From NCBI GenBank assembly GCA_029777095.1, contig JAKOTS010000111.1:19874-83873 (forward strand): a stretch of 64,000 bases of DNA. The letters are read 5' to 3'. This document shows, piece by piece, positions 1-64,000 of this stretch. This stretch comes from Actinomycetes bacterium. Its GTDB lineage: Bacteria > Actinomycetota > Actinomycetes > Actinomycetales > Microbacteriaceae. The notes beneath the pieces were generated by a model. That model was not told the origin of the DNA, ran no database searches, and worked only from the letters and a program-made list of their open reading frames with translations. The translations under genes and the position numbers were made by a program. Every line of letters begins with the position of its first letter. Positions within the stretch are counted from its first letter, which is position 1.

Positions 1-638
1 GACATGCGCCACATGGTCATACCTGGTGCACGCATCGTGATGATCGTGGTGATGAAGTTGACCGCACCGAGGATGGTGCCGAAGCCACTCATGCCGAGGC
101 CGAGCATCCAGAGGTTTCCGCCAGCACCGGGCGTGAATGTTGCGCTTGCGAGCGGCTGGTAAGCAAACCAGCCGAACGATGCAGCACCCTGCGGGGTAAG
201 GAAGCCGGAGACCGCGATGGTCGAGCCGAAGAGGAACAGCCAGAAGGCGAACGCGTTCAGACGCGGGAACGCCACGTCAGGTGCACCGAGCTGCAGCGGC
301 AGGATCGCGTTCGCGAAGCCTGCGAACAGCGGCGTCGCGAACATCAGCAACATGATCGTGCCGTGCATCGTGAACAGCTGGTTGTACTGCTCCATCGTCG
401 GCACAACCTGCATGCCGGGCTGGAAGAGTTCGGCGCGGATGATCAGCGCCATCACGCCACCGATCATGAAGAACATGACCGATGCGATCAGGTACATGTA
501 CCCAATGACCTTGTGGTCAGTGGAGGTGATCCACCTGACGAAGATGTTGCCCTTTTGTTCAACCCGTGAAGAGCTCATCAACGCCGCTTGACGCGGTGGG
601 AGCGGTGCTTCACGAGGCGGCAGAGTCTGCGTTGCCAT
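1..638 (-). CDS. ctaD: Cytochrome c oxidase subunit I (3' part lies outside the window)
   Basis: Minus-strand reading from ATG at 638 gives [57 protein letters not shown], a typical actinobacterial CtaD N-terminus; upstream of ctaC in the same orientation order. Confidence 0.9.
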
Positions 639-643
639 TGTGA

Positions 644-1546
644 CTACTTACCTTCCGATTCGGAGCCGGCCTGGGTACCCGTGCCGGGGAGGTTCTGGAG
701 ACGTTCGTAAGCCTTATCGATGTCACCCGTGTTGCCCTGCTTGCGCAGACCTTCGAGGTACTCGTCGTATTCAGCCTGGCTGACGACCTTCACGTTGAAG
801 AGCATCATCGAGTGGTACTCGCCACACAGCTCGGCACACTTGCCGGCGAAGGTGCCTTCACGCGTCGGGGTGAACGACCACTGGTTGTCGCGACCGATGT
901 ACATGTCTTTCTTGTACAGGAAGTCGATGATCCAGAACGAGTGGATAACGTCGCGCGAACGAAGGTCAAGGGTGACCGTCTTGTCGACGGGAAGGTACAG
1001 CGTGGGCAGCTCTTCCTGAACGACATCGCCATTCGCCGCGGGCAGTGCCTGCACGCCCATGGTCCAGACAGCGTCGGAATTATCTTCCTTGTCGCCGTTG
1101 TACTGGAAGTCCCAAGCCCACTGCTTGCCGATCGCAGCGATCGACACGTCGGGATCGTCCCAATGGGTTTCGATTGCCGCCTGGTCGCGGGCGGTGAAGC
1201 TGAAGAACCCGAGCACGAGGATCAGCGGGATCACCGTGTAGAAGATTTCGATGGGCATGTTGTAGCGCATCTGAACGGGGAGGCCGCTCTGACCACGACT
1301 GCGGCGGTACGCCACGGTGGCCCAAAGCATGAGGCCCCAGGTGATGCAGCCAACAATCAGCAACACAATCCACGAGTTAGTCCAAAGACCGGAGACACGC
1401 TCCGCCTGGTTCGTGGTGGCGGCTTCACCATCGATGAAGCCGGGCAGATAGCCATTCAGCTCCTGCGTGGTGCAACCGGCCAAGACCACTGCAGCTGCGA
1501 CCCCAAGGGGGATGGCAGCCCAGCGAATACGACGATGAGAGCGCAC
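644..1546 (-). CDS. ctaC: Cytochrome c oxidase subunit II (lipoprotein signal plus CuA domain); ORF track extends to 1606
   Basis: CuA motif [12 protein letters not shown], lipobox LAGC; GTG at 1546 preceded by GAAAGG, alternative upstream start 1606. Confidence 0.9.
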
Positions 1547-1682
1547 GGTAAACCTTTCGGTGTCGCGGGTGTGACTTTGCCAGTCTAGCGGCATTCTCAC
1601 AGGCAAGTCGGACCACTCACCCAGTCTGGCGCCTACGTGTCAGCGCAATTTCGCCCACGATCTGGGTTGTTCCGCGCACACA

Positions 1683-1718
1683 AAACGGGGAGGAGCCGAA
1701 GCCCCTCCCCGTTTGTGA
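1683..1718 (-). terminator. Intrinsic terminator downstream of erpA (minus strand)
   Basis: AAACGGGGAGG / CCTCCCCGTTT inverted repeat closing a TTCG loop, followed on the minus strand by a T-rich tract. Confidence 0.75.
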
Positions 1719-1735
1719 CAAATCGTCGTGCGCTG

Positions 1736-2098
1736 TTAGTTGAAGCTGTCACCACACGCGCAGCTACCGGCGGCCTGCGGGTTGTCGATCGTAAAGCCCT
1801 GTTCTGCGATCGTGTCTTTGAAGTCGATGTTCGCGCCGTCAAGGTAGGGCACGCTCATGCCGTCGATGATGACTTCAACGCCGTCGAAGTCGACTGTTAC
1901 GTCGCCATCGAGGTAGCGCTCGTCAAAGTAGAGCTGGTAGATCAGGCCCGAGCAACCGCCAGGCTGCACGGCAACGCGCAGGCGAAGGTCGTCGCGACCC
2001 TCCTGGCTCAGCAGGCTCTTCACCTTTGCGGCGGCGGTGTCGGTGAGGCTCACGCCGTGCGCACGAGTCGTGGCGTCGGCAATCGTCGTGTCAGTCAT
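1736..2098 (-). CDS. erpA: HesB/IscA-family iron-sulfur cluster insertion protein
   Basis: 120 aa, CSGLIYQ and C-terminal CACGDSF motifs; AGGAG before ATG. Confidence 0.9.
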   Translation of the reverse strand: MTDTTIADATTRAHGVSLTDTAAAKVKSLLSQEGRDDLRLRVAVQPGGCSGLIYQLYFDERYLDGDVTVDFDGVEVIIDGMSVPYLDGANIDFKDTIAEQGFTIDNPQAAGSCACGDSFN

Positions 2099-2312
2099 GG
2101 CTCTCCTAGACGTTGGGGCGCGCCATGTGATGGGCGCGACATTCCCTTGATTCTATCGCCGCTTTGGCGTGCCGGGGCGAGTGCGCCCGCATTGAATGCA
2201 CGGATGCCCCGTCCACCCGTGCACGAGACACACCCACACCCGGCCCGGTCACGCCGCGCTCATGCCGCGATCAGCGCAAGCCACGCAGTGCTCACGCAGC
2301 AGCAAGTGCGAC

Positions 2313-3758
2313 TCACGACCCGCTCGTAGCCTGCATCCCATTCAGGCGCTGCAACAGCATGGCCTCGCTCAGCGTCGCGTTATGGAAGGTCGCAAGGTGG
2401 AGCGACTCGTTCGGGCTGTGCGCGCGGGACTGTGGATCCTCCACCCCGGTAACCAGAATCTGCGCGGCCGGAAACTCGCGCACGAGATCGGCGATGAACG
2501 GAATTGAGCCGCCCACACCCATGTCAATCGGCGCGACGCCGTAGCCGTCGTGCAGCGCGGTGCGGGCGAGCTCGACGGCCCAGCCCGCGGTGTCAACCAG
2601 GAAGGCCTCCCCCGTGTCGACGTCGTCGATGACCAGGTGTGCACCGAACGGCACGTTCGCCCGGAGGTGCACCTCGATCGCCGCGAACGCATCGGCCGCC
2701 GCCTGTCCTGGCGCGACTCGTGCGCTGATCTTCGCCGTCACGCTCTTCGAGAGCGTGTTCGAGGCGCTTGCAACATCGGTGAAGTCGACACCCGTGACAG
2801 TGATGGCGGGCTTGTTCCAGATGCGCCCCATAATCGAACCGGTACCGATCTCGTGGACCCCGTCAAGCAGGCCTGTGTCTTCACGGAGCTGCGCTTCGGA
2901 ATAGTCGGGGGTCGCGGCATCCCGCACATGCAGCCCTTCGACTGCAACCGAGCCGTCGTCGCTCCACAGCGTGCCGAGCAGCTTGATCATCGCGAGCATG
3001 GCGTCGGGCACTGCGCCGCCAAACATTCCGGAGTGCGATGCGTGACCGAGCGTGTCGATACGGATGCGCATGGTGGCGTTGCCGCGAAGCGAGACGGTGA
3101 GCGCGGGCGTTTCGGTGTCCCAGTTGCCCGAGTCGGCGACGACGATCACGTCGGCGCGCAGGGTCTCCTTGTTCTCGCGCAGGAAGTCGGCGAATGAGCG
3201 CGAACCGAACTCTTCCTCGCCCTCAATAGACAGCACGAGCCCGACCTGCGGGTCGCCCGCGGTCACGTCGGACAACGCGCGCAGCGCACCGATGTGCGCC
3301 ATGATGCCGGCCTTGTCGTCGGCCGCGCCGCGACCGTAAAGACGGCCATCGCGCACGGTGGGCTCAAACGGCGGCGAGAGCCACTCATCTTCGCGCCCGG
3401 TCGGTTGCACGTCGTGGTGCGCGTAGAGCAGGATCGTCGGTCGCCCGTTCTTCGCTGCCCGCGTTGCGAGCACGGCGGGCTGCCCGCGCTCCCCCGTGTC
3501 GCCGATGGGTGCGTCGGTGATGCGCACCTGGTCAAAGAGTCCGGTTTGCTCGGCAAGTGCGGCGACAGCCTCGGCACTCCGGCGCACCTGGGTCTGGTCG
3601 AACGACGGCCAGGCGATCGAAGGAATCCGCACGAGCTGGCCGAGGTCTGCAAGCGCGCTCGGGATGCCGCCTGCCACCGCCGCGCGAATCCGCTCGTCGG
3701 CCGACAACGCTTCGTCTGAATCGTTCATTGAGAGGTTTGGAGCCTGTTCGAAGGTCAT
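2313..3758 (-). CDS. M20-family dipeptidase/metallopeptidase
   Basis: YAHHDVQP, GRGAADDKAG, EGEEEFGS motifs; start MTFEQAPNLSMND at 3758 rather than the ORF-track start. Confidence 0.85.
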   Translation of the reverse strand: MTFEQAPNLSMNDSDEALSADERIRAAVAGGIPSALADLGQLVRIPSIAWPSFDQTQVRRSAEAVAALAEQTGLFDQVRITDAPIGDTGERGQPAVLATRAAKNGRPTILLYAHHDVQPTGREDEWLSPPFEPTVRDGRLYGRGAADDKAGIMAHIGALRALSDVTAGDPQVGLVLSIEGEEEFGSRSFADFLRENKETLRADVIVVADSGNWDTETPALTVSLRGNATMRIRIDTLGHASHSGMFGGAVPDAMLAMIKLLGTLWSDDGSVAVEGLHVRDAATPDYSEAQLREDTGLLDGVHEIGTGSIMGRIWNKPAITVTGVDFTDVASASNTLSKSVTAKISARVAPGQAAADAFAAIEVHLRANVPFGAHLVIDDVDTGEAFLVDTAGWAVELARTALHDGYGVAPIDMGVGGSIPFIADLVREFPAAQILVTGVEDPQSRAHSPNESLHLATFHNATLSEAMLLQRLNGMQATSGS

Positions 3759-3803
3759 GCGGGTAATCTTAAGAGCAATCTGCCCATTCTGAGGACGTCT
3801 ACC

Positions 3804-4370
3804 GTGGCCAAGCACACCCCCACCCCTGAAGCTTTCGAAGGCGAAAGCGATCCCACCGCTGGGAAAGGACGCGCGACCCCGTCGCGTGCCGAGCAAGAAG
3901 CCGCTCGCCGGCGCCCGCTCGTAGCGAACACCAAGGAGGCGAAGGCTGCCGCCCGCGCCGAGCTCGCCGCCAAGCGCGACAAAGCCCGCATCGGCATGGC
4001 CGCCGGCGATGAGAAGTACCTTCCGGTGCGCGACCGTGGCCCGCAGCGTCGCTGGGTTCGCGACTTCGTCGACTCGCAATGGCACCTGGGCGAGTTCGTG
4101 ATTCCCCTGATGGTGCTGGTGATCGTCGTCACGTTCATCAACATCCCGGTGCGCCAGGTCTACGCGATGATCGGCCTGTGGGGCTTCATCATCTTCGTGA
4201 TCATCGACATGCTGTTCACGTCGTGGCGCACCAAGCGTGCGGTCCGCGCCAAGTTCGGCGAATCCCGGATGGAGAAGGGCCTCGGCTGGTATGCCGCGAT
4301 GCGCTCGCTCCAAATGCGTGTGCTCCGGATGCCGAAGCCCCAGGTTCGCCGCGGCCAGAGCCCCGAATAA
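3804..4370 (+). CDS. DUF3043 family membrane protein
   Basis: 188 aa, charged N-terminus, two TM segments, typical actinobacterial DUF3043 arrangement. Confidence 0.8.
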   Translation: MAKHTPTPEAFEGESDPTAGKGRATPSRAEQEAARRRPLVANTKEAKAAARAELAAKRDKARIGMAAGDEKYLPVRDRGPQRRWVRDFVDSQWHLGEFVIPLMVLVIVVTFINIPVRQVYAMIGLWGFIIFVIIDMLFTSWRTKRAVRAKFGESRMEKGLGWYAAMRSLQMRVLRMPKPQVRRGQSPE

Positions 4371-4380
4371 CCACGACGTC

Positions 4381-4419
4381 AAAAGAGCGCCGCGCGATGT
4401 GATCGCGCGGCGCTCTTTT
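4381..4419. terminator. Bidirectional intrinsic terminator between DUF3043 and pyrD (convergent genes)
   Basis: Perfect 18-bp inverted repeat AAAAGAGCGCCGCGCGAT-GTG-ATCGCGCGGCGCTCTTTT with A4/T4 flanks. Confidence 0.9.
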
Positions 4420-4452
4420 GTGTCTCGGCGCGTTGTGTCGCCAGTGGCTCGC

Positions 4453-5481
4453 TTAGCGACGCCGCGCGGCGAGCCCGCGATTGATCTGGCGACCCCAGAG
4501 CGGTCCGCGGTACAGGAACGCGGTGTAGCCCTGCACGAGCGTCGCGCCCGCGGCGAGCCGCTCGGCAACGTCGTCGGCGGTCTCGACGCCACCGACGGAG
4601 ATCACACAAAACTCGCTCGGCACGGCCTCGCGTACAAGACGAAGCACCTCGAGCGAACGGGCCGCGAGGGGCGCGCCCGAGAGTCCGCCGGCACCGGCCG
4701 CGGCGACGACCGCCGCGTCGGTGGCGAGGCCCTCACGTGAAATCGTCGTGTTCGTGGCGATCAGGCCGTCGAGCCCAAGCTCAACGGCGAGACGCGAGAC
4801 TCCGGTCACCTGTTCATCGTCGAGATCGGGGGCGATCTTGACCAGCAGCGGGGTCGATCCCGATACACCGCGCACCGCGGCGAGCAACGGGCCAAGCTGC
4901 TCGAGCTCTTGGAGCCCACGGAGTCCCGGGGTGTTGGGTGACGAGACGTTGACCACGAGGTAGTCGGCGAGCGGCGCGAGCAGGGCAGCGCTTCGCAGGT
5001 AGTCGTCGGTGGCGTCTTCGACTTCGACCACGCGGCTCTTGCCGATGTTGACGCCGAGCACCGGGCGGTGCTTCTTGCGCCGGAGGGTGCGCAGGCGGCG
5101 GGCTGCGGCATCCGCCCCCTCGTTATTGAAGCCCATGCGATTCACGACCGCGCGATCTGCGATGAGGCGGAACAGGCGCGGACGCGGGTTGCCGTCTTGC
5201 GCGATCGCGGTGACGGTGCCGATTTCGATGTGACCGAAGCCGAGGTTGCCGAGGCCGCGCGCACCGACAACGTTCTTGTCGAAGCCTGCGGCGATGCCGA
5301 ACGGGCTCGGGAAGCGCAGGCCCAACGCCTCGACGGCAAGCTCCGGAGCCGGGCGCGTGAACGCCCTCGCCGCGGCGCCGAACGGAGGAACGCCGAGCAC
5401 GCGGATCACGGCCATTGCCATGTGGTGCGCGGTCTCGGGATCAAAGCGCGAGAGGATCGTGTTAAAGAGGACGCGATACAT
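4453..5481 (-). CDS. pyrD: Dihydroorotate dehydrogenase (quinone)
   Basis: [21 protein letters not shown]-term, NVSSPNTPGLRGLQ, ISVGGVETADD motifs. Confidence 0.92.
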   Translation of the reverse strand: MYRVLFNTILSRFDPETAHHMAMAVIRVLGVPPFGAAARAFTRPAPELAVEALGLRFPSPFGIAAGFDKNVVGARGLGNLGFGHIEIGTVTAIAQDGNPRPRLFRLIADRAVVNRMGFNNEGADAAARRLRTLRRKKHRPVLGVNIGKSRVVEVEDATDDYLRSAALLAPLADYLVVNVSSPNTPGLRGLQELEQLGPLLAAVRGVSGSTPLLVKIAPDLDDEQVTGVSRLAVELGLDGLIATNTTISREGLATDAAVVAAAGAGGLSGAPLAARSLEVLRLVREAVPSEFCVISVGGVETADDVAERLAAGATLVQGYTAFLYRGPLWGRQINRGLAARRR

Positions 5482-5942
5482 CAGGCGGGCACGTCCGTGT
5501 GGCGGGCGCGCAGCGCTTCGATCGCGGTCTCGAAGTCTTCGAGCGATTCGAACGCCTGGTACACGCTCGCGAACCGCAAAAAGGCGACCTCGTCGAGCTC
5601 GCGAAGCGGACCCAGGATGGCGAGACCGATCTCGTTCGTGTCGATCTGCGACGAGCCGGTCTGACGCACGGCCTCCTCGACCTTCTGCGCGAGCACGGCG
5701 AGGTCGGAGTCGGTGACGGGACGACCCTGGCACGCCTTGCGCACACCAGAAATGACCTTCTCACGGCTGAAGGGTTCGATCACCCCACTGCGCTTGATCA
5801 CGTTCAGGCTCGCGGTCTCGACGGTCGAGAAGCGGCCGCCGCACTCTGGGCACTGTCGGCGGCGACGAATCGAGAGGCCGTCATCGCTCGTGCGCGAGTC
5901 GATCACGCGCGAGTCGGGATTGCGGCAAAACGGGCAATGCAT
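5481..5942 (-). CDS. nrdR: Transcriptional repressor NrdR
   Basis: [38 protein letters not shown] zinc ribbon plus ATP-cone. Confidence 0.95.
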
Positions 5943-5946
5943 GGTG

Positions 5947-7284
5947 TCAGGACCCCTTGGACGTGGATTCGGTGGCGTTCGCCGCGAAGCGCGCCTGCAC
6001 CGCCTCGCCGTGCGCGGGCAGCGCCTCGGCATCGGCGAGTGCGACGATCTTTTCGGCGACGGCCTGGAGCGCGGTCCGATCGTACTCGATCAGCTGCTGC
6101 GGCCGGAGGAAGGTGTGGGCGCCGAGGCCGGAGCCGTAGCGCGCCTGTCCCCCGGTCGGCAGCACGTGGTTGCTGCCTGCGAGGTAGTCGCCCAGGCTCA
6201 CGGGCGCATAGGGCCCGACAAAGATCGCACCGGCGCTGGTGGTGCGCGCGGCGACGGCTGCGGCATCCGCCGTAACGACTTCGAGGTGCTCGGGCGCATA
6301 CGCGTTACTAAACGCGATGCCCGCATCGAGGTCGTCGACGAGCACGATCGCCGACTGCGGGCCGGCGAGTGCTTCGGTGACGCGTGCCGAGTGGCGGGTG
6401 GATGCCACAAGCGCGGGCAACGCTGCAACGACGGCGTCGGCGAGGGCCCGAGACGGCGTGACCAGCACGGCCCCGGCCTGCTCATCGTGCTCGGCCTGGC
6501 TGATCAAGTCGACGGCGACGAGTCGCGCATCTGCGCCCTCGTCGGCGAGGACCAGGATTTCGGTGGCCCCGGCCTCGGCGTCGATGCCGACGACACCAGA
6601 AACGAGGCGTTTCGCCGCTGCGACAAAGTTGTTGCCCGGGCCCGTGACGACGTCGACGGGTTCGAGGCCAAGGTCGGCTACCCCGTATGCGAACGCGCCG
6701 ATCGCGCCAGCGCCGCCCATCGCATACACCTCGGTGACCCCGAGGAGCCCGGCCGCGGCAAGAATCGTGGGGTGCACGCGGCCGCCCTCGTTCGCCTGGG
6801 GCGGGGATGTGATCGCGATCGACTCGACGCCGGCGACCTGTGCCGGCACGACGCTCATGACAACGCTGGAGGGATAGACCGCCTTGCCGCCGGGTACGTA
6901 CATGCCGACGCGACGAACGGGCTGCCACCGCTGGATCACCCGGGCGCCCGGCCCAAACTCGGTGACTGCCGGCGCCGGCACCTGTGCTGCGGATGCCTCG
7001 CGCACACGCACGATCACGGCTTCAAGTGCGGCACGCACGCCGGGTTCGAGCGCGGCCAGCGCCTCGTCGATGTGTGACTGCGGGACCCGCAGCGCATGGC
7101 CTTCCACCCGATCGAAGGCCGCGGCCTGGGCGCGCAGGGCTGCCTCGCCGCCCGCCCGAACCTCGGCAATAATGCGCGCGGCGGCTTCGCCGGCTTCAGC
7201 GGTGGCCGCGGTCGCGCGCGGCACTGCCGCCAACAATTCGGCCGTTGTGTGGGTGCGCCCGGTCAGGTCGATGGTCTGAATCAT
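5947..7284 (-). CDS. hisD: Histidinol dehydrogenase
   Basis: 445 aa; [34 protein letters not shown] motifs. Confidence 0.95.
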
Positions 7285-7301
7285 GGTGATTCAAGGGTAC
7301 T

Positions 7302-7339
7302 CGGGCCGCGCGGGTGCAACGGCCACCCGGTGCGGCCCG
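7302..7339 (-). terminator. Probable terminator between dnaE and hisD
   Basis: CGGGCCGC / GCGGCCCG outer stem and CGGGTG / CACCCG inner stem immediately downstream of the dnaE stop. Confidence 0.55.
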
Positions 7340-7348
7340 CCGCGCCGG

Positions 7349-10300
7349 TCAGGCCAGGCACTGCGGGCCGAGCAGACCCTTCAGATCACCGTAGAGATCT
7401 GCCGTCACGCGGACCGGCATCGGCACCTCGAACACCTTCGCCATTTGTCCCTTATAGAGACGCAGCCTCACCTCGGTGTCGCCCGTGTGCCGACGCAACA
7501 CCTGGGCGAGCTCGCCCATGGTCTGCTCGGTGGCCCGGTGATCTGGCACCGAGAGCGTGAGTGGGCCCGCGGCATCCATCGACCCGACATCGGGAACGAA
7601 CGCAGCCTGCGCGTGCAGGTTCAGCCCGTCGTCGCGCCGGCTGACTCGGCCGCGTGCGACAAGCAGGCTGTCGCCGATCAGGATGGACGAGAACTCCTGG
7701 TAGACCTTGCCCATAAACATGAGCGTGACCTCGCCGCTGAAGTCTTCGACCGTGATCATGCCGTAAGGGTTGCCGCTCGATTTCGCCACGCGGTGCTGCA
7801 CGCTCGTGATGAGGCCAGCCACCGTCACCTGGTCGCCGTCTTGCACATCGTCGGAAGTCAACAGCTCTTGGATCGAGATCGAGGCGTGCTTCGCAAGTGG
7901 CGCCTCGAGCCCCGCGAGGGGGTGATCAGAGACGTAGAGCCCGAGCATTTCGCGCTCGAACGCGAGCTTGTCTTTCTTGGTCCACTCGGGCCGCTCGGGG
8001 ACCTTAGCTGGCTGCGGCTCTTCGGCTTCGTCGTAGAGGCTGTCGAAGTCGAATCCGATCGCACCGGTTGCGGCCTTGCGCTTGACGTCGACGGCGGCCT
8101 CGGTCGCGTCTTCGTGAATCTCCATGAGCGCGCGGCGGCTGTCGCCCATCGAATCAAAGCCGCCCGCCTTGATGAGCGACTCGACCGTGCGCTTGTTCGC
8201 AACGTGCGCGGGCACGCGGGCGAGAAAGTCGTGGAACGAGGTGTACGGCTCGCCCTCGCGCGCCGAAACAATGCCGTCGACCACGTTGGTGCCGACGTTT
8301 CGCACAGCGCCGAGCCCGAAGCGGATGTCGTCACCGACGGCCGCGAAGTACTTGATCGACTGCGAGACGTCGGGCGGCATGACCTGGATGCCCATGCGGC
8401 GGCACTCGTTGAGGTAGATCGCCATCTTGTCTTTTGAGTCGCCAACGCTCGTCAGCAGCGCAGCCATGTACTCGGCCGGATAGTGCGCCTTGAGGTACGC
8501 GGTCCAGTAGCTAATGAGGCCGTACGCGGCCGAGTGCGCCTTGTTAAAGGCGTAGTCGGAGAAGGGCAACAGAATCTCCCAGAGCGTCTCGACCGCGGCA
8601 TCCGAAAAGCCGTTGTCATTCATGCCCTGTCTGAAGCCGGCGTACTGCTTGTCGAGCTCAGACTTCTTCTTCTTGCCCATCGCGCGGCGCAGGATGTCGG
8701 CCTGGCCGAGGCTGAAGCCCGCGACCTTCTGGGCGATCGCCATCACCTGCTCCTGGTAGATGATGAGCCCGTAGCTGGTGCTCAGGATCTCGGCGAGCGG
8801 TTCTTCGAGCTCGGGGTGGATCGGTGTGATCGGCTGGAGCGCGTTCTTTCGCAGCGCATAGTTTGTGTGCGAGTCGGCGCCCATCGGGCCCGGACGATAC
8901 AGAGCGATCACCGCGGAGATGTCTTCGAAGTTGTCGGGCTTCATCAGGCGGAGCAGGCCTCGCATGGGCCCACCATCGAGCTGAAACACGCCGAGCGTGT
9001 CGCCGCGCGAAAGCAGGTCGTACGAGGCTTCGTCGTCGAGCGTGAGGTCTTCGAGCACCAGCTTCTCGCCGCGGTTCGCGGCAATGTTGTCGAGCGCATC
9101 GTCGATGATCGTGAGGTTTCGCAGCCCCAAGAAGTCCATCTTGATGAGCCCCAGCGATTCGCACGCCGGGTAGTCGAACTGCGTGACGATCTGGCCGTCT
9201 TGCTCACGCTTCATGATCGGGATGATGTCGATGAGCGGCTCGCTCGACATGATCACGCCGGCAGCGTGCACGCCCCACTGGCGTTTCAGGTTCTCGATCC
9301 CCACGGCCGTGTCGTAGACAGTCTTCGCCTCAGGATCGGTCTCGATGAGCATCCGGAACTCACTCGCCTCTTTGAAGCGCGGGTGATTCTTGTCGAACAT
9401 GCCCTCGAGCGGCATGTCTTTGCCCATGACCATGGGCGGCATTGCCTTGGTGAGTTTGTCGCCCATGCCGAACGGGAACCCGAGCACGCGGCTCGCGTCT
9501 TTCAGCGCCTGCTTCGCCTTGATTGTGCCGTACGTCACGATCTGCGCGACACGCTCGGTGCCGTACTTCTCAGTGACGTACTGGATGACCTCGCCGCGGC
9601 GCCGGTCGTCAAAGTCGATATCGAAGTCGGGCATCGACACGCGATCAGGGTTGAGGAAGCGCTCGAAGATCAGGCCGTGCTGCAGCGGATCAAGGTCGGT
9701 GATCCCCATCGCGTAGGCGGCCATCGATCCGGCACCCGAACCACGACCCGGACCCACGCGAATGCCGTTCTCTTTTGCCCAACGGATGAAGTCGGCGACG
9801 ACAAGGAAGTACCCCGGGAATCCCATCTGCACGATGACACCCGTCTCGTACTCCGCCTGGGCGCGCACGTCGTCTGGAATCCCCTTTGGATAGCGGACGT
9901 AAAGCCCGAGCTCGACCTCCTTGACGAACCAGCTCTGCTCGGACTCGCCCTCCGGCACCGGAAACTTCGGCATGTAGCTGGTCTCGGTGTCGAACTTGAC
10001 GTTACTGCGCTCGGCGACGAGGAGAGTGTTGTCGCAGGCGTCTGGGTAGTCACGGAAAATCTGTCGCATTTGCGCCGCAGACTTGAGGTAGAACTCCTCG
10101 CCATCGAACTTGAACCGCTTGGGGTCGTCGAGGGTCGAGCCTGACTGCACGCACAGGAGCGCCGAGTGCGCCTTGGCGTCGTGCGCGTGGGTGTAGTGCA
10201 GATCGTTCGTGGCCAGCAGCGGCAGGTCGAGATCTTTTGCGAGCCGGTACATCTCGCTCTGAATCTTGCGCTCGACATGGATGCCGTGGTCCATGACCTC

Positions 10301-10867
10301 GGCGAAAAAGTTGTCTTTGCCGAAAATGTCGCGAAACTCGGCTGCGGCATCGCGCGCGGCCTCGTACTGGCCGAGCCGGAGGCGGGTTTGCACCTCGCCG
10401 CCCACACAACCGGTGGTGGCGATCACCCCTTTTGAGTAGCGCTGGAGCAGCTCGCGGTCGATGCGCGGCTTGAAGTAGTAGCCCTCAATCGAGGCGAGCG
10501 ACGAGAGCCGGAAGAGGTTGTGCATGCCCGCGGTGTCTTCGGCGAGCAGGGTCATGTGCGTGTACGCACCCGATCCCGAGACGTCGTCGTCGTTCTGGTC
10601 TGGGCTCCCCCAGCGCACGCGGGTGCGGTCGGTGCGGTGTGTGCCGGGCGTGACGTACGCCTCCATGCCGATAATCGGCTTCACGCCCTGGGCCTGGGCC
10701 GCAGATGCGAATTCGAATGCCCCGAACGTGTTGCCGTGGTCGGTCATCGCGATGGCCGGCTGACCCTCCTGGGCCACGGCCTCCATCAGCGGTTTGATAC
10801 GTGCGGCGCCGTCAAGCATCGAGTATTCGCTGTGTACGTGCAGGTGAACGAAGGAGTCTGATGCCAC
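7349..10867 (-). CDS. dnaE: DNA polymerase III alpha subunit
   Basis: 1172 aa; PHP domain LHVHSEYSMLDGA, PDFDIDFDDRRRGEVI, GPGRGSGAGSMAAYAMGITDLDPL. Confidence 0.97.
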   Translation of the reverse strand: MASDSFVHLHVHSEYSMLDGAARIKPLMEAVAQEGQPAIAMTDHGNTFGAFEFASAAQAQGVKPIIGMEAYVTPGTHRTDRTRVRWGSPDQNDDDVSGSGAYTHMTLLAEDTAGMHNLFRLSSLASIEGYYFKPRIDRELLQRYSKGVIATTGCVGGEVQTRLRLGQYEAARDAAAEFRDIFGKDNFFAEVMDHGIHVERKIQSEMYRLAKDLDLPLLATNDLHYTHAHDAKAHSALLCVQSGSTLDDPKRFKFDGEEFYLKSAAQMRQIFRDYPDACDNTLLVAERSNVKFDTETSYMPKFPVPEGESEQSWFVKEVELGLYVRYPKGIPDDVRAQAEYETGVIVQMGFPGYFLVVADFIRWAKENGIRVGPGRGSGAGSMAAYAMGITDLDPLQHGLIFERFLNPDRVSMPDFDIDFDDRRRGEVIQYVTEKYGTERVAQIVTYGTIKAKQALKDASRVLGFPFGMGDKLTKAMPPMVMGKDMPLEGMFDKNHPRFKEASEFRMLIETDPEAKTVYDTAVGIENLKRQWGVHAAGVIMSSEPLIDIIPIMKREQDGQIVTQFDYPACESLGLIKMDFLGLRNLTIIDDALDNIAANRGEKLVLEDLTLDDEASYDLLSRGDTLGVFQLDGGPMRGLLRLMKPDNFEDISAVIALYRPGPMGADSHTNYALRKNALQPITPIHPELEEPLAEILSTSYGLIIYQEQVMAIAQKVAGFSLGQADILRRAMGKKKKSELDKQYAGFRQGMNDNGFSDAAVETLWEILLPFSDYAFNKAHSAAYGLISYWTAYLKAHYPAEYMAALLTSVGDSKDKMAIYLNECRRMGIQVMPPDVSQSIKYFAAVGDDIRFGLGAVRNVGTNVVDGIVSAREGEPYTSFHDFLARVPAHVANKRTVESLIKAGGFDSMGDSRRALMEIHEDATEAAVDVKRKAATGAIGFDFDSLYDEAEEPQPAKVPERPEWTKKDKLAFEREMLGLYVSDHPLAGLEAPLAKHASISIQELLTSDDVQDGDQVTVAGLITSVQHRVAKSSGNPYGMITVEDFSGEVTLMFMGKVYQEFSSILIGDSLLVARGRVSRRDDGLNLHAQAAFVPDVGSMDAAGPLTLSVPDHRATEQTMGELAQVLRRHTGDTEVRLRLYKGQMAKVFEVPMPVRVTADLYGDLKGLLGPQCLA

Positions 10868-10879
10868 CAGATCAGCCTA
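10868..10879 (-). promoter_or_regulatory. Candidate leaderless -10 element for dnaE (TAGGCT-N6-GTG)
   Basis: Minus strand TAGGCT-GATCTG-GTG. Confidence 0.55.
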
Positions 10880-10885
10880 CCTCCG

Positions 10886-10922
10886 CACACTGGGAGCGAC
10901 CCCGAGGGGCGCTCCCAGTGTG
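10886..10922 (-). terminator. Strong hairpin terminator downstream of the CU044_5270-type gene
   Basis: CACACTGGGAGC ... GCTCCCAGTGTG perfect 12-bp stem with inner CCCC/GGGG. Confidence 0.75.
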
Positions 10923-10954
10923 CCCGCCTGCGCGGGTTGTTCTGCCGTTCCGCG

Positions 10955-11992
10955 CTAACGCGCGGGTACGACCGCAGTGTCGGGAAGCGCGTCGATGATC
11001 GAGACCGCCACGCGGCTTGACCAGCGATCGCTGTCAAGGTTTCCGCGCCCCACCAACAGGCCCGTGGTGGTGTCAATATCGATCGTCTCCATCCAGTCGC
11101 TTTCGCCACCCTCGGGGTACGCGACTGTCGTGATGTTGCCGTCGACGCCGACGACCTTCGTGCCCTCCATGAGCGCCAGCGCACGGAACATTGCTGCCCG
11201 CAGATCTGCCGGCGCGAGGTTGAACGTCTCCGGTTCGGTGAACTTCGGCGGCGGGCATGGCGCCAGCGCGACAGGCTCGTAGTCGTGCACCCACTGGGCA
11301 AGAGCCCGGGGATCGCGCGGCATCTCGTCGACGTAGCAAGCGAGCCCATCTACCGCGAACGTGCGCGCCTCGCCATCGACGAGTGGCGCGTCTGGTTCGG
11401 TATACCGGCCACCGGGGAAGACCTCGATGTCGAGGCCCGACCCAATGCGCTCGCTCACAAGTGCGGGTCGGGCCGCCTCAGCGTTCGGGCCAGAGACACT
11501 CAGCACTTCGAACGATTCGTCGTAGTCACGCACCCAGTCGCCGGAACGATCGGCGGGGACGTACAGCGAACGGCTCTGCACGACGGTTGCCTCTGTCTCT
11601 GCAGGGCGACTGTCCCACCATCCACCCCCCGCTTGCGACGCATCCGGCGCCCACCCCAGGCGATACGTCGAGGTCTCCTCGATCCGGATGTACTGCCCGG
11701 GTTTCGGTGTCATCGCGACGGTTGTGAGGGTCGTATCGGCGGCCCGCTCGAACACCTCAGCAGCCGCCGGCAACGCGCCACCAGGTCCGGCGACCATCCC
11801 GATGACAACCGCCGCGGCCGCGCTCGCCGCCACCAGCCCGGCCACGCCGATCCACCGGCGATTCCTGCGCACCGCTCGTGGTTCGTCCCGCGCGATCTCC
11901 CGCAGAAGTGCATGTCGTGCATCGTTCAACTGCGTTTCGGTGAGGGCTGGGGCATCCGCCGCCAGGTCACGCACGCGATCCAAGAGGTCCAT
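10955..11992 (-). CDS. CU044_5270 family protein (membrane-anchored, ECF-associated)
   Basis: One TM followed by an extracytoplasmic domain; translationally coupled to the upstream sigma factor (26-nt overlap); GGAGG before ATG 11992. Confidence 0.7.
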   Translation of the reverse strand: MDLLDRVRDLAADAPALTETQLNDARHALLREIARDEPRAVRRNRRWIGVAGLVAASAAAAVVIGMVAGPGGALPAAAEVFERAADTTLTTVAMTPKPGQYIRIEETSTYRLGWAPDASQAGGGWWDSRPAETEATVVQSRSLYVPADRSGDWVRDYDESFEVLSVSGPNAEAARPALVSERIGSGLDIEVFPGGRYTEPDAPLVDGEARTFAVDGLACYVDEMPRDPRALAQWVHDYEPVALAPCPPPKFTEPETFNLAPADLRAAMFRALALMEGTKVVGVDGNITTVAYPEGGESDWMETIDIDTTTGLLVGRGNLDSDRWSSRVAVSIIDALPDTAVVPAR

Positions 11993-12572
11993 CGGCCTCC
12001 TCCTTTCCAATCCAGGTCAACCGGGCGGCAGAGTGCGATCCCGGCGGCGCGAGCTTTCGGCGAACCCGATTCAGGCGCGAACGTACCGTGCCAACCGGGA
12101 CCCCCAAGGCGACAGCAATCTCTTCATACGTCAGGTCGCCCCAGGCGTAGAGCAGGAGCGTTTCACGGTCGCGCGCGGCCAACGCCGCGATTCGCGGCGC
12201 AAGCGCACGCACCGCCGCCGAGGCATCCGCCCGCCCACCCGCTGCGTCGATGGCACCGTCGCTCGTGTGCTCGCCGCGAGAGATGGATGCCGCAACCGAC
12301 CGCCACTGCGCAGCCTCCTGCGCGTGGTGCTTCTTGATGATGCGCGAGGCGATGCCCAGCAGCCATGGCTTGGCCGAGGCCCAGGTCGAATCGAAATCGG
12401 CGCGACGCCGAAACGCGACAAGGAAGGTCTCGCTCAGGATGTCTTCGGCTGCGTCGACCCCCACCCTTCGCGCCGCGAACGCACCGATGACTCGGGCGTG
12501 GCGTTCGAAGAGCTCGGCAAACGCGCCGGGGGTCTCGCGTGACGTCTCGAGAATCTCGCTGTCTGTACTCAC
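11967..12572 (-). CDS. RNA polymerase sigma factor, ECF/sigma-70 family
   Basis: DILSETFLVAFRR region 2 and DLTYEEIAVALGVPVGTVRSRLNRVRRKL region 4. Confidence 0.9.
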   Translation of the reverse strand: MSTDSEILETSRETPGAFAELFERHARVIGAFAARRVGVDAAEDILSETFLVAFRRRADFDSTWASAKPWLLGIASRIIKKHHAQEAAQWRSVAASISRGEHTSDGAIDAAGGRADASAAVRALAPRIAALAARDRETLLLYAWGDLTYEEIAVALGVPVGTVRSRLNRVRRKLAPPGSHSAARLTWIGKEEADGPLGSRA

Positions 12573-12626
12573 ACCAGGTATTGCCTGTCTGGCCAGAAAC
12601 GGTTCACGCGAATCTGCGCGCGTACC

Positions 12627-13547
12627 CTATTCGGCGCGAAGCACGTCGAGCGCGTGCTGCAGGTCCTGCGAGTACGGCGCCTCGAAGCTCACCCATTCGC
12701 GGGTCGCGGGGTGAGTGAATGCGAGCTGCCGCGCGTGCAGCCATTGGCGTGTCAGCCCGAGGTGCGCCGCGACGGTTGGGTCGCTGCCATACAGCGGGTC
12801 GCCGACGCACGGATGCCGGTGCGCGGCCATGTGGACGCGAATCTGGTGCGTGCGCCCGGTCTCGAGATTGATTTCGAGCAGGGACGCCCCGCGAAATGCC
12901 TCGATCGTTTCGTAATGGGTCACCGAGTCTTTGCCCGTGGGCGTGACGGCAAACTTCCACGCGTGTGTGGGGTGCCGGCCGATGGGCGCATCGATGGTGC
13001 CGCGCAGCGGGTCGGGATGCCCCTGCACAACGGCGTGATAAATCTTCTTGACCTCGCGGTCTTTGAACGCGGCCTTCAGCCAGCTGTATGCCTGCTCGGT
13101 CTTGGCGACAACCATGAGGCCGCTCGTGCCGACGTCGAGGCGGTGCACGATGCCCGCACGTTCTGCGGCGCCGGAGGTTGCAATGCGAAAGCCTGCCGCA
13201 GCCAGTGCGCCCGGCACGGTTGGGCCTTCCCAACCGACGCTCGGGTGCGCGGCCACGCCGCTGGGCTTGTTGACGACGACGATGTCGTCGTCGTCGTACA
13301 CGATGCCGAGATCGGGAACCGCGATCGGCACGATCGTTGCCTCGCGCCGTGGCTGCCACGACACATCGAGCCAGCCGCCCGCGCTGAGGCGGTCGGATTT
13401 GCCGAGCGTGTGGCCGTCGAGCACCACACCGCCAGCCTCGGCGACCTCGGCAGCAAAGGTGCGCGAGAAGCCGAGGAGCTTGGCGAGACCGGCATCCACC
13501 CGCTGGCCCTCAAGGCCGTCGGGCACGGGCATTGAACGCGATTCCAT
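12627..13547 (-). CDS. rluD: RluA/RluD-family 23S rRNA pseudouridine synthase
   Basis: [16 protein letters not shown] catalytic motif, S4 domain N-terminus; follows lspA. Confidence 0.92.
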
Positions 13548-13551
13548 TGCG

Positions 13552-14190
13552 CTATCGCTGCGTTTCGGCGGCGCCGTCTGGGGCCGCTTCGCCGTCGTCA
13601 GCGACCGAGGCGGCGGTTCCGACGGTTGAGCCGCTCTTCGGCGGGCTCACCTGTCGTGTGCCATCAAGGTTGAAACCGCGAAGGACGAGGATCGCGACGA
13701 CGATCATGCTGCTGACGATGAACATGTCGGCGATGTTGTAGATCGCGGGCATCAGCCACGGCGTCGAGATGTAGTCGACCACGTGGCCGACGGGAAAACC
13801 GGGTTCGCGGAAGAGACGGTCGCTCAGGTTGCCGAGCACTCCGGCGAGCAGGAGCCCGAGGGTGATCGCCCACCCGCGCGAGCGGATGCGCCAGGCCACG
13901 ATCAGGATCGCGATCGCCACCGCCGCGAGGGCGATGGTGAACAGCCAGGTCACTCCGGAACCGAACGAGAACGCCGCACCCGGGTTGAACACCAGCTGGA
14001 AAATCAACACGTCGCCGAGAATCTTCACCGGCTCACCCGGAGGCAGCAGCTCGATGGCGAAGTGCTTTGCCACCTGATCGGCGGCCAGCCCGATCATCGC
14101 GAGAGCGACGATGATCGCGGCGGCCGCCCACCTGGCGTGCAGGTTCGGCGTTGCCGACTCCGATGCCGAAGCCGGTGAACGCTCTGCCAA
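13552..14190 (-). CDS. lspA: Signal peptidase II
   Basis: [40 protein letters not shown] motifs; TTG start at 14190 just after the divIVA stop. Confidence 0.92.
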
Positions 14191-14194
14191 GGTT

Positions 14195-14830
14195 CTAGAG
14201 GCCGATTGCCGACACCGGGGTCGAACCCGACGTGGCGGCGGTGGTCTCGAGGTCGCGCAGCTTGCCTTCGATGTACGAACGCAGCTGGGCGCGGTAGTCG
14301 CGCTCGAACTGACGAAGCTCGCTGATCCGCGACTCGAGCACGGTGCGCTCCTTGTCGAAGCGCTCGGTGATCTCGCGGGTGGTCTCTTCGGCGTCGGCAA
14401 CGAGGCGCGTCGCGGTTGCCTGGCCCTCGGCGATGAGCTCATCGCGCTTGGCCTGGCCCTCGGCGACGTGCTCGTCGTGCAGGCGCTGCGCGAGATCGAT
14501 GATCGAGGCGGAGGTGCTGACCGAGGACGCAACCGCGGGGGCTGCCTGCGGCACCTCGACGATGGGCTCTGCAACGGCCGGGACGGCCTCGACAACTGCA
14601 GCTTCTTCACCGGCAGATGCGGACTCAGCGTCGGCGTGCGCTGCGGGTGCGGCTTCGCCGGACTCGTAGGCCGCAAGCTTTGCCTTCAGTTCTTCGTTCT
14701 CGGCGATGACCTTGCGCCACTCGACAACAATCTCGTCAAGGAAGTCGTCGACCTCGTCCGGGTCAAAACCTTCCTTGAACCGTACGTGCTGAAACTGCTT
14801 GGTGACGACGTCTTCGGGGGTCAGTGCCAT
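14195..14830 (-). CDS. wag31: DivIVA/Wag31 polar growth protein
   Basis: MALTPEDVVTKQFQHVRFKEGFDPDEVDDFLDEI. Confidence 0.93.
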   Translation of the reverse strand: MALTPEDVVTKQFQHVRFKEGFDPDEVDDFLDEIVVEWRKVIAENEELKAKLAAYESGEAAPAAHADAESASAGEEAAVVEAVPAVAEPIVEVPQAAPAVASSVSTSASIIDLAQRLHDEHVAEGQAKRDELIAEGQATATRLVADAEETTREITERFDKERTVLESRISELRQFERDYRAQLRSYIEGKLRDLETTAATSGSTPVSAIGL

Positions 14831-14934
14831 TGCTCTCGTCCTCTGTATCAATCGATCGGTGAGATGAGTGGATGCGTCACGCCAAACGCGCGACGAGCCA
14901 AAATTGGATCAACCCAGCATAACCCCGTGCGGAA

Positions 14935-15234
14935 TCAGCCCGCGAGGGCGCGCGTCACTGCCATGAGCACAAACACGAGCATCATGGTCAGCGCGAACGC
15001 GAAATCGATGGCAATCCCACCGATGCGCAGGGCAGGAATAAAGCGCCGGATCAGCTTAATTGGCGGATCGGTGACGGTAAACACCACTTCGGCCGCGATG
15101 AGGGTCGCACCTTTCGGGCGCCATTCGCGATTGAACATCGGGATGTATTCCAACACCAAGCGAGCAAGCAGCACCAGCACGTAGAGAAACAGCAGTGCGT
15201 TCAGCACCGCCGCGATCAGGCGGACGGCTTCCAC
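14935..15234 (-). CDS. YggT family protein
   Basis: About 99 aa, YGGT-type FTVTDPPIKLIRRFIPALRIGGIAIDFAF; start GTG 15234 preferred to the ORF-track start 15309. Confidence 0.85.
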   Translation of the reverse strand: MEAVRLIAAVLNALLFLYVLVLLARLVLEYIPMFNREWRPKGATLIAAEVVFTVTDPPIKLIRRFIPALRIGGIAIDFAFALTMMLVFVLMAVTRALAG

Positions 15235-15241
15235 GCGGAGC

Positions 15242-15721
15242 CTATGACTGCGAGAACGGTGCCGAATCTGAGTCGGCTTGCGCGATCGCGCCGTCCCCAG
15301 AAATCGCAACGTGCTCGGGCGAAAGCAGGAACACCTTGCTCGTCACACGCTCGATGCGGCCGTGCAGGCCGAGCGACAGGCCGCTAGCGAAGTCGATGAG
15401 ACGACGCGCATCACCATCACTCATCTGCGAAAGATTGATGATGACCGGCACGCCCTCGCGGAACGACTCGGCGATCATCTGCGCGTCGCGGTACTGCTTT
15501 GGGTGCACCGTGAGGATCTCGCTCAGCGCGCTGGCAGCGGGCTGGCGCACGACGGCGGGGCGACGCAACGGCGTCACGGGAGCCTTCGTCTCGACGACCT
15601 CTGCGCGCGTGCTCGTGCTTGTGCTGCGCTGCACGGGCGCGGCAGGCGCCTCTTCCTGATAGACCTGCTCTTCATCGGCAAGGCCCAGGTAGACCATGGT
15701 CTTCTTCAGGGGGTTCGACAT
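15242..15721 (-). CDS. sepF: Cell division protein SepF
   Basis: [56 protein letters not shown]. Confidence 0.95.
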
Positions 15722-15748
15722 CGCGTTCTCCGTTCGCTTAGTTCGAGA

Positions 15749-16468
15749 TTAACCGTGCAGGGGGCGATTGCCCGTGATTGCCGATCCGATTCTTAGGTGT
15801 GTCGCGCCTTCTGCGATGGCATCTTCGAAGTCGGCAGTCATGCCGGCCGAGATCCACCCGGCATCCGGCACGACTGTACGAAGTCGCGCCGAGAGCGCAC
15901 CGACCCGCGCGAATGCACGTCGCGGCTCTTCTTCGAGCGGTGCCACCGCCATGATTCCGCGCAGGCGCAGAGTGGATGCCGCAGCAACCTGCTCTGCGAG
16001 TGCTTCGAGCTCGTCGGGCACCACGCCACCCCGGCCCGGGTCGTCGGTGAGGTTGACCTGGAGCAGGACGTCGAGCACGGGGTCGGAACCGGGGGCCGCG
16101 GCATCCAGCGCCGTCACAAGACGTGCACGATCAACACTGTGCACGGCATCGGCGGCCGCGCGAATTTGGCGCCCCTTGTTTGTCTGCGCCTGGCCCACGA
16201 AGTGCCAGCGCACGCCCGCGAGCGTTGCGTCGTCGGCGAGCTCGGCGCGCTTCGCGGTGAGTTCTTGCTGGCGGTTCTCGGCGACATCGCGCACGCCGAG
16301 CGCCGCGAGATCGTGAACGAGCGACGCCGGATGAAATTTCGTGACCACGATACGGGTGATGTGCTCGGACTCACGCCCGGCACGCCGTGCCGCATCGGCC
16401 ACGCGCTCGTCGATGGCGGCGAGCCGCTCCGCAAGGGAGGGCCCGCCACCTGACGACAGGGTGTTCAC
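15749..16468 (-). CDS. YggS family pyridoxal-phosphate-binding protein
   Basis: VVTKFHPA, WHFVGQAQTNKGRQI, ISAGMTADFEDAI. Confidence 0.92.
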   Translation of the reverse strand: MNTLSSGGGPSLAERLAAIDERVADAARRAGRESEHITRIVVTKFHPASLVHDLAALGVRDVAENRQQELTAKRAELADDATLAGVRWHFVGQAQTNKGRQIRAAADAVHSVDRARLVTALDAAAPGSDPVLDVLLQVNLTDDPGRGGVVPDELEALAEQVAAASTLRLRGIMAVAPLEEEPRRAFARVGALSARLRTVVPDAGWISAGMTADFEDAIAEGATHLRIGSAITGNRPLHG

Positions 16469-16470
16469 GC

Positions 16471-17655
16471 CTACTTCAAGAAGTCGGGGACGTCGAGGTC
16501 ACCGTCGTCGAAGCCTGCGTCGAAACCCGTTGCATCGTTGATCGGCGCGGTGTGTGCTGTGCCGTGTGCGCCGGCACCCACCGAGACGGGTTCGCGCTCG
16601 ATCTTGACTGGGGGCGCCTCGCCGCTCTCGGTCGTAGCGTCGACCTGCGGTGTCGCCACGGCCGGTGCCGCCTGCGCGAGCGCCGGCACGTCGATGCGAG
16701 CCGAAGGCTCACCACCGTCGAACCCCGCGGCGATCACCGTGACGCGCACCTCGTCGCCGAGCGTGTCGTCGATGACCGTTCCGAAGATGATGTTCGCTTC
16801 GGGGTGCGCGGCTTCCTTGACCAGCTGGGCCGCATCGTTGATCTCGAAGATGCCAAGGTTTGAGCCACCCTGGATCGACAGCAGCACGCCGTGCGCACCC
16901 TCGATCGAGGCCTCGAGTAGCGGCGATTCGACGGCGAGCTCGGCAGCCTTGATTGCACGGTCTGCACCTCGGGCAGAACCGATACCCATGAGCGCCGAGC
17001 CAGCGCCCTGCATGACCGACTTCACGTCGGCGAAGTCGAGGTTGATGAGACCCGGGGTCGTGATCAGGTCGGTGATGCCCTGCACACCGGCGAGGAGCAC
17101 CTGGTCGGCCGTGGCAAACGCTTCGATCATCGAGATGCCGCGATCGCTAATCTCGAGAAGGCGGTCGTTCGGCACCACGATGAGGGTGTCGACCTCTTCC
17201 TTCAGCTTTGCAACGCCCAGCTCGGCCTGGCTCTGACGGCGACGACCCTCGAACGAGAACGGCTTGGTGACGACACCGATTGTCAGCGCGCCGATCGACT
17301 TTGCGATGCGTGCCACCACAGGGGCGCCACCGGTACCGGTACCACCGCCCTCACCGGCGGTCACGAACACCATGTCGGCGCCCGCGAGCGCCTCTTCGAT
17401 CTCTTCAGCGTGGTCTTCGGCTGCGCGGCGACCCACCTCGGGGTCGGCACCGGCGCCGAGCCCGCGCGTGAGCTCGCGACCGACGTCGAGCTTGACGTCT
17501 GCGTCACTCATCAACAACGCCTGCGCGTCGGTGTTGATGGCGATGAACTCAACGCCGCGCAGACCAAGATCGATCATCCGGTTGACGGCGTTCACGCCAC
17601 CGCCGCCCACGCCGACGACCTTGATAACGGCGAGGTAATTCTGGTTTGCGGTCAT
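16471..17655 (-). CDS. ftsZ: Cell division protein FtsZ
   Basis: [28 protein letters not shown]; tubulin signature [16 protein letters not shown]-terminal [21 protein letters not shown]. Confidence 0.97.
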
Positions 17656-17676
17656 GCCGGCCCTCCGTGGACTAAA

Positions 17677-17737
17677 ACCTTCAACCTCTACTAGAGGTGT
17701 AAAGAATTGCTCGGTATGCAATTCCTGATTTGAAGGT
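17677..17737 (-). promoter_or_regulatory. Structured ftsZ 5' leader: three nested/adjacent perfect inverted repeats
   Basis: Minus-strand ACCTTCAA-ATCAG-GAATTGC-ATACCGA-GCAATTC-TTTAC-ACCTCTAGTAGAGG-TTGAAGGT, outer 8-bp stem enclosing two hairpins, 11 nt before the SD GGAGGG. Confidence 0.6.
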
Positions 17738-17746
17738 ATGCGGCGG

Positions 17747-17771
17747 CGCGCCCTCAGGCGGTGAGGGCGCG
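17747..17771 (-). terminator. Hairpin between ftsQ and ftsZ (terminator or attenuator)
   Basis: CGCGCCCTCA / TGAGGGCGCG perfect 10-bp stem, 5-nt loop, no T-tract. Confidence 0.5.
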
Positions 17772-17830
17772 GGCGTGTCGCAACATTCGCTCCGAGAATC
17801 GCGGCACCGAGCGGCACAACCCGCGTGGTT

Positions 17831-18946
17831 TTAGCGAATAACGATCGCGCCGGGCGACGACACGTCGTAAGACACGACACCCTCCGGGGGCATCTGCTGC
17901 ATTGCGGTCTCGAGCACGAGTGCCTTCAGCGCGGAGTCCTCAACACTCCCCCACACGATGCTGGCGTTGGCGTCGCCGAGCAACAGCGTGACATCGTCGC
18001 GTGTGGTCGCCGTGACACCGGTGACCCGTGCGCGGATCGAATCGGGCAGCGCCCGCATCACCAGCCCTGCCGATTCGAACGCCGCCGAGGAGGTGCCACC
18101 GCTGATTTGCAGGAGCGGCGCGCCAGCCGGCCGCTCCGGTGTGGTCTCAAGCACGACGCCCGCGCCGTCGACCAGCGAGAAGCCGGCCGGCCCCTGCAAC
18201 ACACCAATCGGCGTCCGCTCAACGACGCGCACGAGCAGCTCGTGCGGCGGTCGAGCTTCGATCTGGTAACTCTCTACCATCGGAAACTTCACCAGCGCCG
18301 CCTTGATCTCGCTCTCGTCGACCCGCGGCAGCGGCCGTCCAAGCTGATCCCCGACGGCAGACTCAAGGGTCGCGGCATCCAATCGCACGGCGCCCTCGAT
18401 AACAATCTTCTCGACCGCGAAGAGCGGGCTGTACGCGATCACCAGGGTCGCAACAACAAGGGCGATCATGGATGCCGCGGCCACCAGCCACCCGATCCGT
18501 CGGCGCCGCGAACGCACGGTGAAGCGCCGCACTTCGGAGCGCAAGACCCTGCGGCGTGCCCGCGCCGCGCGCCACACCTCGCGGAGCCCGGTGGGCGCCT
18601 CGCCCTCGCTCCTGGCCCCGCGCTCGCTCGGGTCGACCTCGCCCGGCGCAGTCACCGGGGGCTTTTTCGCGGCGATGAATGCCGAAGTGTTGGTTTCATT
18701 CGAAGCGCCGGTGCCGTTCGCAGTGTCGGTGCCATTCGCATCGCCGCTGTCGTTCGCAGCGGCGGCCTCGCCTCGCGCTTCGGCGTCCGCGGTGCTCGGC
18801 GTTTGACCCGGCTCGCGGGCCGGTTCGCCTGCGGGCCGCGAAGCCCGGCGGAGCGGGGGCGTGAGAGCGGGCGCGGGCGCGGCGATCGACTCCGCGGGCG
18901 TTGCCGGCCGATTGGTCTCCGCGGGCAGCGGCGTGGGCCGACGCAC
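17831..18946 (-). CDS. ftsQ: Cell division protein FtsQ/DivIB
   Basis: Long disordered N-terminus, [43 protein letters not shown]; between murC and ftsZ. Confidence 0.88.
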
Positions 18947-18948
18947 GA

Positions 18949-20346
18949 CTATCGGTCCGCTCGTCCGAGCGCTTCAAGCAGCTGCGGGACGATCAGGTTC
19001 ACATTGCCGCAACCGAGCGTGATGATGTAGTCGCCCTCGCGTGCGAAGCTCGCCGCATAGTCGGCCGCGGCCTGCCAGTCGGGCTCGTAGTGCACGTGAG
19101 TGCTGTCGTGGAAGCTGTTCGAAACGAGCGCTCCCGTCACGCCCTCGACCGGGTCTTCGCGCGCACCGTAGACATCGAGCACGATCGTGTGGTCGGCGTG
19201 CCCCTCGAGTTCTTCGGCGAACTCACGAAACATCAGGCCGGTGCGGCTGTAGGTGTGGGGCTGATGAAGCGCAATGATCCGGCCGTTGCCGACCACGGTG
19301 CGCGCTGCGCTGAGCGCGGCGGCAACCTCGGTCGGGTGGTGGGCGTAGTCGTCGTAGACGCTCACCCCGCCCACGACGCCGTGCAACTCGAAGCGCCGCG
19401 CGGTGCCAACGAAGCCTTCGACTGCGCGCATCGACTCGGCGAAGCCGTGGCCGAGTGCGACGAGCACGGCGACGACGCCGAGGGCGTTCACCGCGTTGTG
19501 TTCGCCCGGCACAAGCATGGATGCCGAAGCGCGCTCGCCCGCGTATTCAGCCACAAACGAGACCGGCCCGTCGGTCGCAACGTCGATGAGCCGCAGCGTG
19601 GCATCCTCCGCACGCCCAAACGTGAGCACCTTCGAATGCGAGAGTCCGGCGAGCACCTGCAGCGCACCGGGGTCGTCGGACGAGATGACGACCGCCTCGC
19701 GCGCCTGGTCGCCGAAGCGCACGAACGCGTCAATAAAGGCTTCGTCGGTGCCGTAGTGGTCGAGGTGATCTGGGTCGACGTTCGCGATGAGGGCGACCGA
19801 GGTGTCGTAGAGCAAGAACGTGCCGTCAGACTCGTCGGCCTCAACGACAAAGAGCGGGTCGGCACCGGTGCCGCTCGAGACGCCGAGCTGTGCGATCACT
19901 CCACCGTTCACAAAGCTCGGGTCTTCGCCAAGCTCTTGGAGCGCGGTGACAAGCATGCCGGTCGACGTGGTCTTGCCATGCGCCCCCGCAACCGAGACGA
20001 GGCGGCGTCCGCCGATCAGCCAGTAGAGCGCCTGCGAGCGGTGAATGACCGCGAGGCCGCGCTCCTTGGCGGTGACGTATTCGGGGTTCTCTGGCCAGAT
20101 TGCACCGGTGTGCACCACGGTGTCGGCGTCGCCCAGGTTGGCCGCGTCGTGACCGACGTAGACCGTCGCACCGAGCTGTTCGAGCTCACGCAATCCGGGC
20201 GAATCGGCGCGGTCAGACCCCGAGACGCGGTGCCCCGCCGCAAGGAACATGCGCGCGAGGCCGCTCATGCCAGAACCGCCGATGCCGACGAAGTGCACCG
20301 ACGTGATGGTGGCGGGAATTGGCAGGGTGAGATCGGGCTTAATCAT
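18949..20346 (-). CDS. murC: UDP-N-acetylmuramate--L-alanine ligase
   Basis: [52 protein letters not shown]. Confidence 0.96.
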
Positions 20347-20456
20347 GGCTCGACAAGTCTAAGTTGCCCCGCCGACACCGGGGTCCCGGCGCGCCCGCGC
20401 GGCGAGTGCCGCCGCGTCGCCCAGCCCGCGCTCGCCACTCAGGCGCCGCACATCGA

Positions 20457-20497
20457 ATGTATTGCCACATTGATACATAGGTGGTACAAAAGAGTCA
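20457..20497 (+). promoter_or_regulatory. Candidate promoter with imperfect palindrome upstream of membrane protein/GntR pair
   Basis: TTGCCA-N17-TACAAA-N6-ATG; ATGTAT-N10-ATACAT and TGTA-N23-TACA symmetry. Confidence 0.5.
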
Positions 20498-21438
20498 TGG
20501 AATCTGGCATCCCGTGGTTCAACACGATCATCATCGCCGGCGCAACCCTTTTGGCCGCCGGGGTGCTCATCGCCACGAACAGCCCCGAGTGGGGCATCGC
20601 CCGCGCACATCGCGCCTCCGTGCGCGCGAGGCTTCCGTTTGGTTCAGACGAGGTCGCCCTCACCGCGCGCAGACATATGCGCCGCCTCCTCCGCACCGAC
20701 ATGTGGGGGTTACTCGCAACGTGCGTCGTGGCTTTCGGGGTGCTCGCCTTCATTCCGGGGAGCGACTCGCCGTTCACCCTGTGGATGTTCACGGGCGCTA
20801 TCCTGCTCGTGGCGGCAGCGACTTCCGCGTACACCAGCCTGCGCGAGCGCCTGTTTTCCCCCGCCCCCACAGCCCTCCGCGTCGCACGAGGGCGTGAGAT
20901 GCGCGTGGGCGACTACATCGATCCGCTGCGCAGACACCTCCCGAGCGTGGTGCTCACGCTCGCCACGGTCGGCACCGCGATCGCGCTGACCTGGGCAAGC
21001 ATCGGCCCCGCGCACGATTCTTCGACGACCCTCGCAAACATCGTCGCGTTGCTCGCCGCATTGCTCATCGCGTACTCCGCTGTCGCCGGGTCCCGCATCG
21101 CGGAGCGGGCGATCCTTCGGCGCCCGCAACCGGCATCAAACCCACTTCAGCTCGCGTGGGACGACCTCTTCCGCGCCGACGCGCTCGGCGGACTCAGGCT
21201 GTTCGCGGCCCTTGCCGCGTGGATTCCGTTCGGCATTGCGGCCGTCATGCTTTCGCAGGCAGTCGGGTTCGCCGGCACCTCGCCAGCGGGCTCGCTCGCC
21301 TGGAGCTTCCCCTGGTGGGGCATCCCACTGCTACAGGTGATCTATACATTCGGGTCCGGCAAGCTCCCGGGCACCCTTCACCCAGGCGCCCCGCTTCCCG
21401 TACCCGTCACCTTCGCATCGCAGGAGGTCACCGCATGA
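20497..21438 (+). CDS. Multi-TM integral membrane protein
   Basis: MESGIPWFNTIIIAGATLLAAGVL...; several hydrophobic helices; ATGA overlap with the downstream GntR gene. Confidence 0.7.
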   Translation: MESGIPWFNTIIIAGATLLAAGVLIATNSPEWGIARAHRASVRARLPFGSDEVALTARRHMRRLLRTDMWGLLATCVVAFGVLAFIPGSDSPFTLWMFTGAILLVAAATSAYTSLRERLFSPAPTALRVARGREMRVGDYIDPLRRHLPSVVLTLATVGTAIALTWASIGPAHDSSTTLANIVALLAALLIAYSAVAGSRIAERAILRRPQPASNPLQLAWDDLFRADALGGLRLFAALAAWIPFGIAAVMLSQAVGFAGTSPAGSLAWSFPWWGIPLLQVIYTFGSGKLPGTLHPGAPLPVPVTFASQEVTA

Positions 21439-21833
21439 TCGTCATCGATCCTCGCTCCCCCGTCCCGCCGTTTGAACAGCTTCGCGTGCAACTCCTCGCG
21501 CAGGTACAGTCGGGCGAGCTCGCGCCGGGGGCGCGGCTCCCTACCGTGCGGCGCCTGGCCGATGACCTCGGCATCGCACCCAACACGGTCGCACGAACCT
21601 ACCGCGAGCTCGAGGCATCCGGAATCATCGAAACCCGTGGCCGTAACGGCAGTTTCGTGGCGCCGCAGGGGGATGCCACACACCAGGCCGCCCAGCGGGC
21701 CGCCGCCGCGTTTGCCGAACAGATGCGGGCGCTGCGCGTGGGCGCTGACGAGGCGATCGCGATGATCCAGGCGGCGCTCTCGGCCCCAGCCCCGAATGCA
21801 CCGGGGAGCACGCCCACCCCGACCAAGGCCTAA
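21435..21833 (+). CDS. GntR family regulator, YtrA subfamily
   Basis: DPRSPVPPFEQLRVQLLAQVQSGELAPGARLPTVRRLADDLGIAPNTVARTYRELEASGIIETRGRNGSFV. Confidence 0.9.
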   Translation: MIVIDPRSPVPPFEQLRVQLLAQVQSGELAPGARLPTVRRLADDLGIAPNTVARTYRELEASGIIETRGRNGSFVAPQGDATHQAAQRAAAAFAEQMRALRVGADEAIAMIQAALSAPAPNAPGSTPTPTKA

Positions 21834-21855
21834 CGCCTGCGCGAGCGTCCCACAA

Positions 21856-21890
21856 TTGCAATATGCCCACCTCCGGCATATTGTTACGGC
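21856..21890 (+). promoter_or_regulatory. Candidate leaderless PadR promoter overlapping a perfect palindromic operator
   Basis: -35 TTGCAA, 17-nt spacer, -10 TATTGT, 6 nt to ATG; palindrome CAATATGCC-N7-GGCATATTG (21859-21867/21875-21883). Confidence 0.7.
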
Positions 21891-22301
21891 ATGAGCACAA
21901 ATCTGAGCGAGTCCGCATTCTGGATCTTGACCGCCCTCGCCCCAGCGCCGCTGCACGGCTACGCGATCATGCGCGACGCCCGCGAGGCATCCGGCGGCGC
22001 CGTGAACCTCAAGGCAACGACCCTGTATGCCTCGCTCGAACGGCTCGAACGCGCGCTCCTCGTCGAAGCGATCGGCGAAGAGGTGGTCGACGGGCGCGCG
22101 CGCCGCTCGTACCGCCTGACTGAACGAGGCGGAGCAGCACTCGTCGAGGAGGTTGCCGTGCTGGAGGCGCGTGCACGCGCCGCACGCACCCGCCTCGCGG
22201 GGCTGCGGATCGCACCAGCAACCATGCGCGCCGCGCTCAGCCGCAGCGGACTCGCACTCGCACCCGCACCCGCACACCACGTCAGCGCAGGCGCTCTGTG
22301 A
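21891..22301 (+). CDS. PadR family transcriptional regulator
   Basis: MSTNLSESAFWILTALAPAPLHGYAIMRDAREASGGAVNLKATTLYASLERLERALLVE. Confidence 0.9.
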   Translation: MSTNLSESAFWILTALAPAPLHGYAIMRDAREASGGAVNLKATTLYASLERLERALLVEAIGEEVVDGRARRSYRLTERGGAALVEEVAVLEARARAARTRLAGLRIAPATMRAALSRSGLALAPAPAHHVSAGAL

Positions 22302-23656
22302 ACCGCGAGGCCGAATTCTCACGCCTCCTGCGCTGGTACCCGAGGCAGTGGCGCGCGGAGCACGGCCCCGTGTTGGTTGGCACGATGATGGATGCCGCCA
22401 CCGCCGAGGGACGCGACCGCCCCACCGCGGCAGAACGCCGCTCGGCGGCCATGCACGGGCTTGGCGCGCGCTTCAATGAGCGGTTCGCACTCGTGAGCGC
22501 GGCCTCGGCAACCGCGCTCGCCGTGATCGGTCTTGTCGCGTTTGTGATGGGGCTGCAGGGCATCTCGCAGGTTCCCCTCGCGCTGGTCCCGTGGCTCTCC
22601 GTGCTCGCCGCCATCGCGCTGCTTCGGTCGACGAGCGCGCTTCCCGGCCCACTCACGGTGGCCATTGCCGCGTTGACAACACTCGCATTTGCGCTCGGAT
22701 TCACCGCCGCGCTCTCGTGGTCGATCGCCTTCGATGCGGCAGACGACGGCGTCGCGGGCACCTGGTTCTCGGACGCGCTCCTCCTCTGGGTCACCGCAGC
22801 GTGGGTCACCGGCGCTGCGGCCACCGCGCTCCTCGCAGGCGGCCTGCTCTCCACGACGCGTCTTCCTGCGGCGGCGAGGATCAGCGCGGCCATCGTGGGC
22901 GGACTGATCTCGGTGCCAATGATCACGCTCGCGTTGCTTCCGCCGTTGTTGCAACCCTTGCTCGCGATCGCGGTGCTCGCCCTCACGCTCCGAACGGGCA
23001 CGGGCACGAGCACGGGCACGAGTGCAGGCACAGGCACGGGCACGCCACCCGGGGCACGCGCGGGCCGCCGGCTACCCGCCGCCATCCCAGGGCCGTCACC
23101 CGCCCGCCGCCGCATCACGCGAACGCTCGCGTGGTTCGCGTGTGTGCTCTCGCTCGCGGGAACCGCCTACGCGGCCACCGGCAGCGCATGGATCGCAGGC
23201 GGCCCCGACGGCACGCAGGCAATGCGCGCTGGGATCGCCGCCATGCTCGCCGCCGGCGCCATCCTCCTCGCGGGCATCGCGGTGGGTGCCAGCGGACGCG
23301 GGCGCGAGTCCTTGCGCCGCAGCATTCCGGTTGCGCTCATCGCGGTGGGGTTCGCATGCGCCAGCGCCGGCACCGTGCTCGGCACCGCCGGGGCACCCAT
23401 GTCGCATCCGACGAGCCTCGCCGCAACCGTCGCGATTGCGGTCGGTGTCGCAGCACTTCTCGTGTGTGCCCGCCGCGGCACACCCGCGCAGCGTTGGATC
23501 ATCGGCATCGCGGTCGGGCTCACACTCGCGCCGCCCACGATCTTCTTACTCTCGGCCGTCGCGTTTACCGTGCCGTTCATTGCCGCAGGCGCCGCGCTCA
23601 TGAAGGCTCCCGGCGCACGATCCGGGCACAGGCGCACGACGTTCGCGGCGGTGTGA
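22298..23656 (+). CDS. Multi-TM membrane protein coupled to PadR
   Basis: GTGA overlap with padR; N-terminal LLRWYPRQWRAEHGPVLVGTMMDAA followed by many TM segments. Confidence 0.7.
   Translation: MNREAEFSRLLRWYPRQWRAEHGPVLVGTMMDAATAEGRDRPTAAERRSAAMHGLGARFNERFALVSAASATALAVIGLVAFVMGLQGISQVPLALVPWLSVLAAIALLRSTSALPGPLTVAIAALTTLAFALGFTAALSWSIAFDAADDGVAGTWFSDALLLWVTAAWVTGAAATALLAGGLLSTTRLPAAARISAAIVGGLISVPMITLALLPPLLQPLLAIAVLALTLRTGTGTSTGTSAGTGTGTPPGARAGRRLPAAIPGPSPARRRITRTLAWFACVLSLAGTAYAATGSAWIAGGPDGTQAMRAGIAAMLAAGAILLAGIAVGASGRGRESLRRSIPVALIAVGFACASAGTVLGTAGAPMSHPTSLAATVAIAVGVAALLVCARRGTPAQRWIIGIAVGLTLAPPTIFLLSAVAFTVPFIAAGAALMKAPGARSGHRRTTFAAV
22994..23044 (+). repeat. Degenerate (GGCACG)n hexanucleotide tandem repeat within a CDS
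   Basis: acgggcacgggcacgagcacgggcacgagtgcaggcacaggcacgggcacg, encoding RTGTGTSTGTSAGTGTGT. Confidence 0.8.
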
Positions 23657-23681
23657 GCGGGCCTACCCGCGACCCCGCGGG

Positions 23682-24755
23682 CTATCGTCCGAGCGCCCGA
23701 TCGATCATCGCGATCACGTTCTCGGTCCCGGTGCGGGTGCCGATGGATGCCGCAGCCCCAGCCATGGCATCGATTCGGGTCCGATCGGCCAGCAGCGGCA
23801 CCAGCGTTTCGCGCACGCGCGCGGCGGTGAAGTCGGCGTCGTCGATAATGATCGCCGCGCCGGCAGCGACCGCGCTCGCCGCGTTGTGCCGTTGCTCACC
23901 GTTGCCGACGGCGTAGGGCACGTACACCGCAGGGATCCCGAGCGCACTGATCTCGCTCACGGTCGCTGCGCCCGCGCGCGACACGATCATGTCGGCGATC
24001 GCGAATGCGAGGTCCATCCGATCGACATAGCGCCGCAGCACGTAGCCGGGCACGCCCGGATCAGCGAGGTCGGAGCGCTCCCCCGTGACGTGCACAAGCT
24101 GCCATCCGGCGGCCAGCACGTCGGCGTACGCGCCGCCGAACGCCTGGTTCAGCCGCAGCGCACCGAGTGAGCCACCGAAGACGAGCAGCGTGGGGCGCGA
24201 GGCATCCAAGCCAAAAAACGCCGCCGCCTCGTCGCGGGTGGCCGCACGATCAAGCGACACCACCTCGCGTCGCAGCGGCATCCCCACGACAACCGAACCG
24301 CGAAGCGGGGTGCCCTCGAACGCGACACCCACACCTGCGGCCGCGCGCGCGCCGAGCACATTTGCGAGCCCGGGCTTGGCGTTTGCCTCGTGCACCACGA
24401 ACGGGATGCGCTCGCGGCGGGCCGCAACGTAGGCGGGCGCCGATGCGTAGCCACCGAATCCGACAACCGCGTCGATGCCGCGCTCGCGGATGATCGCCCG
24501 CACCTGCCCGACCGCGCGAAGAAAGCGCGAAGGAAATGCGGCTGCCGCCTTGTTGGGTCGGCGCGGAAACGGAACCTTGTCGACGAACACGAGCTCGTAC
24601 CCACGCTCGGGAACGAGACGGGCTTCGAGGCCCTCCCGTGTGCCGAGCACCAAAACGGTGTCGTCGGCCGCGCGCGCACGGAGACCGTCTGCAACCGCGA
24701 GGAGCGGGTTGACATGGCCGGCAGTCCCGCCGCCGGCTAGCAAGAAGCGGGTCAC
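23682..24755 (-). CDS. murG: UDP-N-acetylglucosamine--N-acetylmuramyl-(pentapeptide) pyrophosphoryl-undecaprenol GlcNAc transferase
   Basis: VTRFLLAGGGTAGHVNPLLAVADGLR; GTG 24755 overlaps the ftsW stop. Confidence 0.95.
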   Translation of the reverse strand: MTRFLLAGGGTAGHVNPLLAVADGLRARAADDTVLVLGTREGLEARLVPERGYELVFVDKVPFPRRPNKAAAAFPSRFLRAVGQVRAIIRERGIDAVVGFGGYASAPAYVAARRERIPFVVHEANAKPGLANVLGARAAAGVGVAFEGTPLRGSVVVGMPLRREVVSLDRAATRDEAAAFFGLDASRPTLLVFGGSLGALRLNQAFGGAYADVLAAGWQLVHVTGERSDLADPGVPGYVLRRYVDRMDLAFAIADMIVSRAGAATVSEISALGIPAVYVPYAVGNGEQRHNAASAVAAGAAIIIDDADFTAARVRETLVPLLADRTRIDAMAGAAASIGTRTGTENVIAMIDRALGR

Positions 24756-26005
24756 CGACGCGCCACCTTTTCTCGAGAGGGAGGAGCCGGTGTTTCGACC
24801 GGCAGGGAACGGGCGAACGCGAGCAGCACACCCACGGCCAACAACACCGAGATCAGGGAGGTGCCGCCGGCAGACATGAACGGCAGGGGCACGCCCAGCA
24901 CCGGGAACACGCGAAGCACGACGCCGATGTTGATGAGTGCCTGGCCGAGAATCCACACCGTGATGGCACCCGACGCGATGCGCACGAACGGGTCGTCGGT
25001 GCGGCGCACGATGCGGAAGGCACCAACCGCGAAGAGCCCGAACAGTGCGAGCACGACGATGCAGCCGATGAGGCCGAGCTCTTCGCCGACGATCGCGAAG
25101 ATGTAGTCGTTCGCCGCCGCTGGCAACCAGTCGTACTTCTCCCTGGAGTTGCCAAGGCCGAGGCCGAAGATGCCGCCACCCGCAAGCCCCCACACGCCGT
25201 GGAGGGGCTGGAAACAGTCTTCGGTATAGCAGGCGAGAGAGCCGGTATCGAGAAAACTCATGATGCGGCGCATGCGGTCGGGGCTCGTGATCGCGAGCGC
25301 GGCGACAGCAAACACGCCAAGAAGCACCGGGATGATGAACATCCGCAGCCGGACGCCCGCGAAAAAGAGCGCGGCGAGCACGATGAGCACGAGGACCATG
25401 GCAGTACCGAGGTCGCTCCCGAGCAGCACCGAGCCGATCACGACGATGGCGACCGGCACGGTCGGCCAGAACATGTGCTTCCAGCTATCGAGCAACCCCT
25501 GCTGGCGCCACAGCGTGAACCCGAGCCACAGACACAGCGCGAGCTTCAAAAACTCGGAGGGCTGCAGGTTCTGGCCCGCGATGCTCACCCAGTTGCGGTT
25601 TCCGCCGGATTCAACCCCGAGCGGCGTGAACACCAGCATCTGCAGCACGAGCGCCGCGATCAGCGCGAGCCACGCGATCCGCTTGAAAAACGCCACGCTG
25701 AACCGGCTGATGACGAACATCAGGGGCACCGCGATCAGCGCAAACGTGCCCTGTCGCCAGAACGAGTCGTACGCCCCCAGCCCGGCGGCCGTGTCGTTCG
25801 CCGACGAGGCGGAGAGCACCATCACGAGCCCGAAGACGGTCAACGCAAGGGTCGTGCCGGCAAGCAAGAGAAATTCGGATGCCACAGGCGTCAACACGCG
25901 CCCAAGTGACACGCGCGCGGCCCAGCCGGACGTGCGCGATTTCGGGGTGACGGGATCCGCGGCGGCGCCGACCTCAGGGTCTGGGTTGCGGCCGTTCGTC
26001 GCCAT
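24752..26005 (-). CDS. ftsW: Lipid II polymerase FtsW
   Basis: SEDS family; GNRNWVSI, PSEFLKLALCLW, SAGGTSLIS motifs; start MATNGRNPDPEV 26005. Confidence 0.93.
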   Translation of the reverse strand: MATNGRNPDPEVGAAADPVTPKSRTSGWAARVSLGRVLTPVASEFLLLAGTTLALTVFGLVMVLSASSANDTAAGLGAYDSFWRQGTFALIAVPLMFVISRFSVAFFKRIAWLALIAALVLQMLVFTPLGVESGGNRNWVSIAGQNLQPSEFLKLALCLWLGFTLWRQQGLLDSWKHMFWPTVPVAIVVIGSVLLGSDLGTAMVLVLIVLAALFFAGVRLRMFIIPVLLGVFAVAALAITSPDRMRRIMSFLDTGSLACYTEDCFQPLHGVWGLAGGGIFGLGLGNSREKYDWLPAAANDYIFAIVGEELGLIGCIVVLALFGLFAVGAFRIVRRTDDPFVRIASGAITVWILGQALINIGVVLRVFPVLGVPLPFMSAGGTSLISVLLAVGVLLAFARSLPVETPAPPSREKVARR

Positions 26006-27533
26006 CTGCTCCCCCACCCTCCTCAACCATGTTCTGCACTGCCTCGGCAAAGAGGCGGCCGCGGGCGGAGTAGCTCTCGAACTGGTCGAAGGATGCCGCG
26101 GCCGGGGCAAGCAGCACCACGTCTCCGGGCCTCGCAACACCGCGCGCTAGCTCGATCACTCGCGCCATGACGTCTTCAGTCTCATCGTGCAAGACCTCGA
26201 GTACCGGCACCTCGGGCGCGTGTCGTTCGAATGCCGCGAGCACCGCCGCACGATCAACACCAATCACGACCGCCGCGCGCAGGCGGTCGGCATGCGAGGC
26301 AACAAGCTCAGAAATATCGACGCCCTTGAGTAGGCCGCCGACGACCCACACGACGCCGGTAAAGGCGCCAAGCGACGCGGCCACGGCGTGCGGATTCGTG
26401 GCCTTGGAATCGTCGATCCATGCCACCCCGCCCACGGTCGCGACCAGTTCGATGCGGTGTCGATCGAGACGAAATTCGCGGAGCGCCTCGTGGATCGCTT
26501 CGGGCGCGACGCCGAGCGAACGCGCGAGTGCCGCGGCAGCCAGGATGTTCGACACCATGTGCGGGGCGCCGAGCCCCGCCGCGGCAAGCTCGGCGACAGT
26601 GCTGAGCTCGAGCGCGGAGTGGTGACGGTCGTCGTGGAACGCACGGTCGACGAGGATGCCCTCGACGACGCCGAGATCACTCGGGCCGGGCACGCCAAGG
26701 TCGTAGCCGACGGCGCGCGCGCCCTCGACCGCATCGGCGTCTTCAACCATCTTCAACGTGGCGAGGTCTGCCTTGTTGTAGACGCAGGCCACGCGCGTGT
26801 GGTCATAAACATGGGCCTTCGCATCGCGGTAGGCCTCGAACGAACCGTGCCACTCGAGGTGGTCATCGGCAAGGTTCAGGCACACGCTCGCATGCGGAGA
26901 AACGGGGTCTGGCCCGGTCTGCAGGCCGAGGTACCAGAGCTGGTGGCTCGAAAGTTCGACGACGAGCGCGTCGAATCCGGCGGGGTCACGCACCGCGTCA
27001 AGCACAGGCACCCCGATGTTGCCGCACGGCGCCGCGCGCAGCCCGCCGGCGCGCAACAGGTGCGACGTCAGCTGGGTCGTGGTCGTCTTGCCGTTGGTGC
27101 CGGTGATCAGCACCCACTTCGCGGGGTGGCCAGCGGCATCCACAATCTTGTCGCGGACGCGCCATGCCAACTCAACGTCACCCCAGAGCGCAATGCCCTG
27201 CGCCTGCACCCATTCGATGAGCGGATGCCCCGGCGCAAACCCGGGCGACGCGATCACGACGTCGGGCTCATGCGCGATCACCGCGGCGGGGGTTCCCGCA
27301 TCGGCATCGCCGAGCGGCCCCGTCCAAAGCGAGACGCCGATCAGCGGCAGCAGGCGCGCGTATTCTTCGTCGGCGCGTTCCGAGACGACAAGCACCGAGG
27401 CGCCGAGTTCGGCGAGCGTGTCGGCCACCGAGAAACCGGTCACCGACAGGCCGAGCACAACGACGCGCAGCCCCCGCCAATCGGCGTGCCAGCTGTGCAG
27501 TGCAGCAAGACGGTCGGCGGATGCTCCGCTCAT
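25974..27533 (-). CDS. murD: UDP-N-acetylmuramoylalanine--D-glutamate ligase
   Basis: VLITGTNGKTTTTQL; WIDDSKATNPHAVAASL; ATGA overlap with mraY. Confidence 0.95.
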   Translation of the reverse strand: MSGASADRLAALHSWHADWRGLRVVVLGLSVTGFSVADTLAELGASVLVVSERADEEYARLLPLIGVSLWTGPLGDADAGTPAAVIAHEPDVVIASPGFAPGHPLIEWVQAQGIALWGDVELAWRVRDKIVDAAGHPAKWVLITGTNGKTTTTQLTSHLLRAGGLRAAPCGNIGVPVLDAVRDPAGFDALVVELSSHQLWYLGLQTGPDPVSPHASVCLNLADDHLEWHGSFEAYRDAKAHVYDHTRVACVYNKADLATLKMVEDADAVEGARAVGYDLGVPGPSDLGVVEGILVDRAFHDDRHHSALELSTVAELAAAGLGAPHMVSNILAAAALARSLGVAPEAIHEALREFRLDRHRIELVATVGGVAWIDDSKATNPHAVAASLGAFTGVVWVVGGLLKGVDISELVASHADRLRAAVVIGVDRAAVLAAFERHAPEVPVLEVLHDETEDVMARVIELARGVARPGDVVLLAPAAASFDQFESYSARGRLFAEAVQNMVEEGGGADGDERPQPRP

Positions 27534-28639
27534 GACTGTGCGAGCCATTCGACGTAGAACAGGCCGACGCCCGACACCGCGAGGATGCCCGCGATGATCC
27601 AGAACCGCACAACGATCGTGACCTCCGACCACCCGCGCATCTCGAGGTGGTGGTGCAGCGGACTCATCAGGAACAGGCGTTTGCCTCGGGTGAGTTTGAA
27701 GTAGAGGCGTTGCAGGATCACCGAGCCCGAGGCGATCACGTAGATGCCGCCGACGAGGATCATGAGCAGCTCGGTGTGGGTGAGGATCGCCATCGCGGCC
27801 ATCACACCACCGATCGCCATCGAGCCGACGTCGCCCATGAAGATCTTCGCCTTCGAGGTGTTCCACCAGAGGAACCCGACGAGCGCGCCGATGAAGGCGG
27901 CCGAGACGATGGCGAGGTCGAACGGGTCACGGGTGTCGTAGCAGCCGGCCTGCAGGGGCGCCGCGATGCCGTCACCGTTGCAGACCTGGTTGAACTGCCA
28001 GAACGCGATCAGGCTGTACGCACCGATAACGAAGATGCCGGCGCCCGCGGCAAGACCGTCGAGACCGTCCGAGACGTTGACGCTATTGGATGCCGCAACA
28101 CCGAGCAGCGTGATCCACAGGAGGTACAGCACCCAGCCGGCGATCGCGCCGAATGCGAACAGCGAAAGAAATTGGATGTCCCGGAAGAGCGAGATGTAGG
28201 GCGAGGCGGGCGTCTGGCCCGACGCGTTCGGGAACATCAGCGCCGTGATGCCGAACGGCACGGCGACGAGCACCTGGCCGAGCACTTTGCGCCAGCCGCT
28301 GAGACCGAGGCTGCGCTGCTGGCGGACCTTCATGAAGTCGTCGATGAAGCCGACCACACCGAAGCCGACCATCATCCAGATGACGAGCCATCCCGAAATC
28401 GTGGGCGGGTTGTTGCCGGCGAAACAACCAACCAGGTAGCCGACGACGGCGCCGAGGATGAAGATTGTGCCGCCCATGGTGGGCGTGCCACGCTTTGCCC
28501 CGTGGCTCGGGTTGTGGACGTTTTCGGGGGTGCGGATGACCTGGCCCCAGCCCCACTTTTCGAACAACCGAATAAATACCGGCGTGAGAAAGAGGGTGAA
28601 GGCGAGGGATACCCCAGCGGCAGTCAGTAGCGATCTCAC
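27530..28639 (-). CDS. mraY: Phospho-N-acetylmuramoyl-pentapeptide transferase
   Basis: GKRLFLMSPLHHHLEMRGWSE; NVSDGLDGLAAG; AKIFMGDVGSMAIGG. Confidence 0.96.
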   Translation of the reverse strand: MRSLLTAAGVSLAFTLFLTPVFIRLFEKWGWGQVIRTPENVHNPSHGAKRGTPTMGGTIFILGAVVGYLVGCFAGNNPPTISGWLVIWMMVGFGVVGFIDDFMKVRQQRSLGLSGWRKVLGQVLVAVPFGITALMFPNASGQTPASPYISLFRDIQFLSLFAFGAIAGWVLYLLWITLLGVAASNSVNVSDGLDGLAAGAGIFVIGAYSLIAFWQFNQVCNGDGIAAPLQAGCYDTRDPFDLAIVSAAFIGALVGFLWWNTSKAKIFMGDVGSMAIGGVMAAMAILTHTELLMILVGGIYVIASGSVILQRLYFKLTRGKRLFLMSPLHHHLEMRGWSEVTIVVRFWIIAGILAVSGVGLFYVEWLAQS

Positions 28640-30063
28640 GAGAAGTATTCTCCCAGACGGTCGCCCAAAAATCGGAGGCCCGCCGAGTTCGACGATTTCA
28701 CGAGCACGACGTCGCCATCGGTGAGCTCACCGGTCAGGTAGGCAAAGGCCTCGTCATCGGTGGCGAAATAGATTGCCTCGCCGTCCCACGAGCCCTGCGC
28801 GATTGCTTCAAGAAAGAGGCGGCGCGCGTCGGCACCGATGACGACGATGCGCTTCACGCCAAGGCGTACCGCCAGCACGGCGATGCGGTCGTGCTGCTCA
28901 TCGGCGAACTCGCCGAGCTCGCTCATGGCGCCGAGGACGGCGACCGTGCGGTTTTCGGGCCCGGTGATCTGCGCGAGCGTGCGCAGCGCCGCGGCCATCG
29001 AGTCGGGGCTGGCGTTGTACGCATCGTTGATGATGCGCACACGGTCTGATCCCATTGGCTGCATGCGCCAGCGCTCTGCGATCTCGATCGTCTCGAGTCG
29101 TTCGATGCAGTGCGCGAGCGAGACCCCGAGCGCCATCGCGGTCGCGATCGCGGCGATCGCGTTGCTCACGTGGTGCTCGCCGAGCACGCGAAGAAACACC
29201 GGTGCGACGAGGCCGTCGGCGGTCACGGTGAAGGATGTGCCCTGTGCGGTCACGTTGATGTCGTCGGCGCGCACCTCGGCGCGCTCCCCCGTGCCGAACC
29301 AGCGCACCCGAGCGCCCCGGGCGTGGGCGATCTCGGCCATGCCCGCAACCCGCGGGTCGTCGCTGTTGAGCACCGCCAGCCCGCCGGGGCGGAGCGCTTC
29401 GACAAGCTCGGCCTTCGTGCGTACGGTCTGCTCGATGCCGCCGAAACCGCCTGCGTGGGCCATGCCCACCATCAGCACCACGGCGACGTCGGGCTGCACG
29501 AGCGCCGCGAGGCGCGCGATTTCGCCGGGCGCCGACGCGCCAAGCTCGCTGATCAAGAAGTTGGTGTCGTGGGTGATGCGCAGCATCGTCAGCGGCGCGC
29601 CCACCTCGTTATTGAAGGAGGCCTCGGGCGCGACCGTCTCGCCCTCCCCCTCGAGCATGCGTGCAAGCAGGTTTTTGGTCGTGGTCTTGCCGTTTGAGCC
29701 GGTGATGCCCACAGTTGTGAGCGTTCCTTCGGCATGCACATGGGCCACGACGCGCCTCGCAAGCGCGCCGAGGGCGGCGACGGCGTCGGGCACGATGACC
29801 TGCGAGATATCGCCACCGAGGGCCGCGGCATCGAGTGCACGTTCAACGATCGCGACGACCGCACCGTTGCTAACGGCGGCGGGCACGAACAGGTGTCCGT
29901 CGGTGACCTCGCCGGGCTTGGCCACGAAAATGCCGCCCGGAGTGATGCGGCGGGAGTCGGTTTCGACGGCACCCGAAACAATGGTGGCGCCCGTGTCGGC
30001 GCCCCCGAGCTCGAGGGTTCCACCGACCGTTGTGGCGATGTCTGTGAGGGACAGCCCGATCAT
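28636..30063 (-). CDS. murF: UDP-N-acetylmuramoyl-tripeptide--D-alanyl-D-alanine ligase
   Basis: GITGSNGKTTTKNLLARML; SFNNEVGAPLTML (MurF-specific); DAYNASPDSM. Confidence 0.96.
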   Translation of the reverse strand: MIGLSLTDIATTVGGTLELGGADTGATIVSGAVETDSRRITPGGIFVAKPGEVTDGHLFVPAAVSNGAVVAIVERALDAAALGGDISQVIVPDAVAALGALARRVVAHVHAEGTLTTVGITGSNGKTTTKNLLARMLEGEGETVAPEASFNNEVGAPLTMLRITHDTNFLISELGASAPGEIARLAALVQPDVAVVLMVGMAHAGGFGGIEQTVRTKAELVEALRPGGLAVLNSDDPRVAGMAEIAHARGARVRWFGTGERAEVRADDINVTAQGTSFTVTADGLVAPVFLRVLGEHHVSNAIAAIATAMALGVSLAHCIERLETIEIAERWRMQPMGSDRVRIINDAYNASPDSMAAALRTLAQITGPENRTVAVLGAMSELGEFADEQHDRIAVLAVRLGVKRIVVIGADARRLFLEAIAQGSWDGEAIYFATDDEAFAYLTGELTDGDVVLVKSSNSAGLRFLGDRLGEYFS

Positions 30064-30082
30064 GGCAGCCTTTCGCGAAGCG

Positions 30083-31864
30083 CTACTGGTAGCGCGGGAG
30101 GAGGGGGGTCTCGGAAGAGGAAGGCAACACGCGATAGGTCTTGAGCACCTGCGTCATCGCCTTCTGAAAAGCGGGGGCGGTTGCTGCAGACGAGCGTATC
30201 GCAGTCGGCTCCTCAAGGGTCACGACCACCACGTACTTCGGGTCATCGGCCGGCGCAAAACCCGCGAGGGAGGTGAAGTACACGCCGGCTTTATAGCCGC
30301 CGGGTATTGCAACCTCGGCGGTTCCGGTCTTGGCCGCGACGCGGTATCCGGGGATCGCGAGCGCCTTCTGCAGCTGCCCCTGTGCCATCACGTTCTCAAC
30401 CATCAGCGCGGTGTCGTCGGCGACCTTCTCGCTGATGATCTGCTCGGGCTTCGGCAGATCCGGCTCGACGACGGTTCCGTCGGGGCGCGTGCACGATTCG
30501 ACGAGGCGCAGCGGCATCTTGAGGCCGCCGTTCGCGATCGCCTGGTAGGCACCGGCAACCTGCGGCGCGGTGACGGTGAACGCCTGGCCGAAAGTCGTGG
30601 CATAGCGCGACTGGTTGTCCCACTTCGCGACGTCGTGCAGTGTGCCGCTTGCTTCGCCGGGAAACCCGACCGAGGTCGGCGCACCCACACCGAAGCGCTG
30701 CATGTAGTCGTAGCGAACTGCGGGCTCAACCATGTCGCCAAACATGCTGAGCGCGACGTTGGACGAATCGATCAGCGCGCCGGCAAGCGTGTAGTTCAGC
30801 GGTGCGTGCCCCATCGCGTCGTTCACCTTCGCGCCGTTCGGAAACTTGAACGAACTTGGCGCGTTCACCGTCGACAGCGGCGTGGCAGAGCCGCCGTCCA
30901 TGATGCTCGCCGCGGTGACGGCCTTGAATGTCGAGCCTGGCTCGAACTGGTGGCGAAAGATGCGGCTGCTTCGGTCGTCGGGATGCGCGCCATCGACGTT
31001 GTTCGGGTCGACCGTCGGGTACTCCGCCGCCGCCCGGATCTTGCCGGTTTCGACCTCGACGACGGTGACGGTGCCGCTGATTGCCCGCATGTTCTGCGTC
31101 TCTTCGGCGATGAGTTGCTGCAAATACCACTGCAGGTCGCGGTTGATCGTGAGCTGCAGCGTACCGCCGTTGACGGCCGGCGAGGTCTTGAGCGTGCCCG
31201 GAATCGTCTCGCCATTGTTGCCGCGCGCGAACGTCTCCTTGCCATCGCTAGCCGCGAGGCAGGCATCCATCCCAAGTTCGAGACCCTCCTGCGCCTCACC
31301 CTCGGCGCCCACAAAGCCCACGAGGTTGCCCGCGACGGCACCGTCAGGATACGAGCGATCGGGATGCCGCGAGAAGAACATGTACGGCACGCGCAGGTCT
31401 GCCAGCGCGCGGTACTGGTCGACGTCGAGGCCCTTCTTGAGCGAAGCCCACTGTCCGTTCGGGTTCGCCGCCTTCGCGTTGGCGACGATTGCCTGCACCT
31501 CTTCGGGTGTCTGGCCAGTGATCGCGGCGATCTCGGCCGAGATGTCGTTCCACGACACCTCCACCTTCTTGCCGTCCTCGCCGGTGCGCTTGACCGCATC
31601 GACCAGGCTCGGGTCGAGCTCGGCGTCGTAGAAGACCGTGCTGCCGGCGAGCACCGCGCCGCCCTGATCGACAATCGAGCCGCGCTCGCCCCACAGCACG
31701 CGCGAGCTGGCGAAGCCGAGGTTCATCGAGTCGGCAACGTGCTCGTCTGCGTTGACCACCTGGATGTCGACGAGCCGCACGACAAAAGCGCCGAGCACTG
31801 CGAGCACGAGGATCAACGCCACGGCGCTGCGTCGCCGCGGGGTGCGGTGGCTGGTGGTTGACAT
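30083..31864 (-). CDS. ftsI: Peptidoglycan D,D-transpeptidase FtsI (class B PBP)
   Basis: EPGSTFKAVT (STFK), SSN, KTGTAEV motifs; TM N-terminus. Confidence 0.95.
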   Translation of the reverse strand: MSTTSHRTPRRRSAVALILVLAVLGAFVVRLVDIQVVNADEHVADSMNLGFASSRVLWGERGSIVDQGGAVLAGSTVFYDAELDPSLVDAVKRTGEDGKKVEVSWNDISAEIAAITGQTPEEVQAIVANAKAANPNGQWASLKKGLDVDQYRALADLRVPYMFFSRHPDRSYPDGAVAGNLVGFVGAEGEAQEGLELGMDACLAASDGKETFARGNNGETIPGTLKTSPAVNGGTLQLTINRDLQWYLQQLIAEETQNMRAISGTVTVVEVETGKIRAAAEYPTVDPNNVDGAHPDDRSSRIFRHQFEPGSTFKAVTAASIMDGGSATPLSTVNAPSSFKFPNGAKVNDAMGHAPLNYTLAGALIDSSNVALSMFGDMVEPAVRYDYMQRFGVGAPTSVGFPGEASGTLHDVAKWDNQSRYATTFGQAFTVTAPQVAGAYQAIANGGLKMPLRLVESCTRPDGTVVEPDLPKPEQIISEKVADDTALMVENVMAQGQLQKALAIPGYRVAAKTGTAEVAIPGGYKAGVYFTSLAGFAPADDPKYVVVVTLEEPTAIRSSAATAPAFQKAMTQVLKTYRVLPSSSETPLLPRYQ

Positions 31865-31872
31865 CGCCTGAC

Positions 31873-32466
31873 CTAACGTGTGGTGGGGGTCGGGAGACCG
31901 TCGGTGAGCGGTTGTGGCAGGCCACTCGCCGCTTCTTCGGTAACCACCTCCGCCACCGGCACACCACCAATTGTCGCCTCGGGTGCGGTCACGAGCGGGG
32001 TGTTCACAACGAGCGCGTTCGGCACCGATCCGCGGCCGATCGCATCGACGGTCGACAGCCAGCCAGCCGCCTCACCGCTGCCGAGAATCGCGCCGTCACT
32101 GAGACGCAGGTAGGTCGGCGACTGGTTAATCACCATGCCGAGCGAGGCGGCGTTTGCAGCCAGGTACTGCGGCGAACTCAGGCCAACGACGGCGTCAGAG
32201 AGCGACTGCTGCTGCCAGCCAAGCTCGCGCACCTGCTGCCGGAGCGCCGATTCTTCATACACGCCCTGCGTGGTCGCGATCGACAGCACAACCTGCGCGG
32301 CACCGATCGCCAGCGCGCCAGCCACCGCGATGAGCGCGTAGGCCAACCGGGGGCGGCGACGCGCCACGGGCACCGCGTGCAGGTGGCGCCTCGGCGCGGC
32401 ATTGACGAGGTCAAGATCAAGATCGAGGGATGCCGCGGGCCCGCCCGCGAACGACGGGGCGCTCAT
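31873..32466 (-). CDS. ftsL: FtsL-like membrane protein
   Basis: Single TM plus short coiled coil ([19 protein letters not shown]) between rsmH and ftsI. Confidence 0.75.
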
Positions 32467-33449
32467 CGGCGGCCCCGCTGCTTCGTACCGCGTGTGGGCA
32501 CCTCAGCGCGCACCCGCTCCGCGGCGCGCAATCGCACGGGGATCGCCCGCGTATTGCGTTCACGTTCGGCTTCATCGGCAAGTTCCGCGCCCTTGACGAG
32601 CAGGCGGAAACGAGGCGCGTGCTCCGGCAACTCCACGGGGAGACCGGGAGGCGAGGTCGACGCGATGGCCTTGGCGAAGTCTTGTTTGACGATGCGATCT
32701 TCGAGTGACTGATATGACATCACAACGATGCGCCCGCCGACCCGGAGTGTTGCCATGCCGGCGGGGATCGCAGCATCCAGCGCCGCCAGCTCGCCGTTGA
32801 CCTCGATGCGCAGTGCCTGGAAGACGCGCTTTGCCGGGTGCCCCTGGCCAAGCAGTGCGCCCGGGGTCGCGGCGGTGAGCACGCTCACGAGGTGCGCAGA
32901 GGTCAGGATCGGTGCGTTCGCTCGCTCAGCGATGATCGCTCGGGCATAGCGACCGCTGAGCTTTTCGTCGCCGTAGCGCTCGAAGATGCGGCGCAGCTCG
33001 CCCTCAGAGTAGGTCGCGATGACGTCGGCCGCCGTCGCGCCGGTCGTCGGGTCCATCCGCATGTCGAGCGGGGCATCCTGCGCATAGGCGAAGCCGCGCT
33101 CGGCGCGATCGAGCTGCAGTGACGAGACGCCAAGATCGAACAGGATGCCGTCAACCTCCGCGAACCCGGCTCCGGCCACGGCCTCGGCAATTCCGTCGTA
33201 GACGGTGTGCACGAGCGTGATGCGGTCGGCGAAGCGGGCGAGCCGCTCGCCCGCGATGGCGAGTGCCTGCGGATCACGATCGAGACCGATCAGGTGCAGG
33301 CCCGGCAGGCGCTCGAGGAATGCCTCGCTGTGCCCGCCCATGCCGAGCGTGGCATCAACGAGCACCGCGCCGTCGTGACTGAGGGCGGGGGTGAGCAACT
33401 CGACGCAGCGCTCGAGCAAGACGGGGGTGTGAATATTGCGAAGGTCCAT
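32463..33449 (-). CDS. rsmH: 16S rRNA (cytosine1402-N4)-methyltransferase
   Basis: [38 protein letters not shown]. Confidence 0.96.
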
Positions 33450-33554
33450 GGTTTTCTCGGGTCGAGCCGTGTGTCTCGATCCCCATCCGCTCTGTGACCT
33501 GGCGCCGGGGAAGTGGCGTCAGGGCGTGAGCGGCTGGGAGTCGCGACACAGGGA

Positions 33555-33986
33555 TCAGAACAGGCCCGGGATCACCTCCTCCTCCATCTCGGAGTAGCCA
33601 CTTTCGGTGGCCGCCAGGTAGGTGTTCCAGGCTTCGGCATCCCAGATCTCTGCGTGGCTGCCGGCGCCGATCACGACGAGGTCGCGGTCGAGGCCCGCAT
33701 AGGTGCGCAGGGGAACGGGAAGGGTGATGCGGTTTTGGGTGTCGGGGAGCTCGGAGCTCGCACCCGACAGGAACATGCGCATGAAGTCACGCGCCTGCTT
33801 GTTCGAAAGTGGGGCCTGGCGAATGCGCTCGTGCACCTGCTCGAATTCGGCGGTGCTGAACACGTAGAGGCAGTTCTCCTGCCCCCTGGTGACGACGATG
33901 CCGCCAGCGAGTTCTTCGCGGAACTTCGCGGGCAGGATGACGCGACCTTTGTCGTCGAGCTTCGGAGTATACGTGCCTAGCAGCAT
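33555..33986 (-). CDS. mraZ: Division/cell wall cluster repressor MraZ
   Basis: [26 protein letters not shown]. Confidence 0.95.
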
Positions 33987-34023
33987 TGGCGCGTCCCCCC
34001 TTCGTCCGGCCAGTTCCAGGTGC

Positions 34024-34049
34024 CTCCACTTTACTCCACTTTCACCCAC
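34024..34049 (-). promoter_or_regulatory. MraZ-box: three 10-bp-spaced GTGGRG/GTGGGT repeats upstream of mraZ
   Basis: Minus strand GTGGGTGAAAGTGGAGTAAAGTGGAG, downstream of TATTTT (-10 candidate, 34051-34056). Confidence 0.8.
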
Positions 34050-34217
34050 AAAAATAGGATGCATTGCGAATTGATTGTGTCGGTCTTGCGTTTAGCCGCG
34101 AGAAAACAACGATCGTACGGGTGGAGGGTTGTGGCGAGTTAAGACCGCTTCGGCGCGCCCGGCCTTGCACCCTCCGCCGCGGACAACAACCCCGACACCC
34201 CGCCCCGGACAACAAAA

Positions 34218-34245
34218 AAGGGCCACTCCTCGCGGAGTGACCCTT
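34218..34245 (-). terminator. Intrinsic terminator downstream of the DUF3040 gene
   Basis: Minus strand AAGGGTCACTCC-GCGA-GGAGTGGCCCTTTTTTG (one U-G wobble). Confidence 0.8.
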
Positions 34246-34268
34246 ACAAATTGATAGAAACGGCGGTG

Positions 34269-34643
34269 TTAGCCCTCGTTGCGGCGGTCCCAACGGTCGT
34301 TCATGCGATCCATAAAGGAGGCCGAGCCAGCCGGCGCATTCGCTCCTGGACGTGCACCTGCAGACGTGCGCGGCACAACGTGCTCAACACGGCTGGGTTT
34401 GATCGCGAGCACGACGCCAACGAGCATCACGACGAAACCGATAATGCCCACGACGATGAGCTGCGTGGCGACGCCAACAACAAGCGCCCCAAGCCCCACG
34501 AGCACAAGGAGTGCGCCGATGGTGATGTTGCGGTAGTTGAGCGTGTGGTTTCCGCTCGGCGCGGACACGACATCTGCATCATTCTGCAGAAGGTGCCGTT
34601 CCATCTCATCGAGAAGGCGCTGCTCCTGTCCGGAGAGTGGCAT
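34269..34643 (-). CDS. DUF3040 family membrane protein
   Basis: MPLSGQEQRLLDEMERHLLQNDADVV N-terminus and two TMs. Confidence 0.9.
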   Translation of the reverse strand: MPLSGQEQRLLDEMERHLLQNDADVVSAPSGNHTLNYRNITIGALLVLVGLGALVVGVATQLIVVGIIGFVVMLVGVVLAIKPSRVEHVVPRTSAGARPGANAPAGSASFMDRMNDRWDRRNEG

Positions 34644-34715
34644 GCTTCCCCCTCTTGTCTTGTTTGCAATCCTGGACTCAAGTGTACCCGTCTCCGGGAA
34701 TACTAGGCTAGGCCC

Positions 34716-35852
34716 GTGGATGCTTCATCTCACGTTCTTCAAGCCGTCTCACAGCGACTTGACACGTTCCTCGACGCCCAACGCGCAGCGACGATCCCTA
34801 TGGGTGACGACGCGATGCTGCTCATCGACGCCGCAGCGCAGTCGCTTCGCGGCGGAAAGCGACTCCGCGCCGCCTTTTGTTACTGGGGCTGGCGCGCAGT
34901 CATCGACGGCAACGCGGGGGCACCGGCATCCCCCGCCACTGCCCCCGGCGCCTTGCGAGACGCCGATGCAGAGCGCGAGATCATCTCGGTCGCCGCGTCG
35001 CTCGAAATCTTCCAGTCGGCGGCGCTCGTGCACGACGACATCATCGACAACTCGGACACACGCCGCGGTCAGCCCGCAAGCCACCGCGCCCTCGAGGCCC
35101 GCCACGGCGCCAATGGCTGGGCCGGCGACGGCGACGCATTCGGCCGTGCCGCCGCGCTACTGCTCGGCGACCTCCTCGTTGCCTGGAGCGACGATCTCCT
35201 TGAGCAGGGCCTCGAAGGGCATACGGATGCCGCAGCCCGCCGTCGCACCCGCCACGAATATGCAGCAATGCGCCGCGACGTCACGCTCGGGCAGTTTCTC
35301 GATATCGCCGAAGAATCAGCATTCGCGGTGTCGCCGGGTGAAGAACATCTCGCGCGCGCACTGCGCGTGGCGACCTATAAGTCTGCGCGCTACAGCGTGC
35401 AGCAACCGCTGACAATCGGCGCCGCGCTCGCCGGCGGCACCGAGGCACAGCTCGAGGCGCTCGCATCGTTCGGCTACCCGATTGGCATGGCCTTCCAACT
35501 GCGCGACGATGTGCTTGGCGTCTTCGGCGACGAGCGACTTACCGGCAAGCCCACCGGCGACGACCTCCGTGAGGGCAAGCGCACCGCGCTGATCGCCATC
35601 ACCCGAGAACGGCTTTCGGCGGTGCAGAAAGCGCGGCTCGATGAACTCCTTGGCAACCCGGGCCTCGATGCGGCCGAGGTCGCGGCACTCCAGGCGATGA
35701 TCGTCGAGACGGGCGCACTCGACGCCGTCGAACAGCTCATCAGTGACTACGCGGTGCAAGCCGAGACCGCACTTGAGAGCCCGCATCTAGCGGCATCCGC
35801 CGTGGCGGTGCTGCGCACGCTTGCGGTCGCGGCCACCCGCCGGAACGCGTAA
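34716..35852 (+). CDS. Polyprenyl synthetase family protein (geranylgeranyl/heptaprenyl type)
   Basis: GGKRLRAAFCYWG; LVHDDIIDNSDTRRG; FQLRDDVLGVFGD. Confidence 0.93.
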   Translation: MDASSHVLQAVSQRLDTFLDAQRAATIPMGDDAMLLIDAAAQSLRGGKRLRAAFCYWGWRAVIDGNAGAPASPATAPGALRDADAEREIISVAASLEIFQSAALVHDDIIDNSDTRRGQPASHRALEARHGANGWAGDGDAFGRAAALLLGDLLVAWSDDLLEQGLEGHTDAAARRRTRHEYAAMRRDVTLGQFLDIAEESAFAVSPGEEHLARALRVATYKSARYSVQQPLTIGAALAGGTEAQLEALASFGYPIGMAFQLRDDVLGVFGDERLTGKPTGDDLREGKRTALIAITRERLSAVQKARLDELLGNPGLDAAEVAALQAMIVETGALDAVEQLISDYAVQAETALESPHLAASAVAVLRTLAVAATRRNA

Positions 35853-35871
35853 CCGTCACACCGCGCGCACG

Positions 35872-36222
35872 CTAAGCGAGCGAGCGTGCGACCCGGCGAA
35901 CCTCGGACTTGCGACCTGCACGTAGCGCCTCGATCGGCGCGACGCCGATCGAATCGTCGACCGACAGCATCCAATCGATCGCTTCGTCATTGCTGAAGCC
36001 CGCATCCTGCAACACCATGATGGTGCCGCGGAGCGACACGAGCGGCTCGCCGTCCTGCAGGAACAGTGCAGGGACGCGAAACGCCCCATCGCGGGCAGAG
36101 CCCACCAGGTAATGCTCTTCGAGGAGTCGCCGCACTCGCGAAGGGCTCTCGTCGAGGATCGCGCCGATCTCTGAAAGGGTGAGCCACTCGATGGGGGCCT
36201 GCTCTGGTGTCTCGTTTTGCAC
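35872..36222 (-). CDS. Rv2175c-like DNA-binding protein
   Basis: WLTLSEIGAILDESPSRVRRLLEEHYLVGSARDGAFRVPALFL; adjacent to a Ser/Thr kinase and aroG as in mycobacteria. Confidence 0.85.
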   Translation of the reverse strand: MQNETPEQAPIEWLTLSEIGAILDESPSRVRRLLEEHYLVGSARDGAFRVPALFLQDGEPLVSLRGTIMVLQDAGFSNDEAIDWMLSVDDSIGVAPIEALRAGRKSEVRRVARSLA

Positions 36223-36259
36223 CCACCCATGCTCTCACTTTTTGCGCGAGACCATCTCA

Positions 36260-36331
36260 GGTACGTTCGTCACTTTCGTGACATCTGTCACTTTCGTACC
36301 ACTGGTCACATGCGTCACTTCCGTTTACTCT
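36260..36331 (+). promoter_or_regulatory. 9-bp periodic GT(C/G)AC-type direct-repeat array, candidate MtrA-type response regulator array
   Basis: GTCACTTTC GTGACATCT GTCACTTTC GTACCACTG GTCACATGC GTCACTTCC GTTTACTCT in consecutive 9-mers. Confidence 0.6.
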
Positions 36332-36404
36332 CATTGACTTGAACCCACTTTCGTGCCACCGTGGAACGTTCGTTGCGCGCACGCGCACGCAGGAGAGGGT
36401 CGCC

Positions 36405-37649
36405 ATGCGAGCTGCACACCCCCATCGTTCAACGTGGGTTGATTCACAGCCACAGCCACAGTCCCCCGCGGCAAAGCGCGCCGGTTTCACGGTCTTGCCG
36501 CTTGCGGTACTCGGCTCGATCGCCGTGACCCTCAGCGGCACCGCGGCCACCGCCGCCGAACCCAACGACCGACGCGACACCCTCACGCCCGGCGATCGAC
36601 ACCTGGGCGCCGGTGCGGGCACCGCGGCCTCGGCCATCCGGCAGGCCGTCGCGCCAGCACCCGAAACCTATATCGTCCGCGCGGGCGACACCGTCAGCGG
36701 GATCGCCGCGCAGTTTGGTCTCCGCACCGATGCGGTGCTCAGCCTGAACGGTCTCTCGCGCGCATCGATCATCCACCCGGGCCAGGTCTTGCGGCTACTG
36801 GCCGCGTCGGGCACCTCAGCACCAAGCCCGGCCCCCGCAGCCGGGAGCCACGTCGTCGTTGGCGGCGACACGATCAGCGCGATCGCCCAGCGCTACGGAT
36901 TCAGCATCGATGCCGTACTCGCAGCCAACGGCATGTCGCGCGCCTCGATCATCTACCCCGGCCAGCGCGTCACCCTGCCCGGTGCGCCAGTTGCGACATC
37001 CGCTCCGGCCCCCGCGCCGGCGCCCGCTCCGGCTCCTGCACCCGCCGCCGCGCACACCGTGGTCAGCGGCGACACGATCAGCGCGATCGCGCAGCGCTAC
37101 GGCTCGACCATCGACGCCGTGCTCAGCACGAACGGCCTCTCGCGCGCATCGATCATTTACCCCGGGCAGCGCATCGTGTTGCCCGGCACGGCAGCACCCG
37201 CAGCACCGGCAGCTCAGGCCACCACTCCTGCTGCCGCAGGGGGCCTCGACGCCGAGCAATCCGCCAATGCCCAGCTCATCATCCGCATCGGCCGAGAACT
37301 CGGCGTGAACGACCGCGGCCTGCAGATCGCGCTCGCAACCGCGATGCAAGAGTCATGGCTGCGCAACCTCGATTGGGGCGACCGCGATTCGCTCGGCCTC
37401 TTCCAACAGCGCCCGAGCTCTGGTTGGGGCAGCCCAGAACAGGTACGCGACCCCGCATATGCCATCAAGGCATTCTTCGGTGGCCCACAAGACCCGAACG
37501 GCAACCGCACCCGCGGCCTGCTCGACTACCCCGGCTGGGAGCAGCTCAGCCTGACCCAGGCAGCACAGGCTGTGCAGATCTCGGCACACCCCGACCGCTA
37601 CGCGCGCTGGGAAGCCCCCGCCGCCGCATGGCTCGCTGCACTGGGATAA
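36405..37649 (+). CDS. Secreted protein with three LysM domains and a C-terminal lysozyme-like/transglycosylase-type domain
   Basis: Three YIVRAGDTVSGIA / VVVGGDTISAIAQRYG / TVVSGDTISAIAQRYG units; ALATAMQESWLRNLDWGDRDSLGLFQQRPSSGWG; AGGAGAG RBS before ATG 36405. Confidence 0.88.
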   Translation: MRAAHPHRSTWVDSQPQPQSPAAKRAGFTVLPLAVLGSIAVTLSGTAATAAEPNDRRDTLTPGDRHLGAGAGTAASAIRQAVAPAPETYIVRAGDTVSGIAAQFGLRTDAVLSLNGLSRASIIHPGQVLRLLAASGTSAPSPAPAAGSHVVVGGDTISAIAQRYGFSIDAVLAANGMSRASIIYPGQRVTLPGAPVATSAPAPAPAPAPAPAPAAAHTVVSGDTISAIAQRYGSTIDAVLSTNGLSRASIIYPGQRIVLPGTAAPAAPAAQATTPAAAGGLDAEQSANAQLIIRIGRELGVNDRGLQIALATAMQESWLRNLDWGDRDSLGLFQQRPSSGWGSPEQVRDPAYAIKAFFGGPQDPNGNRTRGLLDYPGWEQLSLTQAAQAVQISAHPDRYARWEAPAAAWLAALG

Positions 37650-37738
37650 CGCGCCACCCCTTGCAGAACGAACACCCGATGCCGACAAGACCGGTACGGC
37701 GAGCGGGCAATGCCCCGCGACATCCGTAGACTTTCAGC

Positions 37739-39691
37739 GTGTCATCCAGCCAACAGTCCGACCCAATGATTGGCCGTCTCGTCGACGGCCGCTACCGGGT
37801 TCGAGCGCGCATTGCGCGCGGTGGAATGGCCACCGTCTACGTCGCGACCGACCTGCGCCTCGAGCGGCGCGTCGCACTCAAGGTCATGCACGCGCACCTG
37901 AGCGACGACTCGGTCTTCCAGAGCCGATTCATTCAAGAGGCCCGTTCGGCCGCGCGCCTCGCTGACCCGCACGTGGTCAATGTGTTTGACCAGGGGCAAG
38001 ACCACGACATGGCATACCTCGTCATGGAGTACTTGCCCGGCATCACGCTGCGCGAGCTCCTGCGCGAGCAGAAGAAGCTCAGCATGCAGCAGACCATCAC
38101 GATTATGGATGCGATCCTCGGCGGCCTCGCGGCGGCACACCGTGCCGGCATTGTGCATCGAGACGTGAAGCCCGAGAACGTGTTGTTGGCCGAAGACGGC
38201 CGCATCAAAATCGGCGACTTCGGTCTCGCCCGCGCGACGACCGCGAACACCGCCACCGGGCAGATGCTCCTCGGCACGATCGCCTACCTCGCACCCGAGC
38301 TCGTGACCCGCGGCCAGGCAGATGCCCGAAGCGACATATATGCCCTCGGTATCATGCTCTACGAGATGCTCACCGGCGAGCAGCCCTTCAAGGGCGAGCA
38401 GCCAATGCAGATCGCCTACCAGCACGCCACCGACAAGGTGCCGCGCCCGAGCGCGCGCACGGCGGGGGTGCCCGAAGCGCTCGACGAGCTCGTACTGTGG
38501 GCCACCGAGCGCGAACCCGACGATCGCCCCATCGATGCACAGGCAATGCTTGACCGCTTGCGTGAAATCGAGCGCGACCTCGGCGTCGCCCCGCTGACCC
38601 GCGGCGTCGGCGCGACGGCGAGCGTGCCGGTGATCGACGAGTACAATTCCAACGAAGTCACGCGGGTGATGCCGGGCGGGCTTTCGAACACGGCGCCGAC
38701 CCCCGTCTCGCAGGGCCTCGACAACTCTGGCCAACTCCGGCAGCGCACCAAGCGTCGCGCGAGCCGCGGCACCGTCGTCCTGATTCTCGTCCTCCTCCTC
38801 GCGGTCGCCGCCGGCGCCACGGGCTGGTGGTTCGGCTCCGGACCCGGCTCGCTCATCTCGGTGCGCGATGTATCGGGCACCACGTACGAGGCAGCGGCGC
38901 AGAAACTGCAAGAAGACGGGCTCACGCCCGTGCGAGTGGATGCCACCGACTACGACGTACCCGAGGGCACGGTCATCCGCACCGACCCCGAGGCAGGCAT
39001 CCGACTCGAACGCGACGCCGAGGTGTCGGTCATCGTTTCCACCGGCCCGGCCGCACACAGCATCGCGCCGTTGGTGGGGATGCAATCAACTGCCGCACAC
39101 GGCGCCCTTGAGGCCGCCCGCATCGACCTCATCGAGCCGATGCTCGAGGAGTTCTCCGATGCGGAGGCCGGGACCGTGATCGCCGCAACCCTCACCCCGC
39201 GTGCCGGCGGCGACCCGATCGACTTCGGCGGCGGCGGCGAAGCCTTCGAAGGCGACCAGGCCCAGCTCACCGTGTCGCTCGGCCCCATCCCCGCGGTCGC
39301 AGGAGACACGGTCGAATCGGCCACAAGCAAGCTTCGAGCGGCCGGCCTCGCGGTCGTGCCCGAGTCGACCCTCGTCTTCAGCGACACTGTCAAGGCCGAC
39401 ATCGTGATCGAGATCGAGCCTCGCGACGGCGGCGGCAACTGGCGGCCGGACGACACCGTCACGCTCGTGGTTTCGAAGGGCCCCCAGCCAATTCCGATTC
39501 CGGACGTCACGGGCATGACCCGCGATCAGGCCAAGCGCACGCTCGAGGGCAAGGGCTTCACCGTTTCGTACGCCCCATTCTGGAGCGCCCTCCCGAACGA
39601 CCTCACGCGGGTCACCGGCACCGACCCGGGTGCCACCGCCGAACGGCCCAAGGGCAGCGAGGTCTACCTCCGGATCACCGCTTCGGGCTAG
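37739..39691 (+). CDS. Ser/Thr protein kinase with C-terminal PASTA domains (pknL genomic position)
   Basis: IVHRDVKPENVLL, KIGDFGLAR, APELV; TM RGTVVLILVLLLAVAAGATGWWFG; PASTA-type repeats. Confidence 0.93.
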   Translation: MSSSQQSDPMIGRLVDGRYRVRARIARGGMATVYVATDLRLERRVALKVMHAHLSDDSVFQSRFIQEARSAARLADPHVVNVFDQGQDHDMAYLVMEYLPGITLRELLREQKKLSMQQTITIMDAILGGLAAAHRAGIVHRDVKPENVLLAEDGRIKIGDFGLARATTANTATGQMLLGTIAYLAPELVTRGQADARSDIYALGIMLYEMLTGEQPFKGEQPMQIAYQHATDKVPRPSARTAGVPEALDELVLWATEREPDDRPIDAQAMLDRLREIERDLGVAPLTRGVGATASVPVIDEYNSNEVTRVMPGGLSNTAPTPVSQGLDNSGQLRQRTKRRASRGTVVLILVLLLAVAAGATGWWFGSGPGSLISVRDVSGTTYEAAAQKLQEDGLTPVRVDATDYDVPEGTVIRTDPEAGIRLERDAEVSVIVSTGPAAHSIAPLVGMQSTAAHGALEAARIDLIEPMLEEFSDAEAGTVIAATLTPRAGGDPIDFGGGGEAFEGDQAQLTVSLGPIPAVAGDTVESATSKLRAAGLAVVPESTLVFSDTVKADIVIEIEPRDGGGNWRPDDTVTLVVSKGPQPIPIPDVTGMTRDQAKRTLEGKGFTVSYAPFWSALPNDLTRVTGTDPGATAERPKGSEVYLRITASG

Positions 39692-39780
39692 CCAGCCTCG
39701 GCACGCGGGTGGGCCGCGCAGGCCCGGGCCCGCAGGCAGGCGCGCACCCGGGCGAGCGCCGGCAGCCACGCAGGCAGAAC

Positions 39781-39822
39781 GATGCTGGCCCACCACCCCG
39801 CGAGGGGCGATGGGCCAGCATC
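39781..39822. terminator. Bidirectional hairpin terminator between convergent kinase and aroG genes
   Basis: GATGCTGGCCCA ... TGGGCCAGCATC perfect 12-bp stem plus inner CCCC-GCGA-GGGG. Confidence 0.8.
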
Positions 39823-39834
39823 AGGCGCGTGCGA

Positions 39835-41205
39835 CTAGCGTGCGCGCAATTCTTCTGCGACGAGGAACGCCAGCTCGAGCGACTGCTTGTGGTTCAGGCG
39901 CGGGTCGCACAGCGACTCGTAGCGCGTAGCAAGTGTCGCCTCGTCGATCATCTCGGAGCCGCCGAGGCACTCGGTCACATCGTCGCCCGTGAGCTCGACG
40001 TGGATGCCGCCGGGGTGCGTACCCACGGCGCGGTGCGCCTCGAAGAAGCCCTTGACCTCGTCGACCACGTCTTCGAATCGGCGGGTCTTGTAGCCGTTCG
40101 GCGTCGTGATGCCATTGCCGTGCATCGGGTCGGTGACCCAGAGCGGCTGCGCCCCGTATTCTTTGGTGGCCTCGAGCAATGCCGGCAGCGCGTCGCGGAT
40201 CTTGCCGGCGCCCATGCGGGTGATGAACGTCAGGCGCCCGGGCTCGCGCTCGGGGTCGAGCTTGTCAATCAGACGGTGCACCGTGTCGGGCGTCGTCGTC
40301 GGGCCAAGCTTGACACCAATGGGGTTGCGGATGCGCGAGAAGTAGTCGACGTGCGCGCCATCGAGGTCACGCGTCCGCTCGCCGATCCACAAGAAGTGCG
40401 CCGACGTGTTGTACGGCGTGTGGGTGCGCGAGTCGATGCGCGTCATCGGGCGTTCGTAGTCCATCAGCAGGCCCTCGTGGCCCGTGTAGAACTCGACGCT
40501 GCGAAGCTCGTCGAAGTTGGCTCCCGCCGCCTCCATGAACTTGATCGCACGATCGATCTCGCCGGCCAGCTGCTCGTAGCGCTGGTTGGCCGGGTTCGCG
40601 GCGAAGCCACGGTTCCAGCTGTGCACCTCACGCAGATCGGCGAAGCCACCCTGCGTGAATGCGCGAATGAGGTTCAGTGTGGATGCCGCCGTGTGGTAGC
40701 CGCGCAACAGTCGAGCGGGGTCTGCCGCACGTGATTCGGGCGTGAAATCAAAGCCGTTCACGATGTCGCCGCGGTACGCGGGCAGGGTGACATCGCCGCG
40801 GGTTTCGGTGTCGCTCGAGCGCGGCTTGGCGAACTGCCCAGCCATGCGGCCCATCTTCACTACCGGCATCGACGCGCCGTAGGTCAAGACGACTGCCATC
40901 TGCAGCACCGTCTTGACACGGTTGCGAATCTGGTCGGCGGTCGCGCCGGCGAACGTCTCGGCGCAGTCACCACCCTGCAGGAGGAACGCGTTGCCCGACG
41001 CTGCCTTTGCGAGGCGTTCCCGCAGGATATCGACCTCGCCCGCAAACACGAGCGGCGGGAGCGATGCGATCTCCGTAGAGACGGCTTCTACTGCCGAGAG
41101 GTCAGTCCACGACGGCTGCTGCTTGATCGGCAGGCTGCGCCAATAGTCAAGACCCTCGATCAACTGTTCGTTGGGACGAAGAGCCTGATCGGCGAGCTGC
41201 GACAC
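39835..41205 (-). CDS. aroG: Class II 3-deoxy-7-phosphoheptulonate synthase
   Basis: LLQGGDCAETF; VKMGRMAGQFAKPRS; WVTDPMHGNGIT; GGIHVELTGDDVTECLGG. Confidence 0.95.
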   Translation of the reverse strand: MSQLADQALRPNEQLIEGLDYWRSLPIKQQPSWTDLSAVEAVSTEIASLPPLVFAGEVDILRERLAKAASGNAFLLQGGDCAETFAGATADQIRNRVKTVLQMAVVLTYGASMPVVKMGRMAGQFAKPRSSDTETRGDVTLPAYRGDIVNGFDFTPESRAADPARLLRGYHTAASTLNLIRAFTQGGFADLREVHSWNRGFAANPANQRYEQLAGEIDRAIKFMEAAGANFDELRSVEFYTGHEGLLMDYERPMTRIDSRTHTPYNTSAHFLWIGERTRDLDGAHVDYFSRIRNPIGVKLGPTTTPDTVHRLIDKLDPEREPGRLTFITRMGAGKIRDALPALLEATKEYGAQPLWVTDPMHGNGITTPNGYKTRRFEDVVDEVKGFFEAHRAVGTHPGGIHVELTGDDVTECLGGSEMIDEATLATRYESLCDPRLNHKQSLELAFLVAEELRAR

Positions 41206-41316
41206 GGGCGTGGTTCCTATTCTTTAGGGGTGCGTAGCGCGAAAATGCGCACCCTTCAAGTCTAGCCCGCCAGGCGCGCCGTTCGGGCCGGGGCCCCGTG
41301 CACCACAATGGCGCCG

Positions 41317-42006
41317 TTACTGCCCTCGCGTGGCGATGCGCTCCTTCACCGCGGAGGCGTAGACATCGTCGTATTCCTGTTCACCGAGGGCCTGCAACGC
41401 GACCATGATCTCGTCGGTGACGGAGCGCAGAATAAAGCGGTCGCTCTCCATGCCCGCGAAACGCGAGAAGTCGAGGGGTTCGCCGATCACGATGCCGACG
41501 CGGCCAATGCGAGGCAGGGTCCGACCGATCGGCATGACCTTCTCGGTGTCGACCATCACGAGCGGCACGACGGGCACGCCCGCCTCAAGCGCCATCCGCG
41601 CAAGTCCCGTGCGCCCGCGGTAGAGCTTCCCGTCGGGGCTCCGCGTCCCTTCGGGGTAGATCCCGAGCAGGTCGCCGCGCCCAAGCACCATCAAACCGGT
41701 GTTGAGCGATGCCTCAGATGCCTTGCCGCCCGAGCGATCGATCGGAATCTGCCCGGTCAGCTTCATGAAGTTGCGGGTCGCCCAGCCCTTGATGCCGCGG
41801 CCCGTGAAGTAGTCGCTCTTTGCAAGAAACGACACCGAGCGGTCGATCATCAGCGGCAAGAAGACCGAGTCGCTCACTGAGAGGTGGTTGCTCGCAAGGA
41901 TCGCCGAGCCCTGCGTCGGGATGTTCTCGCTCCCGACGACCCATGGCCGAAAGACGGCGCGCACGATCGGCCCGACCACCACGTATTTCATGAACCAATA
42001 AAACAT
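41317..42006 (-). CDS. 1-acyl-sn-glycerol-3-phosphate acyltransferase (PlsC family)
   Basis: ILASNHLSVSDSVFLPL (NHxxxxD), GIYPEGTRSPDG. Confidence 0.9.
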   Translation of the reverse strand: MFYWFMKYVVVGPIVRAVFRPWVVGSENIPTQGSAILASNHLSVSDSVFLPLMIDRSVSFLAKSDYFTGRGIKGWATRNFMKLTGQIPIDRSGGKASEASLNTGLMVLGRGDLLGIYPEGTRSPDGKLYRGRTGLARMALEAGVPVVPLVMVDTEKVMPIGRTLPRIGRVGIVIGEPLDFSRFAGMESDRFILRSVTDEIMVALQALGEQEYDDVYASAVKERIATRGQ

Positions 42007-42036
42007 TGAACCCCAGCATGCCGCCTCGCGGGGCGA

Positions 42037-42972
42037 TCAGCTAGCCTGACGCGCCAAATTCGCGGCACCAATCAGGCCCGCGTCGTTCTCAAGCTCGGCG
42101 ATCGCGATGTCGGCCACCGGCCGAAACCCACGCGCGGGTACGTGGGCGCGGTACGCTTCCTCGATCGGCGCGCGCAGCCGCTCCCCCAGTTGGGCAACGC
42201 CGCCCCCGATCACAAATACCCCCGGATCGAGCGCGGCAGTCAGCTGTCCGCACGTTTCGCCGATGGCGGATGCCACGGTCCGCAACGCTTCATTGGCGCC
42301 CGGGTCGTCCTGCAACACCAGCTCCGAAATCGTCGCCCCGCTGAGCCTGCCGCGCTGTGTGCGAGCCGCAGCGAGCCCAATGCCGATGCCACCGGCATCC
42401 GCAATCTCGTTTGCGATCCGCTGCAAAGCCCGCCCCGAGGCATACTGCTCGATGCAACCTCGCTGGCCACAGCCGCACGGGAGGCCGTCGCGAATGTGGC
42501 GAGTGTGACCGAGTTCGGCGGCGACGCCGTGGCCGCCGCGATACAGCTCGCCGCCCGCCACCACCGCTCCCCCGATTCCCGTGCCGATAGTGAGCATCAC
42601 GAAGTCGCGATAGCCGCGCCCGGCACCAAACTGATACTCCGCCCAGCCCGCAGCGTTCGCGTCGTTCTCGATCGCCACTGGCAGGCCGAGTCGTGCTTCG
42701 AGCCGCGGCCGAATCGCCTCATTGCGCCACGGAATGTTCACGCCGAAATAGATTGTCGAGCGCGCGCTGTCGATAAAACCCGCCGCGGCAACGCCGACGG
42801 CCGCAACGTCGTGCCCCGCACGAAGCTCATCGACCATTTCTTCGACCGCATGCTCGATGTCGGGCACACCGGCGGGCGTTGCGATGCGGGTGCTCGCGAT
42901 CACGGTGCCGTGTTCATCGACGACACCGCCGGCGATCTTCGTGCCACCAATATCGATGCCGACCGTCAGCAC
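42037..42972 (-). CDS. ROK family sugar kinase (glucokinase-like)
   Basis: VGIDIGGTKIAGGVVD; HGVAAELGHTRHIRDGLPCGCGQRGCIEQYASG; GGAGG RBS. Confidence 0.92.
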   Translation of the reverse strand: MLTVGIDIGGTKIAGGVVDEHGTVIASTRIATPAGVPDIEHAVEEMVDELRAGHDVAAVGVAAAGFIDSARSTIYFGVNIPWRNEAIRPRLEARLGLPVAIENDANAAGWAEYQFGAGRGYRDFVMLTIGTGIGGAVVAGGELYRGGHGVAAELGHTRHIRDGLPCGCGQRGCIEQYASGRALQRIANEIADAGGIGIGLAAARTQRGRLSGATISELVLQDDPGANEALRTVASAIGETCGQLTAALDPGVFVIGGGVAQLGERLRAPIEEAYRAHVPARGFRPVADIAIAELENDAGLIGAANLARQAS

Positions 42973-43116
42973 AACGCCTCCAAGCGCGTGGCCGCGTTGC
43001 CGCAAATGGGCTGTGGATGCCGCGGCTCACACGCGAGAAGTCTACTGCGCGGGATCGCCCAGATAGGCTGTCCACACATCCGAATGCACCGCCCTGCTGG
43101 TACCGAAGGAGTTACC

Positions 43117-44940
43117 GTGATCGAATTCGATGTCCCTGCCGTCGTCCCGGCCGACCCGACCGCCAATGTCAGCGATCTCCTTGTCGAGCGAGTGAAAGCG
43201 ACGCCCAACCTTGCCCTGTTCGCCGTGCCCGAAAACGGCGGATGGCGCGACGTCACGGCGGCCGAGTTTCAACGCCAGGTGATCGCCGTCGCAAAGGGAT
43301 TCATCGCCTCGGGAATCGCACCGGGCGACAAGGTCGGCTTCCTCGCGCGGACCACCTATGACTGGACCCTCATCGACTTTGCGCTGTTCTATGCCGGCGC
43401 TGTGATGGTGCCGATCTACGAAACGAGTGCTCCGGCGCAGATTCACTGGAACCTGGAGGACTCCGGCGCGATAGCGATCATCGTCGAGTCCCCCGAGCAC
43501 GCCGCCCGCCTTGACGAGGTTCGCGGCGACCTCCCGCTCATTCGCGAGGTGTGGCAGATGCATCTGGGTGCCGTTGCCAAGCTCATCGATGCTGGCAAAG
43601 ACGTCGCCGATGATGAGGTCGAGCGTCGGCGCACGATCGCGAACGGCGACGACATCGCGACGCTGATCTACACCTCGGGTTCGATGGGTCGGCCGAAGGG
43701 TTGCGTGCTGACGCACTCGAACTTTGTCGAGCTCAGCCGCAACTCGGCCGTGGCGCTGAACGACGTGCTGTCGGTGCCGAACTCATCGACGCTCCTGTTC
43801 ATCACGACGGCGCACGTGTTTGCCCGGTTCATCTCGATCCTCGACATTCACGCAGGCGTGAAGACGGGCCACGAACCCGACACCTCGAATCTCCTCCCCG
43901 CACTGTCGTCGTTCCAACCAACGTTCCTGCTCGCGGTTCCGCGTGTCTTTGAAAAGGTTTACAACGCCTCAGAGCAACGGGCCGAAGGCGAGGGGAAGGG
44001 CAAGATCTTCCGCGCCGCGGCCGCAACCGCGATCGAGCACTCGCGTCTGAGCGAGGCGGGCGAGAAGATCCCGTTCGGCATGAAGGTCAAGTTCGCCATC
44101 TTCGACAAGCTCGTCTACGCCAAGCTTCGCGCGGCGATGGGCGGCCGAGTGCAGTACGCGGTCTCGGGATCGGCACCGCTTGGCGCCCGCCTCGGCCACT
44201 TCTTCCACAGCCTCGGCATCGTCATCCTCGAGGGCTACGGCCTCACCGAGACCACGGCGCCGGCAACCGTCAACCTGGCGACCAAGTCGAAAATTGGCAG
44301 CGTCGGCCCGGCGCTTCCCGGCGTCGGCGTGCGCATCGACGACGAGGGCGAGATCTCGGTTCGCGGCATCAACGTCTTCAAGGAGTACTGGCGAAACCCG
44401 GAGGCCACCGCTGCATCATTCGATGGCGACTGGTTCAAGACCGGTGACCTCGGGGCGTTCGACAGCGAGGGGTTCCTCACCGTCACGGGCCGCATCAAAG
44501 AGATCATCGTCACGGCCGGCGGCAAGAACGTCGCACCCGCCGCGCTCGAAGACCCGGTGCGGGCCAACCCGATCGTGGGACAGGTCGTCGCCGTCGGCGA
44601 CCAGAAGCCGTTCATCGGCGCGCTCATCACCCTCGACCCCGAGATGCTGCCCGCCTGGCTCGCCAACAACAAGCTCGATGCCACGATGAGCCTTGCCGAG
44701 GCGGCGAAAAATAGCGCGGTGCGTGCCGAGGTCCAGCGCGCGATCGACATCGCCAATTCGCAGGTCTCGCGAGCAGAGTCGATTCGCAAGTTCACGATTC
44801 TGCCCACCGAGTTCACCGAGGCATCCGGCCATCTCACGCCAAAGCTCAGCATCAAGCGAGGTGTGATCCTGAAGGACTACGCCGACGTGATCGAAGAGCT
44901 GTACAGCGTGCCGGTCGCAACCGCGAACATCTCGATCTAG
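43117..44940 (+). CDS. Long-chain fatty acid--CoA ligase/AMP-dependent synthetase
   Basis: YTSGSMGRPKGCVLTHSNF; GYGLTETTAPATV; GAAGGAG RBS before GTG 43117. Confidence 0.92.
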   Translation: MIEFDVPAVVPADPTANVSDLLVERVKATPNLALFAVPENGGWRDVTAAEFQRQVIAVAKGFIASGIAPGDKVGFLARTTYDWTLIDFALFYAGAVMVPIYETSAPAQIHWNLEDSGAIAIIVESPEHAARLDEVRGDLPLIREVWQMHLGAVAKLIDAGKDVADDEVERRRTIANGDDIATLIYTSGSMGRPKGCVLTHSNFVELSRNSAVALNDVLSVPNSSTLLFITTAHVFARFISILDIHAGVKTGHEPDTSNLLPALSSFQPTFLLAVPRVFEKVYNASEQRAEGEGKGKIFRAAAATAIEHSRLSEAGEKIPFGMKVKFAIFDKLVYAKLRAAMGGRVQYAVSGSAPLGARLGHFFHSLGIVILEGYGLTETTAPATVNLATKSKIGSVGPALPGVGVRIDDEGEISVRGINVFKEYWRNPEATAASFDGDWFKTGDLGAFDSEGFLTVTGRIKEIIVTAGGKNVAPAALEDPVRANPIVGQVVAVGDQKPFIGALITLDPEMLPAWLANNKLDATMSLAEAAKNSAVRAEVQRAIDIANSQVSRAESIRKFTILPTEFTEASGHLTPKLSIKRGVILKDYADVIEELYSVPVATANISI

Positions 44941-44949
44941 CCGTTATAC

Positions 44950-45002
44950 GCGAGCGGGCCCCGCACGACACTTGATTCCAAGTTCGCGCGGGGCCCGCTC
45001 GC
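44950..45002. terminator. Hairpin terminator between acyl-CoA ligase and def (convergent)
   Basis: GCGAGCGGGCCCCGC ... GCGGGGCCCGCTCGC perfect 15-bp stem. Confidence 0.75.
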
Positions 45003-45107
45003 GTTGTTGCACACGTGTGAAACGGTCGCGGTGATCGACGTTAAGTCCCGTTGCAGGCGTCAGCGCCGACAGAACGCGCGGAGAAGCACGCGCAGGGCAT
45101 CACGCGC

Positions 45108-45599
45108 CTAGAACCACGCGCTTTCGCGCACCTCGCGCATTGCGATGCGGCGCTGCTCCGGCGAAAGCCGCTCAAGGTAGAGCATGCCGTCCAGGTGATC
45201 GGTCTCGTGCTGGAGCGCCTGCGCCATGAGCCCCTCACCAGAAAGCTCAATCTCGGCACCGTCGAGGTCGATGCCCACGACCCGTGCGAACGGGTAGCGC
45301 AGCGCCGGGTGCCAGAGGTCGGGCACCGAAAGGCAGCCTTCCTGGATGTACTCAGGCTCACCAGACACCTCGACGATGCGCGGGTTCAAGATGTAGCCGA
45401 TCTCGCCGTCGACGTGATAGCTGAACGCGCGCAGGGCCACACCGATCTGCGGGGCCGCGACACCCGCGCGCCCAGGCAGCTCGACAGTGTCGATGAGGTC
45501 GGTCACGAGCGCGCGAACGCCCTCGTCGATCACGGTGATTTCGGCGCACGCCGCCTTCAGTACGGGGTCTCCGAAGGTACGGATTGGTCGGATTGCCAC
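45108..45599 (-). CDS. def: Peptide deformylase
   Basis: GVAAPQIGV, EGCLSVPD, QHETDHLDGMLYLE. Confidence 0.96.
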   Translation of the reverse strand: MAIRPIRTFGDPVLKAACAEITVIDEGVRALVTDLIDTVELPGRAGVAAPQIGVALRAFSYHVDGEIGYILNPRIVEVSGEPEYIQEGCLSVPDLWHPALRYPFARVVGIDLDGAEIELSGEGLMAQALQHETDHLDGMLYLERLSPEQRRIAMREVRESAWF

Positions 45600-45605
45600 G
45601 AGCGG

Positions 45606-47042
45606 TTAGGCCGCGGCCGGGAGGACGCGAAGGCCCTCGATCACCTTGGCCGCCAGCGTGCGGGCGGCCAGACGGGTCTCGGGCTGGAGCTCGGAGAAGC
45701 GGATCGCCGTACCCGCCGCAATCTGCGGGTCGTAGGGCACGCGCACCACGTCGCGAACCCGCGTGCGGAAGTGCGCCTCGACCTCATCCTGTCGCACCAC
45801 GGATGCCCCGGGGCGCGCAGTGTTCAGCACGACAACTGCGCTCCGCACCAGCGACTCAAAGCCGTTGGTCTCGAGCCAGGTCAGGGTCTCGGACGCGAGG
45901 CGCGCCTCGTCGACGCTCATTCCCGCAACCACCACCAACTGATCGGCCAGATCCAGCGTCGCGCCCATCACTGAGTGCACGATGCCGGTGCCGGTGTCGG
46001 TGAGCACGAGCGAGTAGTAGTGCGCCGCGATCTCGGCAACGTGCCGGTAATCCTCGTCGCTGAACGCCTCGCTGACGTGCGGATCGGTTTCAGAAGCGAG
46101 CACGTCAAGGCGCGTCTCGTCGCGGGTCACGATCGTCGACACATCGCTGTACCCGTGCACCTTGTCACGGCCTCGCACGAGGTCGCGCACCGTCTTGCCG
46201 CTCGGCCGGTCGATGCGCTCAGAGAGCGTACCTCGGTCTGGGTTTGCGTCGACTGCAATGACGCGATCGTCGCGTGCATCGGCGAGCGCCATGCCGAGCA
46301 GCGTCGTAATTGTGGTCTTGCCTACGCCACCCTTGCGCGAGAGCACGGGCACGAAACGCGCCCCGCCCGCCAGCGGCGCGGCGATGCGACGATCAAGTTC
46401 TTTTCTTGCCAGCACCTTCTTGCTCGCGCCAAGGTTCACCCTCCGGCCAGAAATCGAGTACACCAGCTGACGCCACGGACCCTCGGGCTCCGGGCGCACA
46501 ACGCGGGCAGGGTCAAGCAGGCGGTCCGACGTCAACAGGTCAGCCGTCTCGCGATCCGCGCTGGCAAGGTCGTCGAGGCGCTTCGATGCGAGCACGCTCG
46601 GCTCGGGCCGTGCCGATACCCGCTCCAGGTCCTGCGCGGAGCGCGCGGCGGCGGCCGCCGGCTGGGGCGCTGGAATCGATTCGTCCACAACCTCATCGTG
46701 GGCGGCAAACTCTTCGGTGTCAACGACAGCCGTCACGCCGGTGTCGGCGATCACCGTGGCGTCTTCGATGACCTCGGCCGCCGAGACTGCGTCGGTGTCG
46801 TGGTGTGCGGCATCCACCTCGGTGGCCGCGACCGGTCCGGTATCAAACGAGAGTAGCGCTGGGCCATCTTCAAGGTCGCCCTCGAAGTAGTCATCGTCAT
46901 CGTCGTTGTGCAGTTCGACGGCCACGTGCGCGGTCGCGCCCCCAAGCAGCGGGATGCTCGTCGTGTCGGCTCCCCCGGCGGCGTCGAGCACGCCCGGGTC
47001 GCCACCCTCCGGTTGGGTGGTGTCGTTCTTGTTCGTAGTCAA
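45606..47042 (-). CDS. MinD/ParA-type ATPase with long acidic disordered N-terminus (EspI-like)
   Basis: SRKGGVGKTTITTLLG; AVDANPDRGTLSERI; Asp/Glu-rich first ~160 aa; TTG 47042 preceded by GGAGATGCACC. Confidence 0.82.
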   Translation of the reverse strand: MTTNKNDTTQPEGGDPGVLDAAGGADTTSIPLLGGATAHVAVELHNDDDDDYFEGDLEDGPALLSFDTGPVAATEVDAAHHDTDAVSAAEVIEDATVIADTGVTAVVDTEEFAAHDEVVDESIPAPQPAAAAARSAQDLERVSARPEPSVLASKRLDDLASADRETADLLTSDRLLDPARVVRPEPEGPWRQLVYSISGRRVNLGASKKVLARKELDRRIAAPLAGGARFVPVLSRKGGVGKTTITTLLGMALADARDDRVIAVDANPDRGTLSERIDRPSGKTVRDLVRGRDKVHGYSDVSTIVTRDETRLDVLASETDPHVSEAFSDEDYRHVAEIAAHYYSLVLTDTGTGIVHSVMGATLDLADQLVVVAGMSVDEARLASETLTWLETNGFESLVRSAVVVLNTARPGASVVRQDEVEAHFRTRVRDVVRVPYDPQIAAGTAIRFSELQPETRLAARTLAAKVIEGLRVLPAAA

Positions 47043-47064
47043 GGTGCATCTCCAAAGCGGTCGC

Positions 47065-47101
47065 CCTTGTGCGGGGCATGGGGCGCATGCCCCGCACAAG
47101 G
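47065..47101 (-). terminator. Perfect 16-bp hairpin immediately after the pyc stop and upstream of the MinD-like gene
   Basis: CCTTGTGCGGGGCATG-GGGCG-CATGCCCCGCACAAGG. Confidence 0.7.
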
Positions 47102-50100
47102 TTAGTGCTCTGGGTGGATTACCACCAAAAGATCGCCCGCGTCAACCTGTTGAGTGGCATCAATCGCAACCCGTTGCACGACGCCCGCAACCGGCGCGGT
47201 GATTGCCGCTTCCATCTTCATCGCCTCAATGGATGCCACGGGTTGGCCGGCCGCGACAACGTCTCCGACAGCCGCCCTCAGCGTCACAACGCCCGAGAAC
47301 GGCGCGGCGACCTGACCCGACTTGCTCGTGTCGGCTTTTTCGGCCAGACGCGAGTCGACCTCGACGCTCCGGTCGCGCGCATAGACGGGCCGAAGCTGGC
47401 CGTTGAGCGTGGTCATTACGGTGCGAAGTCCCTTCGGATCGACCTCGCCGATTGCTTCAAGCCCGACGTAGAGTCGCACGCCCTTATCGATTTCGACGAC
47501 GTGCTCCTGGCCGGGCGCGAGCCCGTAAAGGTAGTCAGCCGAATCGAGCACCGAGAGGTCACCGAAGACTTCGCGCACCTGCGCGAGGCTCCGAGCGGGA
47601 GCGGGAAACAGGAGCCGGTTGAGCGCGGCGCGGCGCGTTGCGGAGCCGGCGCCGAGGGCGTCCTCGTCTTCTTCGCTGATCGGCTCGATGTCGATCTTCA
47701 CTTCACGGCCAGCCAACACCTTCGAACGGAACGGCTCTGGCCATCCGCCCGGCAACTCGCCAAGCTCGCCAGCCATAAAGCCGACCACCGAGTCCGGCAC
47801 ATCGTAGCGCTCCGGGTGCTCCTCAAAGTCACTCGGATCGGCGCGGACCGCGGCAAGATAGAGGGCGAGATCACCCACCACCTTCGATGACGGTGTCACC
47901 TTTGGCACGCGCCCGAGGATCTTGTTCGCCGCCGCGTACATGTCTTCAATGAGCTCGAAGTCGTCGGCAAGACCGAGCGCGATCGCCTGCTGGCGGAGGT
48001 TCGAGAGCTGTCCGCCGGGAATCTCGTGGTGGTACACACGACCGGTCGGGCCCGACAGCCCAGATTCGAACGGGCGGTACAGCATCCGCACCGATTCCCA
48101 ATACGGTTCCAGGGCCGAGGCCGCCTCGAGGTCGATGCCGGTGTCACGCTCCGTGTGCGCGAGCGCGGCGATCAACGACGACATCGATGGTTGGCTGGTC
48201 GTGCCCGCCATCGGCGCCGAGGCAACATCTACCGCGTCGGCTCCGGCATCCGATGCCGCGAGCAGAGTCGCAAGCTGGCCACCGGGGGTATCGTGCGTGT
48301 GCACGTGCACCGGGAGGTCGAAGTTCTCCCGCAGCGCGGTCACGAGGCGGGATGCCGCAGCCGGCCGCAGGAGCCCCGCCATGTCTTTGATCGCCAACAC
48401 GTGGGCGCCGGCGTCGACAATCTGCTCCGCGAGGCGCAGGTAGTAGTCGAGCGTGTAGAGGTCTTCGCCAGGGTTCAGGAGATCGCCGGTGTAGCAAAGT
48501 GCGACCTCGGCGACCGTCGTGCCGGTGGCACGCACGGCGTCGATTGCTGGACGCATCTGCTCGACATCGTTGAGGGCATCGAAGATTCTGAAGATGTCGA
48601 CACCGGTGTCGGCGGCCTCCCGCACGAATGCGTCGGTGACCTCGGTCGGGTACGGCGTGTAGCCGACCGTGTTGCGACCGCGCAACAGCATCTGCAGGGC
48701 GAGGTTCGGCATCGTCTCGCGCAGCTTCGCGAGGCGGTCCCAGGGGTCTTCGCCTAGGAAGCGCAGGGCGACGTCGTAGGTCGCGCCGCCCCAGGCCTCC
48801 ACCGAGAACAGCTCGGGCGTCAGCCGGGCAACGTAGGGCGCAACAAGCGTGAGGTCCCTCGTGCGCAGGCGGGTCGCCAGGAGCGACTGGTGCGCGTCGC
48901 GGAACGTCGTCTCGGTAACCGCAAGCGCCTTTTGCTCGCGCAGCGCGCGGGCAAAGCCGTCGGGGCCGAGTTCAAGCAGCCGCTGGCGTGAGCCGGCGGG
49001 TGCGGGCTGCCCCAGATCGAGCACGGGCAATTTGGATGCCGGGTTCACGGTGATCGGGTTCGACCCGTTCGGCTTGTTCACGGTGACGTCGACGAGCCAG
49101 TTCAGAATCTTCGTGCCGCGGTCCTTCGACTCGCGGCCGCGAAGCAGCTCTGGGCGCTCGTCGATGAACGAGGTGCTCAGATCACCCTTCTTGAACGATG
49201 CATCATCGAGCACCGCCTGCAGGAACGGGATGTTCGTTGCGACGCCGCGGATACGGAACTCCGCCAGGGCCCGCCGCGAACGACTGACGGCCGTCTGGTA
49301 GTCCCGGCCGCGGCAGGTGAGCTTTGTCAGCATCGAGTCGAAGTAGGGGCTGATCTGTGCGCCGGGGTTGATCGTGCCGCCGTCAAGGCGAACACCCGCG
49401 CCGCCCGGTGAGCGATATGTGGTGATCTTGCCCGTGTCGGGGCGAAAACCCTGCGTCGGGTCTTCGGTTGTGATGCGGCACTGCAGCGCAAAACCGCGCT
49501 GGCGAATGTTGCTCTGTTCGAGCCCGAGCTCGGCGAGCGTCGCACCCGCGGCAATGCGCATCTGCGCCTGCACGAGGTCGACATCGGTGATCTCTTCTGT
49601 CACCGTGTGCTCGACCTGGATGCGCGGGTTCATCTCGATAAAGACGTGCGTGCCCGCGCGCGCGCCGACGGTGTCGACGAGAAACTCAACGGTGCCGGCG
49701 TTGACGTAGCCAATCGAGCGCGCAAACGCGACTGCGTCGCGGTGGAGCGCGGCGCGCAGCTCGTCAGAAATGTTCGGCGCCGGGGCGATCTCGATCACCT
49801 TCTGGTGACGGCGCTGCACCGAGCAGTCGCGCTCAAACAGGTGCACGGTGCCACCTTCGGCATCGGCGAGAATTTGTACCTCAATGTGGCGAGGCCGAAG
49901 CACGGCCTGCTCGAGGAACATTGTCGGGTCACCGAACGCGCTGTCGGCCTCGCGCATCGCCTCGGCCAGCGCGGGGGCCAGCTCGTCTTTCGTCTCGACC
50001 CGGCGCATCCCGCGCCCTCCGCCGCCGGCGACCGCTTTCGCGAACAGTGGGAAGCCGATCGCCTCCGCCCCGGCGAGGAGCTCATCGATGTCGCGCGAGG

Positions 50101-50509
50101 CGGGCGTGGATGCGAGCACGGGCACACCCGCGGAAATCGCTCGCTCCTTGGCCGCAACCTTGTTGCCGGCCATCTGGAGGACCCCAGCAGGCGGGCCGAT
50201 GAAGGCGATGCCGTTTGCGGCGGCCTTCATGGCAAGCTCGGGGTTTTCGGCGAGAAAGCCATAACCCGGGTAGATCGCGTCGGCGCCGGACTCGAGTGCG
50301 ACGCGAATAATCTCGTCGACATCGAGATACGCACGGACGGGATGCCCGATCTCACCAATTTGGTAGGCCTCGTCCGCTTTCAAGCGGTGGAGGGAATTTC
50401 GGTCTTCGTATGGAAATACCGCGACGGTTCGGGCACCTAGTTCGTAGGCGGCCCGGAACGCACGAATCGCGATCTCTCCGCGGTTGGCGACGAGGATTTT
50501 GGTGAACAT
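47102..50509 (-). CDS. pyc: Pyruvate carboxylase
   Basis: 1135 aa; biotin carboxylase, carboxyltransferase and terminal biotinyl motif SIEAMKMEAAI. Confidence 0.97.
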   Translation of the reverse strand: MFTKILVANRGEIAIRAFRAAYELGARTVAVFPYEDRNSLHRLKADEAYQIGEIGHPVRAYLDVDEIIRVALESGADAIYPGYGFLAENPELAMKAAANGIAFIGPPAGVLQMAGNKVAAKERAISAGVPVLASTPASRDIDELLAGAEAIGFPLFAKAVAGGGGRGMRRVETKDELAPALAEAMREADSAFGDPTMFLEQAVLRPRHIEVQILADAEGGTVHLFERDCSVQRRHQKVIEIAPAPNISDELRAALHRDAVAFARSIGYVNAGTVEFLVDTVGARAGTHVFIEMNPRIQVEHTVTEEITDVDLVQAQMRIAAGATLAELGLEQSNIRQRGFALQCRITTEDPTQGFRPDTGKITTYRSPGGAGVRLDGGTINPGAQISPYFDSMLTKLTCRGRDYQTAVSRSRRALAEFRIRGVATNIPFLQAVLDDASFKKGDLSTSFIDERPELLRGRESKDRGTKILNWLVDVTVNKPNGSNPITVNPASKLPVLDLGQPAPAGSRQRLLELGPDGFARALREQKALAVTETTFRDAHQSLLATRLRTRDLTLVAPYVARLTPELFSVEAWGGATYDVALRFLGEDPWDRLAKLRETMPNLALQMLLRGRNTVGYTPYPTEVTDAFVREAADTGVDIFRIFDALNDVEQMRPAIDAVRATGTTVAEVALCYTGDLLNPGEDLYTLDYYLRLAEQIVDAGAHVLAIKDMAGLLRPAAASRLVTALRENFDLPVHVHTHDTPGGQLATLLAASDAGADAVDVASAPMAGTTSQPSMSSLIAALAHTERDTGIDLEAASALEPYWESVRMLYRPFESGLSGPTGRVYHHEIPGGQLSNLRQQAIALGLADDFELIEDMYAAANKILGRVPKVTPSSKVVGDLALYLAAVRADPSDFEEHPERYDVPDSVVGFMAGELGELPGGWPEPFRSKVLAGREVKIDIEPISEEDEDALGAGSATRRAALNRLLFPAPARSLAQVREVFGDLSVLDSADYLYGLAPGQEHVVEIDKGVRLYVGLEAIGEVDPKGLRTVMTTLNGQLRPVYARDRSVEVDSRLAEKADTSKSGQVAAPFSGVVTLRAAVGDVVAAGQPVASIEAMKMEAAITAPVAGVVQRVAIDATQQVDAGDLLVVIHPEH

Positions 50510-50583
50510 TCCAGCCTTTCAGGCATAGGTGCTCGGCGAAGGTTGTGTGTGCATCCAGCCTAGTAAAGGTAACGTGGTTGATT

Positions 50584-51396
50584 GTGCACGTACTTAGCGT
50601 TAGCTCTCTTAAGGGCGGAGTCGGAAAGACGACTGTCACCCTCGGTCTCGCGTCCGCCGCTTTTTCGAAAGGCGTGCGAACGCTGGTGGTCGACCTCGAC
50701 CCCCAGTCCGACGTCTCGACCGGCATGGACATCCAGGTCGCTGGGCGGCTGAACGTCGCCGACGTCCTCGCCAATCCCAAAGAGAAGGTTGTCCGCCAGG
50801 CCATCACTTCCAGCGGATGGGCGAAGGCGCATCCCGGCACGATCGACGTGATGATCGGCAGCCCGTCAGCGATCAACTTCGATGGGCCGCATCCGAGCGT
50901 CCGCGACGTGTGGAAGCTCGAAGAGGCGCTGGCAACCATCGAGGCCGACTACGACCTCGTGCTCATCGACTGTGCACCCTCGTTGAACGCGCTCACGCGC
51001 ACCGCGTGGGCCGCGAGCGACCGCGTCGTGGTTGTGACCGAGCCGGGCCTCTTCTCCGTCGCCGCCGCCGACCGTGCGCTCCGAGCGATCGAAGAGATTC
51101 GTCGCGGCCTGAGCCCGCGCCTCCAGCCGCTTGGCATCGTGGTGAACCGGGTGCGCCCGCAGTCGATCGAACACCAGTTCCGCATCAAAGAGTTGCGTGA
51201 CATGTTCGGTCCGCTCGTGCTCGCGCCGCAGTTGCCCGAGCGCACCTCATTGCAGCAGGCACAGGGCGCCGCAAAGCCCCTGCACATCTGGCCCGGCGAC
51301 TCGGCACAGGAGCTCGCCGCAGACTTCGACGCGCTCCTCGAACGCATCATGCGCACAGGGCGCATCGCATCGCCTGACGAGACCACCCGCCCGTAA
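50584..51396 (+). CDS. ParA family ATPase
   Basis: VHVLSVSSLKGGVGKTTVTLGLASAAFSKGVRTLVVDLDPQSDVST; start uncertain (ORF track begins 50545). Confidence 0.88.
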   Translation: MHVLSVSSLKGGVGKTTVTLGLASAAFSKGVRTLVVDLDPQSDVSTGMDIQVAGRLNVADVLANPKEKVVRQAITSSGWAKAHPGTIDVMIGSPSAINFDGPHPSVRDVWKLEEALATIEADYDLVLIDCAPSLNALTRTAWAASDRVVVVTEPGLFSVAAADRALRAIEEIRRGLSPRLQPLGIVVNRVRPQSIEHQFRIKELRDMFGPLVLAPQLPERTSLQQAQGAAKPLHIWPGDSAQELAADFDALLERIMRTGRIASPDETTRP

Positions 51397-51493
51397 GACC
51401 GACGTCTCGTGCCGAGGTCTGGGCACGGGCCACGGTTGCGCGCCGTCGCCAACGCCTACGAGCGCGCCGAAACGCGGTCGGGCGGGCCCGTGC

Positions 51494-52039
51494 TTATGCC
51501 GTGCGGACCGAGCGACGCGCTGCGAGCTCGTCCATGGGGTCTGGCGACTGCGGGTCGAGCTCGACGAGCGTGCTCTCAACCTCGCGGAGCACCTTGCCGA
51601 CGGCGATGCCGAAGACGCCCTGGCCGCGGCTGACGAGGTCGATGACCTCGTCGTTTGAGGTGCAGAGATAAACACTGGCGCCGTCACTCATGAGTGTCGT
51701 GCCTGCAAGATCGTGGATGCCGGCCGCCCGCAGTTCTTCGACGGCGGTGCGGATCTGCTGGAGCGAGATGCCCGTGTCGAGAAGGCGTTTCACGAGCTTC
51801 AGCACCAGGATGTCGCGGAAGCCGTAGAGGCGCTGCGAACCAGAACCGCTCGCGCCGCGCACGGTGGGCTGCACGAGCTCGGTGCGCGCCCAGTAGTCGA
51901 GCTGACGGTACGTGATGCCGGCCGCGCGCGCGGCAACAGCGCCGCGGTAGCCAGCGTTGTCGTCGATATCGAGCAGGCCGTCGGTGAACAACAGTTCGGC
52001 GTCGAATCGATGCGTGCCGACCGAGTCGCTTCCGTGCAT
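51494..52039 (-). CDS. MerR family transcriptional regulator (Rv1830-like)
   Basis: GYRGAVAARAAGITYRQLDYWARTELVQPTVRGASGSGSQRLYGFRDILVLKLVKRLLDTGISL. Confidence 0.85.
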   Translation of the reverse strand: MHGSDSVGTHRFDAELLFTDGLLDIDDNAGYRGAVAARAAGITYRQLDYWARTELVQPTVRGASGSGSQRLYGFRDILVLKLVKRLLDTGISLQQIRTAVEELRAAGIHDLAGTTLMSDGASVYLCTSNDEVIDLVSRGQGVFGIAVGKVLREVESTLVELDPQSPDPMDELAARRSVRTA

Positions 52040-52245
52040 CCCCGTGCCTCCCCTGTGTGAATCCTTCGGCGGGTTACTCCCCTGCCTTCTCCCACGCTAG
52101 TGGTGATGAAGTGGAGTGGCTGTGACATCCGCTGAATGAAATTGGCGTGTCGGCCCCGCGGCGTTCTGAGCAGTCTACGCCCTGGTCTGAAAAGCCCTCT
52201 CGAACCGGTCAACCACGGCGAGCGACCCTGAATTTTGGTGCGTGT

Positions 52246-52944
52246 CTACGGGATCAACCGCGTGAGCGCGGATGCCACGAACGCCTGTCGCACGTCGTCG
52301 AGACGCCGCGCAAGCTCGGGCGCAAGTTCGCTTGCCTTGGCCCGGCTTCCTGCGTCTTGACGCCGCAGCAGCACCGAAAGTGACGACTCGATGAGCGCAA
52401 CTTCGCGCTCTGCGCTTGCCCGCATCGCGCGCAGGTGGCGCGGCTCAATGCCGTGACGATCGAGGGCGACGAGCGCACGCATCATCGAGATCGTGTCTTC
52501 ACCGTAGTGCTCGGCAGGCGCGATGATCCCCGTGCTAATCGCATCGTTCAGGAGTTGGGGCGCGGCACCAGTGCTGCTGAGGAGGTCGGTGCGGCGATAC
52601 CGGCGGCCGGCAGGAATGATCGTTGGCGGCGGCTCGTGGGTCTGGCCAGGATGCGACGGGCTCCGCCCAGCATCAAGATCGCCGAGGTAGTCGCGAATCA
52701 CGCTGTGCGGCATGTAGTGATCGCGCTGCAGCGTCAGCGCAACTCGCAACCGTTCGACGTCGTTCGGCGAGAACTTGCGGTAACCCGAGTCGGTCCGTGA
52801 GGGCGTGACAATGCCCTGCACCTCAAGAAACCGGAGCTTCGAGGCCGAGAGCTTCGGAAAATCTGGCGTCAGGCGCGCGAGCACCTGCCCAATGCTCAGC
52901 AATCCCGAGCCGGTCGCGTCTTCCCTTGCCGCCGAGGCCGACAT
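52246..52944 (-). CDS. ftsR: MerR-like regulator FtsR (Rv1828-like)
   Basis: LLSIGQVLARLTPDFPKLSASKLRFLEVQGIVTPSRTDSGYRKFSPNDVERLRVALTLQRDHYMPHSVIRDYL. Confidence 0.85.
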   Translation of the reverse strand: MSASAAREDATGSGLLSIGQVLARLTPDFPKLSASKLRFLEVQGIVTPSRTDSGYRKFSPNDVERLRVALTLQRDHYMPHSVIRDYLGDLDAGRSPSHPGQTHEPPPTIIPAGRRYRRTDLLSSTGAAPQLLNDAISTGIIAPAEHYGEDTISMMRALVALDRHGIEPRHLRAMRASAEREVALIESSLSVLLRRQDAGSRAKASELAPELARRLDDVRQAFVASALTRLIP

Positions 52945-52954
52945 GCCGTGGCGC

Positions 52955-53467
52955 CTAGCCCGCGGCCCGAGACAGGTCGCGAGGCGAGACGAAGAAGGTG
53001 AGACGGAACTTTCCGATGCGCACCTCGGAGCCATTCGAGAGCGTCCCGCGATCGAGACGCTCACCGTTCACATACGTGCCGTTCAACGACCGCTGGTCGA
53101 CGATCTCGAATGCAGCACCCGCACGGGTGATTTCGGCGTGCCGGCGCGACACCGTCACGTCGTCAAAGAAGATATCGGCCTCGGGGTGACGCCCGACCGT
53201 GGTCACATCGCTGTCGAGGAGGTACCGCGCGCCAGCCGTCGGACCGGAACGCACCAGGAACAGCGCAGCACCGGCCGGCAACGCCGCGATGGAGTCGCGT
53301 TCGGTCGCGGTCAGATCAGCACCAAACGGCACAAAGGAGAGGTCAGAATCGTGACCAAAAGTCTGCGTCGTATCGTGCATCCCCGTTGCGGGGCCTGAGG
53401 CGTGCTGCCCCGGGCGCACCACATCGTCGTGGCCTTGCTGATCCGATCCAGACACTGTGTCTCCCAT
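52955..53467 (-). CDS. FHA domain protein (GarA/OdhI-like)
   Basis: GARYLLDSDVTTVGRHPEADIFFDDVTVSRRHAEITRAGAAFEIVDQRSLNGTYVNGERLD; N-terminal DTTQTF. Confidence 0.9.
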   Translation of the reverse strand: MGDTVSGSDQQGHDDVVRPGQHASGPATGMHDTTQTFGHDSDLSFVPFGADLTATERDSIAALPAGAALFLVRSGPTAGARYLLDSDVTTVGRHPEADIFFDDVTVSRRHAEITRAGAAFEIVDQRSLNGTYVNGERLDRGTLSNGSEVRIGKFRLTFFVSPRDLSRAAG

Positions 53468-53544
53468 CTATCTTCAAGACTACCCGATGCCCCAGGCCCT
53501 CGAACAAGAAGGTCTAGCACCTCGCCCCGGCGTAGGCTGGTGGC

Positions 53545-54183
53545 ATGCATCTCGCCCGTCGCTTTTCCCCAGTTCTCGCCGCGATTTTTGCCTTCGTGGT
53601 CGCCGCCGCCGTGTTTGGGTCGGTTGCACCTCCCGCGCAGGCACACGACGGCCTCGCGACTTCGAGCCCCGCCGCGGACGCCGTACTTGACGTCGCGCCG
53701 ACCGAGATCACGCTGAGCTTCACGGGCAATATCCTGGGCGACGCGGGTGCGAACGCGGTGATCGTCACCGATGCTTCCGGCGCACAGGTGCAGTCGGGCA
53801 CCGTGTCGGTCGACGGCGCCGTGGTCACCCAGCCGCTCACGCCAGAGCTCGAGAACGGCGCCTTCACTGTGACGTGGCGAGTGGTCTCGAGCGACGGTCA
53901 CCCAATTTCTGGCGAGTATGTCTTTCACGTGGATGCCCCGGCCCCGGCCCCCAGCGCGGCACCAACCGAAAGCGCGGCACCGTCGGCCGCTCCCGTCGAA
54001 TCGCCGTCGGCTGATGTGACCGCGACCCCGCTCGACGGCCCGACCACCGGCCAACCGGGCGAGCAGTCCGACGGCGGTCTCTCACCCTGGGGCATCGCGG
54101 GCATTGTGGTCGCGGTTCTCGCGGTCGTGGCGCTCACGATTGGCATCATTCGTTACCGCGCACAGCGCCGCCAGCAGAGCTAG
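53545..54183 (+). CDS. CopC domain copper-resistance-type secreted/membrane protein
   Basis: Signal peptide ending [31 protein letters not shown]-terminal TM. Confidence 0.9.
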
Positions 54184-54193
54184 GCTTGAAGAC

Positions 54194-55594
54194 ATGCCTG
54201 CTCACTATGATGTTGTGATTCTCGGTGCTGGCCCCGGCGGATATGTTGCCGCCGTTCGCGCCGCCCAGCTCGGCCTCAAGGTCGCGATCGTCGAAGAGAA
54301 GTATTGGGGCGGCGTGTGTTTGAACGTCGGCTGCATTCCTTCTAAGGCGCTCCTGCGCAACGCCGAACTTGCGCACATCTTCAACCATCAGGCATCCACA
54401 TTCGGTATGTCTGGCGATGTGCACTTCGACTTTGGTGCCGCCTTCGACCGCAGCCGCAGCGTTGCCGACGGCCGCGTCAAGGGCATCCACTTCGTGATGA
54501 AGAAGAACAAGGTCACCGAGTACGGCGGCCGCGGCACGTTCACCGATGCCAACACCATCTCGGTGGCCCTCACCGACGGCAGCACCGACACCATCACCTT
54601 CGATAACGCGATCATCGCCACCGGTTCGACCGTGCGGCTCTTGCCCGGCGTGCAGCTGAGCGAAAACGTCGTCACGTTCGAAGAGCAGATCATGACGCGC
54701 GAGCTGCCCGAGTCGATCGTCATCGTCGGCGCCGGCGCAATCGGCATGGAATTCGCGTACGTGCTGTCGAACTACGGCGTCAAGGTCACGATCATCGAAT
54801 TCCTCGATCGCGCGCTGCCGAACGAAGATGCCGACGTGTCGAAAGAGATCGCCAAGCAGTACAAGAACTACGGCATCGAGATCCTCACCTCGACCAAGGT
54901 CGAGACGGTTGTCGACAACGGCGACTCGGTCACCGTGACCTACACCGGCAAAGACGGCCAGCCCGGTCAGATCGTCGGGAGCAAGGTGCTCATGTCGATC
55001 GGCTTCGCACCCCAGGTCACCGGCTTCGGTCTCGAGAACACGGGCGTTTCGCTTACCGAGCGCGGCGCGATCGCGATCGACGACTACATGCGCACCAATG
55101 TGCCGCACATCTTCGCCATCGGTGACGTCACCGCCAAGCTCCAGCTCGCGCACGTTGCCGAGGCGCAGGGTGTCGTCGCGGCCGAGACGATCGGCCAGGC
55201 AGAGACCTTGCCGCTCGGCGATTACCGGATGATGCCGCGCGCCACGTTCTGCCAGCCCCAGGTTGCAAGCTTTGGCCTGACCGAACAGCAGGCAAAGGAC
55301 GAGGGCTACAACATCAAGGTTTCGACCTTCCCGTTCATGGCTAACGGCAAGGCGCACGGCCTCGGCGACCCAACGGGCTTCGTCAAGCTGATCGCCGAGG
55401 CAGAGCACGGCGAGTTGCTCGGCGGCCACCTGATCGGGCCCGACGTGTCTGAGCTGCTGCCTGAGCTGACTCTCGCGCAGAAGTGGGACCTCACGGCAAC
55501 CGAGCTCGCGCGCAACGTGCACACGCACCCGACGCTGAGCGAAGCGCTGCAAGAGGGCTTCCACGGCCTGACCGGGCACATGATCAACTTCTAG
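54194..55594 (+). CDS. lpdA: Dihydrolipoyl dehydrogenase
   Basis: [57 protein letters not shown]. Confidence 0.96.
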
Positions 55595-55629
55595 CGACGC
55601 GCTGCCCCGGCATCCATTGCACAAAGACT

Positions 55630-55662
55630 GAAGCCGCCCTCACCGAACACGAGGGCGGCTTC
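55630..55662. terminator. Hairpin terminator between lpd and CYTH gene
   Basis: GAAGCCGCCCTC-N9-GAGGGCGGCTTC perfect 12-bp stem. Confidence 0.75.
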
Positions 55663-55686
55663 GGTGTTGGTGCACGCGTGTGTGGG

Positions 55687-56385
55687 TTACTCCCCCGCGC
55701 CTTCGACGCCGAGCGCGCGGCCAAGTTTTGATGCGGATGCCGACACCCGGCCCCCGGCCGCCACCACACGCGTCTCCAACGCGGCGAACAGCGCCTCGCG
55801 GCCGGCGTCATCGCCCGGTGCCGCCGGGCCCAGCTCGGCCTCCCACTCGCGCCAGGCGCGAACGCCCCCTCGACGCAGATCGGAGCCGGTGACACGATCG
55901 TCGACGAACTCGACGATCACCTCACCGCGCGCATCGCGCACGTTCCACACCGTGCGCGTGTTCTGCAACCGCGCCAACGGCAGCATGGGGGCGTCGCCGC
56001 ACCACTGCGCGATGGCCTCGGCGACGTGCTGCGGAATGTGCACGGGTGCGGGGCTGGCCGCGGCATCCGTCGACAACACAGCCGCAGACGACACGGGGGC
56101 GTCGCCGAGCGGCCACTGAAACTCTTGCCGACCGCCGTCTGGGCGCCTCGGGCCTTTGATGTGCCAACCCGCGTCGGGGCCGCCCTCGCGGCGACGCAAC
56201 GCCACGTGCGCGTGCGCCAGGGCCAAGTCGGCGCTGTCGAAGTAGAGCGCGTCGAGCATGCGTACCGCCGGGCCCTCGAGCGAGGCCGCCCCCGGGAGAT
56301 CACGGAGGGCCGGCAGTGCGGTCGACTCGTCGACGTCGTATTTGCGCTCTATCTCGATCGAGACTGTGGGTTCTGCATCGCTCAC
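55687..56385 (-). CDS. CYTH domain-containing protein
   Basis: VSIEIERKYDVDES (ExExK); GTG start 56385. Confidence 0.82.
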   Translation of the reverse strand: MSDAEPTVSIEIERKYDVDESTALPALRDLPGAASLEGPAVRMLDALYFDSADLALAHAHVALRRREGGPDAGWHIKGPRRPDGGRQEFQWPLGDAPVSSAAVLSTDAAASPAPVHIPQHVAEAIAQWCGDAPMLPLARLQNTRTVWNVRDARGEVIVEFVDDRVTGSDLRRGGVRAWREWEAELGPAAPGDDAGREALFAALETRVVAAGGRVSASASKLGRALGVEGAGE

Positions 56386-56387
56386 GC

Positions 56388-56603
56388 TCAGTCGCTTGTC
56401 GGGGCGATGTCTTCGGTCGAGCCTGCGTACTCGAACGTCGCCGCCGTGGGTCCGTCGGACGGGCCCGTGTTGGTCAGCGCGCCCACGCGGCGATAGATGA
56501 TCTGACCCTCGCCGTAGGGCACAATCAGCTGTTCGCCGACGGTCGGGTCCAAAGGAATAACCTGACCAGCCAGCGGTCCACCGTTCAAACGTGCAATTGC
56601 CAT
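56388..56603 (-). CDS. Small hypothetical protein (71 aa) coupled to CYTH gene
   Basis: MAIARLNGGPLAGQVIPLDPTVGEQLIVPYGEGQIIYRRVG; AGGAGGAG RBS. Confidence 0.7.
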   Translation of the reverse strand: MAIARLNGGPLAGQVIPLDPTVGEQLIVPYGEGQIIYRRVGALTNTGPSDGPTAATFEYAGSTEDIAPTSD

Positions 56604-56721
56604 GTCTCCTCCTAGATGTTGTGACCATAGCGCGGGTCTTAGCGTGCGGCGCTGAGGCGCTCCGGCGCGATAATCGCGCCTCACGAACCGGGCGTGCCGG
56701 GGCCCTCGGGCTGGTGCCGGG

Positions 56722-57639
56722 CTAGCGCTGCGGGTCGTAGCCCGCGAGCTGCCCCTCTGGCACCGTGTATTTGGTGATCAGCGTGCAGTCTTTCTCGCCG
56801 AGCCCCTCGTCGACGAGCCGCGCGAGCTGCGAAAGCACGAGGGCCGCGGCCGGAAGCTGTACCCCGGCGGCCTCGCCCGCCTGCACCGCGAGCGACACAT
56901 CTTTTTTGGCAAGGGTGCCGCTGAACGAGGCATCGAAGTTGTGATTTGCCGCCGCGGACGCCACGACACCGGGCACCGGGTACCACTTCTGCTGCGGCCA
57001 CGAGGCAGCCGACGACACGTTCGCGACGTCCCAGAACGTCTTCGCGTCGAGCCCCAGACGCGCGGCCAACTGCGAGCCCTCGGCGACCGCCAAGACGTCG
57101 ATCATCAGCATCATGTTGTTCACGAGCTTGGCCGCGATCCCATTGCCGGCTCCCCCGCATCGGATCGTCGACCCCGCCATCGCGGCAACGTACGCCTCAG
57201 CGCGGGCCACGTGTGCGTCCTCGCCGCCGAGCATGAACGTGAGTGTGCCGGCCTCGGCCCCTACCGTGCCGCCCGAGATGGGGGCATCCACAAATGCAAA
57301 CCCTGCCCGCTTCGAGCCCTCGTGACACCAGCGCGAGGTCTCGACGTCGACGGTAGAGGTGTCAAGCAGCAGCGCCCCGTGGTCGGCCAGCGCCCACACC
57401 CCGCCGTCACCGTCGTAGACGGCCCGCACATGTTCGGGCATCGGCAGGCTCGTGAACACGGCCTCGGCGCCGCGCACGGCGTCGGCCATGGTCGCGGCAA
57501 TCGTGACGCCCTGCTGGGCCGCCTCGGCACACGCATGCTCGCTGAGGTCGAAGCCCTTGACGGTATGCCCCGCGGCGACAAGATGCGCGCTCATGGGCGT
57601 GCCCATGTGCCCTAGACCGATCCATGCAATTGTTGCCAT
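56722..57639 (-). CDS. NAD(P)-dependent 3-hydroxyisobutyrate dehydrogenase-type oxidoreductase
   Basis: IAWIGLGHMGTPMSAHLVAAGHTVKGFD; FVDAPISGGTVGAEAGTLTFMLGG. Confidence 0.92.
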   Translation of the reverse strand: MATIAWIGLGHMGTPMSAHLVAAGHTVKGFDLSEHACAEAAQQGVTIAATMADAVRGAEAVFTSLPMPEHVRAVYDGDGGVWALADHGALLLDTSTVDVETSRWCHEGSKRAGFAFVDAPISGGTVGAEAGTLTFMLGGEDAHVARAEAYVAAMAGSTIRCGGAGNGIAAKLVNNMMLMIDVLAVAEGSQLAARLGLDAKTFWDVANVSSAASWPQQKWYPVPGVVASAAANHNFDASFSGTLAKKDVSLAVQAGEAAGVQLPAAALVLSQLARLVDEGLGEKDCTLITKYTVPEGQLAGYDPQR

Positions 57640-57756
57640 GTCGCTCCTCCTCGCAGGTGCGGGGGCGGGCGCGTGCTGGCACGCACCTCGCTATCCATGC
57701 TCAGGATGCCACGCTTCGCGCCGAAAGTCAGCGACGTTTTTTGCGAATCGGATGCC

Positions 57757-58758
57757 TCAGCCCCGGGGTCCGGCATCCGCCTTGCGCGCCGCCTCGAGCT
57801 CGCGTGTCGCCGCCACCACCGCGTCTTCGGCCAGCTGCACGCGGCGCTGCGCAAACGTCGTCGCGCCGAAGCGTGCCCGCACACGGTCGTGCTCCTCGGC
57901 GCCCGCGGTCGCGAGCCAGGCACCCGAGAGCAGGATCGCCTGGCTCGAAAGATTGAGCCAGAGCAGCAGCGTGATCAGCGACGCGAACGAGGCGAGCAAC
58001 GGATTGCCCATCGTGCCGCCAACGATGAGGCCCGAGAGGAGTTGCAGGACGGTCAGCGCGGCCCCGCCGAGGAGCGCGCTGCCCCAGAGAGTCCGCGCGG
58101 CGAACCGTACTCCGGGGAGCACACGCAGCAGGAGCGCGACGACCAGCACATCGAGCGCGAAGATCACCGCGATCGATAGGACGTCGGCACCGAGTGTCAC
58201 GATCTGGGTATTGCCGAGCCCGAACAGGCCCAGAGTCCACCCGAGGGCCGAGGTCCCGAAGACCGTCAGCCCCGCGGCGACGACGAACGCGACACCGAGC
58301 AGCAGGGCGACCCCGACCTGTTGCAGGATCACCCAGATGAAAAAGGGTTGGTCGGCTGGGGCATCCACCATCTGTCGCAGTGCCTGCCGTAGCGAACCGA
58401 CGGCGCCCAGCGCCGCGCCGACGAGACCGACGAGCGCGATGATCCCGGCGACGGTGAACTCCATCGGCTGCAAAAGCTCGGCCGGGTCGACGGCACCGAT
58501 CAGGCCCGGGATGAGGCGGTCGAGCATCGTGATCAGTGCATCGAATGCCTCCGGGTTCGCAACGAGCCAGAGCGCGGCGACCGAAAACCCGAGAAACACG
58601 GCGGCGAAGAGCGAGAACAGCGCCCGATAGGTGACGCTGTCGGCCAGCATCGGGCCGCGATTGTCCTGGTAATGCAAGAGTGCACGCACGATGCGGAGCC
58701 GGAGGGCAAACGCGATCAAGCGGGCTACAAATCCCTGTGACTGCGTGGTGTCGGCCAT
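57757..58758 (-). CDS. YihY/BrkB family inner membrane protein
   Basis: YQDNRGPMLADSVTYRALFSLFAAVFLG and multiple TMs. Confidence 0.9.
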   Translation of the reverse strand: MADTTQSQGFVARLIAFALRLRIVRALLHYQDNRGPMLADSVTYRALFSLFAAVFLGFSVAALWLVANPEAFDALITMLDRLIPGLIGAVDPAELLQPMEFTVAGIIALVGLVGAALGAVGSLRQALRQMVDAPADQPFFIWVILQQVGVALLLGVAFVVAAGLTVFGTSALGWTLGLFGLGNTQIVTLGADVLSIAVIFALDVLVVALLLRVLPGVRFAARTLWGSALLGGAALTVLQLLSGLIVGGTMGNPLLASFASLITLLLWLNLSSQAILLSGAWLATAGAEEHDRVRARFGATTFAQRRVQLAEDAVVAATRELEAARKADAGPRG

Positions 58759-58835
58759 CGCTCCAGCCTAATGAAGCATGAGGATCTTGCAACGAAGCCT
58801 GCATTCACAGTTCGCTCCGGGTTGCGCGGGCTAGT

Positions 58836-60023
58836 GTGACAATCAGCGATCGGCGTCTTGCCTTTGGCGCAGGCGCAACGCTCTTCCGTTGCCGTTCGAT
58901 CGGACTCAGCATCTCTTCACTCTCTGCTCCCGGAGCGTCACAGTTGGGTCCCGTCCGCGAAACGCGTCTTCGCACCGGCTTCTCGCCCGACATCGCACAG
59001 AGCTACACCGCCGTCGCTCGTGTCGTTCGCGAGATGGGCCTGCTCGAGCGGACCCGCATCTTCTACGGCGCGCTCGCGCTGGGCCTCGTTGCGGCCCTCG
59101 TCGCCGTCGGTTTTGGCATCTGGTTGCTCGGCGACAGCTGGCTGCAGCTGCTCATGGCCGGCGCGCTCGGCATCATCTTCACGCAGTTTGCGTTCCTCGC
59201 ACACGAGGCATCCCACCGTCAGATCTTGAAGTCGGGCCCGGCAAACGACCGCATCGGTCGGTTCCTGGCGACATTCGTTGTGGGCATGAGTTACGCGTGG
59301 TGGATGAACAAGCACACCCGCCACCACGGCAACCCGAACAAGATCGGCAAGGACCCCGACATCGAGATCGACACGATCTCGTTTATCGAAGAAGACGCCG
59401 CAAAGGCCAAGGGCCTGATCGCGCTCATCACACGCAAGCAGGGTTACCTCTGCTTCCCGCTCCTGACGCTTGAGGGCATCAACCTGCACTACATCTCGAT
59501 CCGCACGCTCTTCTCGCGCAAGCCGGTCAAGGGCCGCTGGATCGAAATCTCGGCAATCGCGCTGCGCTTCGCCATCTACCTCACCGTGCTGTTCATGTTC
59601 CTGCCGCTTGGCATGGCATTCGCATTCATCGGTGTGCAACTGGCAGTCTTCGGCGTCTACATGGGTGCGGCGTTTGCCCCCAACCACAAGGGCATGCCGA
59701 TCATCCCGGCCGACGTCAAGCTCGACTTCTTCAGCAAGCAGGTACTCACCTCGCGCAACGTGTCGGGCGGCTGGTGGGCAAGCGCCCTGACCGGTGGGCT
59801 CAACTACCAGATCGAGCACCACCTGTTCCCGAACATGCCGCGCCTGCACCTCGCTCGCGCCCGCGAAATCGTGCGTGAGCACTGCGCGACGCTCGACGTT
59901 CCCTACACCGAGACCACGCTGCTGCGCTCGTACGCCATCGTCATCGAATACCTCAACCGGGTGGGGCTTTCGGCCCGCGACCCGTTCGACTGCCCGATGG
60001 TGCAGCAGTTCCGACGCTCATAG
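58836..60023 (+). CDS. Membrane fatty acid desaturase
   Basis: HEASH, HTRHHGNPN, NYQIEHHLFPNMPR histidine boxes; true start may be further downstream (for example TTG 58944). Confidence 0.88.
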   Translation: MTISDRRLAFGAGATLFRCRSIGLSISSLSAPGASQLGPVRETRLRTGFSPDIAQSYTAVARVVREMGLLERTRIFYGALALGLVAALVAVGFGIWLLGDSWLQLLMAGALGIIFTQFAFLAHEASHRQILKSGPANDRIGRFLATFVVGMSYAWWMNKHTRHHGNPNKIGKDPDIEIDTISFIEEDAAKAKGLIALITRKQGYLCFPLLTLEGINLHYISIRTLFSRKPVKGRWIEISAIALRFAIYLTVLFMFLPLGMAFAFIGVQLAVFGVYMGAAFAPNHKGMPIIPADVKLDFFSKQVLTSRNVSGGWWASALTGGLNYQIEHHLFPNMPRLHLARAREIVREHCATLDVPYTETTLLRSYAIVIEYLNRVGLSARDPFDCPMVQQFRRS

Positions 60024-60040
60024 CCGCGTACCTTTGATCT

Positions 60041-60358
60041 GTGAATGAAATCCGGATCCAGCGACGCGCGAGCCTTGAGGTGCTTCGAGCCGAGGCATCC
60101 GAAGAACTCGAAACGGTCGTGCACGAGCGCCTGCGCGCGGGTGAAGACCCGTGGGCGTTCATGGAAGAGATTCCGAGTGTCGACGAGCTCGTCGTCTTGC
60201 TCTTGCGCGCTGACGCCATCGTGGCGAACGACAACCAGATGCCGTCGCATCTGCGCGACTACCGCGTGCTGCGCCAGATCGCGCTCGAGCATCCGGCGCT
60301 CACGCCCACGGTGTGGCGCATGCTGGGCGACGACCCGACCGCAACGGCCGCCGGGTAG
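60041..60358 (+). CDS. Small conserved hypothetical protein
   Basis: 105 aa, GTG preceded by TACCTT-N6 (leaderless pattern); coding-like composition. Confidence 0.6.
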   Translation: MNEIRIQRRASLEVLRAEASEELETVVHERLRAGEDPWAFMEEIPSVDELVVLLLRADAIVANDNQMPSHLRDYRVLRQIALEHPALTPTVWRMLGDDPTATAAG

Positions 60359-61312
60359 CTAGTTCTGCGGCGCCGTCGCTGTCGTCGTCGAAGTGGCGGC
60401 GAGGAGCGGCAGGGTTCGCACGCTTTCGAAGCTGCGGCGCGTGCCATCGACCGGATCGACGAACGTGAGTCCGCTCGCAAGCAGTTGCAATGGCGTGCTG
60501 AAGTCGTCGATCGCGACGTCGCGATCGATTGGATACAGCGGGTCACCGCTGATCGGCACGCCGAGGCCGTTCATGTGCACGCGCAGCTGGTGCGTCCGGC
60601 CAGTGCGCGGGGTGAGCCGGTAGATCCCGGCACCATCGCGCTCGCTTTCAAGCTCAACCAGCGATTCGGCGTTGGCGGGGGCGTCGGCGACGACCTCGGC
60701 CTGGAGGTGCCCGCGGCGCTTAGTCAGATGGTTTTTGACGATCCTCGGCAGCGTCAAGTCTTCGCACACGGGCGCGAGCGCGTGATAGGTCTTATCGACC
60801 ACGCCGTGCTGAAACATGGTCTGGTACGCCCCGCGCCACCGGCGCTCGGTCGCCATGATGAGCAGCCCCGAGGTCACTCGGTCGAGGCGGTGCAACGGCG
60901 AAAGCTCAGGCAGGTCGAGCGCCGCTCGCATCCGCACCACCACGCTCTGCTGCACGTGTTTGCCGCGCGGAATCGTCGACAAGAACGCCGGCTTGTCGAT
61001 GACCACCAGCCGCTCGTCGCGGTGCACCACGTGCATCTCACCCGGAACCGGCGCCTCGTCTTGCAGCTCGCGGTGGAACCACACGAAGGTGTGCGGCGCA
61101 TAGACGTCGTCCGCCCGCACCGGCGCCCCCGAGTCGTACACAAATCGCTCCTGCGCAAGCCAGTCCGGCACGTCGATGTGCTCGTGCAGGCGGGCGTGCA
61201 GCCATTCCCGCATCGTCGGCCACGGGCGCGGATCTGCCGGATCACGGTCGGGCGTGCGCATCCACGCAGCACTCAGCCCAAAGCGCGGGGGCAGGGGCGA
61301 ACGCGGAGGCAC
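60359..61312 (-). CDS. RluA-family pseudouridine synthase
   Basis: LSPLHRLDRVTSGLLIMATE; GRTHQLRVHMNGLGVPISGDPLYP. Confidence 0.9.
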   Translation of the reverse strand: MPPRSPLPPRFGLSAAWMRTPDRDPADPRPWPTMREWLHARLHEHIDVPDWLAQERFVYDSGAPVRADDVYAPHTFVWFHRELQDEAPVPGEMHVVHRDERLVVIDKPAFLSTIPRGKHVQQSVVVRMRAALDLPELSPLHRLDRVTSGLLIMATERRWRGAYQTMFQHGVVDKTYHALAPVCEDLTLPRIVKNHLTKRRGHLQAEVVADAPANAESLVELESERDGAGIYRLTPRTGRTHQLRVHMNGLGVPISGDPLYPIDRDVAIDDFSTPLQLLASGLTFVDPVDGTRRSFESVRTLPLLAATSTTTATAPQN

Positions 61313-61493
61313 CCCTCGATCCTAGGCATCCTGCACGATCCGCCCGGCACGACATGGTTGAGTTTCTGCCGATGCGCCTGGCATACTCATTACCGATTGC
61401 TATTCGGTTTTGGTGGCCGTACCGTGTTGAGCGACGCTGTTGTCGCATTCATGCGTCATCGAAGCCCTGAAGGCTCTTCGTGAGGAGCAGCAC

Positions 61494-62981
61494 GTGTCAG
61501 AAACCACCACCACCACATTCGTAGAGGTTCAGACCCTGGCGGGCCGCGTGCGCGGCGCCTGGCGCGGAGAACCCGGCAGTGCCGAGGCATCCGCTGCCTT
61601 TCTCGGCTTGCCATTTGCCGAACCGCCGATCGGCGACCTTCGCTTTGCCGCCCCTGTGCCGAAGGCGCCCTGGGAGGGCGTGCTCGACACGCTCGAGTTC
61701 GGCGCCACCGCGCAGCGCGGCGACCCGGGCGTGACGCTCATCCCCGAGCCCAGCGTGCCCGGCACGTCAACGCTCAACGTCAACGTCTTCACGCCCGCGC
61801 CGACGGCACCCGCATCTGGCACCGGCCTGCCAGTGCTTGTGTGGATTCACGGCGGCGGCTACTTCGCGGGCTCCCCCGCGAGCCCCTGGTACGACGGGCA
61901 ACGGTTCAACCGCGACGGTGTTGTGACGGTCACCATCTCGTATCGGCTCGGTTTCGACGGCTTTGGCTGGATCGAAGATGCGCCGTCGAATCGCGGTGTG
62001 CGTGACTGGATGCTTGCGCTCGAGTGGGTGCAGAAGAACATCGCTGCGTTCGGTGGCGACCCCGCACGCGTGACGATCGCCGGCCAGTCCGCCGGCGGCG
62101 GTGCGGTGCAGACGCTGCTCGGCATGGAGGCGGCACAGCACCTCTTCAGCAGTGTGTACTCGATCTCGGGCGCAACCGCGGATGTCGCGCTCCCCCGCGC
62201 CGAGAAGTTTGGTCGTGATCTTGCCGCGACGCTCGGCGTCGTGCCCACACGTGCCGGATTCGGGTCGCTCAGTGAGCAGCAGATCCTCGACGCCCAGGCC
62301 GCTGCCACCAAGATGACTGCCGAATCGTTCAGCAGCATGGTCGCGGACGGCCTCGCGCTCGGCCCCATCGTCGATGGCGAGCTGATCGTGCGAAAGACCA
62401 CGGAGTCGTTCGCCAAGGGTGTCGGTGCCGACAAACCGCTTGTGATCGGTGCAACCGACGACGAGTTCTCGATGGTCTTCTCGGATGCCGCAAAAAAGAT
62501 GCGCTGGATCCCGAAGTCGTTCATGCTGCGCAAGCTCGGCATGCCCAAGGGCGCGATGAAGCCGTACCTTGCCGCGAACGCCGACGTCGCGAAGAAGGGC
62601 ACGGCGCGCATCGGCGGCCGTTTTCTTACCGACCTCATGTTCCGCACATCACTGGTCGAAACAGTCGCCCAGCGTGGCGATGCGCCCACCTGGGTCTATC
62701 GCTTCTCGTGGCCCTCGGGCGTCTACGGATTCGCCGAGCACTGCATCGATGTGCCGTTCTTCTTCGACTGCATCGATTCTCCCGTCGCAATGAGCCCGCT
62801 CACCGGCCCGAACCCGCCGCAGGCGCTTGCCGACGACGTGCACGGCGGGGCGGTCGCATTCATCACGAACGGCGACCCCGGTTGGCCCGCCTACACCGCG
62901 GCGACGCGCCAGACCCGCGTGTTCGACACGCCGTCGAGCGTCGTCACCGACGGCTACAAGAGCGTCCGGCCGCTGCTGTAG
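61494..62981 (+). CDS. Type-B carboxylesterase
   Basis: VWIHGGGYFAGS; VTIAGQSAGGGAVQTL; GAGGAG RBS before GTG 61494. Confidence 0.9.
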   Translation: MSETTTTTFVEVQTLAGRVRGAWRGEPGSAEASAAFLGLPFAEPPIGDLRFAAPVPKAPWEGVLDTLEFGATAQRGDPGVTLIPEPSVPGTSTLNVNVFTPAPTAPASGTGLPVLVWIHGGGYFAGSPASPWYDGQRFNRDGVVTVTISYRLGFDGFGWIEDAPSNRGVRDWMLALEWVQKNIAAFGGDPARVTIAGQSAGGGAVQTLLGMEAAQHLFSSVYSISGATADVALPRAEKFGRDLAATLGVVPTRAGFGSLSEQQILDAQAAATKMTAESFSSMVADGLALGPIVDGELIVRKTTESFAKGVGADKPLVIGATDDEFSMVFSDAAKKMRWIPKSFMLRKLGMPKGAMKPYLAANADVAKKGTARIGGRFLTDLMFRTSLVETVAQRGDAPTWVYRFSWPSGVYGFAEHCIDVPFFFDCIDSPVAMSPLTGPNPPQALADDVHGGAVAFITNGDPGWPAYTAATRQTRVFDTPSSVVTDGYKSVRPLL

Positions 62982-63027
62982 ACGACGAGCATTCGTTGCG
63001 CGTGCGGCCGCTCGCTCACTGTTGTTC

Positions 63028-63816
63028 CTAGCGGCGCACGCGCAGCGGCCCGCGCGTCAGCAGATGCTGTGCCGACTGGGCGACGGGGCGCATCGTGATC
63101 AGATCGAAGTTCACGTGCCCCGGGGCGCCGAGGGCGTACGCGATCACATCTGCGACATCTGATGCCAGAAGCGGTGCATCCACACCGTCGTACACCTGCT
63201 CGGCGGCGGCAACATCGCCGCCAAGGCGGTTCAGCGTGAACTCCTCGGTGTAGACCATTCCCGGCGCAACCTCCATGACCCGAAGCGGTTCGCTGGCAAG
63301 CTCAAGCCGAAGCGCGTCGACGATCATCGACTGCCCGGCCTTCGCCGCGTTGTAGCCGGCACCACCCGGGTAGGCCCGCTGCGCCGCGGTTGAGGTCAAA
63401 AACAGCAGGTCGGCGTGTGCCTGCCCACGATCCGGCACATCGGCCGCATCGCGGAGCAGGGGCAAAAGTGCTGCAACCACGCGCTGGGTCGCCAAGACAT
63501 TCACGTCGAACATCCACTGCCAGTCTTCGGCCTTGCCATCTTCGACCCGATCAGTCCCGTGCGCGCCGCCGGCAATCGCGACGAGCGCATGCACGGGGCC
63601 CGTCTCGGCGAGCCACCCGGCCAGCGCGTCAACGTCAGCCTGCGCTGTGAGGTCGGCGGCGAACGCACTCGATCCGGTTTCGTCGGCAAGCACCGCAAGC
63701 CGCTCAGCGCGTCGGGCGACCCCGACGACGTCCCAGCCCGCCGCTCTGAGCGCACGCACCGTCGCCTCGCCAATGCCCGAACTCGCCCCAGTTACTACCG
63801 CACGCCGCGTTGTCAT
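63028..63816 (-). CDS. SDR family NAD(P)-dependent oxidoreductase
   Basis: RAVVTGASSGIGEATVRAL; YNAAKAGQSM; ATG 63816. Confidence 0.92.
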   Translation of the reverse strand: MTTRRAVVTGASSGIGEATVRALRAAGWDVVGVARRAERLAVLADETGSSAFAADLTAQADVDALAGWLAETGPVHALVAIAGGAHGTDRVEDGKAEDWQWMFDVNVLATQRVVAALLPLLRDAADVPDRGQAHADLLFLTSTAAQRAYPGGAGYNAAKAGQSMIVDALRLELASEPLRVMEVAPGMVYTEEFTLNRLGGDVAAAEQVYDGVDAPLLASDVADVIAYALGAPGHVNFDLITMRPVAQSAQHLLTRGPLRVRR

Positions 63817-63939
63817 GCCCACCAGGCTAGCGCGCGTGTTACGCGACGTGGCCACGCGCTTGGCACCGTGCCCCCAGCACCCTTAGGCTCTTGCTGGGAT
63901 CGAAGTGTCGATGCCCCCAAAACTCTCAGGAGCAAGCCA

Positions 63940-64000
63940 ATGACGAACGCACCCGAAAACTGGCGTTTCGAAACGAAGCAGATTCACACGGGCGCCCAGC
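63940..64000 (+). CDS. O-acetylhomoserine sulfhydrylase-type enzyme, N-terminus only (truncated by window end)
   Basis: MTNAPENWRFETKQIHTGAQ; CAGGAGC RBS. Confidence 0.75.
   Translation, partial: MTNAPENWRFETKQIHTGAQ

Follow-up and report, generated by a model that had tools for sequence, protein, structure and literature searches.

Does the short region upstream of ftsZ in this actinomycete encode a folded regulatory RNA, or does it hold DNA sites that control transcription? The question is raised by three nested complementarities on the minus strand just upstream of the ftsZ Shine-Dalgarno sequence, within a 64,000-nucleotide stretch of a Microbacteriaceae contig (hereafter, the window, meaning that whole stretch). 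An annotation made from the sequence alone (hereafter, the first-pass annotation) had read them as a structured cis-regulatory RNA and had offered, as an alternative, that one of the dyads could be a DNA operator for an FtsR-type regulator. On sequence evidence we consider it highly probable that a compact DNA-level transcriptional control region, composed of a distal WhiA/Wbl-type promoter and an FtsR operator, explains the ftsZ upstream region. The features are collected in Table 1.

Table 1. Features of the ftsZ control region and the ftsR gene in the window
Feature	Position	Strand	Basis
ftsZ	16471–17655	−	TIGR00065, 409 bits, cut-off 295; ATG at 17655
ftsZ Shine-Dalgarno, GGAGGG	17661–17666	−	sequence
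FtsR operator (predicted), 25-bp imperfect inverted repeat ACACCTCTAGTAGAGGTTGAAGGTT	17676–17700	−	published motif, matrix, conservation
Microbacteriaceae ftsZ block (window GAATTGCATACCGAGCAATTCTTT; family GAAWTGCATACTGAGCATAACTTT)	17701–17724	−	family alignment; contains 7-bp hairpin
Predicted transcription start region, distal promoter	17724–17728	−	inferred from −10; A17726 favoured, leader ~71 nt
TACCTT, predicted −10 hexamer (TANNNT), distal ftsZ promoter	17733–17738	−	conservation, fixed spacing to GACAC and FtsR site
GACAC, WhiA-type box (in GCGACACGC)	17775–17779	−	36 bp upstream of −10-like hexamer; motif and spacing
ftsR, MerR-family regulator	52246–52944	−	NF050798, 239 bits, cut-off 150; adjoins odhI/garA

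The apparent three-way junction

The outer stem pairs ACCTTCAA (17737–17730) with TTGAAGGT (17684–17677), the middle hairpin pairs GAATTGC (17724–17718) with GCAATTC (17710–17704), and the third stem pairs CCTCT (17697–17693) with AGAGG (17689–17685). On re-reading, both the sequence and the coordinates given for these complementarities in the first-pass annotation were correct. The minus-strand ftsZ leader RNA of 111 nt folds to a three-way junction with a predicted energy of −37.5 kcal/mol (z −2.1), and its 63-nt core, a region selected post hoc, reaches −22.3 kcal/mol (z −4.6). Perfect nested 8+7+5 designs occurred in dinucleotide-Markov simulations at a mean of 0.96 per 64-kb strand and were present in 11 of 25 simulations; the geometry is not rare in a window of this size.

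Covariation and conservation of the fold

Across the aligned ftsZ upstream regions of 84 Microbacteriaceae, the outer stem shows no covariation (paired fraction 0.706, versus 0.706 in shuffled alignments), and the same holds for the CCTCT/AGAGG dyad (0.812 versus 0.829), for which a separate test agrees. Pairing over the whole structure is in slight excess (67.8% versus 65.8% shuffled), and this excess was traced to the 4-bp dyad inside the middle stem. For the outer stem the 84-sequence paired-fraction test is better than the whole-structure test, because the alignment used in the latter is ungapped at the −10 hexamer. The support from covariation that a conserved junction would carry is thus absent from two of the three stems and from most of the third, leaving a slight positive signal in the inner dyad.

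The fold itself is poorly kept. RNAalifold returned a consensus of 0 pairs over 60 relatives, a multibranch minimum free energy fold was found in 5 of the 84 relatives, and the full outer stem likewise in 5. The full 7-bp hairpin occurs in 2 of the 84, namely the window and one congener (L003), and is lost even inside the genus, for which five other congeneric genomes, L003 among them, were sampled. Averaged over the family, the fold z is −1.64 when the operator is included and −0.51 when it is left out. No Rfam family matched the ftsZ leader at the gathering score, a search at E 10 again returned none there, and a literature search for an ftsZ leader RNA in Actinobacteria found no relevant paper.

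A junction that controls translation or transcript elongation is on these results very improbable. The RNA of the window does fold well, its closest relative (L003) shows the same fold, and read-through from ftsQ could still yield an RNA carrying both arms of the outer stem. However, the complete stems are confined to the few relatives counted above, pairing in the outer stem and the dyad does not rise above shuffles, the consensus is empty, and the outer stem has as its 5′ arm a conserved −10-like hexamer that is expected to be untranscribed. The structured RNA favoured in the first-pass annotation was consequently rejected, on the lack of covariation in two stems, the empty consensus and the missing Rfam match. 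The proposal resembles the mraW RNA and further cis-regulatory RNAs of Rfam in that the structured leader would belong to the same region of cell-division genes, but the ftsZ leader differs from them in having no Rfam match at E 10 and in a junction that covariation does not support. The mraW RNA (RF01746) is present in the window at 33457–33559 on the minus strand (62.4 bits) and is its only Rfam match at the gathering score.

A predicted distal promoter

Most of the 5′ arm of the outer stem is contained in TACCTT, the predicted −10 hexamer. In the 84 distinct Microbacteriaceae upstream regions aligned, the left arm reads as TACCGT, TAACGT, TACCTT and other variants of TANNNT, with the A and the final T kept in 84 of 84 and the middle bases varying. 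Taking TACCTT as the −10 places the predicted start near A17726, so that the arm at 17730–17737 would lie outside the RNA.

The hexamer has fixed partners on both sides. In the window the upstream GACAC (17779–17775) is separated from position 17738 by exactly 36 bp. The GACAC–TANNNT spacing is 35–38 bp in 96 of the 117 Micrococcales ftsZ upstream regions, which is every case where both were found, with gaps of 10–60 bp allowed and the pair nearest to 36 chosen among several; distance histograms made without this choice have the same peaks. On the downstream side, 32 bp lie between the hexamer and the FtsR operator in the window, and of 30 genomes taken from other families of the class, 26 have a TANNNT sequence 27–33 bp upstream of the FtsR site.

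GACAC is described as the WhiA footprint motif in PMC3781837, and the box is here assigned as WhiA-type with the caveat that the motif is short and common. PMC4850268 and PMC3781837 report that WhiA and WhiB directly activate ftsZ in S. venezuelae. The present region is like that Streptomyces promoter in that GACAC lies upstream of ftsZ and that the genome encodes WhiA, together with two WhiB-like (Wbl) proteins. It is unlike it in that WhiA binding is a prediction here, and the comparison carries no implication of sporulation. A fixed GACAC–TANNNT spacing of 36/37 bp is not stated for the Streptomyces promoter in the excerpted portions of the two papers.

Against the distal promoter, a −35 hexamer could not be discerned, and a promoter scan found none, although that scan was tuned to the sigma-70 consensus. 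An ECF-type −10 (CGTC) was rejected by inspection, as it is absent in the window (TACCTTC) and there is no conserved GGAA −35. Between GACAC and the −10, at the expected place of a −35, the window carries an inverted repeat (CGCGCCCTCACCGCCTGAGGGCGCG, 17771–17747, minus strand) whose 10-bp arms match perfectly and enclose a 5-nt loop. This repeat is found in the window only among ~91 relatives, the next longest being 7 bp, and it is not followed by a T-run.

A predicted FtsR operator

Two further parts of the junction belong to a second DNA element. The CCTCT/AGAGG "hairpin" and the 3′ arm of the outer stem are contained together in one 25-bp site (17700–17676), and the alternative that FtsR might recognize one of the dyads as DNA is well supported by the sequence, the dyad extending to 25 bp to include that arm. 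In C. glutamicum the FtsR site at ftsZ was identified by ChAP-seq and EMSA as a 25-bp inverted repeat, AACCCTAAAGTAAAGGTTGAGGGTA (PMC6683498), which shares 18 of its 25 positions with the site in the window. A matrix was refined on the 117 Micrococcales upstream regions, and the site was recovered in nearly all of them; with the window's genus left out, it scores the window operator at 32.0 bits, and the next best score elsewhere in the 64 kb is 3.1. A search for the core pattern that tolerated one mismatch gave a single occurrence in the 2.4-Mb genome.

The operator is kept across Microbacteriaceae and the wider class, in the promoter or leader region of ftsZ. A point against the reading is that at least four congeners have it 27–55 nt from the start codon instead of 16–20 nt. 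In the window it ends 9 nt before the Shine-Dalgarno sequence and would span approximately +27 to +51, counted from the predicted distal start. The right half of the operator holds an NANNNT sequence, in which A20 is present in 100% and T24 in 99% of the Micrococcales upstream regions.

The same study predicted the FtsR site to be conserved in actinobacterial ftsZ promoters, with the Rv1828 site as the counterpart in M. tuberculosis (PMC6683498). The site in the window shares with both the form of a 25-bp inverted repeat, the core sequence and the location upstream of ftsZ. Its position, however, is unlike either: in C. glutamicum the site from which FtsR activates ftsZ has its centre at −73 relative to the start mapped by RNA-seq, and the Rv1828 site lies between the −35 and −10 of P1 (PMC6683498).

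The regulator gene is encoded in the same window, 35 kb from the operator, and its assignment as FtsR, suggested in the first-pass annotation, was confirmed by its family model (Table 1). As in C. glutamicum, ftsR adjoins an odhI/garA-like gene; this neighbour (52955–53467) encodes an OdhI/GarA-like FHA protein whose OdhI match (E 3.9e-45) is below the cut-off of that model. A second MerR gene is also adjacent, so that odhI/garA, ftsR and this gene lie together within 51494–53467. A bifunctional nuclease gene stands between ftsR and the second MerR gene in the FtsR paper (PMC6683498); only ~206 bp separate the two in the window, from which the nuclease gene appears to be missing.

Breadth of the architecture

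A composite pattern (GACACGC, 32–36, TANNNT, 24–36, FtsR core) was searched in 85,462 species genomes. Among the matches listed, 75 of 80 loci are within 450 bp upstream of an FtsZ N-terminal motif, and all 80 carry actinobacterial names. As the spacing was imposed by the pattern, this result supports the link to ftsZ and not the spacing.

The middle block

Between the −10 hexamer and the operator lies the block that contains the 7-bp hairpin. At two mismatches or fewer its family form is single-copy in 30 of the 60 Microbacteriaceae genomes searched, and the reversed control pattern gave 0. The inner dyad, WTGC-N7-GCAW, is paired in 79% versus 71% in shuffled alignments, and 0 of 500 shuffles were as high, a weak covariation of a kind that related sequences can also produce. 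In addition to this 4-bp dyad, the block shows a GCATA direct repeat spaced 9 bp. An upstream open reading frame from the WTG of the block was rejected, since in 27 of 55 relatives with the start it stops inside the operator and its frame relative to ftsZ varies.

Other Actinomycetes have TTGACATAACT at this place, and an exact TTGACA, 7 bp ahead of the FtsR site, is present in 18 of 30 genomes of the class. Microbacteriaceae most often have TGAGCA where other families have TTGACA, and the window has CGAGCA. In ftsZ upstream regions of other actinomycetes (for example L152, L157 and L163), TTGACATAACTNTAA is likewise conserved, placed exactly 7 bp ahead of the FtsR site. In the other Actinomycetes GAGGNT, which is NANNNT-like, follows TTGACA by 19 bp, compatible with a MerR-type 19-bp promoter. 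The sequences are suggestive of such a promoter around the FtsR site in other families, but not in the window.

Two readings of the block can be weighed. With a chance approaching even, it may serve another regulator as an operator or promoter element in the DNA, corresponding in Microbacteriaceae to the TTGACATAACT block. The correspondence of TGAGCA to TTGACA at the same place and the strong conservation of the primary sequence point this way, although no known regulator was matched and a general regulator would be expected at more than one site per genome. It could instead be that WTGC-N7-GCAW forms a small hairpin at the 5′ terminus of the distal transcript, through which mRNA stability or initiation might be influenced in Microbacteriaceae. 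The pairing excess of the inner four pairs includes A-U to U-A exchanges, and the block, unique in each genome that has it, begins just past the predicted start. We regard the hairpin as rather unlikely, however: it has only four pairs, with two of the outer three absent in nearly all relatives, kinship inflates the pairing test, the primary sequence is as conserved as the pairing, and a DNA dyad fits the same signal.

Proposed control of ftsZ

In the preferred reading, GACAC 36 bp upstream of TACCTT would constitute a distal ftsZ promoter that starts near 17726 and is presumably activated by WhiA with a WhiB-like protein. FtsR would bind the 25-bp operator 32 bp below the −10, and its binding would set ftsZ transcription. 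It could do so by activating a proximal promoter that overlaps the site, or it could act, as a roadblock or by modulation, on polymerase moving off the distal promoter. Both activation and block or modulation are candidates because the geometry of the site is unlike that of C. glutamicum and M. tuberculosis. The NANNNT in the right half of the operator weakly favours the overlapping proximal promoter.

The outer stem is assembled from pieces of two separate DNA elements, a point that the first-pass annotation had missed. The apparent junction arises because the −10 sequence TACCTTCAA by chance resembles the FtsR half-site AACCTTCAA, which lets it pair with the right half of the operator, and its third stem is the operator's own dyad. 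Since the junction is mostly a coincidence of a −10 box and an FtsR site, the locus is a further example of known ftsZ control and not a new riboregulator. For Microbacteriaceae we put forward, tentatively and with the balance against it, a more particular arrangement. The FtsR operator would lie inside the transcribed leader near the Shine-Dalgarno sequence, FtsR would act as a roadblock or via an overlapping proximal promoter, unlike in C. glutamicum, and the ftsZ-specific middle block, with its covarying 4-bp dyad, would bind a factor or form a 5′-terminal hairpin.

Overlapping protein sites and promoter boxes can mimic an RNA junction. What had appeared as a plausible RNA switch is replaced by a conserved DNA architecture, in which GACAC, 36/37 bp, TANNNT, 28–33 bp and the FtsR site follow one another, and this architecture gives exact mutations for asking how WhiA and FtsR share the control of ftsZ in Actinomycetes.
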